Below are positions 1 to 64,000 of a stretch of 64,000 bases of DNA, piece after piece (within the stretch, counting starts at the first letter, position 1; the number at the start of each line of letters is the position of its first letter). Source of the stretch: Isoetes taiwanensis (Eukaryota; Streptophyta; Lycopodiopsida; Isoetales; Isoetaceae); assembly GCA_021234155.1 (NCBI GenBank), contig JAJEKV010000002.1:24668617-24732616 (forward strand), in the 5' to 3' direction. The position numbers were made by a program, and so were the translations under genes. Under the pieces are notes generated by a model. That model had not been told where the DNA came from. It was given only the letters and a program-made list of their open reading frames with translations, and ran no database searches.

Positions 1-960
1 TTATTGCTTGCGTTCAATTTACGTATTGCTGCTACCAGAGGATGAACAAAAGGCAAGCCCGAAGGCGAGAACCAGAAACCGATGATTCATTGGAGAGGAT
101 GACAAGGTGGGAGGCGTGGTATGCGAGGCTAGGAATAAGAAGTGGGGAGTTATCGAGAAATTACCTCGAACACAAACCACTGGATATGATTTAAGTCACC
201 CGAACACACTTATGAGGAAATGGGATGCATCCTCAATCAATTGAAGTATGGTGCATCCCTTGATCAGCATTCCACCTATGCAAAGTGGCAACATCCATTC
301 ACCTTTAGCGAGATGTGACCTTGCCATCAAACAAAGAACATTCAATCACAGCTAACTCTTTGAGGATGGATACACAAAATTTGGATAAACTATACAGCTT
401 AACAAACAGGGCCGAAATGATGCGAAATCAGAAGGAGACAGTGTAGAGCCCGGACATATTGAGATGGTGAGGTGGAGTTTGATGCAGCAAGAGCTCTTAC
501 TACACAGCAAAGGGGGGCACTTCAGACGAGAGCTACTGAAGAGCATGGAGATGCCTTTAAGTCATGCTTGAGGACTTTCTTCTGTGTTAACCTCCTCTCC
601 TTAACATACTTTTAGTAATTACAGATAAAATGAGTAACCTCAAAGCTGCCTTAATTGAACCCTGGAAACCACAATGAAATGGAAGATCTTAACTTATGCA
701 TTTGTCTTTGGCATGTGGATCGATATTTATAGGTTGGCAATTTAGAGTCCATTGGTCAGGATTACATATGAGACCAGACCGAGGACCATAGAAGAGTAAT
801 GCTACACATTGTACAAAAGGAGAGATGGCTTCTTGTCTTTTAATGTCAAACCAAGCATATGGACATAGTATCATTTTTGTTGAATATAAAATGCCAAGTT
901 AAATACATGTTTCTGTCTTTTGGGATGTCTTCAGAAATTACATTTCTATGGCACAAATTA
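1..960. other. Non-coding, no feature seen
   Basis: No reading frame here has a recognisable domain, and I see no repeat or RNA signature. Short open frames are no longer than chance allows in such sequence. Confidence 0.5.
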
Positions 961-964
961 TATA

Positions 965-1200
965 ACTCCACAAAATTGCCTCCTTAAAGAGTTGTACAAA
1001 ATACAACAAAAACCCGCTAAAACCCAGTCCAGAGGCTATCAAATTAGATATGCCAAGCTATAGATTAGAAGGCGGATGGAGGCTATAGATTAGATATAGC
1101 GTCCATTTACAGCGAGCCAAGCGGGTATTGGATTAGCGGGCTCGAACCTTTGATCCCTCTCGAAGCCGTCTTGGCCGATTAGACCATATCGTTGTCATGC
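965..1200 (-). mobile_element. Candidate tRNA-derived SINE
   Basis: On the minus strand there is an RNA polymerase III internal promoter. The A box TGGTCTAATCGG (1175-1186) fits the tRNA D-arm consensus. The B box GGTTCGAGCCC (1138-1148) fits GGTTCGANNCC exactly. Their spacing is about 27 nt, as in a tRNA. A non-tRNA body follows, ending in a T-rich stretch with GTTTTTGTTGTATTTTG (about 985-1015), the type of tail seen in many plant SINEs. No acceptor stem pairs across the tRNA-like part, so I do not call a tRNA gene. Ends and target duplication were not found. Other copies in the genome would confirm it. Confidence 0.4.
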
Positions 1201-3375
1201 TTTGGTGCTCGGTAATCTCTGGGTAACTAGCAGTAAGTTTGGACCCTCTTGCATCATAAATTTGACGTATCACAAGAGCGTTCTTGATGAAGAGCCGAAG
1301 TGCATTGGCGTTTCGAAGGCCTTGATCTGCCAGGCGCTCCTCTTCTTCACTTTGGGGAGGTTTTCCGATATGGGGTAGACACAGGGTCCTCCTCAAAACA
1401 TCCCATGGCCACTTTGCAATCTAACAGAAATCAGCTCAATAAAACCAAATGAAGCCAAAGAAACCCCGGAAGGGCTTACCTAGATGATCAGGAGTAGCCA
1501 GGATATCCATGGGCGGCCAGCTTAGGATAAGCTGATGGAATGAGACTTGAAGCCCATACAGATGTCGATCAGGGGGATTTTGAGTGAATGGCATTTCCTT
1601 CTCCCTTTAAAGCCCCATGCAGATAGTGAGGCCCTTAATTAATGCGGTAGCGTCCACCCAAGCGATGTCCAATTGACCGAAGAGCCATTTGGAGTGGGAT
1701 TAGAGACCAATTCTGCAGTGATTTTGTTCATGAGATTCGTGGCATGAAACGCCTTGGGCTAATGGGAATGCCAAATCTGTAGCGGTCGATGAAGCCATCG
1801 CGTGGTCTCTGGGCCAGATTTGGGCCATGATGGCCATTTAGGGTCCATGGACTGAAGAGATGTGTGAGTCCATGCAGTTAAGAGGCATTGAAGGAAGCTG
1901 ACTAGGAGAGGTTCAGCATGTGGCGAAAGGTGGAGTGGCGGTGTGAACTCAGTGATTCTAAGGATTTGATCTGTTGTGGTGTGATTGCCCTGGGTTGGTG
2001 TAGAAGTTTCGAAGATTGGAGTTCACACAGCATGGCGAGACGGGGCCTACATATGTCGGTGATGGGGAGCGCTTCGACCTAATCTTGAAGGCCTACCAGC
2101 TTTTGAAACCTTGCTTGATTTTCAAAGCGTTTTTTTTTCCATTGCATTGGAATTTTAACATTAGGTATCAAAGACACTTTGTTGTAAGAGCAAATTGATT
2201 ATTTTAACAATTTGCCACATTTCGCCTCTTAGTCTGAGACATGAGACCACAAGTACTATTACTGGATCGGACAATGGAGGATATAGATGTATTTCATGTA
2301 TATATTTATGTAAGTAGAGTAGGATTGAAAACTTAAGAGATATCAAATGTTTGAGGTTGAAAACTTGAAATATCAAACATGAGATTCTTTTAAAGTTTCT
2401 CATTGACACTTAGCGGGGACATTTCAAACCAAAGGTAGTAGAAACTGCTTAAGAATAGATGCATGGGGAGAGACTAGTGTGGCTATTAGCAAGTGACTCA
2501 CATTTGTCTTATGTTAATTATCATTAGGCCAACTTCAATTCATCTTTGGATCAAATGGGGTTAAAATTTTGAGTCAAAGATAAGTCAATGCAAACCGTGT
2601 GAATCCCATGACCTTTGGGAATTATAAAATGCATGAGAATTATGATTGCAGCGCAATCAAATCGTATGTCACCATGGCCGGTAGCGACCTGCCCTTCCAT
2701 TCAGGGAAGGAAGGGGCCAGTTCCTCGGATACTTGTCGACCGGAAGGAGGTCATGCTCTTGCGCGCAAATAAAGCACGTAACAATCCCTTCTCTTAGGCC
2801 TCATATGCGTAGCATACTGCATTGAGCGTATTTACAATCTGCGGGGCTTCCATGCATTAAATGTTTACGTGGACTCTGGATAGTGGTATTCCAGTCCCCA
2901 GCGTATTTGCCATGTCCGAGACGGAGTTTATCACACTTACGTGGCCTGCTGGTGTTTGACGGCCAGCAAACTCAAGAGCCCATCTCTTTTTCATACCGGA
3001 AAATGCTTTTGTCATGCTAGATTGCATTACCGAGATTGATGCATTGACTATCATCTTGATGTACTTTTGTATAAAACGATAACATTGTAAGCAAAATGAT
3101 CCAAATTAAAAGACAATCAAGGCCCGTTTGATCGATGCACCATGAAGTGGGGGTGACTGTAGCAAGATTAGGGCTGGATTGTGCCTTACGATCACAGTAG
3201 AAGTGGGTGAATCTGATATACGTTTTTAACGATTTTCAAACTCCATGAAAAGATTAAATAATACGCTTTAACAGGTTTTAGTGTTTGAGTTTATTCAACT
3301 ATTCTTAGCCAATTCAATGACTAACATCCATCACATGGATTTCTATCGCCATTACATTCCTTGCCATTCGCATGA
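1201..3375. other. Non-coding, no feature seen
   Basis: AT-rich and mixed sequence without a supported gene. Open frames of 60-90 codons on both strands show no domain and no codon structure. Confidence 0.5.
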
Positions 3376-3379
3376 TCCA

Positions 3380-3960
3380 AGGGAACAGCCGGAGATCTGT
3401 TCTAGAATGGGATGAGCATACGTATCATGCATGCATCGCAGGCGCTTTTATGCCGTTTTGGTTAAGGGGTTACCGCTATTTGGTGTTTGCATCCCGCGTC
3501 ATGGTAGCTCACTCTTCCTGCAGGCGGTGCCTTATTCTCTTTGAATTGTGCCAGTGGGCGGGGAGAGGCTTCTTCACCTTTGGTTTAGCCAGTTTGGCAT
3601 ATCTTTTCTTGCTATCCTTTCGCAGGCTTTGGCCTGTCTGAGCCAACCGTCCACCGATCCTGATTTTGTGGGATTCTGCTGGTGGTGGTAGGTTTGTTGG
3701 TTTCTTCGGGTCCATTCTCACAGAATCGCATGTCGATCCCAGAACATCCGGATCACCATTCTAGAATGGAATGGTATGCATGTCCTATTACATGCATGCG
3801 GGCGCATGCGTTTTCCCGGATTTGAGGGATTCCCATTTATTTGGTACGTTGCATCCACGTCATCATCCGGTAGCTTCCTCTTCTCTCGGTGATTACCTTA
3901 TTCTCTGACCCTCCCCTTCTTTTATTTATTATATTTTAGCACCGATTCGCATTTTATCCC
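3380..3960. repeat. Diverged tandem duplication, ~358-bp period
   Basis: Two blocks align with many mismatches. Shared anchors are TTCTAGAATGG (about 3,402 and 3,760), a GCATGCAT-rich stretch followed by a GGCGC core, TATTTGGT with GCATCC and CGTCATC, and CCTTATTCTCT at the right. The offset is about 358 bp. No coding signal is evident in either block. Confidence 0.5.
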
Positions 3961-4507
3961 ACATGTTTTCCCACTTATTTGGGTGATGCCTTTTATTCCA
4001 CCGGCGGGTGATGCTGTTCTCTGGTATGTTTCTGCGTTTGTTGTGTTGGTGATGTGCGGTCACCGGGTTGGCCGGCGGCATCCGTTTTGACTTCTCATCG
4101 CGGGGGGTTTTTGGGGCGATTCTGTACCTTCGTTTATATCTAAGCCGCCGCAGAGAAGCATCACTAGAGGTTTTTAATCCCGGTGATAAGCTTCGAAGAT
4201 ACATCAACCACTCATCTATTAGCATTATATTTTGTTTTGGAATCGAATGATATGATTAAGTTTTCCCTTTATTTTGCATTGGGTAGTTAGTATGCGGCTA
4301 CTGTATCCCTGATGAAAATCTGGGATGAATGGGGAAGCCTATGGAAGTAGGTTTGTTGGTTCTTGAGTCCCATTACAGAGATGGAGTGAATTTTCTCTCC
4401 TAAATTATTTGCTCTTTTCACCTTTTTTTTTTGAGTGTTTTTGTTTGTCTTATATGTTTGTCTGCTAGAATTATCTTTTCATGTATTTGTCTTTATGGAC
4501 ATGTACT

Positions 4508-4940
4508 CTTGAGAAGGACATCCCAATCTTAAGATTTTTATTTATTTTTTGCTTTATGAATGGAGTAATGAGCCGAGTTTTAATGTCTTCAGATTCAAAA
4601 CACGGGCCGCACTCGAGATAGGACTTACCCCTACTGCTTTATACATGATAAATGTTATCCCCATGCTTATAATGAAAAGTCAGAAGCCCACTTTCCCAGG
4701 AACAAGATGTTAACCCATGGTCCCTAGAGCATGCTCAAAAGCAAACCGCACCACGTCTAAATATTACTCGGGCCACTCACCCCATTTCCTCATCAAAATA
4801 TAGAGATAGAAAGAGTAGTTTATCATACCAGGTGTTACAACTTATTGAGGAGGACATCCCAATCTTAGATTTTATATTATTTTATTTTTTTTTGCTTTTA
4901 TGAATGGATAAACAGGTTTTAGTATCTCTGAGATTTAAAT
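4508..4940. repeat. Imperfect direct repeat pair, ~340 bp apart
   Basis: Two stretches of about 90 bp (4,508-4,600 and 4,848-4,940) share GGACATCCCAATCTTA, a T-rich run, TTTGCTTTTATGAATGGA and GTTTTAGTNTCT. The spacing suggests two diverged copies of a dispersed element or an old local duplication. Confidence 0.5.
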
Positions 4941-7900
4941 CAAGTGAATGGCACTGGAGTGGGACTGCCCCCATCAGCTGTCCATGGCCTAAAATGCAGG
5001 TCTCTCCACTAACTTTATAATGATCATGACCATTTCCCCTTGTAGGATCAATATTCTTGTCATATTTGTGTGTGCCTCCAATAGATCACTTAGATTCTGT
5101 TTTTTTTTTTTTATCTTTGGTATATACATTTTGACTTATTTTTTATTTTTGTCATTTTGCATCATATTTTAATAAATGGCACAGGTACTCTACTATAGCT
5201 TGGTGGGCAACACTATCTGGAGGAAATCTAGATCTAACAAGTGGTTGAGACCACATATCTCTATAACCCAACTCTATCTTTGGCATCTTTGATCTGATAG
5301 GATAAATAGCATTTACCACCCACTGCTTAGAGGCACAATGTGGTTATGGAGATTCAATCCACTGCATCCATCTACCTCAGGGGATGCCTTCAAATTATTG
5401 ATGGCCAGACATGGTACCCTATTATCGTATATAATAATTGCACTATACTATTTTCCTTGTGCATCTAACTGGCTATTGGAGTTTATGGAAATCAACAAAG
5501 AGTAGAAAGACCTAGGGTGGGTTTTTGGGTCACCAGAAATGGAAGATATGATGCTTGTTCTTGAGACCGTCCTTTTCTTATTGTTATAGCCAATGTCATG
5601 GTGGTCCTTTATTGTGTTTGGTGGATATCTAGTGCCATTTTTGTCATTTTCTTTTCTTTTATTATTTGTAAAGCGACTTTGACGATGATATGTTTCTATC
5701 ATCCTCCAGCCAGATCTATGCAATGCATTATTTGATCAAATACGGGAAACCTTCTTGAATTACAAATTTGAGATTAGATTTAACTTCCATTCGTTTTGAG
5801 CGATAGATCTCTGTATGTAGGTAAATTGATCTGGTTATACATTGTGTAGTTTAAGTGCAAATGCCTTTTTCTTCCTTTAGGTTTCCATGTTTTCTTGTGA
5901 TGACCTTTCCATGGCTGGGACTTGGGCTTTTCACTTGGGTTTTGCATTTGTTTCCACTACATTTTATGGTAGGCAATATAATTCCTTCTTCTTATAGTTA
6001 TATTTTAATATCTTGCCAATTATGTTGTCTTGGTTATAGATTCGGAATATTATTGTATATCCATCATAAGGCACAACACCTTTTGGCCCATCCTTGGTTT
6101 TATTTCTTACCTATAGACTTACAATTTCAATATATATGAGTATGGAGGGATTCAGATAGTTTTGGATTTATCTGAACAGGAGAATGGCCAAAATGGTTTT
6201 TTTTTTTTTGGTTTTATAGGCCCCTTACATTACACATGGCACACCTCCATGGGATGTAACAGCTTAGAGTGGAGAGTTAGCAAGAGTAAGTTCCATATTC
6301 AGTGACTGCAGATGGAGTCCCATCAGAAGCGTAAATGGGGGTGTATTGGATGGGTTTGTGTGTTACGTGTATAACGTATGATGTGCTGGGGGGAGAGTTC
6401 TATAATGCCATTAATGATGATAGAAACAGTAGAATCTACTAGATTCCACACTTCTCCCAATTACATAGCATTCAAAGTTAGAATAATACCACTGATGAGC
6501 TAGCTAGTGAAACTAGATGGCCAAGTATAGCAGTGAAACCTCTTTATAGGACTGTGACAGAGGTCAAATCTAGGATCCACTTCAATGGCACCTTATCAGA
6601 GTAACCTCATTCGATAAAGAATTATGAAGGCAATTGTTGGTGATATTATAAAAGTATTTGGTATCTCAAAACTTTTACAAAGTTCAAGATGATGAGTATG
6701 ATTTTTTTATTAAATACTTGGGAATTCATTGTGTTTGCATTTCTACATAGTAATTATAAACATCATAATGCTGTCATTATTATTGTGTACTTCTGATATT
6801 TTGATATGTAGAAGGATAGAGGATTAATAAACTTACCCACCAGAGTCTCCTGTGGTGGGATCATCTGGCTACATGCAGGTTGGCGCGTGAGGGAACATTT
6901 AAATTGAGAAGGCATCAGCGTATAAATTTTATAGATTGTGTTCTTGATTATAATACAAATCGATAAAGGAATAAATTAGCTATTATTGAAGATGCTAGAA
7001 AGCATCTCATAAGAATCATCTATGTATGGGTGGGTTTAGACACATGATGTGGATCAAAAAATGAATTTGCAATAACTACATTTTAGGTTGTTAAAAATAC
7101 CTTATTTCTAGATTGATGGGGCTGTACTTGCATTTCAAGATATACAGGAAACAAAACAAATAAAAGAAATAACCTAGAAACAAAGGGACGAATAGGAGGA
7201 TTGTGTTGTCAGTTTTCCATTCTTTATGCTTTTAGTATCAATTCTTTAAAGATCACATGATCTTAAATTCTGATTATTACTTGGGCTTCCCTTTTACTTC
7301 TCATATTGTTAAGGGGCAATCCATGGCTCGGTGTCGCTCTGGACGAAGGATAAGTTCAATGCTTAGAAGAATTATAATCAATACCAAAAGGAAATATATA
7401 TAAGTTGCTAAGTTCTAAAAAAGTCATTTAGGGGTGTAATACTTCAAAGGACTTGAAAAAAATTCAACGATCAAGAAAAAATTAATAAAATAGATAGAGA
7501 GTTTAACATCCACACGAGACAAATTAGCCATAGGATCAAACAACAAAAGAGACATATGATGATGTATACAAAATTCAACAAAAATATCACTTATATGAAG
7601 TACTATATTCTGCATACAGTGATGTAAAGACTATCATAAAAGCGACATATCACAGGGAGAATGTACAGTTGGCATAGCCTGAAATGAGGGAAACAAAGTG
7701 GTGTTTTTTCACATAGCCATTACAAAATCACAGATACAAAGTCATAAATTGTGGAAGAGTTCTTTTAAATGCTGATTACCAGTTTAAATAAAGAAAATCT
7801 TCGTGTATGCAATTTATGGACTTTTCTTATGCATTTTTTTTTTAATGTGAATTCTTTAGTTTGTATAAGGTTAAGCATGCAAAATAAATTTACTTTTAGA

Positions 7901-8675
7901 GTTAAGAAGAAAATATCATATTGAACTTTATCACGGATTTGATTGCTACTGGCGTTTTGTACATCTGGAAATCTATCTTTGTTTTGGACCATGGTCCTCG
8001 GATCCGTTGATTCTATGGCCCCTCGTCTGGAAATATAGTTATACTTTAATTCATTTAGAGGATATATGTGTAAAGGTGTCCCTGAATTTATTGCTTAAGC
8101 CCCATGCCTCTAACATTCGTTTTTTTTTTTTTTTTGTATTATTTTAATAATTATTTTTTCTGATAAAAGGTGTTAACCTGCTTGGCATGGAGTTATTACT
8201 TACAACTATTTCTAGATCCATAAACTAATGAAATATCGAACGGAAGATCGCCAAGCTAAAAATGGCTAAAAGCAAGGGAATCTATCGGAATAATAATGCA
8301 CTGCATCACGTCGTCCATCTCCCAGAAATGTGAGATGCGTCCAGTTTATTAAATTGAGCACATCTGACTAGACTATTACAGACTTTCTTCCTTACAAGGA
8401 TGAAAAACCAATAATGCAAGAGCTCAATCTACTCAGGATCTATGCTCTGATACGCACAACATAAAGATTCATCATCTCCATATATATCTAGATCAAACAA
8501 AATAAATCCCTTAATTAATCTCTCTGTTTCTCCCTCTGCTTAGATAGTATAATTGATCATAATCCTTCCACAATGTATCGTCTGAAATATCTGCATGCGA
8601 TGCATGTCATTATATCACTCCATATACTGCTTTTATCTGGTCTCTATGAGTGGGCCAGGTGTAGTGAGATGCAGT
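4941..8675. other. Non-coding AT-rich DNA
   Basis: Long AT-rich sequence with poly-T tracts (for example near 5,100 and 8,120). No domain-bearing frame, RNA gene or mobile-element end was recognised. Confidence 0.5.
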
Positions 8676-8696
8676 GAGTGGTGGTGGTGGTGGTGA
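8676..8696. repeat. (GTG)n microsatellite
   Basis: Seven tandem GTG-type trinucleotides in non-coding DNA. Confidence 0.8.
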
Positions 8697-8699
8697 CCA

Positions 8700-11200
8700 C
8701 TAGCAGTGTGCGATTGGGAGAAAATGTGCCCTCGTGGCCGAAGGCCCACAACTGAGAACATACTAATGCTGGTCCTTGGACATGTCTGATGACACATTTA
8801 CATGTATGTTTAGAAATTACTCACTCAGATCAGATGACTGAGTACAAGAACAGGTTGGTCCAAGATGGCCGTTGTGAAGCGGAGCCTCTGTAACTGTGCA
8901 AACTTTGGAAAGGCATTATCTGCAGGTTTGAACTCTGATTTTGATCCTACCATTGCTCATTGAATCGTGTCGCTTGAAACCACAACTTTTGATGCTAGGA
9001 TGCGTCGTGCTGTATTATGGGTATCACCATCATTTTCGAGGAAAACGACTCGTAACTAAAAGTTCGCCACAGATTCTATATGATTTAGACTATGCCGTCG
9101 AGATCCTTAGAATGGCACTTCTCTCTCAAAGTAAGGCTGAGATCTTGCCATTTTAAAGTTAGACATGATTCCCCTGCTGGAGTTATCAAATGCAAGCTCC
9201 ACTGTACCTCTTTATCAACTAGAATGGGCCCTTCCATGGGCTTTGGAATTTGGATAGATCAGCTGCTGGTGGTCACCGCACAACGCCAGTTGCCGCTTCC
9301 TCAAATGGATTGACAGCTTTATGGCAATCTTTTGATAAACACCACTTTACTGACTTTATGCCTCATATTGAGTCAGTGCTTCTTGTCTTATCTCACAGGG
9401 CACCCCAAAGAGAATAAAACCATAGGGTTTTCCATGAGTTATACAAAATTAAATAGAAATAACCTAATGCATCTTTGTGTATTTGATATCCATTAAAAAC
9501 ATTTTGGCTAAAGTATGTGGTCTGGGTTCCAGCATTATAGATTGTCAGAAGTGGCCATGCAATGTAAAAGGATTGGTGGGAAGGACCCTTGACAATATAA
9601 GTGGTGAGGCGGGACCCATCGGAGATTAATGTTATCTGGAGTCATCACATGTCAGATGGGATATTTAATAAGTGACGTTAAAATCTCTTCTTCTTCTTCT
9701 TCTTCTTCTTATACTGCTTTATTAATGTGGTATTCTTACAAAGTAATTATCAATGGTTTAGTTATGAGTATTCAATGAAGTATGGTTTTCTAACATATTT
9801 ATTAGATTTGTTGTTTCCCAATATTAGTTCATGTATAGTTTTGTGATAACAGTATAAAATTAGTGAAGTAATGGGGCTTCGAAGGTTTACATTATGGGCG
9901 TTATACCATAATGGTTCTTAGAGTTAAAATTAAGGTGGCTAAGAAATGTGAAATGCAAATTTACATATAGTTTGCATTATTATTAATAAAACAAGGGTTG
10001 GTTTGTATGTTAATAGTCTAAAACCTTCCACTTTTATCATTACAAACCATATATAAGGTTAAGCTGCTTGACCATATAGGGTTGAAATAGCTAAAATAGC
10101 ATATGTTTTATAATCAAAGGCAACCCCATTTTATGCATACAAACCATATAGGATCTTCGTAGTCATAATGCATTCAATGTTATAGATCACTAATTAGCTA
10201 TCAAAAGCATTTTTAAAGTTAATTTATTAACATGTGCCAATTCTATATGAAATGCGCCAATGGTTCTTAGCGGTGCTAGCATATAAGCAGTTTCTTAGGC
10301 ATAGTCTCTATCATTTGGTAATTAAATTTTATGATATTAACAAATCAGCACACTTTCAATAGAAATTATTACAAATGGTATTTCCTGTATAAAATAAATA
10401 AAAGAAGCTCAAAAGGATTGAACATGGTTAAACCATTATCCCATGGACATAAATAACAATATCTAAAGAAGCCACTTGAGAGAATCTCTTCGGCTTTGAA
10501 TCCTCCAATGAATTTTGGGAAAACGCTAACATATGTGCTCAATTTGGAAGCTCCAAAGCTTAACAAGAGAGTAAATCACTCAAATTTGCATTTGCCACCA
10601 ATTCATGAAACTCCAATCCCATATCATCTGATGCTGCATAATAAAATTCTATTTATAAAAGCAAAGAAATGAGATGGAATGCAGACAATGTCCAAATCGA
10701 TGAAATACCAGTCTGGGGATAATAATTGCAGAATGGATTTGGTAATCTATGCAGGCTTATTTGTACTTGACATTGACACACTTCATGATATACATAAATG
10801 GAAGCCCATTTATTTATTGCCAGCAATGACACGCCTACAAAATATTTATGCTATATGGCTGGGATTAATGGAATTGGAGAGGAAAAAGTTGGCAATAGAT
10901 CCATCACTTTGATTCCATTAGACTCCCTCCATAGATGATTCTGCCGATATTATAAATGCTAAAGTCCAATTAGCAGGATTACGCGACAAATTCCAACGAT
11001 AAAGGCGCGATATATTATATATTCCCTTTGTAATAGTATATTATAGGTACCAATGTATGTATGCATCTTGAGCATACACTTTAAATTAGATGGTTTGTAT
11101 TTTAGACGCTATGGCATCATCTCACCTTTTCTTCCGACACCTTTCTTTGGGTTTCTCCTTCCTGGCCGGTGATTGCTTCCGGTTGCTGACTTCGTTTTGT
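8700..11200. other. Non-coding, no gene seen
   Basis: Apart from the TTC microsatellite, I see no feature in this stretch. Frames of up to 77 codons lack recognisable domains. Confidence 0.45.
9685..9710. repeat. (TTC)n microsatellite
   Basis: About eight tandem TTC units preceded by CTC. Confidence 0.85.
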
Positions 11201-11209
11201 TTCTATCCC

Positions 11210-11643
11210 CAACCCTAATGCTTTTGTTGGGCAGAAAGGAGCCGTCGGGGCCGGTACCAATCCTCTGTTGAAATCTGAGGGCATGGTGAAGGATAGAGTT
11301 ATCCAACACAAAAGGCGACAATCTGTTACCCTAAGAAGAGAACGTGGTTACAGGCGGGCATAGAGGCCACAACCATGGTGGATTCATAGGCATTGTCTTC
11401 CGGTAGCCATAGTATTGAGGATGATGCTTAGCCCTAATGCCTATTGTTAAGGCAGAAGGGCCTTGAGAGTTTCGATCTGTTAGGCTGATAGGGCATGGTA
11501 GGATAAGGATTCAACATATAAAAAGCGATAATCATTGTTACCTAAAATTTATAAGAGTTTGAAATGGTAGGGCATAGAGAGCTAGCCATGGTGGATCTCC
11601 TGCATTTGCTCCTTCGAGGTAGCCATAGCAATGTGAGAGGATG
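11210..11643. repeat. Diverged tandem duplication, ~220-bp unit
   Basis: Unit 1 (about 11,210-11,425) and unit 2 (about 11,430-11,643) share, in order: CCCTAATGC, GGCAGAA, AGGGCATGGT with AGGAT, CAACA with AAGCGA, GTTACC, GGCATAGAG, CCATGGTGGAT and GGTAGCCATAG. Similarity is roughly 70 percent, so this is an old duplication. No protein is recognised in either unit. Confidence 0.6.
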
Positions 11644-11935
11644 GTATATGGATAGGGCCGTAACCAACTGATTATATATATATGAGCGGTGGTGCAGTAA
11701 TCCTCTCTTGATTGATTGAAGATCTTGAATCAAAATTACCCGATAAATATCTTGAGCCAAATAGATTTTAGGATCAGGATTGGGAATCAATGCATTACAT
11801 GATTAAATGTTTATATGCAGAGCTCTGTGTTTGTATATTCTGTTTCCCTTCCATGAGATCACTCAAGAGCTTTGTTGGAAGTCTGAAGCGATGGAACAAG
11901 TTTTTAAGCTATTGGCCAACAGGGCCATAAAGCGA

Positions 11936-13965
11936 GGTAAGTGCATTGGTTTCCTCTATTTTTTCTGCAGAGATTCTAGATGTAACAGACTCGTAGGATT
12001 TCTCAATGCAATATTAATGCCCATCAAATCTTGCGAGATTCCAATATTGCTATCTGTTTATTAAATTTGAGTCTGAGCATAACACTTAATATTTCGCATC
12101 CGTTATCGAAGGTTGGTCCTCTTGGTTTTTGGTATTTCTAGCTTTTTGTTATTTATTTTAGTTGGTTTAAACTTTGAAGCATTAATAATTTTTGTTTTGC
12201 TTGCTTTTGTCTGGAAGCCGGAAAAGACATCATATCTAATGCTCTTAGCGGTAGTGTAGATAAACCTGATCAAAATTTATATCTACATGGGGTTCGTCTT
12301 AATTCATATACTCCTTGAACGGCATATTCTATTTTAATGTTATGTTTGCATGGCTAAGCTTGATAGGTTTGTTTAAATCCGTTCCTTCCTAATTCATTTG
12401 AGTTACTTCTATTTTGAATTATGCTGGAGTGATAGATATCCTTTATTTGGAGACCGTATAGCTTGCACATCGGTAGAGATCTCTACATTACTTTTCATTT
12501 TATTTATAAATTGAAGCGAACAACAATTTTCCTTGCGTTGCATATAGAGGCTCAGGATCTTGTGACCAGGTAATATATCAACCTTCTCCATTTCATACCT
12601 GAAGGATCGTCCCTCGTCATTATGTATTTTCCCCTGCAATTGGCCCCATGATATCCAACGCATGCAGACCAGCGGTAACGTGGGAATCAACCCTAAACCA
12701 CTTCCGGTGTACCCCATTCGCGGAGTTACACATCTGTCCCATAACCTTCTTACTGTTCCGGCAATCACGCGATGCAAAGTACCCCAAATGCATCACATGT
12801 ACAAGACTTGGTTTGCATATTCTATTTCTTATTCTAATATGGTTGCATCGGTTGAAGGGGCGTATTAACATTGGATTTAACATTTTGTTGCCCCAGGTTG
12901 TCATTGAACGTTGGAATCAACCCCAAACCACTTCGGAGATTTGTACATTGTCGGACCGCGCAAAAGCGGAGTAGAAGTGCATTGGTTTTCACATCCTATT
13001 TTTTTGCAGTTTCTAGATGCTGAACTCATGGCAAGTCTCAATACAATATTATCAAATGTAGAGTTCAATATTGCTATCATGTTTTAATGAAGTCTGGGCA
13101 TAACATGTAATCCAAATTATATTTCTTTGCATCCGTTATCGGTTATTTTATCTTGGTTTTATTTCTTTTATTTATTTAGTTCAGTTTAAACTTTGGGGAC
13201 ACAATAATAATTTTTTTTGCTTGCTTTTTTATGCCGAATGGAAAGGAACATCTATCTAATACTCTTAGCCAATTTGGAGTTTGAGAGTCGCACAATCAGA
13301 TTTACATCTGGTTAAAATCTTGAATTCATGCCCATGAACGCGTATTCTTTAATGTTGTATGTTTGCGTACAACCCGGTAGGATTTGTTTGCGTCGTTTCG
13401 GCTAATTCGATTTCCCAGTTTACTTCCGCTTTTTGGATTATATGGATGATAGATGTCGCTGTTCGGATATGCTAAACTTACATCTCTGGTAGAGATCTCT
13501 ACATTGCTTTCATTTATTTATAAATTGAGCCAGGCAACAATTTTCTTGCGTTGCATGTAGAGGGCTCAAGGGATGTTGTTTGACCCGAATTAATATATCA
13601 ACCTTCTCATTTCCTTTTGGAAGGATCGTCCCTCGATGTGTATTTCCCTGTGATTCTACGGCCCCATGATTGAACATTGGAATCGGCCAAACCGCTTTGA
13701 ATTTTGTACGCATTAACCGAGTTACATTGTCCATAACCTTCAGCACCATTCGCTGCAATGTACGCATAAAATACCCCAAATGCATCACATGTCCTGGACT
13801 TGGTTGGCATATTCTATTTGCTATTCTAATATGGTGCATGGGTTGAAGGGCATCCAACATTGGATTTAACATTTTTATTTGCCCGATTGGTTTACGCTTT
13901 CATTGAACATTGGATTCAAGCCCAAACCACTTCCGAATTTGTACCCCGGTGCGAGACGCAGTGGT
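11936..13965. repeat. Diverged tandem duplication, ~1.03-kb unit, with internal 233-bp sub-repeat
   Basis: Unit 1 (about 11,936-12,968) and unit 2 (about 12,970-13,965) align along their whole length. Shared anchors include AAGTGCATTGGTTT, GCATCCGTTATCG, GGTAGAGATCTCTACATT, ATATATCAACCTTCTC, GGAAGGATCGTCCCTCG and ACCCCAAATGCATCACATG. Inside each unit the phrase AACATTGGAATCAANCCAAACCACTT occurs twice about 233 bp apart, so there are two levels of duplication. Divergence is much higher than in the Helitron-region duplications, so this is older. No domain found. Confidence 0.7.
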
Positions 13966-14269
13966 TACTGTTGAAGCAGGCGTATTCAGAGTTAGGTGTG
14001 AACATTTGTTATCCCACACATCAAAAATGGCTTTACAACAGGAGGGGAAAACTCCCACACTTCCTTTCAAAGGAAATGGCCTTAATGACTTGCAGAAAAG
14101 AGGCACTTTTCTTTTTTGAGGAAATGGCATAATCGAAATCACATGAAAAAACCCTTTGCCTTTTTAGGTGACTTTTTCACAAATGGCCTTTTGCAGACCT
14201 TTTCCTGAGTTTATAAATGACCTGGGATATTATAGAAAAAACAAAGCCTGTTGAGTTATTCAAGAAGAG
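13966..14269. other. Leader upstream of Helitron gene
   Basis: No coding signal. A TATA-like TTTATAAATGA lies near 14,210 and could serve the Helitron Rep/helicase frame that begins soon after. The exact 5' end of the Helitron was not found. Confidence 0.3.
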
Positions 14270-14279
14270 GCTGACCATG

Positions 14280-15110
14280 AATTGAAGAAGAAGGCACAAC
14301 TTTGAGGAGATAGGTCTGAGGGAAGAAAGCGTATACAGAGACAACTCAGAACGCTAGAGTCCAGTTAGGAGTAAAAGAGAGAATTACAAGAGAAAGAAAG
14401 TTACAGCGTGATACCTATAAGAAAGCGGAAAAACATCGATTGCAAGATTAACGATGAAGTATTGCACAATAAAATGCTGATAAAGGCAAAGAGTACGGAA
14501 GCAGAGAGAATCAACAAAGGGTGCTTGAACTTGCGGTCCGTACGAAAAGCTTTATACGCGAGAAGCGGAGAAAAGGAACAATAACAAACGATTTTGATAG
14601 ACTACGCGCGCAATATCAGCGTCAATTTAGAGGCCAGCCCTTCTACATCTGAGTGACAAGGACTATTGAAAACATCTGAATCGAAACGGCGACATTATGG
14701 GCCTTCAACAAGGAATGCCGCTGCATTGTGGGCATTAGCATTCAGAGACGGCGATGGCGACAAACTATTACCCACGGTGACCCGATCAGTTGGAACCTCT
14801 ACGCAGCCAACCACCCCACCTCGCCGGATATTACTAAACGCCAACACCCAAAGCCAGCAATTTCACCCGACGCACCTCCGGAGAGGCCTACAAGCATTAC
14901 AGCGGCCTTCGCTTTGGGCGCTTTTATATGGCGATTGAAGGCCATGTGCGTCTTTCACTTTCAAGATCCAGGGTAAACTTAACTCCTTGCGTGGGGATAT
15001 CGCGGTATTCTCATGCAATGTACTCCAGGCTTTATGCGGATCGAAACATGGGGAAACCGAGGTTAGGGCCCCGGTCTGAGTGCGGCGGCCACCCTCCTCG
15101 AACTAGATGA
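14280..15110 (+). pseudogene. Helitron Rep/helicase, N-terminal region (broken)
   Basis: Read across several frames, this part resembles the N-terminal region of plant Helitron proteins. A basic, glutamine- and arginine-rich helical stretch comes first (about 14,330-14,630). A Cys-rich segment follows near 14,690-14,780, where family members have a C-x2-C...W...E zinc-finger-like motif; the pieces ECRCCGALAF and CCHGD can be read with frame changes. Next comes a stretch like the family IRxYNSAFAFxSxGA motif (about 14,885-14,930, AFALGAF). Stops and frameshifts are frequent. I am confident of the context but not of every motif. Confidence 0.5.
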
Positions 15111-15794
15111 GCACGCGTCTCGCTAATACCACATGCATCAAATCTTAAGATGATGCATGAGGAGGTGAGAAGATTGATTTTAGCGTTGAGGTGCCAAATG
15201 GATATTGGGATGCTTTGGCAACCTGGCCTGGATATGGAGGTACAACCGTCATACTCAAGCGGAAGTAGTTATATAAACTTCGGATGGCAGACCGTCCATT
15301 TCAGTACAGGACATCATACCAAAGGGGAATTGGCGGTCTCTGAAGGTCAAATCCGCTGATTAGATCTGGTCCATGGTTGCTCCTCCCACATTCTCTTTTC
15401 ATGAATAGTGATCGAGAGTGGAAAATAAAGGAATAGAATTTTAAAAACATCTTTTAGTTCAACATCTTCAAAAGAAGCGGAAAATATAAAAGTATGCTTC
15501 AAATTCTAGTGCTCGGTTGGCAATAGGAGCCCAACTTGCAATCCTTTCTCTGTCAGAATAAATTCATATGAATTCATTGTGACATCTGCAGTGAAATGAA
15601 CAATTTGGTGGATCAAATAAAATCAGGAAGCCTCTGAGGTTATCAGGCTTATCATCAAATCACGTGAACCACATGGGCGAAGGAAGCAAGATACGTAAAA
15701 TTTGAGTCATCTACCTTCTCCGTTCAATGAGGGCCAAGAACGAAACCCACAACAAAACTGAGGTTCGATGAAGCGCAGTCGAGGATTTGTAAAG
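15111..15794 (+). other. Helitron gene interior, unreadable
   Basis: This stretch lies between the recognisable N-terminal region and the Rep domain of the Helitron gene. I could not follow a family motif through it. It may be decayed coding sequence or contain a small insertion. Confidence 0.35.
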
Positions 15795-16420
15795 CAGACC
15801 TACCTTTTGACATTTACCAACCCAAATTGGATAGAGATTCGAACTGCTTTGCTCCGCCGGACAACAACCACGCGATGCGTGACTTGATTACGCGTGTATA
15901 TCGCACAAAGCTCAGGAGTTCTTCCCGCTGACCCTCTTTGATAGCGATATCTTGGGCCGGTGGCGCACCGCGATACGATAGAGTTTGGAAGCGAAATTCC
16001 ACATTGCCACCTCCTCGCGATTCTCACCGAGCAGAAGACAAAGAATTCCGGGCGATGCCATTGGCGGCATCGAATAAAGTCCATGTCGAAAACTACGATA
16101 CTACGAAGTTGTAAAATGACGCTGGTCCATGGACCATGGCGGCCCCTCAACCCTAAAAGCTCGCCCGCGCGGAAGTCAAGGGAAGGCTGCGACAAGGGAA
16201 TACTGAGGGATTTCCAAAACCATTTAACCGACACCAGTCAACTGCAAATGGCTATCGAGTGGAAATGGGAACCGCGGGCCGCTTTGTAGAGTGACGCTTT
16301 GTGACAATAGGTGGATGGTACCCTACAATGATGGCTAACTCAATCTGAAGCCTGAAGCAATGTTTGATTATTGTCAGAGTATATCTACAAAATGCTCTAT
16401 CCACAAAAGGGCATGATGAG
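15795..16420 (+). pseudogene. Helitron Rep (HUH endonuclease) domain, only copy of the HUH motif
   Basis: This domain nicks DNA and joins ends during rolling-circle transposition. At about 15,803-15,862 the translation YLLTFTNPNWIEIRTALL matches the first conserved Rep block of Helitrons (FLTFTCNPNWxEI). Near 15,880-15,915 RDLITRVYRTKL matches the DLxxRVFxxKL block. At about 15,985-16,020 IPHCHLLAIL is the HUH motif (usually PHAHIL). The VHGP block follows near 16,130, and a decayed tyrosine block lies near 16,375-16,405. Several frameshifts separate the motifs. The left breakpoint of the 9.4-kb duplication (16,028) falls just after the HUH motif, so the second copy has no HUH and could not encode an active Rep. 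Confidence 0.8.
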
Positions 16421-18330
16421 GCATCCTAAAGGAGTCCTTTAGAGCCAGCGAGATGGAGCCCACATCCACATTCAATTGAAGGAAGGAGATCAGGCAATAC
16501 ATGACCACGAGAGATCCCATGTCACAGCCATGGAGGCTGGCTTAAGGATTAGCTCTCATTCAATATAGGCTACTGTTCACTGCCTAACAGCCAAAGCGTC
16601 TATGCCTCAAAGAGAGGCCACGAAAGCCTTGAGGAGATGCAGAAACAAACAAATACTATGGATTTGACTAAATAAGGCGGCCCAAAATGCATATGGTACA
16701 TATCGGAGATCCCACAGGTACTACAAGTTTCACTGATCACGGCAAACTGAGAGGGAAATTCAGAAACTCCATCACCGGATGTAATGCAGGCCTATAAGGG
16801 CCGAGTGTGCTTCTACTAATCCTCTTGTTGCTACACTCAAGAAACGCTTCTGAAGCTTGAAGAACATCACTATTAATGAAAACTATATTGACTTTCAAAG
16901 GAAGCACAAAAGAGCTAAACTACTGAAGCGACGCTAAAGTGGGAAAAGCGCAAAGCGGAGCCCTCTTCGAATCTGCAGATGCATTCGCCGGACGATTAGC
17001 ATTCATTTGCACCCATACAATGACCCACAAGATCCAATCGGCTATGGGGCGGACTCTTTGAGACAGCGGCAATGAGAAGACTACCAACAAAGGAAATATA
17101 GCTGGGCAGAACGCAACCGCACTGGACGCCGGCGACATCTTCCAGGATGGAAGTGGGTACGCATGCGGCAACCATGGAATCAAATTACTACTCTTACATT
17201 TTAATTATGGCAAAATAGGTTGGCTAAAACTACCCTCAAAATTAGACTTGACGTTTCTAGCACTTGGCTAAACAGATGATTTTCTCCATCTTTGTTTCTT
17301 GGCTTTTTATTAAACTTTAAAATCTTAGGAAGGCAAAATGTGTATCCACATTAAATAATTTAAAAGTCAAGCTTTTGGACAAAGACAGTGAATTTATATA
17401 TAGCAATTTAATATGAATGAGTAAAATCAATCCAACACAATGTGGCATAATTGATGCAGGATTAGGTCATTGTTATAATCCTCCTTGATACGAAGCAGCC
17501 AAAGACATAAACATACGAACAAAGAACTAAAAAGAAAGGAAGTACATTATTCCCTCTAAGATATGATCAACTCACATTGTCGCCTTAAATTCATATCTAG
17601 GATAAAGAAATTAAAAAACAAAAAGGAATTAGACCCTATTTGGTAGTTTCTGGGATTTCCTACATATCTTGTAATTGTGTGGAGTCGGCTCATCCAACAT
17701 TTTTCAAAGTCCATCTTTCTTAGGTTTGGCTAATCGATGTTCGCCGAGTTATGTAAAGGTGGAGGTTTGGCTCCTTCAGCCTAGAATTTCGCCAGGCGGC
17801 AAAAATTAATTTCAAAATTTTGTTTTGGCCTTTCCCATTTAGTTTAATATTTCTTGGGAAAAAAGCTTTCAAAATGCTCATTTATTCAGTTTAATGGTCC
17901 AAACACCATCTGACCAACTTGGACTACCGGAGACCACGGATGAACATTCAGGCAATCTGGAAATAGACCCACCTTGATGTAAAAGGAGTTCCGAAAGGGT
18001 AAGAAACTCTCGCGGGGCTTGAAACACATAGCCAGGCATTATCTCGATAAATGACATCGAAGGCCCCATGCTGTATCCTTCAATGGATGCTTGGGAGAGC
18101 CTGAAGACAAGACATTTCACCTCTTCAATGCGATCAACACATACCTGCAGAGGATCGCGGCGTGATGTTATATGATGGCTTGAATGAGCATTACCGGCCC
18201 TCCTCTTGAAGGGTACAGCAGTTCATTCAACGTTCAAGTTACCACTCAACCTCTACACAGAAGCCGGCTCACTTTCATACAACAAATACAACAAAGCGGA
18301 AATTTGCCAGAAGGCAAACATCCTTAGTGG
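16421..18330 (+). pseudogene. Helitron linker and helicase N-terminal half, copy 1 (heavily broken)
   Basis: This is the first copy of the Rep-helicase linker and the start of the PIF1-type helicase, collinear with 25,790-27,019. Blocks matching copy 2 include the segment before the helicase (about 16,500-17,160), the leucine-proline block (about 17,900-17,970) and the motif Ia region with VHSTFKLPLNL (about 18,215-18,250). The Walker A loop, clear in copy 2, is scrambled here near 18,085-18,120. Insertions and substitutions relative to copy 2 are concentrated at CAG/CTG sites, so part of the damage may be sequencing error. It ends at the target duplication of element A. Confidence 0.75.
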
Positions 18331-18334
18331 TATG

Positions 18335-19965
18335 TGCTGGCGTCCCTCTCTCGCCTCTGATTGCACTCTTGGTACAAAGCGAGTTCACATCCCCATACGA
18401 CATCACACCGCGTCTGACCTCCGTATCTTTGCCACAGCCTTGATGAGTTCCGGTGGGAAGATGAAGGAGTCATTTACCGCATCTCCCTCGAAGTCTACCT
18501 AGCCATGAGCGTAAACATACATGTCGATTATAAACATCAACGCATCACCACATAGCCATCTCGAAGGATGAAACTCATCCCTTATCTGCATAGACAAAGA
18601 TCGGTACACACACTATGGGAATCCTACCCAGAGCTCAGGGCCTCAAGGGATGGCTGTGGCTTTAGATCTCAGTCATTCACTGATGAGAATTCATGGCAAT
18701 GGTTGGGCAGCACTTAAGAGGCTATGGCTTAGAGGTAGTCCTCCATCAGCCCCTCACTGTGCACGAGTAGGATTTGAAAGTGTTGGGACTGGCCCTTCTT
18801 GCCCGTAGGATGCCTGCATAGCCAAGGGGCTATTCTGGGTTGCATCTCCCGGTTTCCCGATGGGGCAGGCGAGATCCTCCCTCCGAGATCTACATCTTGC
18901 TTGACTCGAAGGTGACTAAAGACCCTTTGCCTTATTACCGACTTGAACCCAAGCTAAGTGGCATCACTCCGGAGTGAGCCCATGCCTTGCCCTGCGGTAA
19001 CCAGCCCATTAGACCTAGTCTAATGATCCCGGTAGACTTTACGAGGAGATCGTTCAAAATCAATTCACGAACCTCCTTATAAACCCGGTGGCCTTCACCC
19101 CACAACGAATTGTAGCTCTTGTACCACCAGTAGATTCTGAGTGTGCTAAGGGGCTAGCTAGAACATCAACTACAGGAGCTTTGGTCTCTACCCCTTCCAA
19201 TACCAATGAGTCCACAGAGATGCATCTTCCTTACATACGGAAGAACTTAAGAGCAAGATCTAATCTATATCATGAGTTAGGTTCTTACTAGTTAGAGCTT
19301 AGTATCTAAGATCTAGATAGGCTGCTATGGAACGACAATTTAATGACTAAACCTCTTACGGCAGTTGTGGCATTTTGAGAAGGCGGTTTAGGCTAATAGA
19401 GTCAATGAGCTCGTCCACTGGCTGCATCATCACCGCTCTTGAATTTCGACCATCCTGCTGCTTTGCTAGAAGATGAAGCTAGATTGCAGGAAACTTCTAC
19501 GCGAGTACGTTGCGGACGAGTGGGATGCGATTTCCTGACTCCACCGGAACGAAGTAAAGGCGGGGCCCTCTAAAGCCGATATGGGGCCGAAATGGCAGAG
19601 TTAGGGTTTTAACCAACCTATATAGACCAAGGGTTGGGGCTAGGGTTATTATCACTTTAGGCGTAATGGGATAATTGGATGTAGCCCACTTATATTAAAC
19701 CAAAGTGGCCTGGGATATCCACATGGGTGTGATAATGTACATGGATAAAATGTGTACATGTTAATACACACACATGGATAAGAAAGTGTGCGTATGGGCA
19801 ATTATTGCCCATAATTAAATCACACACCTTGCAAAAAGATTGCCTAAGGTGCTACCTTTCATTTACACATTGGCGTACCGCCATCAGTTGGAATGCGGCG
19901 TCTTTCTTGTGGCGAGGGCGGCCGTCGATTATCATCTTGGACGTAATACTATCGCGGAAATCACA
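18335..19965 (-). repeat. LTR of element A, duplicated copy in 9.4-kb unit 1
   Basis: Collinear with the LTR at 27,025-28,636. The left edge reads TGCTGGCGTCCC where other copies have TGTGACGTCCCC. The right edge ends GGAAATCACA where others have GGAACGTCACA. Many small indels separate it from the other copies. It is the 3' LTR of element A (minus strand) carried along by the segmental duplication, not an independent insertion: the same helicase sequence and GTATG target site flank it on the left. Confidence 0.8.
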
Positions 19966-22900
19966 TTCTCCCACTATTAAATGATCATCGCGGCATGGCG
20001 TGATCCTCCCACGCGGGATCTTCTTAACTTTTTCTTAATGTTGATTGCATACCATTTTATTATTATACTTGCAAATTATTAAAATTATTCCTAAGGTGAT
20101 GTTTTAAGACGACTACTGTACTATTCCATTATCCAATTAACACTCCACTTTTATAACCTTAATCAGCATAAGGTAATTGCACTAACTGCTTGCCAATACA
20201 ACATTTAAGTTTATCAAAGTTTATCAATTTCAGCAACTAAAATTTACTTCTAAGGTACTCTTCATCCATAACCGCAGTTTTAAGCAAAATTAAATTGTTC
20301 TGAGTCTTTCCACCTTGAAATCATTAATTTTAATGCTCTATAATTACACATATTTACTAGCCCATTCATTAGTGAGAAATCTACAGCTACTCTAGAACTA
20401 TTTTGTACAAATTGCTCGTGTTAGAGACTCCCCGTAAGTTCTTGGATTCTCACATTTGGCCTCCTAGATTCACACCACTAGAATGATATAGAGTTAGTTA
20501 TAGGAACCCACCATCTATCTATATGAGATGCATGGCTAATCTCCGTAGGAAGGAGGATGCTTGCTTCCATGCATGGCCCGTGGAGACGACACCCTATATT
20601 CCTATATCTCGCTCATACCTACCTTCATTTGCACCGAGACGTGGAGGAATGCAGAGTCCTTCAAAATATTTGAAGAAGTGAAGGATAGGAGTCCTCATCA
20701 GGCATTGACTAGAGGTCTTTTCTATGATGCATTCTGGAGGGCCTCTCTTATCTCTAAGTGCGTCCTACTTCACGTGCGTGGAAGTAGACTTTCAGCCTCT
20801 ATCCGTAGGAACGCTGATCGCTTGTACCTGTTTGACATTACACCCGTCCTGAGATCGCAATGGCCCCACGTCCTTGATCATCGGCATGCAGCCCATACCT
20901 AGCATAGGTTGCATCGTGGGTCTTAACTACATGAGTGATAAACCTAAATCGACATGCGAGGCGATTTTTCGCGGCTTCTTCAGAAACCATGTGATTAACG
21001 CCAATACCCTAAAGGTAATATTTGAATTAACATTATCATGATGTCGGATACACATTCGCCAGATGAGTACAGATATATTCTCTGGCTTTTGATATTTAGC
21101 GACTTTTAGATCGATTCTTTAAACAATATACCGGATTTAAGACCTATTGTATCATAGACAAGGGTTTAATTATCTTACACCGTGGATGTCGCTGCCATTC
21201 TCTTCCTTGGGTCATTGCATTGCCCTTGGGGTATATCCCTAAGATGCTGGCTTAAAGTATCTCTGATTCTATTTTCTATTTATATTTATAAGGACGGGGT
21301 CATATTTACTTATGGAACTGTGATCATATCTATTCTCATGAGAGGTTGCTCCTTCTTGCATTAGCACACTGTGCCAAGCTAGCATATATAAACATCAGAT
21401 GGATGCACATATGTTATCATTTATTTCAATGGTTGTGGGTTTACCTGCTTAGTTACAGAACGATTCTAAACCATAGGGTTTTTTGTCATGACGACAATTT
21501 CTTTTTCTCCAAAGACTATTTGATTACTAATTCTTGACTTTGGGTGCCCACATGTATTATTCTTTTTATATTTCTAGAGATTTCCCCTTTCCTTAACAGT
21601 TATTTAAACTCTTGGAATATTCCTACCAATCGAATTGATGCCATCGTAACAAGTTGGCGGACTTGTTAGATTACTTCTTTCTTTCGGTTGGATTATTCTT
21701 TTGGAGGTGCTAGATTTATACATGGTCAACAATTATCCTAGTAATGATTCCTTCTTAGCGAGGGAGATCAATCTCACCAAGTGGTTTCAATATGTTGGAT
21801 GACTTAACAATCGTGTATAATTTTAGTCACTCCTATCGTTTCCTTCCCAATCCTTGGACGCTTTTAGCTCAATATTGGGGCAATCCTTTCAGCGAGAATG
21901 AATATCCGCAATGCCTTCTAATTCCAATATGGATGTTGCCATCCGTTACATTTAACCTACTAGGCCCCATGGCCTTAGATCCTGAGCTTGCTAGAAGCTC
22001 ATCCACTCGTTACTGCTTGAAGTAGCAAAGGTACGCGTTCTTAAAGTCGCTTCGATATTTGGTCTCTCCCTTGACGGTGGCTCCCCTTTGATGTAGAGGT
22101 TGACTTTGTTGGTTAGAAAGCCTCTCTCATTGCTGGTGGCTTGATGGTGTAGTTGATCACTTGAAATCTTCCATGTCGCTTTTCAAAAGCCCTGAAGGTG
22201 GTAGTTGAAAAAGATCTTTCATCTTGAACTTTTGTCTTGGCGCTAAAGGGCGACTACGTATCGATATTGTTTCTTCGACTCCATCGGCGTCTCATCGGCC
22301 GAGTCCTCTTGTTGCCCTGAAGAGTGTTGAGGATGTTGATTGCTTCACCCACCTAAATTGCACGACATCTTCCTTTGATTTATTCGCTATAGAATAACAA
22401 GGGAACTATATATGCAAAAAAGCATATAGCTTACATAATTACAATTACTACTAGAGCTATTAAGTCCCCTTGTGCCTCCCTTTGAGTTGCACAACTACTC
22501 CTTGGTAATGTCATCGGTGTTCCTCCGGGGTGCAATGGTGTTGACGATCTATATCCTCCCTATTTGTCGCGTCACTTTCGCATCCGGGGTAACTTGTTGA
22601 TATACTTGGGCCCTCCGTGTTTGTCGGCTATGGCACAACACGCTTTGCATCACATTCTAACTAAAGGTGAGCTGGTCGTTGATGCTTCGACATTTCGACC
22701 GCTCTCGATCCGTTCTCCGGTAATTGTTCCCCCTTCATGATACTTGAAGCTATTTGGAGGTGTCTCTTGAGGTCTTGGCGCTTCCTTTGGCTATACTCCT
22801 TTGGAGTTGTTCTCTTCTGCAGTTGTTCTTTGAATCGTCCATCCTTGGGTTCACCAAGTTGCATGCAAGTCCGGCGGTGCAAGTTATGTTCGCCTCGCCT

Positions 22901-24090
22901 CACCTGAGGACTTCATTCCATCGAAGCCCAATCTTCCTTGTTTGATCCCTCGGTCACATGGCTTGGACATTGTCACGTTCCTCGGTGCTATCGCCGTCTT
23001 CTTGTCTTGAGGTACCCTCCGGTGGTTTTTGATTGTGCTAAATCGCCGGGGTTTGATCCTCCTGTTGCCTCTAGGGAGCTCGTGGAAGAAGTCGGTTGCT
23101 AGCACTTCTCCGGCTTTTCAGTTCGACCTTTGTCCCTCTATGCATAATGGGTCTCTCTGTCAAGTAAAGCATCATGGCTCTCCTCCCCCGGGCGGCTATA
23201 TTATCGGGATGATGGATCCTTATATCTGGCAAGCAGCTTGACCCTTGAGTTGAAGAAGTACCTGCCTTAGATATACTCTTGTCGTTGAATAGCCGGCTAT
23301 TATCTTGAACTCTTTTTTTGGCCGGGAAGGTTTTTTTTGCGATCTAATACACGTGTCAAAGCGCATCACCCTATATTACCACAGGGTGGAATTATGGTTG
23401 TTGAGATGTTGCCTTCTTAGTTGGCTCGTTGATGTCGGGTCGTTCCTCCTTCTATTGTTGAGGCCACTCGTGTCATAAGTTCGTCAAGTGTTGCCGCTGC
23501 CACAAGAGGTAGTGGTGCGCCCTGACGATGTCCTGGTGCAGCGCTGTTGATCTTGACATGACCGGTGTTGTCTCTTATTCTGACATTGGGTGGACGAGTG
23601 GTCTTCTACTTGAGGGCACTTCCCGAAGTGTTTGGAGTCCAAGGTTTGCTTGGGCTCTGGTCGTTTCTCCCTCGTACTTGCTCTTCCATTTTGATCTTGG
23701 GCTATAGTTGTGCTTCCTTGCTTCCTCATTTGGTAGTCGAAGTGAAGGAGCTTCCTGATCTAAGCGCTAAATCCGTAAAACATGACTTTAAACTCATGTT
23801 TCTCCACTATATCTGTGAGCACCCGAGATATACAATAGACATATACGCATTTACATTGGGATTTTAATTCATCCACTTTTTCAAAACAACTACGAAGATC
23901 TACTTAAATGTTTATACTCCTTTAGGGTTTTCCTCCTCCCATATCGCGTTTGATCCTTCCGGTTTTCTTTGCATCTTCTTTTCCGTTGACTCGAGTCTTT
24001 GAGATCTTGCTACTATTGTTGAGCTTCATGTCCGATCCGGGCCTCGTCACCCCAAGATTCTGCGAAGAGTGTTCGTCGATGTGATCCCTT
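19966..24090 (-). other. Element A internal region, copy 1, non-coding 3' part
   Basis: Collinear with 28,637-33,560. The first bases (TTCTCCCACTATT on the + strand) are a damaged copy of the polypurine tract. Most of the stretch is AT-rich and shows no retroviral domain. Weak minus-strand frames (22,884-23,105 and 23,484-23,729) recur in copy 2 but carry no motif I can name. At about 21,185-21,205 this copy holds the unfilled site corresponding to the insertion at 29,883-30,487. Confidence 0.6.
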
Positions 24091-24099
24091 GAAAAGATG

Positions 24100-25290
24100 C
24101 TCCTCCTTAATGTGTATGTCCGTCGTAGGAATGCGGTGACCGCTCAACGCCCTTATATGCGATTATTAGCGGTGTCGTTGCAAAGGTTGCCGATGTGCGT
24201 GCCATTGATCGGTTGAGTAGGATCACCGTCGGGCTGTTGCAGTGGGCGTTCTTGAATGTCTTGAAGCTCGAGATCGTGGTCGATAGGGCGTGCATTGTCA
24301 TTCCTCCGTAGGTTGAATTTACGAGTCGCCTGTTGATTAGGCTTTGCTTCATTCCGAGGTGCCTCTCGTGCTGGAAGTGTGATCATCTCCATTGCACCTA
24401 CCCTAGCTCCTTTCTCGTTGCCTTTGCGTGATTTGTACCGATGGATAGGTCGTCTCCTCCGTCCTTTGGGTCCTATCCATTCGAAGTCTCGACTCCTTTG
24501 GCCGGCGTAGTAAAAAGTCGTCCTTCCTTTGGTTTCTAGGTGTTTACGGGTCCCAAATTCTTGTTCGAGCAGAATATTCTCCTCCTTGATCTTGCCCCTA
24601 ATGCTGATCTAGGCCTTCAAGTTGGAAATGTTTCTTCCCTGATATGCGTCTCCTTCCCCTCATGGTCTCCTACTTTTTGGAACCGATGAAAGTTCTCCTG
24701 CTGGTGCAAGGGAGCTAGAAGCTCGTCCTGGTCAGCCTTAGGTACTTTGTGGTTGCCTAGCTTGGTTGCTCCCTTTTGTTGGCGTTGCATTACATTCGGC
24801 TGCTCTGCTGGGCTGCAAGGTCGTGGTTGTCTTCCCTCCGGTTTCTATCCATCGCTCTTTTGTCGCCATGACTTCTCTCCTCGATGAAAGATTATGCCCC
24901 TCGACCTTTGGCTCGTGATGCCAGCGTGGCATCAATGTCTAACATCTTTCGCGACTGTATTTTGTTGCCTTGCATTCTTCCATTTGAAACTCATGTGCGT
25001 CGAGTTGGTGAAGGCGCCGAGATCCTCTTTTTCGGGATGTGACCTCGTGGGCGTGGTAGCCGGAGGTTGACATCTAGAAAATTCTTGATGCCGTTGGTTA
25101 CCAAGTATTCTTCCCATTTGATGAAGATTGATGATAGGCCGGTGGTGTCCTGTTGTACTCGTTTGTCAGTTGAGGTGTTTGTCGTTGTGCTTCCCTCTCT
25201 TGGGTCTGCCTTTTCGGTCTCCTCTCCTTATGCATGCATACCTCGGCCGGGACGTGATGTCTTCAAGAAGTTACGTCTCTAGCTCTTCGT
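24100..25290 (-). pseudogene. Element A uncharacterised protein, copy 1
   Basis: Second copy of the reading frame described at 33,570-34,760. Frames with clear counterparts include a piece with NQQATRKFNLRRNDNARP (24,153-24,392) and one with HNLSSRREVMATKER (24,738-24,935). They are interrupted by frameshifts that often differ from those in the other copy. Product and function are unknown. Confidence 0.4.
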
Positions 25291-25379
25291 GGCTCGGCCC
25301 TGTACTTGCCAAAGCAACTCCAGATATTCTAGAGTCTAAGGGTCCATTTGAAGGGCTCTCCTACAACATTTTGGGCTCT

Positions 25380-27019
25380 CGAGCAAGAAGACAAAAATTC
25401 GGGATAGCGATGCCATTGACAGCATCACGAGTGCTGAGGTCCCATGTCTAGAAAACCCTGATCTGCGAGAGATTGTCATCAAGCATATGGTCCATGGACC
25501 ATGTGGCCCACTCAACCCTAAAGCTCCTTGCATGGAAGTCAAGGAAGGAAGCTCGACAAAGGAATGCACAAAGGGATTTCCAAAACCATTTAATGAGCAC
25601 ACTAGAGTCAACACAAATGGCTATCCAGAGTACAGAAGACGAGACACAGGCCACTTTATGAGGGGTGACACGCCTATTGACAATAGGTGGATAGTACCCT
25701 ACAATCGATGGCTAACTCAAAAGTACGAAGCACAAGCAATGTTTCAGTGTCGGCAGCGTCAAGTATATCTACAAGTATATCCACAAAGGGCATGATCGAG
25801 CATCTATAAAGGTCACTGTAGAGCCAACAGATGAACCCACATCCACATTCAATTGGGAAGAGATCGAGCAATACCTTGACACGAGATATGTATCTGCACC
25901 TGAAGCCATGTGGAGGCTATTCGGCTTAAGGATGCATGGCAACTCTCATTCAATATATAGGCTACCTGTTCACCTGCCTAACAACCAAGCCGTCTACTAT
26001 CAAGAAGGCCACGAAAGAGAAGCCATCGAACGAGAGATGCAGAAACAAACAATGCTATGGTTTGAGCTAAATAGGAACGGCCCAAATGCATATCAGTACA
26101 CTTATCCAGAGATCCCACAGTACTACAAGTTCACACGCCAGTCTGGCTGGAAAAGCAGGAAGGGGAAATTCAAGCTCATCACACGGATGTACAATGTGAG
26201 CCCTAAGGGGGTGGGTGCTACTACCTCCTCTCTTGTTGCTACATATCAAGGGGCTACCAGCTCAAGACATACGCGCGCACTATTAATGGAAAACTATGTT
26301 CGACTTTCAAGGAAGTCGCCAAAGAGCTCTCGGCTTCATCGAAGACGACTCAGGAAGTGGGAGAAAACGCCGAAGGCGAGCCTCTCTTCCAGATCCGATG
26401 CAAAATAAGCCACGCCGGCATATTAGCGATTCATTTGCCCATACAATGACCCACAAGATCCAATGCGGCTATGGGAACTCTTTAAGGACAACTTGACAGA
26501 AGACTACCAACAAAAGATGGCACAAGAACAGGCTTATAACCACGCACTAAAGGACATCGACGACATCTTCCAGATGAGTGGCTGCACATGCCAGCAACTT
26601 GGACTGCCAGAACCACGGATAGACATTCTAGGCAATCTCGCAAATGAACCCACCTTCGATGTGAAAAAGGAAAAAGGAGTTGAAAGAAGGGTAAGAAAAC
26701 TACGGAAAGCTCAACAGGGAGCAGAAACACATAGCCGACATTATCCTCGATAAGCCAGCATCAAGCCCCATGTATCAATGTGGATGGCCCAGGAGGCACG
26801 GGCAAGACATTCCTCTTCAATAGTCTGATCAACATACTAAGAGGATGCGGCGTGGGTGTTGTATCAGTAGCTTGGACAGGCATTGCCAGCCTCCTCTTGA
26901 AGGGAGCACAAACAGTTCATTCAACGTTCAAGTTACCACTCAACCTCACACAAGAGGCAAGCTCTGCACTACGTGCAACAAGCCAACAAGCAGAGGTACT
27001 TAGAAAGGCAAGCATCATG
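25380..27019 (+). pseudogene. Helitron Rep C-terminal part, linker and helicase N-terminal half, copy 2
   Basis: This is the best copy of the middle of the Helitron protein. It opens just after the missing HUH motif with AIDSITSAEVP (about 25,412-25,450), matching the family IDxxVSAEIP block. HMVHGPCGPLNP (about 25,481-25,520), NGYPEYRRRDTGHF and DNRWIVPYNRWL follow. The Rep tyrosine block reads KYIYKYIHKGHD (about 25,757-25,798), with both tyrosines. The linker piece with MHGNSHSIYRLPVHLPNNQ (25,908-26,408) is typical. The helicase starts with Walker A GPGGTGKT (about 26,786-26,810) and VHSTFKLPLNL. It breaks off after KASIMV at the target duplication GTATG (27,020-27,024), where element A begins. 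Several single-base frameshifts are present. Confidence 0.88.
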
Positions 27020-27024
27020 GTATG

Positions 27025-28636
27025 TGTGACGTCCCCTACTCATATACAGTGCACTCACCGTATACAAACAGGAGTTCATCCCCCATACCAGCTCCACACT
27101 GATACAGGGCCCTCCACGTATCACTGCAACCTTGATGAGTTCCAGTGGGAAGAATGAAGGGGTCATTTACCCTGTCTCCCTCAGGGTCTACCTAGCCGCG
27201 GAAGCGTAAACATACATGTCAGTATAAACATCAACATCACATAACCATCTCGAAGGATGGCTCATCACTTATCTGCATAGACAAAGATCAGTACACACAT
27301 ATGGAATCCTACCCAAGGCTCGGGACTCAAAGGGATGGCCCGGCGGCTTGGTCTCCGAGTTCATTGCGCAGGCGTAATTCATGGCAATGGATTTGGCTGG
27401 CATAAGAAACATGGCTTAGGGTAGTCCACTCCATCCGCCCCTCCATTGCACCGCAGGAGTAGGTTGAAAAGTGTTGGGGATCGTAGCCCACGGATGCATA
27501 GCCAAAGGGGCTATTCCGGGTTGCATCTCCCGGTTTCCCCGATGGGGCAGGCGGGGATCACTCCCTCCGAGATCTACATCTTGACTCAGGTGACTAAAGG
27601 CCCCTTTGCCCTTTCTCGACTTGAACCCAATGGAGAGTGACGATCACTCCACCTGGGTGCCGAGCCCATGCCTTGCCCACACGCAGTGGCAAGCCATTAG
27701 ACCTAGTCCACAATGATCCCCGGTAGACTTTACACACCAGAGGGATCGTTCAAGAGTCAGAACACGAACCTCCTTATAAGCCAGTCTGGCCCCTTCACCC
27801 ACAACCAGGTGTGGCTCTTGTACACAGGCCGAATTTACAGTGTGCTAAAGAGGCTAGCTAGGAGCATCAACTACCAGGCTTTAGGGTCTCTACCCCCCTT
27901 CCCAATACAATGAGTCCACAGAGATACATCTTCATACATATCACAGAAGAACTTAAGAACAAGATCTAATCTATATCATAGAGTTAGGTTCTTTAGTTAG
28001 AGCTTGGTATCTAGAGATCTAGATGGCTGCTATGGGCAATTTAATAGGCTAAACCTACTGATTCAATGACTGGAAGACGGTTTAGGCTATTAAATTGACG
28101 AAATACCTGATCCCTGGCTCGCTCCTCCTGCTCTGAACTCGACCATCCTGCTCTGCTGCTAGAAGATGAAGCTAGATTAGGAAACTAACGCTGGTTCGTT
28201 AAGGAGCCAGTGCAGGATGCGGTTTTGACTCACGGAGCAAGCAAAAGCGAGCCCTAAAACCCTATGGACTAAAAAATGGCAAGTTAGGGTTTCCTTAACC
28301 TATATAGACAAAGGGTTAGGGCTAGGGTTCCCATTATCCCCTTTAGGCATGTGGGATAATTGGATGTGGCCCCACTTATATTAAATAAGTGGCCTAGGAT
28401 ATCCACATGGGTAAATGTGTACACATGGATAAATGTGTACATATTGACACACACATGGATAAGTGTGCATATGGGCAATTGTGCCCATAATTAAATGCAC
28501 ACACCTTGCAAGTTGCCCCCTAGGGTGCTACCTGCTCGGCTACACATTGGCGTACACGTCAGTTGGAATGGCGTGTACGCGTGACGAGGCAGTACAGTAT
28601 ACGTCTTAGGACCGTATACTGTGCTGGAACGTCACA
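27025..28636 (-). repeat. LTR of element A (3' LTR)
   Basis: 1,612 bp, TGTGACGTCCCC…GGAACGTCACA. The polypurine tract lies immediately outside its right edge, making it the 3' LTR in element orientation. It carries three 18-bp direct repeats (28,405-28,470) and a minus-strand TATA box with an adjacent telo-box (about 28,285-28,310). Confidence 0.88.
28405..28470. repeat. 18-bp tandem repeat in LTR A
   Basis: Three units of the form ACATGGRTAARTGTGYAY at 28,405, 28,423 and 28,453; the third is offset by 12 bp. The same array is present in the other LTR copies (near 19,735, 37,905 and 41,320). Confidence 0.75.
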
Positions 28637-28649
28637 TTCTCCCCACCTT
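28637..28649 (-). other. Polypurine tract of element A
   Basis: On the minus strand AAGGTGGGGAGAA directly precedes the LTR start TGTGACGTTCC. The PPT primes plus-strand DNA synthesis. Element B has AAGGGGAGAA at the same place. Confidence 0.8.
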
Positions 28650-29872
28650 AAAATGATGCTGTCCGCAGCATCGTGGGTCTCCCCACCTTGGGATCTTCTT
28701 AACCTGTAATCAACTTGATGCATACCATTTATTATTATTATACTTACACAATTATTAAAATTATTCTAAGGTGATGTTTAAGACATTACTGTACTATTCC
28801 ATTATCCAATTAACTTATCACTTTATAACTTAATCAACGCAAGGTAATTACTAACCTTACTTAATACAACATTTAAGTTTATCAAAGTTTATCAATTTCA
28901 TACAAAATTTACACTTCTAAGGTACTCTTCATCCCTTGCAACACGTTTTAACAAAATTCGTGTTGCAAGTCTTTGCACCTTGAAATCCTGCATTAATTTT
29001 ACAATATCTATAATTACATATTTACTAGCTTACACATTCAATGGTAGAAATCACAACTACTCTAGAACTATTTATGCAAGTGCTCGTGATGAGACTCCCC
29101 GCCGGTTCTTCGTTCTCATTGGCCTCCTGGATTCACACCACGCTAGAATATTAATGTAAAGTTGGTTATAAGGGAACCACCCCATCTATCTATATGAATG
29201 CATGACTAATCTCCCGGCGTAGGAAGAGGATGCTTCTTCCATCGTGGCGGAGACAAAGCACCCTATAATGCCTATATGCCGCCATGCCTACACCTTTAGT
29301 TGCCCGAGACGTGGAGGATAGGGTCCTTCCGTGATTTAGGCGGAAGGATAGGGTCCTCCCCGTAGAGGTGCTTTCCTATCAATGCATTCTGAATGACCTC
29401 TTATCTCGAGGTGGATCTACTTCCGTGGGACGAAGTAGACTTTTTAATCTACCTTCCACTCATCCAAGCGGAACCCATGAGCCATGCCTACATTGACATT
29501 ACACCACGTCCTAGAGATCACCGTAGTGGTCCCATCATCGGTAAATACGCATGCAACCCATACCTAGCATAGGTTGCATGCGTAGATTAATCTTAACTAC
29601 ACATGAAATTAATCTAAACACAAATCGACATGCCTGAGCCGATTTTTGCTGGCTTCTTTAATGCATGTGATTAACATAATTACCCTAAGGTAATATTTAT
29701 GAATTAACATTATCATAGTATCGGATACATTACTTCCGATAGTACAATTATATTTACTCTAAGCTTTGCAATATTTAACGACTTTTAGATCACGATTATT
29801 TAAACAATAACCCTGATTTAGACCTATTGTATCATAGACAAGGTTTTAATTATCATACACAAGAATTAGATG
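28650..29872 (-). other. Element A internal region, 3' non-coding part
   Basis: AT-rich sequence between the PPT and the Mutator-like insertion. No retroviral domain on either strand. It corresponds to about 19,976-21,170 in copy 1. Confidence 0.6.
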
Positions 29873-29882
29873 TGCTTCTTAT

Positions 29883-30487
29883 CATGGAATAATTTAAGGG
29901 CTAAACTTAGCAATTTGGCGATTTTTTGGCACATTTTCAAAAAAAAAAGGCTAAAGTAAATGGAAAAAATTGGGGAAAAAATAATAATTTTAGCTTAACT
30001 TTTTTCGGGATTGCACCAACCCTGGAGCTCTTTAGCCAAACGCTAGAAAGTAAGAGAGTGAAATTTTATATTGTTTAGCTAAACCATAGAAATTTTTAGA
30101 ATAAATTTTGGGCTAGTTTAGCTAATATCATTCTAGTTTATAAGAAATATATGATTAGTAGTTTAGTTTCTAGCATTATAAACTGATTTGAGTCATAGAT
30201 TTTGCTAATTAGCATTATTTTAGAATGTTTTCACAAAGAAAATGACTAAAATAAGTGGTAATAATTGAAAAAAAAAAGTATAATTATTTGCCTTAGTATT
30301 TTCCATTGGCCACACCATAGAAATTTTTGGGATGATGTTTGGGTTAGTTTAGCTAAACGCTAGAAAGTATGAGAGGAAAAATATGTAGAGTTTAGCTAAA
30401 CCACAGAAAGTTTTGGGATTAATATCGAGCAAGTTTAGCTAAAGTCATTCTGGCTAATAAAAAATATGCGATTAGTAATTTATTCCC
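29883..30487. mobile_element. Mutator-like non-autonomous DNA transposon, 605 bp
   Basis: The insertion is flanked by a 10-bp target duplication TGCTTCTTAT (29,873-29,882 and 30,488-30,497). Its ends are short inverted repeats: GGAATAATTTA near the left edge and, reading inward from the right, GGGAATAAATTA. A target duplication of 9-10 bp suits Mutator-like elements. The body is AT-rich and non-coding and contains repeated TTTAGCTAAAC motifs. The matching site in the other copy of the 9.4-kb duplication is empty, which proves a discrete insertion. hAT (8-bp duplication) is less likely. Confidence 0.75.
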
Positions 30488-30497
30488 TGCTTCTTAT

Positions 30498-33400
30498 TCT
30501 CTTCCTTGGGTCCTGCATTACCCTTGGAAGTATATCCCTAAGATGCGCTTAAGTATATCTGAATTCTATTTTCTATTTATATTTATAAGGACCCGAGGTC
30601 ATATTTATAAGGACACAACGTCATATCTATTCTCTCCCCTTAAGAGGTTATACGCTTCTTACTTAGCGCATTACTTTACTAGCCTTAGCTAACATATATA
30701 ACCATCTAAGATGGATGCACATATTATGTTATCATTTATTTCAATATAGTTATGGGTTACCTACTTAGTTAGAACGATTCTAAACCACAAGGTTTTGTCA
30801 TGACGACAATTCCTTTTGTCTCAAAAGACTATTTGATTACTATAATTCTTATTTTAGATGTACCTTACATGTATTATTCTTTTATATTCTAGAGATTCCC
30901 CCTTTCTTAGTTATTTAAACTCTTGGAATATTCCTACCAATCGAATTGATGCCATCGTAACAAGTTGGCCGGACTTGTTAGATTACTTCTTTTCTTTCGG
31001 TTGGATTATTCTTTTGGAGGTGCTAGATTTATACATGGTCAACAATTATCCTAGTAATGATTCCTTCTTAGCGAGGAGATCAATCTCACCAAGTGGTTTC
31101 AATATGTTGGATGACTGTTAACAATCGTGTATAATTTTAGTCACTCCTATGCGTTTCCTTCCCAATCCTTGACGCTTAGCTCAATATTGGGGCAATCCTT
31201 TCAGCGAGAATATCCGGCAATGCCTTCTAATTCCAATATGGATGTTGCCATCCGTACATTTAACCTACTAGGCCCCATGGCCTTAGATCCCTGAGCTTGC
31301 TAGAAGCTCATCCACTCGTTGCCTGCTTGAAGTAGCAAGGTACGTTCTTCTGAGTCGCTCGATATTTCAGTCTCCTTGACGGTGGCTCCCCTTTGATGTA
31401 GAGGTTGACTTTGTTCGTTAGAAGCCTCTCATTGCTGGTGGCTTGATGGTGTAGTTGATCACTTGAAATCTTCCATGTCGCTTTTCAAAAGCCTGAAGGT
31501 GGCGCCGTTGAAAAAGATCTTTCATCTTGAACTTTTTGTCTTGGCAGCTAAAGGACGACTCTGTATCTGATATTGTTTCTTCGACTCCATCGACGTCTCA
31601 TACGGCGAGTCCTCTTGTTGCCTGAAGAGTGTTGAGGATGTTGATTGCTTCACCCCTGCAAATTGCCTGACATCTCTTCCTTTGATTTGTTACGCTATAG
31701 GAATAACAAGGGAACTATATATGCAAAGCATATAGCTTACATAATTACAATTACTACTAGAGCTATTAAGTCCCCCTTGTGCCTCCCTTTGAGTTGCACA
31801 ACTACTCCTTGGTAATGTCATCGGTGTTCCTCCCGGTGCAATGGTGTTGACGATCTATATCCTCCTATTTGTACGTCATTTCGTGCATCTCGGTAACTTG
31901 TTGATATACTTGGGCCCTCCGATGTTTTTATCGGCTATGGCACAACACGCTTTGCATCACATTCTAACTAAAGGTGAGCTGGTCGTTGATGCTTCGACAT
32001 TTCTGGTCTGCTTCGATCCTGTTCTCCGCGTAATTGTTCCCCCTTCATGATACTTGAAGCTATTTGGAGGTGTCTCTTGAGGTCTTGGCGCTTCCTTTGG
32101 CTATACTCCTTTGGAGTTGTTCTCTTCTATGATTGTTCTTTGAATCGTCCATCCTTGGGTTCACCAAGTTGCATGCAAGTCGGCGTGCAAGTTATCATTT
32201 CGCCTGCCGCCTCACTGATTGCTTCTCCATCGAGCTTCCAATCTTCCTTGTTTGATCCCTCGGTCACATGGCTTGGACATTGTCACGTTCCTCGGTGCTA
32301 TGCCGTCTTCTTGTCTTGAGGTACCCTCGGTGGTTTTGATTGTGCTTTCGTCGGTTTTGATCCTCCCATTTGCCTCTAGGGGCTCGTGGAAGAAGTCGGT
32401 TGCTAGCACTTCTCCGGCTTTCAGTTCGACCTTTGTCCCTCTATGCATGTCGGTCTCTCGTCAAGTAAAGCATCATGGCTCTCCTCCCTGGCGGCTATAT
32501 TGTCGGGATGATGGATCCTTATATCTGCAAGCAGCTTGACCCTTGAGTTGAAGAAGTACCGCCTTAGATATACTCTTGTCGTTGAATAGCACGGCTATTA
32601 TCTTGAACTCTCTTTTTTTGCCGAAGGTGCTTCGGTTACTATCCTTTGTCGTTAAGGTGTCGAATGCTTCTACCTTGGGCGTTTGGCGTGCCACATGTCG
32701 GGAGATATGATCGGCTTCTTCTCTTCTAATTACTGGTAGGAGTACCGTGAAGCCATCACCCTAGTTGTTGAAGGCATATCTCCTCGTCGCGATTGCCTTT
32801 TAGTAAGTGCATCTCCATCTAATACACGTGTCAAAGCATCACCCTATATTACCACGGGGTGGAATTATGGTTGTTGAGATGTTGCCTTCTTAGTTGGCTC
32901 GTTGATGTCGGTCGTTCCTCCTTCTATTGTTGAGGCCACTCGTGTCATAAGTTAAATCAAGTGTTGCCGCTGCCACAAGAAGAGGTAGTGGCATTGACGA
33001 TGTCCCGTGTCTTGTATTTGTTGATCTTGACATGACCCGGTGTTGTCTCTTATTCGGACATTGGGTGGACGAGTGGTCTTCTACTTGAGGGCACTTCTCG
33101 GAAGTGTTTGGAGTCCAAGGTTTGTTTGGGCTCGTCGCTTTCTCCCTCGTACTTGCTCTTCCATTTTGATCTTGGGCTATAGTTGTGCTTCCTTGCTTCC
33201 TCATTTGGTAGTCGAAGTGGAAGGAGCTTCGATCTAAGCGCTAAATCAAGTAAAACATGACTTTAAACTCATGTTTCTCCACTATATCTGTGAGCACCGA
33301 GATATACAATAGACATATACGCATTTACATTGGGATTTTTTAATTCATCCACTTTTTCAAAACAACTACTAAGATCTACTTAAATGTTTATACTCCTTTA

Positions 33401-33560
33401 GGGTTTCCCCTCCTCCTATCAGCGTTTGATCCTTCGGTTTTGCTGCATCTTCTTCGTTACGGTTGACTCAGTTCCTTGAGATCTTTGCTACTATTGTTGA
33501 GCTTCATGTTCGATCGAGGCTCGTCACCCCAAGTTGCGAAGAGTGTTCGTCGATGTGATC
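30498..33560 (-). other. Element A internal region, no pol domain
   Basis: Collinear with 21,200-24,090. I looked for YxDD, DDE, Walker and zinc-knuckle signatures on both strands and found none convincing. A minus-strand frame at 32,890-33,204 has a Cys/His cluster (CPQVEDHSSTQC) that partly resembles a zinc knuckle, with H-x4-C but no C-x2-C. Frames at 32,212-32,448 and 32,473-32,694 recur in the other copy. Function unknown. Confidence 0.5.
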
Positions 33561-33569
33561 CCTTGAAAA

Positions 33570-34760
33570 GATGCTCCTCCTTAATGTGTATGTCCGGTCG
33601 TAAGGAAAACGGTGACTAGCTCAACGTCCTTATATGCGGTATGTCGTTGCAAGGTTGCCGATGTAATGCGGTGCCATTGATGGGTTGAGTAGGATCACGG
33701 CTGTTGCGGTCGGGCGTTCTTGAATGTCTTGAAGCTCGGAGATGCGGGTCGATAGGCGGGCATTGTCATTCCTCCGTAGGTTGAATTTCCGAGTCCCTGT
33801 TGATTGGGCTTTGCTTCATTCAGGGGTGCCTCTCACGTTACTTTTGGAAGTGTGATCATCTCCATTGCACCTACCCTAGCTCTTTTCTGGTTTGCCTTTG
33901 CATGATTTATTACCTGCTGGATAGGTCGTCTCCTCCGTCCTTTGGGTCCTATCCATTCGAGTCCGCACTCCTTGGCTGGCGTAGTAAAGTCATCCTTCCT
34001 TTGGTTTCTAGGTATTTCTGGGTCCCAAATTCTTGTTCGAGCGGAATATTCTCCTCCTTGATCTTGCCCCTAATGCTGATCTAGGCCTTCAAGTTGGAAA
34101 TGTTTCTTCCACGATATCGTCTCCTTCCCCTCATGGTCTCCTACTTTTTGGAACAGATGAAAGTTCTCCTGGCTGGTGCAAGGGAGCTAGAAGCTTCGTC
34201 TGGTCAGCCTTAGGTACTTTGTGGTTGCCCTAGCTTGGTTGCTCCTTTTGTTGACGTTGCATTACATTAAGCTTGAGCTGCTGGGCTGCAAGGTCGTGGG
34301 TTGTCTTCCCTCCGGTTTCTATCACGCTCCTTTGTCGCCATGACTTCTCTCCTCGATGAAAGATTATGCCCTCGACCTTAGCTCGTGATGCCAGCGTGGC
34401 ATCGATGTTCAACATCTTCACGCTTTTTGTATTTTGCTGCCTTGCATTCTTCCATTTGAAACTCATAATGTCGCCGAGTTGGTGAAGGCGTCGAGATCCT
34501 CTTTTCGATGTGACCCGTGGATCAAAAAGCCGGAGGTTGACATCTAGAAAATTCTTGATGCCGTTGGTTACCAAGTATTCTTCCCATTTGATGAAGATTG
34601 ATGATAGGCCGGTGGTGTCCTGTTGTACTTTCGTTTGTCGGTTTGAGAGGTGTTTGTCGTTTGTGCTTCCCTCTCTTGGGTCTGCCTTTTCGGTCTCCTC
34701 TCCTTATCATGTACGTCCCTACTCGGGACCTTGATGTCTTCAAGAAGTTACGTCTCTAAG
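33570..34760 (-). pseudogene. Element A uncharacterised protein (first frame after leader)
   Basis: This is the first substantial coding signal downstream (minus strand) of the PBS, where a gag protein would be expected. Readable pieces include IRRGDRKGRPKRGKHK (basic, 34,522-34,743), SIFIKWEEYLVTNGIKNFLD and FKWKNARQQNT (34,230-34,640), and a possible coiled coil KIKEENIPLEQEFG near 34,040. Two frames are open in places, so the true frame is uncertain. It is duplicated at 24,100-25,290. I recognise no family, so calling it gag would be a guess from position only. Confidence 0.4.
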
Positions 34761-34853
34761 CTCTTACGTGGCTCATTTTTGTACCCAAAGCTTCATTATA
34801 TTCTAGAGTCTAAGGGTCCATTTGAAGGGCTCTCCTACAACATTTTGGGCTCT

Positions 34854-35301
34854 ATAAGCAAGCAAGATGGCTCGGCGGCATTCATTGGAGACATATCTAT
34901 AATCTCCAAGTCTATGGACATTAGGGCGTGTGGTATGGCATGAAATGAGGGTTGTTTTGCAAAACCTCCATGATGTTTGAGGCATACTCTAAGGTCCTAG
35001 CAAAGTTGGTTTGGGGAGTCCAATCTCTACACATGGAGTGACTTGGGCAGTTCTAGACTCTAGCTCCTTTCTAGGTATCACGGCAATAGGGAGTGTCAAT
35101 GTGGTTTGTATAAGTCAAACTCTATTAGAAGGACACAAAATTAGGTCAAGGTTTATGCCTTTGGCATGGCAGAGAGGTGATGTACCAACAGTTGGACTTG
35201 GGTTGCTATCTTCGAGGTCTAGATGACTATAACAAAGGGGTGTTCTTGGGCACTTCTATCTTGGAGTGAGGCATCAGCTTTGGCCGGAACAATACTTGTG
35301 A
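34854..35301 (-). other. Element A leader, single-copy part
   Basis: Unique sequence between the end of the 9.4-kb unit 2 and the start of the 3.4-kb unit 1. On the minus strand it lies between the leader and the first frame. No motif recognised. Confidence 0.5.
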
Positions 35302-35520
35302 GGTACTAATGGGGTATGCTTCTATTTACAAACAACCCACGGTTTGGAAAAACAATTCAAGGGTTTGAGCAATTTTGGTCATTTTGGGCTGGGGTTTGAC
35401 ATTTCTAGCCTAATTTGAGATCATAAATGGATTTTAGGCTGTCTAACGGTCCTATTGCAACAAAGTTCAAAGCGATTTGGAGCTCTCAGAGCTCAAGTTA
35501 TGGAGGTTCAAAGTTTGGAG

Positions 35521-36297
35521 GTCTCACATTGCGCCGCACCAATAATGAACTTTTCATTTTCGGGTCTGGCGGCGGCGTGTGAGACATTGGCTCTAAATGG
35601 GTTAAACTTGTCCAATTTTGGTGATATAAGGGTCTAATGGATGGGACTCATCGAAGTTAGCAGAATTAACCCTTTATTTGGTCGATTTGGAATTTTGGGC
35701 ACTTTTGGGGCATGGTCTCATACGTTCGCGCCCGGACCAATAATGAACTTTTCATTTTTTCGGTCTGGCGGCTTGACGTGAGACATCCTCGAATTGGCCT
35801 AGGATGTCTGTTTTGACTAAAACAAAAGCTAAAACTTACTAACTCAACTTAATTAAGTAACTTCATACACTTATAATTTACTCTAAAACACTTTGTATTA
35901 AACAAAATTTTATCATTTACGAAATTAATAAGGCTCCCCTTTGATATGACTGGCTAAGTGCATATCTTTCTTCATTAGAGTTACTCCCTTGGCGTGTACT
36001 GTGCAGACTGTTGAGTCTTCAAAATGTTGGACCAATTTTTGCTCTGCTGCTTCTTGAACCTTGGTCTCTGCTCTGGATTCGCCCTCTCCTCTTCTTGTAT
36101 CTCTCGCTCTATCTGCTCGTACACTTCTTGGGTCTAATATACAAATTTAACTAATCCTTACCTTAAAACTCGATCTAGCATGTTACCTTTTTTGAAATTC
36201 ATCAAGTATTAAGGTGTTTATGGCCTAATGTCTCACACGTTGCACCCAGATCAAAAATGGGAGTTTCATTTTTTCTCAACTGCTGACGATGTGAGAC
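35521..36297 (-). other. Three ~65-nt stem-loops in element A leader (unit 1)
   Basis: Three copies of one palindromic motif lie at 35,521-35,585, 35,715-35,784 and 36,230-36,297. Each begins GTCTCA.AC, ends GTGTGAGAC or a variant, and pairs over about 20 bp around a loop containing AATGAACTTTTCATT, itself a small hairpin. They sit between PBS and the first frame, the untranslated leader of the element's RNA. Role unknown; packaging or dimerisation signals occupy this place in other retroelements. Confidence 0.7.
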
Positions 36298-36485
36298 CTT
36301 CTTGCCTTAGAAAGATTTGGCTCAAACTGTTTTTAGTCTTTTTATGTTCCAATTCATTTTAATTGCATTAGCTTAGCATATACTACAAAATGAGAAAAAT
36401 TTTCCCACTTTTCGAGGTTTGAGAATCCTATCAAGTTAGTACTATGGGGAGCATGGCGGTCTTTGCTCTTGGTCTCCAAGAACAT

Positions 36486-36500
36486 TGCTCGATACCAGCG
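36486..36500 (-). other. Primer binding site of element A, unit 1
   Basis: The minus strand reads TGGTATCGAGC next to the LTR, a copy of TGGTATCAGAGC complementary to the 3' end of plant initiator tRNA-Met, with the CAG damaged. Confidence 0.75.
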
Positions 36501-38134
36501 TGGACGTCCCCTACTCATATACGGTGCACTCACAGGTATACAAACAGGAGTTCATCCCCATACCAGCTCCCACCGATACGGGGCCCTCCATTATCAACGC
36601 AACCTTGATGAGTTCGATTGGGAAGAATGAAGGGGTCATTTACCCTGTCTCCCTCGGGGTCTACCTAGGCGAAGCGTAAACATACATGTCGTTATACAAC
36701 ATCAACATCACATAACCATCTCGAAGGATGGCTCATCACTTATCTGCATAGACAAAGATCGATTACATCACATATGGAATCCTACCCAAGGCTCGGACTC
36801 AAAGGGATGACCAAACGGACTGGGTCTCCGTGAGTTCATTGCGCATGTAATTCATGGCAATGGATTTGGGCGGCATAAGAACATGGCTTAGGGTAGTCCA
36901 CTCCATCCGCCCCTCCATTGCACACTTTGCGAGTAGGTTGAAAAGTGTTGGGACTCGATCAGCTCTGGGATGCATAGCCAAAGGGGCTATTCACGGGTTG
37001 CATCTCCCGGTTTGATGGGGCAGGTAGGGATCACTCCCTCCAGATCTACATGCCGACTCAAGGTGACTAGAGGGCCACCGCCCTTATTCGACTTGAACCC
37101 AATGGAGAGTGACGATCACTCCACGTGTCGAGCCCATGCCTTGCCCACACCAGCGATTGGCAAGCCATTAGACCTAGTCCACAATGATCCCCGGTAGACT
37201 TTACACACCGGAGGGATGGATTCAAGAGTTAGAACACGAACCTCCTTATAAGCCGGTCGCCCCTTCACACACAACCGGGTGTGGCTCTTTGCACACACAT
37301 CTTAAATTTACAGTGTGCTAAAGAACAGTATGCTAAAGAGGCTAGCTAGGAGCATCAACTACCAGGCTTTAGGGTCTCTACCCCCCTTCCCAATACAATG
37401 AGTCCACAGAGATTCATCATCATACATATCACAGAAGAACTAAAGAACAAGATCTAATCTATATCATAGAGTTAGGTTCTTTAGTTAGAGCTTGGTATCT
37501 AGAGATCTATATCATGGCTGCTATGGGCAATTTAATAGGCTAAACCTACTGATTCGATGACTGGAAGATGGTTTAGGCTATTAAATTGACGAAATACCTG
37601 ATCCCTGGCTCGCTCCTCCTGCTCTGAACTCGACCATCCTGCTCTGCTGCTAGAAGATGAAGCTAGATTGGGAAACTAACGAGCTGCTTCGCTCAGACAA
37701 AGTCTAGGATGTGGTTTTGACTCTGGAGCAAAGCAAAAGCAGAGCCCCAAAAACCCTATGGGACTAAAAATGGCAAGTTAGGGTTTTTTAACCTATATAG
37801 ACAAAGGGTTAGGGCTAGGGTTCCCATTATCCCCTTTAGGCATGTGGGATAATTGGATGTGGCCCCACTTATATTAAATAAGTAGCCTAGGATATCCACA
37901 TGGGTAAATGTGTACACATGGATAAATGTGTACACATTGACACATACATGGATAAGTGTGCATATGGGCAATTGTGCCCATAATTAAATGCACACACCTT
38001 GCAAGTTGCCCCCTAGGGTGCTACCTGCTCGGCTACACATTGGTGTACACGTCGGTCGGCGGAATGGCGTTAATGCGCGCGATGGCGATACGATTATCGT
38101 CTTAGGACCGAGTATAGTATCTTTGGAACGTCAC
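36500..38134 (-). repeat. LTR of element A, copy in 3.4-kb unit 1
   Basis: About 1,635 bp, adjacent to the PBS on the left and to the helicase target site GTATG on the right. It is a duplicate of the 5' LTR at 39,912-41,548. Confidence 0.87.
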
Positions 38135-38140
38135 GGTATG

Positions 38141-38704
38141 GGATGAAATGGGGATGAAACATATGCCAAGCACTCGCGCCATCGATTGGGGATTCTACGC
38201 TGAATACGCCAAGATGACAGCCGTTTGGGGAATGATAATGCTCACCGCGGCGATTCGACAACAATTGCACGGCGTCAAGCGTGCAACAAAGATAGAAATC
38301 ATCTCGAAGTGTGTCAAGAGAAACCCGTTGTGGATTAATTTCCAAAACCCACAAGGTGACACAAAACATGCGGTCGGAAAAGGCGAGCAAATCTTCTCAA
38401 ATTGGAACGCTACGACTTCGGTAATGGGGGAACGGATGAACAATGAGTCGGGACTCGATCGCGACTTGGTTGAGATACCCGAAGAATGCGTGGTAGAAGA
38501 CGACTTGATTGACAGCATCTTCGGCAAGGAAATAACAGAGGCAAATGTGCACCTACTATATGACAAGGCCATCTTGACACGCTAAGAATGAAGACACGCT
38601 AAGAATGAATGGACAACTCCATACGTACACGAGTATAGATGCCATCATTGCAGAAGGCGAAGATGCTACAAGGGATTTCCCAATTGAGTTCATCAACCAC
38701 CTGA
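38141..38704 (+). pseudogene. Helitron helicase middle part, duplicated fragment
   Basis: This fragment covers the helicase from Walker B to just before motif IV: WDEMGMKH at the start, then ANVHLLYDKAILT near the end. The motif III block, intact in the other copy as GDFRQQLPV, reads here as AAIRQQLHGV because of small indels. It stops at the 3.4-kb duplication junction, so it lacks the C-terminal motifs and cannot be functional. The frame is continuous over 38,148-38,585. Confidence 0.85.
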
Positions 38705-38921
38705 GGTACTAATGGGGTATGCTTCTATTTACAAACAACCCACAGTTTGGAAAAACAATTCAAGGGTTTGAGCAATTTTGGTCATTTTGGGCTGGGGTTT
38801 GACATTTCTAGCCTAATTTGAGATCATAAATGGATTTTAGGCTGTCTAACGGTCCTATTGCAACAAAGTTCAGGCGATTTGGAGCTCTGTAGCTCAAGTT
38901 ATGGAGGTTCAAAGTTTGGAG

Positions 38922-39704
38922 GTCTCACACATTGCGCCCAGACCAATAATGAACTTTTCATTTTCGGTCCTGGCGCGACGTGTGAGACATTGGCTCTAAA
39001 TGGGTTAAACTTGTCCAATTTTGGTGATATAAGGGTCTAATTCTGCTGGACTCATCGAGTTAGGCAGAATTAACCCCTTATTTGGTCGATTTGGAGCTGT
39101 TTTGGGCACTTTTGGGGCATGGTCTCATACGTTGCGCCCAGACCAATAATGAACTTTTCATTTTAGGTCTGGCGCTGACGCGTGTGAGACATCCTCTCGA
39201 ATTGGCCTAGGATGTGCGTTTTGACTAAAACAAAGCTAAAACTTACTAACTCAACTTAATTAAGTAACTTCATACACTTATAATTTACTCTAAAACACTT
39301 TGTATTAAAACAAAATTTTATCATTTTACGAAATTAATAAGGCTCCCCTTTGATATGGTGGCTAAGTGCATATCTTTCTTCATTAGAGTTACTCCCTTGG
39401 CGTAATCTTGCTTGTTGTTGAGTCTTCAAAATGTTGGACCAATTTTTGCTCTGCTGCTTCTTGAACCTTGGTCTCCTGCTCTCGTTCTGCCCTCTCCTCT
39501 TCTTGTATCTCTCGCTCTATCTGCTCGTACACTTCTTGGGTCTAATATACAAATTTAACTAATCCTTACCTTAAAACTCGATCTAGCATGTTACCTTTTT
39601 TGAAATTCATCAAGTATTAAGGTGTTTATGGCCTAATGTCTCACACGTTGCACCCAGATCAAAAATGGGAGTTTCATTTTTGCTCCTGGCGCGACGTGTG
39701 AGAC
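38922..39704 (-). other. Three ~65-nt stem-loops in element A leader (unit 2)
   Basis: Duplicates of the three leader palindromes, at 38,922-38,988, 39,122-39,190 and 39,638-39,704. The first is the clearest: GTCTCACAC pairs with GTGTGAGAC and GCGCCCAGACC with GGTCCTGGCGC, around an AATAATGAACTTTTCATTTT loop. Confidence 0.72.
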
Positions 39705-39895
39705 CTTCTTGCCTTAGAAAGATTTGGCTCAACTGTTTTTAGTCTTTTTATGTTCCAATTCGCTTAACTGTTACTAGCTTAGCATATACTACAAAAATGA
39801 GAAAAAATTTTCCCACTTTTCGAGGTTTGAGAATCCTATCAAGTTAGTACTACTGGGAGCATGGCCAGTGCTTTGCTCTTGGTCTCCAAGAACAT

Positions 39896-39911
39896 TGCTC
39901 ACGATACCAGC
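39896..39911 (-). other. Primer binding site of element A (initiator tRNA-Met)
   Basis: The minus strand reads TGGTATCGTGAGCAATG immediately after the LTR. Element B reads TGGTATCAGAGCAATG at the same place, so the family PBS is TGGTATCAGAGC with the CAG altered here. Confidence 0.78.
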
Positions 39912-41548
39912 GTGGCGTCCCCCTACTCATATCACGGTGCACTCACCGTGATACAAAAGCGAGTTCATCCCCATACCAGCTCCACAGCGATCTGAGGGCC
40001 CTCCACGTATCACTGCAACCTTGATGAGTTCCAGTGGGAAGAATGAAGGGGTCATTTACCCTGTCTCCCTCAGGGTCTACCTAGCTGCGGAAGCGTAAAC
40101 ATACATGTCAGTATACAACATCAACATCACATAACCATCTCGAAGGATGGCTCATCACTTATCTGCATAGACAAAGATCAGTACATCACATATGGAATCC
40201 TACCCAAGGCTCAGACTCAAAGGGGATGACCGACGGCTTGGGTCTCCAGAGTTCATTGCAGACAGAATTCATGGCAATGGATTTGGCTGGCATAAGAACA
40301 TGGCTTAGGGTAGTCCACTCCATCCGCCCCTCCTGTGCACACTTTGCAGAGTAGGTTGAAAAGTGTTGGGACCTGACTGTAGCCCGCCGGATGCATAGCC
40401 AAAGGGGCTATTCCTGGGTTGCATCTCCCGGTTCGATGGGGCGGTAGGGATCACTCCCTCCAGAGATCTACATCTTCGACTCAAAGGTGACTAGAGGGCC
40501 ACTGCCCTTATTCGACTTGAACCCAATGGAGAGTGACGCATCACTCCACGAGTGTCGAGCCCATGCCTTGCCCACACGCAGTGGCAAGCCATTAGACCTA
40601 GTCCACAATGATCCCCGGTAGACTTTACACACCAGAGGGATCGTTCAAGAGTTAGAACACGAACCTCCTTATAAGCCAGTCTGGCCCCTTCACACACAAC
40701 CAGGTGTGGCTCTTGTACACATGCCGAATTTACAGTGTGCTAAAGAACAGTATGCTAAAGAGGCTAGCTAGGAGCATCAACTACCAGGCTTTAGGGTCTC
40801 TACCCCCCTTCCCAATACAATGAGTCCACAGAGATTCATCATCATACATATCACAGAAGAACTAAAGAACAAGATCTAATCTATATCATAGAGTTAGGTT
40901 CTTTAGTTAGAGCTTGGTATCTAGAGATCTATATCATGGCTGCTATGGGCAATTTAATAGGCTAAACCTACTGATTCGATGACTGGAAGATGGTTTAGGC
41001 TATTAAATTGACGAAATACCTGATCCCTGGCTCGCTCCTCCTGCTCTGAACTCGACCATCCTGCTCTGCTGCTAGAAGATGAAGCTAGATTGGGAAACTA
41101 ACGAGCTGCTTCGCTCAGACAAAGTCTGGGATGTGGTTTTGACTCCTGGAGCAAGCAAAACAGAGCCCTAAAACCCTATGGACGAAAATGGCAAGTTAGG
41201 GTTTCCTTAACCTATATAGACAAAGGGTTAGGGCTAGGGTTCCCATTATCCCCTTTAGGCATGTGGGATAATTGGATGTGGCCCCACTTATATTAAATAA
41301 GTAGCCTAGGATATCCACATGGGTAAATGTGTACACATGGATAAATGTGTACACATTGACACATACATGGATAAGTGTGCATATGGGCAATTGTGCCCAT
41401 AATTAAATGCACACACCTTGCAAGTTGCCCCCTAGGGTGCTACCTGCTCGGCTACACATTGGTGTACACGTCAGTCGGAATGGCGTGTACGCATGACGAG
41501 GCAGTACAGTATACGTCTTAGGACCGTATAGTATGCTGGAACGTCACA
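39912..41548 (-). repeat. LTR of element A (5' LTR)
   Basis: About 1,637 bp, ending GGAACGTCACA next to the helicase. In element orientation this is the 5' LTR, with the PBS directly after it. Confidence 0.88.
41195..41220 (-). promoter_or_regulatory. LTR A core promoter: TATA box plus telo-box
   Basis: On the minus strand TCTATATAGG (41,211-41,220) is followed after a few bases by the plant telo-box AAACCCTAAC (41,195-41,204). The same pair occurs in every LTR A copy, and a similar arrangement exists in LTR B. Confidence 0.6.
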
Positions 41549-41553
41549 ATATG

Positions 41554-42617
41554 GGATGAAATGGGGATGAAACATACGCAAGCACTCACTGCCATCGACA
41601 GGATTCTACGCGAGATACGCCAAGATGACAGGCCGTTTGGGGGAATGATAATGCTCACCGGCGGCGATTTCCGACAACAATTGCCTGTGATCAAGCGTGC
41701 AACAAAGATAGAAATCATCTCGAAGTGTGTCAAGAGAAACCCGTTGTGGATTAATTTCAAAACCCACAAGCTGACACAAAACATGCGGGTCGGAAAAGAC
41801 GAGCAAATCTTCTCAAATTGGCTGCTACGACTCGGTAATGGGGAACGGATGAACAATGAGTCGGGACTCGATCGCGACTTGGTTGAGATACCCGAAGAAT
41901 GCGTGGTAGAAGACGACTTGATTGACAGCATCTTCGGCAAGGAAATAACAGAGGCAAATGTGCACCTACTATATGACAAGGCCATCTTGACACGCTAAGA
42001 ATGAAGACACGCTAAGAATGAATGGACAACTCCATACGTACACGAGTATAGATGCCATCATTGCAGAAGGCGAAGATGCTACAAGGGATTTCCCAATTGA
42101 GTTCATCAACCACCTGACTCCTTCTGGCATGCCACCGCATAAGTTACACATCAAGGACGATGCCATCATCATCCTACTCAGAAACATGAACCCAAAGGCC
42201 GGTCTCTGCAATGGCACCCGCCTCTGTGTAATCAAAGCGCACCCAAGAATCATAGATGCAGAAATAATCACTGGCACCTACAAAGGAACACGGGCCCTCA
42301 TACCAAGGATAACATTGGAGCCATCAGATAACGACCTCCTCCCCTTCAAGCGAAGGCAATTCCCCGTGCGACTTGCATTCTCGATGACCATTAACAAGTC
42401 GCAAGGACAGTCAATGACCTCCGTTGGCATCTACCTACCAACTCCAGTATTCGCACATGGCCAGCTCTATGTCGCATTCTCAAGGTGCACCACACAACAC
42501 GGAGTGAAGGTATACATTCAAGAAACCTCAAGACAAGGAGCACTGCTAAAAAACAAAAGGAGGTTCACTCCAAATGTAGTTTACAAAGAAATTCTACAGG
42601 ATGAAATAGCCCCTTAG
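41554..42617 (+). pseudogene. Helitron PIF1-type helicase, C-terminal half
   Basis: This is the best preserved coding stretch of the Helitron. Walker B reads WDEMGM, motif III GDFRQQLPV, and the segment before motif IV LTPSGMPPHKL and GLCNGTRL. Motif V is in FSMTINKSQGQS and motif VI in LYVAFSRCTT. PIF1-type helicases unwind DNA 5' to 3'; in Helitrons the domain is fused to Rep and drives rolling-circle strand displacement. A single frame change near 41,995 (after DKAILT) separates two frames of 146 and 200 codons; the next readable residues are KNEDTLRMNG. The protein ends EIAP with stop TAG at about 42,615. The first half is 14.5 kb upstream, beyond element A. Confidence 0.92.
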
Positions 42618-42731
42618 TTTCTATAGATTTCTTACACTGTACTAATACCCAGCAGCACTGCACTCCAATAATAAAAGCTTACTGCACACATTTCTTATTG
42701 CAATAAAAACATTTACAAACTTCCAACAAAT

Positions 42732-42759
42732 GCCCAGCAACGCTGGGCACCGTTACTAG
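42732..42759 (+). other. Helitron 3' terminus: hairpin and CTAG
   Basis: A perfect 7-bp hairpin GCCCAGC-AAC-GCTGGGC (42,732-42,748) is followed after 7 nt by CTAG (42,756-42,759) and then T. Helitrons end in CTRR preceded by such a hairpin and insert next to T. It lies 115 bp after the helicase stop codon, as expected. Confidence 0.85.
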
Positions 42760-43172
42760 TATTACTAGAAATTTAGACAAAATGTTCAGCCTGCATCAAG
42801 TCTTCAATATCAAAGTAACCCTATTTAGGCATTCAACAAATAATGTACAAGCAGCAAACATAATTCAACAATAATATTCTTGTAGAGCCTAAAATTAAGA
42901 CTTTGGCGTTCAAGTTATAATATACAATCCTGGCTAGATGTTACAACAAGATGGCTAATGAGAAGGGTAAAAAGAAATAGAAGAAATACTAAGATAAGCT
43001 AGCAGCCAATACTAAGATAAAGAGGAGGACAGACATGCTCAGAATAGCACAAATGCATGAATAGAGCACAACGCATCATGCATATTTTAACCTATTGCTA
43101 CAAAAGACAACATGTTACCTAATTTCAAATTTGAAGCAGGATACTATGGCACTTGCAAGCAGATTGGAGATC
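42760..43172. other. Spacer between Helitron and element B
   Basis: AT-rich flanking DNA with no feature except the target site AGATC at its right end (43,168-43,172). Confidence 0.5.
43168..43172. other. Target site duplication of element B, left
   Basis: AGATC directly before the left LTR; it matches 56,283-56,287. Confidence 0.88.
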
Positions 43173-44806
43173 TGTGACGGTCCAAGGGAATATACGCCAT
43201 AAATACGTATATTCCTGGATCCGTCACCATACAAGTCTATCTTTATAGCCTTGTATACCATAGATTGTGGCACTAGGGGGCATGGCTAAGTTATTCTCAT
43301 AACTTAGCCAACCATAGGTTAAGCCATTATCCACGTGGCCTTAACCTATTGGGGCACCGCCACACAGGACTCACCCGATTGGTGCCACGTGGCATCCTAG
43401 GTGGACCTAACTTATATAGGCATAAACCCTAACCCTAGACCTCTTTCCAGCCCTAGCACCCAGAGACTCACCTACTTGTTCGAAACCCCGTTTCGAACAT
43501 CGTCGCTATGGCATAGGCTGGTAGCAAGAGCCCGGGCAGGGGTAGACCCGTTCTTGCAGGAGGAACAGCAGCTTGTGAGTCGAAGACCATGGAGGCACAC
43601 GGATCTGGAGGGAGAGCATCAGGAGCAGGTATGTAGGGTAGTAGTTGTGATAGCCCATCTGGAATTAGCATTCCAGATGTGCTAGTATCTTGTATCTAGA
43701 GTAGAGCCATCCTAGAACCCGTATTCAACATCTTGAACCCTAATCAATGAACCCTAACCATTAGTTAGATTGTATGATTAGGTTAAGATGTTCTTCTTAT
43801 GATCATTCTTAGGATATGATGATTATGTGATGTTGGTTGATCATGTTTGCTCCTCTTGTATTGGGAAGGGGGGTAGAGACCTAGGGCCATATGTAGTATG
43901 CTCCTAGAGTAGATCCCTTAGTTCCTATTAGTTGCGGCCTGTGCATAGGAGCCCACCAGGCTATGGAGGCTATGATATGACTCACACCCGGATAACGGGG
44001 CTAGAGGGAAAGTGGAGGGAGGATCCCCTGCAGTGGGGGGCCGAGGGGGATCCCATAGTGGGCTAGGCTTATGGTGGGTCACCGTGTGGGCCGAGCATGG
44101 GTCCGACACCTCCCCCTGGGGGCAATGGTGTTGCCCTGCCTCGAGAGCTGCAAGGGAGGGCTTGGCTCGCTTTGGGGGTTCGGTCAGTGCGAATCGCGGT
44201 GTCGCCACGATTCTCTAGGCAACGGCACCTCTAGACCCGGGAAGGAGAGATGCAACCCTTCACGCCTCATCGGACCGAGGGAGATGCAACCAGGCGGTCT
44301 CGATGGGTGATGCCCGCGGATTGCGTGATCCGGAAGGCTAGAGTCCCTGTCAGAGCCTGATCTAGCCCCACCGCAAAGTATGCGGGAGGGGGATGGAGTG
44401 GTCAACCCTAGCCATTGTTCTATGCCAGCCCTCGCCATTGCCATGACTCGGTCTGCTCTATCTTGAGGCCTAGCCCGTTGGTCACCCTCCTTACGAGTCT
44501 GAGCCGGGGTAGGAGCTCTCCTGTTTTATGGTTTGTGATTATCATCTTTGCATTGGTTTATGTGCGATGCACTACTCTCCGAGGTAGTATTTGTATATGT
44601 TTTATGCTAGTTGGACGTGTTATCGCTTCCCTTTGTTATAGGAGCCCATAGGGGAAGGCATAAAGACACCTTCGTGTTCCCTCCCCGCACTAAGAGTCAC
44701 CTCAGAGTGCGGGGTAGACGAAGGGCCCATGCGGTTGCTGAGCCGGATGGGGGATTTCCTGCCGGGTATGCGGCTGGGCGCCGTATGTTTAGCAGGGAGC
44801 GTCACA
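43173..44806 (+). repeat. 5' LTR of element B
   Basis: 1,634 bp, TGTGACGGTCC…GGGAGCGTCACA. Differences from the right LTR are mostly small changes around CAG/CTG; other positions are nearly identical, which implies a recent insertion. Confidence 0.92.
43412..43440 (+). promoter_or_regulatory. LTR B core promoter: TATA box plus telo-box
   Basis: TTATATAGG (43,412-43,420) is followed by CATAAACCCTAACCCTAG, which contains the telo-box AAACCCTAA. The same arrangement is in the right LTR near 54,892-54,920 and in LTR A. Confidence 0.6.
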
Positions 44807-44807
44807 A

Positions 44808-44819
44808 TGGTATCAGAGC
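44808..44819 (+). other. Primer binding site of element B (initiator tRNA-Met)
   Basis: TGGTATCAGAGC, complementary to the 3' end of plant initiator tRNA-Met, starts 2 nt after the 5' LTR. Confidence 0.92.
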
Positions 44820-45381
44820 AATGTTCTTGGCTGACCAAGAACTAGCACTGACCATAACCATGAAGTAGTCTAACAGGCCTATAGGGGTGTGAAATAAACA
44901 TTTCCACCATCGAACCGCGAAAATGGGGGAAAAATTTTCTCCTAGGTAGTGGGTCAGGACTTAGGTTAAGTGTTAGACGAAAGTTAAGTGAGTCAAACTC
45001 ATCTTCTAGTAAATTGGAGTGAAAATCATGCATCTGCATCAAATTTCACCTACATTGGGTCGAAGAATCATCCCAATCGGAGACCCAGGTGAAAAATGGC
45101 GCAAATCCATAATTCACACTTCAAACCATTAGGAAATTGGAAATTTCAAAGGTATAATACGAATTTTTAGGTGTATTAAGAATTAAACATATATTAAAAT
45201 TAAGGGTACTATGGGGTAATTAATAAGGGGGGCTAATAAGTAGGCCTATTAATGGTAGGAGAATATTCTCAGGGGCCCTTCCTTTTAAATATCTCTGACA
45301 CCTCATTTTTTCCCTCCAAACTTTCCTCTACCTTCTCTCTCTTGACCAGCCTATCCCCACCTGTTTTCTAGACCGTTAAAT
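44820..45381 (+). other. Element B leader / 5' region of the H3-like frame
   Basis: Non-coding. It includes GGGGGAAAAATTTTCTC (about 44,925), also present in the element A leader, an AT-rich stretch (45,140-45,300) and a pyrimidine-rich tract (45,305-45,360) just before the start codon of the H3-like frame. Confidence 0.55.
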
Positions 45382-46443
45382 ATGGCTCGAACCAAACAAA
45401 CCTATAGGAAGACTGGCCCTAGGCCTACCCTCTCCATGGCGCAGGCAGCAGGGCGGCATGTAAAGAAGATACCGAGCACCCTCACGGCCCAAGAAGGGGA
45501 AGAGCTTCCCCTACCAGCGAAAGGCGGCGACGAAGTCAGACACGATGCCAGAGAGCAGCCCCTCGCTGCGGGAACACAAAGAACCGACGACCTCGCCACT
45601 TCGGGGCCATGACACCGGCGGGAGGAGCAGAGGAGGAGCAGGTCCGCAGGTGGATCGGGCTGGCCTTCCAAATGCGGCCAAGGAAGAAAGGCAAGGAGAA
45701 GGTTGCGGAGTGGCCAGAAGAGAGGGCCGCAAGGAGGAAGAGGGAGCGCGAGGAGGAATGAACCGGAGGAGCGGAGGACAAAGAAGAAAACCATCGTCCC
45801 CACCGAACCGTCGCGGATAGAGGAGCCTCCCCCGCGAGAGGAGGAGCAGTGGAAGGGGAAGAAGAGCAGGAGGAAGAAGATGAGCAGGGGAAGGAGCGGG
45901 ACCCGGAGACCACCTTACCCAAGCAGGGCCCAAGCCACCTAAGGTGGTAAAGAAGCGTAAGGCGGGCGAGCCGGCCTTCGCCTTTGAAGGAGGACTGCCT
46001 CTACGGGCGCCTCAAGGCATACCAAGAATACCTTCGCCGGTGGACAAGGTATAATGATTATAGCATGTAGAACGCCCAGCGACCGTGGAGGGAGGCCGGC
46101 CGCCAAAGAACCAGCCCGCCCGCCCACGGCCGAGAAGCCGAAAAAAGACCCACCATGGGCCTAACTTCGGTACACTCCGTGTCTTCAGGGAGATTAGACA
46201 CTTTCAGCGGTGCACTAATCTCCCGATTAGGAAAGGCACCTTTTGAGCGACTCATCGCGGGAGGTGATGCGGCGGTTAGATCGCGGGCTTCACAGTGGTG
46301 ACGTCGCTCACAACTTCGAGTGTTGCAAGTAGTCGGCGAGGCCGAAGCTCACCCGGTTGTTTGAGGAAGGGAACCCTGCGCGATCCACGCCGAAGAGGGT
46401 GACCTTGATGCCCAAGGATATATACTTGGCGTCGCATCCATAA
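45382..46443 (+). pseudogene. Histone H3-family protein inside retrotransposon B
   Basis: The frame opens with ATG in good context (A at -3, G at +4). The translation after Met is ARTKQTYRKTG, identical to the histone H3 tail at positions 1-6, 8 and 9 (ARTKQT and RK). A long charged tail follows (45,415-46,120), with basic runs such as RPRKKGKEK and RRKRERE and an acidic run EEEQEEEDEQ. The H3 histone fold begins at about 46,166 with GTLRVFREIRHFQ (H3: GTVALREIRKYQ), then TNLPIRKGTF (H3: TELLIRKLPF). It continues in shifted frames with ERLI, LFEEGNP and CAIHA, and ends KRVTLMPKDIYLASHP and TAA at 46,441 (H3: KRVTIMPKDIQLA). It is about 350 codons against 136 for canonical H3. EIRHFQ with TNL recalls centromeric H3; MPKDI recalls canonical H3. 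At least three frameshifts are present, some at CAG/CTG-type error sites, so it may be intact in reality. Confidence 0.85.
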
Positions 46444-47110
46444 AGGAATACCCTTGAGGATGCATTTTTGTCCAAAGTAATGTAATTATTAAGTCTCCCA
46501 TAAATATAATTTTGTTGTAAAGTGACTTCAATTTTTGTATAAAAATGTGTTTGGGTTGCTCAAATTTTAGTTTAGTTGTAGCCATCATGATTGTAAGCAT
46601 CCAAATAGAAAAATTTAGTAAAAAGTACTATAGGCAAATTAGTCAAATTTTCGGCCAAAATAGCGAAATCGGAAGGAATGTCTTGCTTGACCTTTTCAGC
46701 CCTTGATTGAAGGCCCAAATTCGCATAGCCATCCGGTTTAAGCCATGTTTGCCCAGATTTTGCCAAATTAGCCCAAGTAAACATCCAAATTAGGTTAGAA
46801 AATCCTAATTAAGCATGCTAGGACCTTCAAATTTCCCAAAAACCGATTATAGAAGCGCCAAACACCGAAATCGGAAGGGTGTGCGAAAACAGCCTTTCCG
46901 TCCTTGACGGAAGGCCCAAATTCGCATAGCCACCCGGTTTCGTCCGTTTTTGCCTAGAATTACCAATTTTCACCCAACAAACCGCCATGTAGTATTTCTT
47001 GCCTTGCTTTGTCTAGAATTGCACTTCATGGTAGCTCATTTGGACACCGGGGCCATAGATTTGGAGTCTTCCCCATCAAGAACCTTTTTGCCGCGGAAGA
47101 CGAGGCACCC
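46444..47110 (+). other. AT-rich spacer after the H3-like frame
   Basis: Non-coding. It starts with an AT-rich stretch like a plant 3' untranslated region (46,480-46,620, with CATAAATATAATTTTGTTG) and contains the direct repeat at 46,664-46,985. I see no domain. Confidence 0.55.
46664..46985. repeat. Direct repeat pair, ~201-bp period, in element B spacer
   Basis: Blocks at 46,664-46,785 and 46,865-46,985 share CGAAATCGGAAGG, GAAGGCCCAAATTCGCATAG, CCACCCGGTTT and GTTTTTGCC with ATT. No coding role seen. Confidence 0.7.
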
Positions 47111-47114
47111 CTAG

Positions 47115-47124
47115 TCTATAAAAG
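47115..47124 (+). promoter_or_regulatory. TATA box before second extra frame of element B
   Basis: TCTATAAAAG followed by GGCCC lies 109 bp upstream of an ATG at 47,233. It suggests an internal promoter, so the second frame may have its own transcription start. Confidence 0.45.
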
Positions 47125-47232
47125 GGCCCTCATTTGTCATTTTCTCCCCCATCGAACTGCTCCTAGCTCTCTTGGCGATTTTCTAGCTCCTTGCTTATTC
47201 TCTTTAGCCATTTTTATACTCCTTACAGCTCA

Positions 47233-48330
47233 ATGGCGCCATCAAGCTTTGTTAGATGGTACAATGAGGCAAATCACATCCGTGAATTCCCCGCTGAGCA
47301 AGCCTTCCATGTCTTCGATCATCACTTTGACCTTCATGCCACCTTGACCGAGAACTCCCCTACTACGATATAATTTGCCGGTATGATCAGCAGGTCTTAC
47401 CACAGGAAGTTAGCTTGCCACCTAGGGGGGGGAAATGGGTTTCTCTAGATTCTCTTGCTCAAGCCATAGGTGGGGATCGGGGGGCAAGAATAAGTTATGG
47501 GATAGAACCCGGAAACATGCGGACTACATGACTGTAAGCATCATAGGCATACCGTGCGTCTCAAACCAAGCAGCCTTAGCTTTGTTCATGCGATGCAGGC
47601 GATTAACCAACGAGGAGAGCCGTCAATTCAACCTTTGGATTTGGCACCTCTCGACACTCGAGGGGCCGCCGGATAAGCATCCGGAGATCCAGACCACGCG
47701 ATCCTAACACCACGGCTCCACATCGAGACAAGCGCGGTGGCAGAGGGAGCGAGGATTATGAGGAGGAAGAAGAGGAGAACCCAAGTTGGGGAGAAAGGGA
47801 AGCGAGAAAGAATGGAGAGGCCTAGACTCGACGATCAGAAGCGACCAGGCGAGACCGAGCCACCAAGGGGTATCCACGAGCCTCACTCCGGTGATCGCCG
47901 AGGGTGAGGAGTACATACCGCCAATGACATCCTCAACCTCCCCTATTGTCAAGAAGAAGGCCTCGTGGTCGACGAACTCCTAAGCCTAATGGCAAAAGCG
48001 AGGGCAGCGACTTCATCGACTATGATTATCAAGAAATTCAAGGGAGGTGGCCGGCGACACTCCTATGCGAGGGGATACTATGTCGGACATTCAAGCCTAC
48101 CAACGGATAAAGGCGGATGTACCAGCAGCAGCAACCCATCATTCCAGAAGAGGAATTCCAAGAGATACAAAGCAGGCTGTACAAGCCAGGGAAAGGCCCA
48201 AGTTCAAGCTCAAGTCGACCAGTGCGCTCTAGAAGCATGCGGGAAGCACCTGGTAGTATCAACGGAGAAAGCGGCAACAATGTGGAGGGACCAACGAAGA
48301 TCTCGTCGCACTAGATGTTTTTGGTGAAGC
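47233..48330 (+). pseudogene. Uncharacterised protein in element B, between H3-like frame and gag
   Basis: It begins MAPSSFVRWYNEANHIREF and runs through several frames. Later pieces include GGKWVSLDSLAQAIGG (47,410-47,470), a glutamate run EDYEEEEEENPSWG (about 47,754-47,795) and SDIQAYQRIKADVP (48,070-48,120). The WY/IREF opening and the KWVSLD piece recall plant proteins annotated as putative plant transposon protein, a weak impression only. No catalytic motif is visible. Frame changes are frequent. Confidence 0.4.
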
Positions 48331-48968
48331 CGCCGAGGAGGAGGGAGTCGGGGGAACTTGGCCAGGGGGATGGGATAAGTCACTTAGGTACTATCTCCAG
48401 GTCCTTAGCCGAGGCGAGATGGTAGTTCTTCACAAGGAGTTCAGCCCAAGAGGAGAAGAATCCGTCAGCGCCCTAATCGCACTCTCGGGGGTTCGGTCGT
48501 ATGCGCTAAGATGGATTATGGAGTAGACCATGTCATCCTCTTCAAGAGATCAGTAGCACTTCACGCTCTTGACTTTGCAAAGGGGCCACCTCGGGGGGGG
48601 CACTTGTCGATGAGTGGCGGCAAGCGCACGGAACTCCCGGCACCCACGGTGGCAAGAGCATTGGAGGGAGGGTCGGGCGGCTAGAATCCTGCGGAGAATA
48701 TGGGCAAGGGCACGGATTGGGGAAAATCAAGGACTTTTTCAAGCGACATCGTTGATGGAAGATTTGGGGTCCTAAGTTAATCAAAATACATTGTAACTCC
48801 TTTTTAAGTATTATCATGTAGTTCATTAAGTGTACCCATATATACTAATTAATGTATTACCATGATTTTGACTTGTAAATGAAATTTTCATATGATTTCT
48901 TTTGTACCTAACAACAATTTAGTTGTAAGCAAAAATGATCGTTGCCTAACCTAATAACATGTATTAAT
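48331..48968 (+). other. Spacer before gag
   Basis: The first half may be the decayed end of the preceding frame. From 48,750 it is AT-rich and non-coding, with TTTAGTTGTAAGC near 48,917, a motif also found after the H3-like frame at 46,567. Confidence 0.5.
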
Positions 48969-50400
48969 GATCAATCCTTGCGACAAGGAACTCAAGTCAC
49001 GGGATCTCAAGATCAGCACAAGCCACGCAATTGGGTACCAAGGAATTTGTTTGGCGGGGAACAAGAAGATGTTGAGCGGGGATATGTCACGAGAGGCGAT
49101 CCAGCGCAAGGTTGGTGCAGGATGAGGAATCGGATGCAACACCTCATCAAGCTGGGCCACACCTCTCATGAATGCCGGGAAGATGGTCACCCACCTCCAC
49201 CTTGTTTTCGAGGGTGGTGGCGAAGTCCCTCGGCCGAGGAAGGGGAGGGGCAACCAAAGGAGCGTCGGGGATAGGAGAAGGAAGAGGAGAGCGAGGAGCC
49301 CATCATCATCAGCCCCGGCTCATCGAGCCGGTTCTTCGGTGAGGACAGCTCTAGCTCAAGGCAGTCCCGGTCGACACACCTAAAGCGAGGGGAAAAGAGC
49401 AAGAAAGACGGTGATTATCGAGAAAAAGGTGGATAGTGCTATGAGCAATGTATGGAAGACAAAAGGCTTCGGCAGTTCGAGGGGAAGGACAGATCAGGCA
49501 TGGAGGCTGAAGCATGGCTTGATGAAATGGAAGAGTTTGGCAACTCATACGGTATGAAAGACAAGGACATAGGGAAAGTTGCTACGACTAACCTTATTGG
49601 ACGGCAAGGATCGGTGGAAGGGATATGCTAAATCCAACAAAGCTGAAGAGGAACAAGCTGCGAGGTTTAAGACCTTGACAAGGCTTTCCATAGAAGCACT
49701 ATGTGCCAAGGTCTCATACTAGTAGACAGATCAGCTGATTTCTGAGTTGAATCGAGGGTAGCTTATCGGTGGCTAAGTATCTTGAAGAATTTATGAGGGC
49801 TCGGCTGAATGTTCCGGAGTCTCGAGAGAGGCAAGCCGTGGATACTTACATTGAGGGGTTGAGCGGCAATATCAAGAGGCTTGTTAGAGCAATCAACTAA
49901 AGTCGGTCAGCCCGGGCCGAAGATAAAGCTATAAGTTTGGAGGAGGCACCAGCAACTCAGCCAGAGAAGCGATCAACCCGGGGGTAGAGTTGAGGCGCAT
50001 CGGGGACAATATCGGGGTAAGCAATCAGCGGCTACACCATCAGGAGTCAGCAGCAAAGGTAAGGGTCGAGCAAAGCTTTTGGGGACCGTAAGCCCTGAAG
50101 CGCTCGAGGCGGCGCTCTTAAGCGCGTTCCTAAAGACAGTCTACCGAAGGAAAAGAGCAGGAATGCATTGAGAAGAAGTTATGCTTCAGGTGCTTCCAGC
50201 CGGGGCACGGACACATGATTGTCCATTAGGTCATGCGAGTCAGCTTTGGCGAGAACTCTTGGATTGGGACTCCCCAGCGAGGCGGGCGAGGGCGATGACC
50301 AGCAGGAGGGCCCGCGACTTCATAGGCGGTGAGTGTCACATATGTGCAAACATTGAGTCGGATGAGATAGAGAATCGATCAAGCTGTCATGGCGGCTGAT
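48969..50400 (+). pseudogene. Element B gag (capsid and zinc knuckle)
   Basis: Gag forms the retrotransposon particle. The capsid begins near 49,500 with MEAEAWLDEMEEFGNSYGMKD, followed by VATTNLIG, typical of Ty3/Gypsy gag (usually EAExWLxxMEKxF). RYLEEFMRAR-like and RQAVDTYIEGLSG pieces follow (49,770-49,870). The nucleocapsid zinc knuckle is CFRCFQPGHGHMIC (50,185-50,225, C-x2-C-x4-H-x4-C). The part before 49,450 is basic and serine-rich. The frame is broken many times. Directly downstream is the protease. Confidence 0.8.
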
Positions 50401-50780
50401 GGGATCATAGATAGTAATCCTTATGTAGTCCTCATAGATACACGGTAGCTCTCATAATTTTGCATCTCCTAGATTGTTTGCTCTAATGAAGAATAAGGTA
50501 TTGAAGTCTAAGCCAAGGCCCGGTAGCTATGGCCCTTGGCGCCATTCGGCACACTAAGGGGAGGAGGATCACCTTTGACATAGACCTTAGTGGGGCTAAG
50601 TGGCCGATGGGGAGAGAAGTCATGGATATTGGAAGGTATGATCTTATTGTGGGAATGGAATTCTTGAAGCCGACTAAAAGCAGTAATTGATTGTGGCCGG
50701 AGCAGAAGTCACCATGGCACGGACGGCAACAAGTTGATAGTCAAAGGTAGAAGCTAGATTCTCCCATGCGGTGTATTTCT
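50401..50780 (+). pseudogene. Element B aspartic protease
   Basis: The active site reads VLIDT followed by SSHNFASPR (about 50,430-50,475). The family pattern is LIDTGSSHNF; the glycine is disturbed by a base change at ACACGGTAGC. KGRRITFDIDLSGAKW and YDLIVGMEFLKP follow, typical of the protease end. It cleaves the Gag-Pol polyprotein. Confidence 0.75.
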
Positions 50781-50984
50781 TTTAAAGCGACTAAGGAAGA
50801 GCATAGAAAGGAATAAGGTGGATTACATCTTGAGGATGGAATCGGTGGAGCCAGGCAAGCGGGATGGAAGTGACACAAAGGGAAATCAGCTGCCCAGGCG
50901 GAATAGCAAGGCTTATTTCAGAGTGGGGATGTATTTCGGATGAAATCCGCATTTGCCACCTTATAGGGGTGTGGAATGTGAGAT

Positions 50985-51640
50985 CACATTGGCTCCGGAT
51001 GAAAGAAAACCAGTAAGCGCCATATAGAATGAGCATCAGGTGGTGAACTCAAGAAAAGTATTTTGCGAGGAATTGCTCGAGCTTGGATTTATAAGAGCAA
51101 GTGTGTCTCCTTGGGAACACCTATACTCTTTGTGAAGAAGAAAAGGCGGGAGCTTAAGAATGTGCATAGACTATCGCCCGACTCAATAAGCGAGACGATA
51201 AAGAATAAGTATGCATTACCAAAAGGCGGATGACCCTAATGGACCGATTACAAAGGAGCAAAGGTATTCTCTAAAATCGATTTGAGGTCGGGGATACCAT
51301 CGGATAAGAATTAAAGAAGAGGATATCCATAAGACGCTTCGAACGCAGCGGTATGGTCACTTTGAGTTCTGATAATGCCCTTTGGACTATCGAATGCTCC
51401 AAAGAGCGTTTATATCGCCTCATGAGCGACATCTTTGAGACTTCTTGGATGAGTTTGTTATTGTCTTCTTCGGCGACATCACGATCTCAACAAGTCCCTT
51501 GAAGAGCATTACCCGGCATCTCGGGGAAAGTGTTGGACAAGTTGAGGCGTCATCGGTTGTATGGGAAGCTCTCTAAGTGCCACTTTGCAACAGGTAGGGT
51601 GGAGTACTTGGGGCATGTAGTAACATCAGGGAATCTCCAC
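50985..51640 (+). pseudogene. Element B reverse transcriptase
   Basis: Motifs in order across frames: TPILFVKKK (about 51,115-51,145), CIDYR-like block (about 51,165), IDLRSG (about 51,280), MPFGLSNAP (about 51,375-51,405) and FLDEFVIVFFGDI (about 51,445-51,485). The last block is where YxDD should be; it reads FFGD, so one catalytic aspartate appears changed. Given local sequence quality, this could be error. The domain copies element RNA to DNA. Confidence 0.82.
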
Positions 51641-52280
51641 AGATCCATCTAAGATTGAGGCAATAGTTGATTGGCCAGCTCAAGGAATGTGGCGAAGTAA
51701 AGCTTTTCGGGTTGGCGGGATACTCTGAGAAAGTTCGTGAAGGACTTTGCTAAGTGGGCGTCCCCCCTGTGGGACCTCACTAAGGCCAAGAAGATTAAGG
51801 ATTGGGCTAGCCATTGGTTAGAAAGTCAAGCTTCTTTTGGGAAGCTTAAAGAGGCCTTAACAACACACCGGTGCTTGTTCTCCGGATCGAATAAGGATAA
51901 GTTGGTAGCAACGGATGCAAGCAAGATAGCAACGAGGGCGATCTTGATGCAAGAAGGAAGGGTAGTCGCCTACGACTCGAAAGAAGATGAACGACGCCAG
52001 AAGCAACGCTACCCAACCCATGATCAGGGGAGCTGCTAGCCATTGTCGGGGCATTGAGGATATGGAGGCATTATTTCTTTGGGAAGGAAGTTTCGGTTAG
52101 ATCGATCACGAGCCTTGATATCTTTTCACCCACCACTCCTCAACTTAAGGCAAAGGAGGTGGATGGAATTCCTTGAGGAGTGCAATTTGATATTATATAT
52201 AAGCTGGTAAGCTTAATGTTGTAGCGAGATGCCCTCTCTAGGAGGCCATTTCGGACAAAGGGCATTGTAATCACGATTTC
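51641..52280 (+). pseudogene. Element B RNase H
   Basis: After the connection block (KDFAKWASPLWDLTK, 51,737-51,790) comes LVATDASKIATRAILMQEGR (about 51,900-51,960), where TDAS holds the first catalytic aspartate. VVAYDSK and a RYPTHDQ/ELLAI block follow. It removes the RNA strand during reverse transcription. Confidence 0.78.
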
Positions 52281-52429
52281 CACTCTTCGAGTGAGTTCGG
52301 CAAGAAGATTGAGGAGTCCTTGCCAGCCCATGTGGACTTCAAGGAGGTGTGGGAAAGCCTTTCCAAGGAAGCCGAAGAGATAAGGGCGGGGAAGCCTTCA
52401 AGCATTATAAGAAGGAAGGCAACTGTTGT

Positions 52430-53430
52430 ACCATAAGCATAAGTTGTGTGTGCCCGAATCTTGGGGGTAAGGAAGTTAATTCTTCATGACACACATAACA
52501 CCCAATAGCGGGGCATCTTTGGCTTCATGAAGACATATTTCAAGATTGAAGTAGCTATACGGCCGGGAATGAAGAGGCGATATTTTGCATATATTCGGGA
52601 TTACCCGGTTATGTCAATGAGACCAAGGCGAACAACCCGGTTCGGGTGCTTTAGAGCCATTGGGGGTGCCAAATGCAAAGTGGGAGGTCATAAGCATGGA
52701 TTTCATCACGGGACTCCTAGAACTCTTGAGAGGCAAGGATGCATTGATGGTTGTCGTAGATAAGTTATCTAAGATGGCACATTTAGGTGCCTTGCAAGGC
52801 AACCGGACACGCATTGAATCTTGCCAAGTTATTCGTAAGGAGATTTTTTAGACTCCATGGCATGCCTCGGGAGATAATATCCGATAGAGACTCTAAGTTT
52901 ATGAGTGCCTTTTGGCGGGATCTCTTTAGCACCATCGGGCGAAGCTCTCCATGAGTCACGGCATATCATCCCCAAGCAGATGGCGGGACGGAAAGGGCCG
53001 AATCGGATCATTGAAGACATGCTTGAAGCTATGTGTGGAACAAGCAGTCCAAGTGGGATGAGTACATTCACTTGGTGGAATTCGCCCTACTTGATTACTT
53101 AGCGGGGAGTCATCTCAGATGTAAGCCTTTCATGGTGAATTATGGCTACCGGTGCTTAACCAGGATACGGCACAATCCTGTGTCCAAGGTAGAAGTATCC
53201 CAGCCAGATGTTAGGGGACATCACGGCAGCTAGTAGAGGAGGTAAGGGGTTATTTATTGGCGCAAAAGAAGTCGGCAGAAGAGTGTAGCCGACAAGCCAC
53301 GGGACCGTAAGGGGAGTTTAAGGTGGGAGATCTGGATTTGGTTGAAGATCAAGGTGAAGCAAGCCAAAGGCTGGATTGGGAGCTGCAAGAAGCTTGCCCC
53401 TAGGTGGGCTGGGCGTTCAAGATTTTTAGA
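52430..53430 (+). pseudogene. Element B integrase
   Basis: The zinc-binding part is seen as HDTHN…GHLGFMKTY pieces (52,485-52,540) and a RDYPV block. The catalytic core has MDFITGLLE (D1, about 52,697-52,720), IISDRDSKFMSAFWR (D2, about 52,872-52,918) and an E block read as HPQADGG…RANRIIED (about 52,968-53,015). Together these form the D,D-35-E core that joins element DNA to the chromosome. Several frameshifts are present. Confidence 0.82.
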
Positions 53431-53579
53431 GAGTGGGCTCTCAAGCCTACAAGTTGGATCTTCCAGCCCATCTTAAGGTCCACAAGGTCTTCCCGTAAGT
53501 TTATTAAAGAGGCACAATCCTAACCACGAGGAGGTTTTGGATACTCCAACTTTGTTGGAAATGGCCGGAGGAGCAAGTG

Positions 53580-53745
53580 GAAATAGTGCACGAATTGCTT
53601 CTTGATAAGTCATTCAAGAAGACTAGGAGGTCAGTTCCTCCAATATTTGGTTAAGTGGAAGCACTTACCCGTGGAAGATCGACATGGGTATTGAAGCAAG
53701 ACTTGGAAGCAATACCAGGAGTTTATGAAAGGAGTTTGATGGGTG
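53580..53745 (+). pseudogene. Integrase-linked chromodomain of element B
   Basis: QFLQYLVKWKHLPVED (about 53,632-53,680) followed after a frame change by TWVLKQDLEAIPGVYERSL matches the chromodomain core YLVKWKGxxxxxxTWE. Chromodomains at the integrase C terminus are the hallmark of chromoviruses and in several families bind histone H3 methylated on lysine 9, steering integration to heterochromatin. Its presence in an element that also encodes an H3-like tail is notable. Confidence 0.85.
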
Positions 53746-54638
53746 AGTGGAGTCTCAGGCTTGGTCGACCCGACTTGCCAGGTGGTTAGCTAGTATGTTG
53801 TTAGTTAGCCTTGAGCCTGGCGCATGCATTCTAATTAGTAGGGTGCATGTGCCAGAACCTTGGATCGTGTGGGCGATGATGGGATACGCCTTTAGGGCAT
53901 TCTCTAGGCCACACGCACCAAAAATGCGCATGACCATTAGGGTCATGTGAGTGAGGAATGAGGCATGGTGGGCGATGATGGGACATCGATCGGATGATCT
54001 CTATGCCCACGATGCGGGGAATGCGCACCCTGGCCGTAGGAGGGTCATGGTGAGGCTTAAGTGATCATCTTGTGATGATGGGATCGTGAGACGTTCCCTA
54101 GCTGAAACCCTCGGGGCATGATGCACTGGGGTGTACTCGATCCGGGGGATCGTGTACAAGGTAGCACTCGATCATGGGCAATGATGGGAGCATCTTAAAT
54201 GATCCCTAAGCTCAAATCCGAAAGGGCCATGATCTTGGGCAAGGTAGTAGGACAACCTTGAGCCAGTAGTTCGGCTCAAGGAGGTAAGAGGGTGGTCCCC
54301 TAAAACCACAAAGTATTAACTAAACTAGCGTAATGTGCTCCTTTTGCGGGCAAGTAGAAGGAGGACTTCAGCGAGGCGTTCTGAGAGAAGATAGGGGAGC
54401 CATAATTAGATTATGAACCCTAATAACTCTTATAATAGTATTTTGAATTATTATAAGAAATAACGATGTTAAGGCTATATAATTTTGTATAAGTACAAAT
54501 ATGGCCTAAAATTTTGACTTGAACTAATAAAACTTGATTGCTAAACTAAACTAAAGATTATGACATATTGTTGATGTGTTGCGGGGCATAAGGTAGGTTC
54601 GTCACCTTGGCGCAATCTTTGAGAACTGACATTGTCCT
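53746..54638 (+). repeat. Element B 3' untranslated region with ~100-bp repeats
   Basis: Non-coding. A core GATGATGGGA recurs at about 53,874, 53,973, 54,074 and 54,177 (spacing 99-103 bp) in four diverged units with GATCGTG and GCATG around it. Tandem repeats in the 3' non-coding part are known in several plant Ty3/Gypsy groups. Confidence 0.6.
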
Positions 54639-54648
54639 AAGGGGAGAA
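54639..54648 (+). other. Polypurine tract of element B
   Basis: AAGGGGAGAA immediately before the right LTR. Confidence 0.88.
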
Positions 54649-56282
54649 TGTGACGGTCCAAGGGGAATATCGCCATAAATACGTATATTCACGGATCCGT
54701 CACCATACAAATCTATCTTTATAGCCTTGTATACCATAGATTGTGGCACTAGGGGCATGGCTAAGTTATTCTCATAACTTAGCCAACCATAGGTTAAGCC
54801 ATTATCCCGTGGCCTTAACCTATTGGGGACGCGCCACGGGACTCACCGATTGGTGCCACGTGGCATCTAGGTGGACCCTAACTTATATAGGCATAAACCC
54901 TAACCTAGACCTCTTTCCAGCCCTAGCACCCGGAGACTCACCTACTTGTTGAAACCCCGTTTGAACATGGGTCGACCAATGGCATAGGCTGGTGCGGCAG
55001 CCTGGCCGAGGGCAGACCCGTTCTTGCGGGGGAGGAGCGGCTTGTGGGTGAAGACCATGGAGGCACCACGGATCTGGAGGGAGAGCATGGGAGCAGGTAT
55101 GTAGGGTAGTAGTTGTGATAGCCCATGCGGAATTAGCATTCCGGATGTGCTAGTATCTTTGTATCTAGAGTAGAGCCATCCTAGAACGTATTCAACATCT
55201 TGAACCCTAATCAATGAACCCTAACCATTAGTTAGATTGTATGATTAGGTTAAGATGTTCTTCTTATGATCATTCTTAGGATATGATGATTATGTGATGT
55301 TGGTTGATCATGTTTGCTCCTCTTGTATTGGGAAGGGGGTAGAGACCTAGGGCCATATGTAGTATGCTCCTAGGTAGATCCCTTAGTTCCTATTAGTTGC
55401 GGCTGTGCATAGGAGCCCCACCGGGCTATGGAGGCTATGATATGACTCGGCACCGGATCTTGGGGCTAGAGGGAAAGTGGAGGAGGATCCCCACGAGTGG
55501 GGGCTTGGAGGGGGATCCCATAGTGGGCTAGGCTTATGGTGGGTCACTCGCGGTGTGGGCGAGCATGGGTGAGACACCTCTGGGGGCAATGGTGTTGCCC
55601 TGCCTCTCGAGAGCTGCAAGGGAGGGCTTGGCTCTCGTTTTTGGGGGTTGATCGAGGTGCAGATGGTGTGTCGCCCACGATTCTCTAGCCGCATACGGCA
55701 CCTCTAGACCCAGGAAGGAGAGATGCAACCCTTCTGCCTCATCATCCGGACGGGGAGATGCAACTGGAGCGATCTCGATGGGTGATGCCCGCGGGATTGC
55801 GTATCCAGGAAGGCTAGAGTCTGTCGAGCCCTGATCTAGCCCATGCAAAAGTATGCACGGGAGGGGCGGATGGAGTGGTCAACCCCTAGCCATTGTTCTA
55901 TGCCAGCCCTCGCCATTGCCATGACTCGGTGCTGCTCTATCTTGAGGCCTAGCCGTCGGGTCACCCTCCTTCTGATGCGAGCCGGGGTAGGGAGCTCTCT
56001 GTTTTATGGTTTGTGATTATCATCTTTGCATTGGTTTATATGCGATGCACTACCCTCCCAGGTAGTATTTGTATATGTTTTATGCTAGTTACGGCGTGTT
56101 ATCGCTTCCGCTGTTATAGGAGCCCATAGGGGAAGGGCGCAAAGACACCTTCGTGTTCCCTCCCGCACTAAGAGTCACCTCGAGTCGCGGGGGTAGGCGA
56201 AAGGCCCCATCGCGGTTCTTGAGCGGATGGGGATTTCTGCCGGGTATGCATTTGGGGCAGTATGTTTAGCGAGGGCGTCACA
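54649..56282 (+). repeat. 3' LTR of element B
   Basis: 1,634 bp, TGTGACGGTCC…GCGTCACA, collinear with 43,173-44,806 and followed by the target duplication. Confidence 0.92.
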
Positions 56283-56287
56283 AGATC
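56283..56287. other. Target site duplication of element B, right
   Basis: AGATC, matching 43,168-43,172. Confidence 0.88.
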
Positions 56288-56980
56288 AATTGTTCTTGAG
56301 CTTCGAAAAGCTTATTGAAGCTTATTGCTTAAATCTGGAAGGAGCAGGGAAAGGTCTTCAAGGAAAGATTTCAAACACCCCCATAATTACTCTGTTGCTA
56401 GGCTGTTGGGGGCTATTAGAGTAAAAGCAAAGGCGATGTCAGCCCCTTTATTACGTCCAAATCTGAAGAGGTCATAGAGGCATAGGCCGCAGTGGAGGTT
56501 TGAAAAACCAGCGTAATAAAATTGCCCGACCATGCGGCGTGCAAGGTCTTGAGCGGCAGGCTGTCCAATCCTCGCTAACCCTCATGACCATAGCCCTGCA
56601 AAAGCAATGCCCTGCAGGTTGGCATATCAGACCCACCCATGCTGTAAAAGCTTACTATAAAAAGTGAAAAATGTTCCTCTACTTTTGCACCACTCACCTG
56701 GTCCGGGATCAAGGCTTTAGAGATAGACTTTCAAATGTTTGATACAACTAGGTGGGCCAGATCGCCAAGAGCTCCAATTTTCTTGTCTATTTGTACCCAT
56801 GCAAGATGGAAAGACTGCAAGCACAGCACATGTTTAATAACATACACCTCTTCATAACTAAACCATGCAAGCAGATAATGTATATTTTTAAGGCCTTTAA
56901 TCTGCCTATGAATCTTCTTCATGATTTAAAGATTACCTTAGAAGAATGCTGCCAATAACTATGGCAAGAAACAATCGAAA
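56288..56980. other. Flanking DNA, no gene seen
   Basis: Mixed-composition non-coding DNA; no motif recognised. Confidence 0.5.
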
Positions 56981-57208
56981 GAATCAATGCTTAAACATGA
57001 GCTAAAAATCATATATAAAAGAAATTGTGCAAAGCTCAGGTTTACTCAAGAAAGCAAAAAATCAAAGATGTTCCGCCTTCTCTGGTAGGAATCAGAATCA
57101 ATGCTTAAACATGAGCTAAAAATCATATATAAAAGGAATTGTGCAAAGCTTAGGTTTACTCAAGAAAGCAAAAAATCAAAGATGTCCCACCTTCTCTGGT
57201 AGAAATCA
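56981..57208. repeat. 114-bp tandem duplication
   Basis: Two adjacent units (56,981-57,094 and 57,095-57,208) are nearly identical, both starting GAATCAATGCTTAAACATGA. The few differences are single substitutions, so it is fairly recent. Confidence 0.92.
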
Positions 57209-57880
57209 GAGCCAAGAACTGGCTTTAAGGCAAAATCTGGCATCTTGGCAGATCATGAGCACATGAACACATGGGATCTGGCTCACAAACATGACCAGAA
57301 ACTGGAGGCTCTAAATAGTGCGTATATCTTAACTTTTTTCACTTCCAGCCCCACCTCTGGAATCACCATTCCAAGCATCTACCATGGCTAGGAAAAATCC
57401 AGAAATAATTAAGAGGAGAAGGAACTTCTGTAAGCGGCAATCGTTAATTTGGGGCTCCCTTTCATGTGAGATAAATCGGTTATTTCCAAAGCTTCAAGCT
57501 CCACCTGAATTAATGAAAATAGCAAAATGATTCAACAGGGGTACTTGAAAAAACATCGCTTGCAGACTTTGCCTATGTTGAACAGATCCTATGACCTGAT
57601 TGCGACCTCCTAATCTGCAGCTGGGTCCATTTTTGAAATCGCATGCAATAGAGCTTCAAGCTCTAAGCTCCATCGGAAGTAATGAAAATAAAAAAATATT
57701 TAGCAAGGGTTTTCGGAAATGCATTATTAGCAAGCTTTAATAACCTTGAGCAGATCCGGCGAGCAAAATTCCATCTCGAACTCTAGAAGGTGTCGTCAAG
57801 GTTTTAGGGCTCGATCGATTCAAAGGGTGTTCTGGCCGGATTGGAATGAATTGGGGAGGAAGCAACACCGAAAGGTAGAA
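57209..57880. other. No gene seen
   Basis: Non-coding stretch without recognised features. Confidence 0.5.
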
Positions 57881-58042
57881 TCTGGACCGTCTAACTCGAA
57901 GATAAAATCTGGGCCATCCATTTTAGGGTGTCGTGCACAACGGACACACCCTAAAACATTATCTGGACCGTCTAACTCGAAGATAAAATCTGGGCCGTCC
58001 ATTTTAGGGTGTCGTGCACAACGGACACACCCTAAAAGATTA
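57881..58042. repeat. 81-bp tandem duplication with hairpins
   Basis: Two nearly identical 81-bp units (57,881-57,961 and 57,962-58,042). Each holds an inverted repeat, TTTTAGGGTGT pairing with ACACCCTAAAA (57,921-57,956 and 58,002-58,037), whose arms contain the telo-box-like CCCTAAAA. Confidence 0.9.
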
Positions 58043-58446
58043 TAATATAGGATCATGAAGCAAGGGATCGCCTGCACATGTGAACAAGTCCTCTGCTACA
58101 TACAACACAATCTACCAGAACTTATGCATTACAAACACAAGTTCATATCAATTGACAACTTCCCATCAATTAAGCTTATGCTAATTCGTTAAAGAAACAA
58201 TATAAAATAAAATTCAAAAAACATGTCAGTTACAGAAACATTGCAGCAAGGAAGCATGTTCACATGTGCTCCCTGCAAGTTTCCCTACAACAATTCCTTG
58301 AAGGGGAAAACTGATATAATAAGTTACAACCATCTCGTCCACTGCAAGAAACTTGTAGCAGGCACCCAACTTCGGCCCTGCTTAAGAGCACAAATAGAAC
58401 ATAGTTTTAAATGCTGCAAAAATTCAAGGACTCCAACTCCAACTTC
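58043..58446. other. No gene seen
   Basis: AT-rich sequence between the tandem repeat and the inverted repeat at the end of element C; possibly element C 3' non-coding DNA. Confidence 0.45.
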
Positions 58447-58545
58447 GAGAAGTTCCAACTCCAAATCAAGTGCATAATAAACCCATCATAAACTAGGTTA
58501 AATCATCCATCCTATTATGCACTTGATTTGGAGTTGGAACTTCTC
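58447..58545. repeat. Perfect 33-bp inverted repeat with 33-nt loop
   Basis: The left arm 58,447-58,479 (starts GAGAAGTTCCAACTCC) and right arm 58,513-58,545 are exact reverse complements. The right arm lies in the decayed C-terminal coding sequence of element C integrase (minus strand, about EVPTPNQVHN), so the left arm looks like an inverted copy of it. Confidence 0.92.
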
Positions 58546-59397
58546 CTAAATTCTCATAATAAAATAGCTTCACAAATGAACACAAAGGAACGTCCAAATG
58601 AATAGGCATCACAGCTTACACCCCATAAACCAATTCAAATGGTGTAAATCCTGTAGCCAACTTATAAGTACACCTGAAACTCCATAAGGCACCTGTCAAG
58701 GCTTGATGCCAATTTCGTTGATTATCCTTCACTGTTTTAGCCAAGATAGCTTTCAGAATTTTGTTAGTAGACTCAGCTTGTCCATTTCCCTGTGGATAAT
58801 AAGCAGAAGCTTGCACATGTTGGACACCAATCTTTTCTGTTAACTGCGCTACTACTTTTCCCATGAAATGAGTTCCCCGATCGAACAAAAGAATGGTTGG
58901 AACACCAAACCGAGAAATCAAATTGTGATAAAGAAAGCTTACCGTGGTATTTTTTGTAGCATGCTTTGCTGGAACTGCTTCTACCCACTTCGTAAACATG
59001 CATGTGGCTGCCAAGATATACTTATGACCTTTGGAAGATGGAGGATTGATAGGCCCAATGTAATCCAATCCCCACATATGAAACGAACCAACACTCAAAA
59101 TAGGATGGAATGGCATATTATTGTGGCATGTTAATTGTTCATGCTTTTGACACTTCTCACATTTGCTAACAAAGGCTCTAGTATCCTTGTAAAGAGTTGG
59201 CCAATAATATCCCCAACTGTGGTTCTGGCTGCAAAATGCCCCTGACAATCGTGTGCTTGCTGCAACAAATTATGAGTTTGCTGACCAGCAACACATTTAA
59301 AAAAGAGACCTTCCATAGTCCTCTTATAAAGAATAGCTTCATGCACCATATAACTAGCTGCTTGTACTCTAAGAGCATGCTTTTGTTGCTTTGACAA
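58497..59397 (-). pseudogene. Element C integrase
   Basis: The N-terminal HHCC zinc site is split by a frameshift: HDCQGHF (H-x3-H, 59,131-59,397 frame) and CEKC (C-x2-C) in the next frame. The catalytic core (59,248-58,616) has the full triad: D62 in LDYIGPI, D123 in LFDRGTHF and E159 in NGQAESTNK, with 35 residues between D2 and E. A stop TAA at 58,616-58,618 interrupts YGV/AVMPIHLDVPL; similarity then continues in frame to about 58,497. No chromodomain is seen after it. Confidence 0.9.
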
Positions 59398-59439
59398 TGA
59401 TGAAGGATAAGTCTGATCTTGTAAATACTATATATATTG

Positions 59440-59928
59440 GTATATCAAAGATCCACGGTCTCAATGAACCCTGCACAATACTCCATTATCCTGAAATGCT
59501 ACTTGCTGGTTTGTTTCCTCTTCTATTTCAGCACCACTACTCAAATAAGCACTTGGATTATGAGCTCCTTGAGCCATCTTAACATACTTCAACTCAAATT
59601 CCTGTATGATAAGAGCCCATCTTGTAAACTTAGGATCTTGGACAGTCTTGTTGTAAATGCATGGCAATGGGTTCACATCCATATGAATGTAAACTTATTG
59701 TACATTTGCTGAATTCCATTGTGAAGGAAGAAGATAATGTCTAAATTTATTCAAGGTCCACTTCAATGCCAACCCAAGATGCTCCACATGACTCCATTTC
59801 TGCTCTTGTGGAGTTAACAACCTACTAGCATAGTAATTCACATCATAATGCTTTTGCTGATTTTTCTGATATAGTGTGACAGCCAAAGCTTGCTCCCAAA
59901 CTATAGAAAAATGAAATGGCTCACTCAT
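59440..59928 (-). pseudogene. Element C ordinary RNase H, two catalytic residues missing
   Basis: It lies between RT and integrase, the usual place of the Ty3/Gypsy RNase H. Conserved framework includes YYASRLLTPQEQKWSHVEHLGLAL, KFRHYLLP and ARW-like FTRWALIIQEFELKY. Where the family has TDAS the sequence reads SIVWEQAL, so the first aspartate is lost. The glutamate (VEHLGLAL) and second aspartate (HMDVNPL) remain. The final ADxLS reads AYLSS, losing the last aspartate. It is probably inactive and acts, if at all, as a spacer or tether. Confidence 0.8.
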
Positions 59929-60995
59929 TCATGGAGAGGAATCAGCAAAATTCTCTCTCTCAATTGTCCAAGGCAGCATTCAAATGCTTCTTGAGCATCC
60001 TCCTTCCATCTAAAATTCTGCCCTTGCTTCATACAATCCACAAGTGGCTGGGTTACTTTAGCAAAATTGTGCAAATACCTCCTACTAAAACTGAGTGATA
60101 CATTTGTAGGTGGTTTCACCTTCTCCAAGGCTGCAATCTTACCATGATCCACTTGTAACCCATTTTCTGAAACATAATTGCCCAATAGTTTTCCTTCTCT
60201 AGTGAAGAAAATACACTTAGTAGGATTCAAACTTATACCATACAATCGGTATCTTTCAAGAACTTTTCTGAGATGATCCAAGTGATCCCTTCTCGGATTC
60301 AAAAACACTGTTAAGTCATCTATAAAGACTCTCAAGAAGTCTAAAATATCATGAAAAGCATAGGTCATAGCTCGCTGAAATGTGGCTGGAGCATTTGTGA
60401 GGCCGAAAGGTAATACCTTATAAGTATAGATGCCAAAAGGTGTTCAAAAAGTCGTCATTGCTTTATGTGGTGGATAGATTTGATCTGATTATATCCTGCG
60501 TAACCATCCAAGAAAGAATAGGCCTGATTTCCTGCAAAAATATCCAACAAGGTGTCTATGAATGGTGTAGGAAAATGATCTCTTTTGGTAGCTTTGTTGA
60601 GATCCCTGTAATCAATGCATACTCGGATTGAGTTATTTGGCTTTCTCACTGGTACAATAGAACTAATCCAATCTGAATTTGGCACTGGTACAATAAATCT
60701 CGCCTCCAAAAGCTTCATGACTTCAACCTTTACTTGCTCCTCTATTGTTGGACTCATTCTCCTTTGAGCTTGTTGGACTGGTTTTGATCCTTGTTTCAAA
60801 TCAATGGTATGAACCACAACCTTTGGTGGAATGCCTTTCAATTCTTTGTAATTTCTTGCCAAAACATCCCTAAATTCTTTTAACAAAGATATCAAATCAC
60901 GTTCCTCCTCTTGAGTAAGATCTCCTCCAATAGTAACCAATTCTTCTTGATTTCCTTGAGAAATATTGATGTTCTTAACTGAATGTGTAATGAAT
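59925..60995 (-). pseudogene. Element C reverse transcriptase
   Basis: Motifs in order on the minus strand: KELKGIPPKVVVHTI and QQAQRRMSP, WISSIVPVRKPN, IRVCIDYRDLNKA, FLDGYAGYNQI (to 60,455). After a frameshift come VLPFGLTNAPATFQRAM (about 60,415-60,365) and VFIDDLTVF (about 60,330-60,305), where F-I-D-D is the intact catalytic YxDD box. The thumb and connection (RYLHNFAKVTQPL) follow. The RNMGIP-like start and absence of chromodomain point to the Tat/non-chromovirus branch. Confidence 0.9.
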
Positions 60996-62445
60996 GTGGT
61001 GACTGTGGTGACAACGACGAGTGTGGTGAATGTGGTGAGTGTGGTAACTGTGATGAATGTGGTGTATGTGATGACGGTGATGACTGTGGTGAACATGGAC
61101 TGATCTGATTTACCTCATTCTCCAGAATATGCGCATGCCACCAAGCTGCTTGCACCATTGCCGATTGTGTTAAAGCATCCGCCACACTATTTTGTTCTCT
61201 TGGAACATGTACCACAATGCACTGCTGAAAATAGGACTTCAAATCCATAGTTTGTTGATGTAAACCTCTCAAATTAGCACTTAAAACCTGAAATTGATCC
61301 ATACGTTGTTGACACACCAACAAAGAGTCTCCAAAAATAGTTAAACAATCAACATGCTTCTTCTTTGCCAAAATCACCCCTTGAATAAGTGCATGATATT
61401 CAGCCTCATTATTACTGCTTGCAGTGCATGGCATACTCAATGTAACAATCTTCTTCTTATGCCCATATATCAGAAATACTCCTACACCTCCATAATTCTT
61501 GAATTTAGAGAATGCACCATCAAAATACATTTGTCCTTCAATAGTGGGCTGATTTCTGTTTATTCCATCCATGCTTGATGTCAAAATCAACATCTCTACT
61601 GGATCTTGATCAATACCCTGCTGAAATAAAGTCTCACCAATGGATCTTTGAATGGACTCCTCCTGCATATTTACAAGAGCCTCTTGTAACTCACCTTCAC
61701 CAATACTTTCAAGTCTTTGAATATACTTATCTGCAACTTGCTGCTGTAAATGACATATTTCTGAAATTTGAGTACCTTTTAACCACTTGTACAAAGTCTT
61801 ATCTTCCTTGTCACCCACTTCCAAGACATGAAAACAACTAAGACCTTGCTGCCCTGACACCATAGCATTCTCTTTGCTGATTTCTAACTGTGGGCTGCTC
61901 AAAGAAGAATTGCAAAGAAAGGTACCTTTTGCTGATTTCAGAGGATGATCTATAGTAACCTTGTGTTCCCCTTGAAAGATGTTCATTTCACGCTTCCTCC
62001 ATGAAGTCTCAGCTTGTACGACATCTAACCATGTACGGCTAAGCAACAAAGTATAAGTTTCAGCATGCACACTCTCTGGAAATTTCAAAACCATGAAATC
62101 CAAGATTGCTTCCACCTCATATACCTTGCATAAGACAGGCTGCACCTTCATTTGATTGAATGCTTCGAGCATCATAGTTGTCGGTTCCATCATTTTTAAT
62201 CCAACTTGAAGCATTATATGGTAAGCCATTACATTCACTCCGCTGCCGATATCTATGTTGGCATCTTTGATTAAATATCCATTGATACTCACATCACAAA
62301 GAAATGGCACATGATCCTTGGATTGCCGGGCTGGTGGCTCCATTTTACTCTTGTTGGTATCATTCGATATGATTTGTTGCACTGAAATTTCTGATTTTGT
62401 TCTTCCTCCTAACTCTTGCAACAAATTGGGAGAATAATACATCAA
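60892..62445 (-). CDS. Element C protease plus upstream plant/archaeal-type RNase H
   Basis: One uninterrupted frame of 517 codons. Residues 45-165 resemble a retroviral-type aspartic protease; the active site reads NIDIGSGVNVM, with isoleucine in place of the threonine of DTG (D65). Residues 300-432 are a plant/archaeal-type RNase H (RVT_3 fold) with all four acidic residues: D309 in MYFDGA, E347/E349 in NNEAEYHAL, D373 in FGDSLLV and D423 in NSVADALT, plus the HVPREQN block. The frame ends in a Ser/Pro/His-rich tail (449-490). In known Tat elements this domain follows the ordinary RNase H; here it precedes RT. The next frame overlaps by about 205 bp in the -1 register. Confidence 0.88.
   Translation of the reverse strand: MMYYSPNLLQELGGRTKSEISVQQIISNDTNKSKMEPPARQSKDHVPFLCDVSINGYLIKDANIDIGSGVNVMAYHIMLQVGLKMMEPTTMMLEAFNQMKVQPVLCKVYEVEAILDFMVLKFPESVHAETYTLLLSRTWLDVVQAETSWRKREMNIFQGEHKVTIDHPLKSAKGTFLCNSSLSSPQLEISKENAMVSGQQGLSCFHVLEVGDKEDKTLYKWLKGTQISEICHLQQQVADKYIQRLESIGEGELQEALVNMQEESIQRSIGETLFQQGIDQDPVEMLILTSSMDGINRNQPTIEGQMYFDGAFSKFKNYGGVGVFLIYGHKKKIVTLSMPCTASSNNEAEYHALIQGVILAKKKHVDCLTIFGDSLLVCQQRMDQFQVLSANLRGLHQQTMDLKSYFQQCIVVHVPREQNSVADALTQSAMVQAAWWHAHILENEVNQISPCSPQSSPSSHTPHSSQLPHSPHSPHSSLSPQSPHSLHIQLRTSIFLKEIKKNWLLLEEILLKRRNVI
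60985..61096. repeat. GTGGTGAAT-type minisatellite between aRNase H and RT
   Basis: Degenerate 9- and 12-bp units of the form GTGGTGA(AT/CT)G(T) on the + strand. On the minus strand both overlapping frames stay open through it, giving SPHSPHS-type residues in one and TTVTTFTT-type residues in the other. Confidence 0.8.
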
Positions 62446-62700
62446 TTACTCAAGAATAAGTGTAATTTTAGTGGCCAAAACTTGACTGATCACATCATCT
62501 TCATTTTGAATTTCCTCATCCACCATAGGAGGCATCACTATAGGCTGATTTTCTTCTGTAGACTGAAACTGTTCTGTGGGCAGCACATTGAATTGCACCT
62601 TCTTAGGCGCTGACACCTTCAAAGCTTGTCCCTTCAAAGCCTCTGGAAAAGAAGTCTTAGTCTTCTCCGCTATCGGCACTACTCTTGGTTCTTGGACCAC
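62446..62700 (-). pseudogene. Element C gag-protease linker
   Basis: In the same frame as the protease and separated from it only by a TAA at 62,446-62,448. The sequence (EALKGQALKVSAPKKVQF, then an acidic MVDEEIQNEDD) shows no domain. Confidence 0.6.
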
Positions 62701-62789
62701 CTTTTGTGATCTTGTAACCGCATTTACTTCTCCAATCTCTTCTTCTTACTGAAATGGGTCACTGTCTACCTCAACAAATCCACAATTTA

Positions 62790-63340
62790 CTACTGATTTT
62801 GCCTTCTCTGCTTCTTAAGTTCCTCAATGAGAGCCTTAACTTGAGGATTTTCAATGTACTTTGCATCTTGAATGCGAACATCATTATTAGGAAGAGGTAC
62901 TGATTCAAACACTTGCTGCCTTGATGGATACTTATTGGTTGCCCATTCTGGCTTCCCATGAATTTTCCAACAAGTAGTCTCATCATGCTTAAATTTAGCA
63001 CATAACTTGCAATACAAATGAGCCATACTTGGATACCATCCCTGTTTCGGCTGCATCATTTGTGTGGAACCCATTGGAGCTTGTTGAGCAATTGGAGCTT
63101 GTGGCATCATTGGAACTTGTGGCATGATAGGTGTTGCTTGCATCGGTTGAATAGGAATAGATGGTGCTTGTTGCATAACAACAAATATCAGATTGGCCCA
63201 CTCAAAGAATCTCTTCTCCCTACACTCTTGATCATTATGGCCCTTTATTTGGCATCTTGAGCAGAATTTCAGCAATCTAATGTAGTATCAGAATGTCCCA
63301 TAGACCCACAATACTCACAAGTAATAAACTGAACCTCCCT
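62790..63340 (-). pseudogene. Element C nucleocapsid with up to three zinc knuckles
   Basis: A first Cys/His cluster CEYCGSMGHSDTTLDC lies at about 63,327-63,280, with two extra residues before the last Cys. A frame change later, CSRCQIKGHNDQEC (63,263-63,222) is a perfect C-x2-C-x4-H-x4-C. After a Pro/Gln/Met-rich linker (about 63,170-63,045), CKLCAKFKHDETTC (63,011-62,970) is a second perfect knuckle. These bind RNA during packaging. Confidence 0.8.
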
Positions 63341-63394
63341 TGGCTTCTCACCAATTGTAATCTTAGAAATCTTGGCTGTAATATCCTCTGTTTT

Positions 63395-63925
63395 ATGCTA
63401 TGGAGCAGCAATTTCATGAATGTATCCCAGCTTATCTTCAGCCTTGAGAGCATACTTTTGTGCCTCTAACAATGTTGTAGGTTGTTTAGCCTTCACCTTA
63501 TGAGCAATAGCTCGTTTCAGCCCCTTCACATACTATTGGATATCCATTTCATCACTCCTTGTAATCTTCCAATGAACCACGGCTTTGAGAACCGCAATGT
63601 ACCTCTGATTATACTCTTTAATTGATTCATATTCCTTTTGTATAAAATTGGTCCACCTTTCCATAGTCTTATCCTTACCATGGACTTCTTGATAATTAGC
63701 AATGAATGCTTCCTTTAATTCCTGATATGTCATTGTATCTGGCTGCGTTTGTGCCCATGTCTCCACTGAGTCTTGCAAAGAACTATGAAACCAAAGCAAA
63801 TAATCACCAGTCCGTAACTTACATTGCCGGCAATACCTCTCAAACTTCACAATATGCTTCAAGGGATCCCGATCTACCAGATCATCAAACTTGGGAATCC
63901 CCATTGTCTGAAAACCCCACATCAT
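63395..63925 (-). pseudogene. Element C gag capsid (partial)
   Basis: Readable capsid: MGIPKFDDLVDRDPLKHIVKF, then YLLWFHSSLQDSVETW (LxxxAxxWF/W type block), YQELKEAFIANY and YNQRY. All are typical of the plant retrotransposon gag family. In-frame TAG codons occur at 63,533-63,535 and 63,398-63,400; between them VKGLKRAIAHKV and LLEAQKYALKAEDKL continue the protein. Earlier residues lie toward and beyond the window edge. Confidence 0.85.
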
Positions 63926-64000
63926 CGGTGATAATACAGCATCTCTGCCTCTTCTTGAGGTTCTTGAAATTGAAAAAACGAAATGAATCTCCCTTCAATT

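Follow-up and report, generated by a model that had tools for sequence, protein, structure and literature searches.

The 64,000-nucleotide stretch of Isoetes taiwanensis DNA analysed here (the window) carries a Ty3/gypsy element at positions 43173-56282, with all of its recognisable parts on the plus strand. Its long terminal repeats (LTRs), the 5' copy at 43173-44806 (TGTGACG...CGTCACA) and the 3' copy at 54649-56282, are about 1.63 kb long and 89.5% identical (K2P 0.114 over 1604 sites), and the target duplication AGATC stands before the first (43168-43172) and after the second (56283-56287). Blastn aligned 43173-44807 with 54649-56283, and each end was cut back one base by eye. The 5' LTR is followed by a primer binding site, TGGTATCAGAGC (44808-44819), which we take to be of the initiator tRNA-Met type. 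Between this site and gag lies ORF1 (45382-46443), a decayed, frameshifted reading frame derived from histone H3, and then a probable relic of a second extra frame, ORF2 (47233-48526), which begins MAPSSFVRWYNEANHIREFP and whose end was set by eye. The ORF2 relic was recognised from its sequence and from an ORF with a like start in the paralogue L073; direct tblastn of ORF2 against the window gave no match at 1e-3. Further downstream, tblastn with proteins of related elements located a gag, zinc knuckle and protease relic at 49401-50684 (L021 gag, E 5e-51) and, together at 50953-53730, the relics of pol: reverse transcriptase (RT) at 50953-51686 (L019 RT, E 6.7e-31), RNase H and integrase at 51701-53566 (L019, E 1.6e-106; Pfam RT_RNaseH_2 8.3e-8) and the chromodomain region at 53632-53730 (L019 residues 649-682, E 1.2e-4). 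The preliminary description of this locus had placed an H3-family frame between primer binding site and gag, inside both LTRs and the target duplication, and these boundaries bear it out.

The ATG at 45382-45384 starts MARTKQTYRKTG, and the tail MARTKQTYRKT (45382-45414) matches that of H3 at eight of the first nine residues after the methionine, as had been noted. The relic of the histone fold (46187-46443) is recognisable from its sequence and by tblastn, in the pieces REIRHFQ...TNLPIRKGTF, LFEEGNP and KRVTLMPKDIYLA, and ends at 46443; tblastn with the intact ORF1 of the paralogue L065 covers 45382-46431 at E 1.2e-30. Since the fragments of the fold occupy more than one frame, the copy in the window is dead. 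Thus the frame first described is a pseudogene here, and it is in copies elsewhere that an intact ORF1 is found.

In the searched genome (1,658,258,908 bases in 1110 contigs), the block 45300-46460 was matched at 39 other places with 80-87% identity (40 scored places including the window), and 38 of the 39 cover its whole length, so the H3 block is not an assembly join. Eight of the 39 were fetched; in five of them ORF1 runs uninterrupted for 361-364 codons, and the other three are broken. The intact ORF1 of this lineage consists of the H3 tail MARTKQTYRK, about 245 mostly charged residues and the H3 fold. In L065 (363 aa), Pfam Histone is matched at 1e-28 (100.5 bits, cut-off 26.4) and PDB chains of H3 at 4.6e-29, and the score of residues 1-45 against the host H3 tail was reached by none of 2000 shuffles, which upholds the initial judgement that the likeness to H3 is not due to chance. 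The tail signal lies in the first 10 residues; what follows them does not reach significance (405 of 2000 shuffles score as high for L065, 183 of 2000 for L070). A search of the genome with the L065 protein gave at least 112 matches at 74-100% identity, and among those listed 79 of 112 lack an internal stop and 66 of 112, counted by eye, are both end-to-end and stop-free, counts that cover the best candidates alone and are thus lower bounds skewed to intact copies.

The lineage in the window is not the only one with such a frame. When the genome was searched with Pfam Histone, at least 150 places scored; the best 15 have about 164-165 bits, and the eight of these that were fetched are all plain H3 genes, while the other 135 listed have 144-155 bits and many lie within open frames of 300-494 codons. 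We fetched 49 of these 135, with a preference for long frames; judged by linker or C-terminal sequence, every one belongs to the element type, and in 30 of the 49 a start could be recognised and ORF1 is open over 394-459 codons (the ORF1 of L010, for example, scores 148 bits against the cut-off of 26.4). Their N-termini are of four kinds, MPRFKL, MANTKS, ME.VKQ and MARTKG, plus variants, and behind them follow a conserved domain of about 220 residues (the N domain), a variable linker that is acidic and glutamine-rich in many copies, a basic linker and the H3 core, which closes the ORF; 20 of the 30 were aligned with host H3 for this description. An ORF1 of 361-364 or 394-459 residues with its tail interrupted or replaced thus differs from an H3 of about 135 residues with a continuous tail. 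In AlphaFold models the N domain has a pLDDT of about 90, with no convincing match to any known fold and no homologue at E <= 0.001 among 5.8 billion proteins; the H3 part of L049 folded alone has low confidence. Compared with the H3 tail, the N-terminus of MARTKG outscores 1983 of 2000 shuffles and that of MANTKS 1986, and those of ME.VKQ (507 of 2000 as high) and MPRFKL (108 of 2000 as high) are not distinct from shuffles. As judged from these scores, the N-termini agree with an origin in a complete H3 that had its tail opened or exchanged, with support in three of the five lineages. One ORF1 (L012:1572-2909) is without the usual stop and extends about 22 residues beyond the H3 core, and just behind the H3 ORF1 of another copy we noticed by eye a LINE-like reverse transcriptase ORF (L016:2799-4529).

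An LTR pair, a target duplication and a primer binding site were found in three of the four copies tested, namely the window copy, L010 (duplication CAATC, LTR K2P 0.0455) and L013 (direct repeat GTGACC as target duplication, LTR K2P 0.043); in the fetched stretch of L009 neither an LTR pair nor a primer binding site was found. Wherever gag could be read (L009, L010, L013 and L073 of the window lineage), it lies downstream of ORF1 on the same strand. The order in L009 is ORF1, ORF2, a short ORF and gag. The L010 element has ORF1, gag, protease, RT, RNase H, integrase and chromodomain, with parts lost and with no ORF2 between ORF1 and gag; its RT, RNase H and integrase were identified by Pfam in L019, and Pfam Chromo is matched there at 633-681 with 32.9 bits (cut-off 25.1), whereas the corresponding parts of the window are tblastn relics and its chromodomain only a relic at E 1.2e-4. 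The L013 element has ORF1, pieces of ORF2, the short ORF, gag, protease and integrase, with parts lost and without RT. Two details of these elements may be added: the gag frame of L010 opens 265 bases past ORF1 (L010:2981-3245), without ORF2 and the short ORF, ORF1 and pol being long and open, and in the L013 element a single open frame (L021:128-2272) joins gag, protease and integrase, by eye as after an internal deletion of RT.

The ORF2 of L073 weakly matches that of other lineages, by tblastn at 1.6e-4 (25% over 145 aa), and the gag of L073 matches theirs in three stretches at 44-63% identity. Among the ORF2 matches listed, at least 14 of 90 were seen by eye to lie directly behind an ORF1/H3 match, two of them behind ORF1s of the MARTKG type, and the order of H3-bearing ORF1, ORF2 and gag is found, partly or wholly, in the MPRFKL, MANTKS, MARTKG and window lineages. 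The only public homologue of ORF2 found is the protein P0121 (43% identity), on an ENA contig of 2953 bp; its best match in the genome studied here is at 62%, so the ORF2 family is probably present in another organism as well. By means of this foreign protein we located L074 (contig C1014), a more diverged copy in which a decayed N domain and H3 core were recognised by eye ahead of ORF2.

From residue 45 of the H3 core on, 77-80 of 91 residues of host H3 are kept (85-88%) in one copy from each of the four other lineages, and 56 of 91 in the window lineage. At 17 sites that we take to be the DNA-contact and H3-H3' contact residues, L065, L013, L036 and L049 keep 17 of 17 and L010 keeps 16. In L065 all 17 contact sites are kept, compared with 39 of the 74 others (p 8.5e-5, with a list drawn up after the sequence had been seen); in the four other lineages the difference between contact sites and the remaining ones is not significant (p 0.07-0.21), since nearly all residues are kept. 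Changes within positions 86-90, in or beside the chaperone site, occur in one copy each of all five lineages: the host SAVL that chaperones read has become FAIL or HAIL in four of them and LTTR in the window lineage. The window lineage also lacks the KPHRYRPG segment ahead of helix alpha-N, and this, with the LTTR site and the 56 of 91 residues kept, makes loading by host chaperones doubtful for it. As for the marks of the tail, K4 and K9 are kept in the window lineage and K27 and K36 are not recognisable from its sequence; in the MPRFKL and ME.VKQ lineages a K4/K9 context cannot be recognised.

Between element copies, pN for the H3 core was 0.00-0.11 against a pS of 0.22-0.94 over 16 pairs, and neutrality is rejected, for example, in L049/L050 (0 of 17 substitutions non-synonymous, p 4e-11) and L010/L027 (5 of 39, p 3e-16). 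In two pairs of the window lineage the whole ORF1 has 10 of 31 non-synonymous substitutions (p 1e-7) and, in L070/L071, 3 of 25 (p 6e-12); for the H3 part alone the counts are small (1 of 6, p 0.003; 0 of 2, p 0.05). The N domain is constrained too, less so than the H3 core, which evolves more slowly. All copies in these tests are open, those of the window lineage having been picked by DNA similarity and the others by histone score, a choice which favours conserved cores. As far as such counts can tell, the ORF1s of several chromovirus lineages are under purifying selection at the protein level. The preliminary description had proposed to test whether other copies carry the frame intact and under purifying selection, and both are seen (five of eight fetched paralogues open; 3 of 25 in L070/L071); its term cargo holds in that the frame lies within the element, not in the sense of something incidental to one copy, for several lineages have kept it under selection. 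In close pairs, the pS of the H3 core falls below that of the N domain in the same copies (0.24 against 0.57 in L049/L050), for which either codon constraint or recombination or conversion of the H3 part among elements could account.

Between element H3 and host H3, pN is 0.09-0.13 and pS about 0.9; with pS saturated, either the capture is old or what was captured already differed greatly from these host genes. In a 99-column tree, the H3s of the host and of angiosperms group together in a single clade (SH-aLRT 98). A free quick tree nests the host H3 clade among the element H3s (support of 92 for host with MARTKG, ME.VKQ and part of MANTKS), and constraining the 34 element rows to one clade gave a log-likelihood higher by 4.45 (p-AU 0.78), from a tree with long branches, rooted on a single CENH3 (Arabidopsis). 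A single capture of H3 would thus be allowed, and is slightly favoured, by the tree.

A full-text literature search found no core histone in a retrotransposon, which agrees with the preliminary description, to whose author none with an H3 was known; the word "histone" is also absent from the main texts of the I. taiwanensis (PMC8566536) and I. sinensis genome papers. Chromoviruses, lycophyte members included, share with the present elements LTRs, primer binding site, gag, protease, RT, RNase H, integrase and chromodomain, but the available text of their descriptions (PMC2864245, PMC3350952) mentions no histone, and here gag is preceded by extra ORFs, of which the first has an H3 fold. The closest parallel among plant gypsy elements is in orchids, where a captured AlkB RNA demethylase has likewise been fixed as a conserved extra ORF of host-like epigenetic type (PMC9289625), the captured product there being an enzyme and here a histone; there 121 angiosperm genomes were screened and 15 unusual domains came to light, with no histone among the nine named, and the main text has "histone" twice, neither time as a captured domain. 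Single viral histones, as the available text of PMC9145170 presents them, include the H3s of a xenomavirus, of the Dishui Lake phycodnavirus and of phycodnavirus MAGs with N-terminal extensions of about 170 aa, and a bracovirus H4. Like ORF1, these are lone and host-like, with a conserved fold, an odd or lengthened N-terminal tail and small changes at the alpha-2 chaperone site; unlike it, they belong to DNA viruses, whereas ORF1 belongs to an endogenous multi-copy element that moves through RNA and has its tail broken by a folded domain or an insert of about 245 residues. The nudivirus Orf1 in the same source resembles ORF1 in having a C-terminal histone fold within a longer protein, the first part of which is without known relatives, but it is an H4-H3-like doublet at 30-40% identity that ends a protein of 1111 aa in a baculovirus-related virus. 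What appears to be new here, going by these comparisons, is a retrotransposon lineage with its own core histone; host-gene ORFs in gypsy elements and lone viral histones were already known.

On the whole we lean, with somewhat better than even confidence, towards reading ORF1 as a predicted tail-swapped H3 variant that would pair with host H4, enter chromatin and there either resist silencing or tether proteins of the element. A host H3 coding sequence, from mRNA or from an intronless gene, would have been taken up by a chromovirus lineage and retained ahead of gag, as ORF1, for the action of its product on chromatin. In the window lineage the tail would then have become the charged insert of about 245 residues behind MARTKQTYRK, and in the others a new folded domain of about 220 residues with linkers. 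The protein would dimerise with host H4 and enter nucleosomes, with its foreign N-terminal part projecting, so that either the chromatin of the element or its target gains a histone without the K27/K36 (in some lineages K4/K9) tail sites, or the projecting part tethers ORF2, Gag or integrase to chromatin. The surfaces that are kept are consistent with H4 pairing and nucleosome entry, and the replaced tails with the evasion of tail marks or the tethering of element proteins; for single viral H3s, the available text of PMC9145170 reasons in the same way, from a similar identity and similar chaperone sites, that they enter host nucleosomes. A more specific version can be offered only tentatively, that the element-encoded H3, without the silencing tail sites, would form nucleosomes of its own on element or target chromatin and shield it from H3K9/K27 methylation, its projecting domain serving as an address for Gag, ORF2 or the chromodomain integrase.

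It could also be argued, though we think it doubtful, that the protein acts off DNA as a mimic of H3, titrating H4, H3 chaperones or the writers and readers of the H3 tail and so weakening silencing while the element is active. The changes at positions 86-90 in all five lineages compared, the LTTR of the window lineage at the chaperone site and its retained start ARTKQT.RK would suit such a decoy, which would need neither the DNA-contact nor the H3-H3' residues that are kept as well (17 of 17 in four lineages, 16 of 17 in L010). A role in packaging, with the H3 fold and basic linker binding element RNA or cDNA in virus-like particles or the pre-integration complex, strikes us as unlikely: ORF1 does lie upstream of gag on the same strand, the linker adjoining the H3 core is basic and packaging is one role discussed for giant-virus histones in the available text of PMC9145170, but the strongest constraint falls on an octamer-type H3 surface, with 85-88% identity to the host in four lineages, which packaging alone would not need.

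A lengthened loop 1 is a feature of CENH3. In the elements loop 1 is as long as in host H3, with no gap in the 91-residue comparison and no tryptophan there, so the centromeric role raised in the preliminary description finds no footing in it. That a CENH3-like histone steers the element to centromeres is very improbable: EIRHFQ..TNLLI and RVTLM of the window lineage also occur in Arabidopsis CENH3, but the four other lineages have 85-88% identity to canonical H3, and a host CENH3 was not found in this analysis. Plant transposable elements do capture gene fragments, and the window copy and three of the eight fetched paralogues are broken, yet a passive, functionless piece of a host gene, or contamination or misassembly, is scarcely credible beside purifying selection in several lineages, 66 of 112 listed matches end-to-end and stop-free, LTR pairs and target duplications.

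As a rule, retrotransposons are acted on by chromatin and silenced through marks on host H3. A lineage with a conserved H3 of its own reverses the usual roles, and offers a test of whether a mobile element can alter the histone that wraps it. If ORF1 is the tail-swapped variant that we favour, the lineages amount to a natural experiment in H3 design, with the tail swapped in several ways and the nucleosome-facing surface kept, which separates what the nucleosome needs from what regulators read. Annotations of this genome may have taken such ORFs for histone genes, or vice versa.

The window holds parts of other elements as well. A second, more diverged H3-like relic (...VQHFEDSTVCTVHAKGVTLMKKDMHLASHIKGEPY) lies at 35928-36146 on the minus strand, in another minus-strand element with LTR-like repeats near 28.0-28.6k, 37.3-38.7k and 40.7-42.1k. 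Between 35.3k and 42.1k the repeats of this element recur about 3.4 kb apart, a spacing that suggests a tandem duplication or a product of LTR-LTR recombination. RT and integrase relics at 58604-60940, also on the minus strand, belong to a further Ty3/gypsy element.
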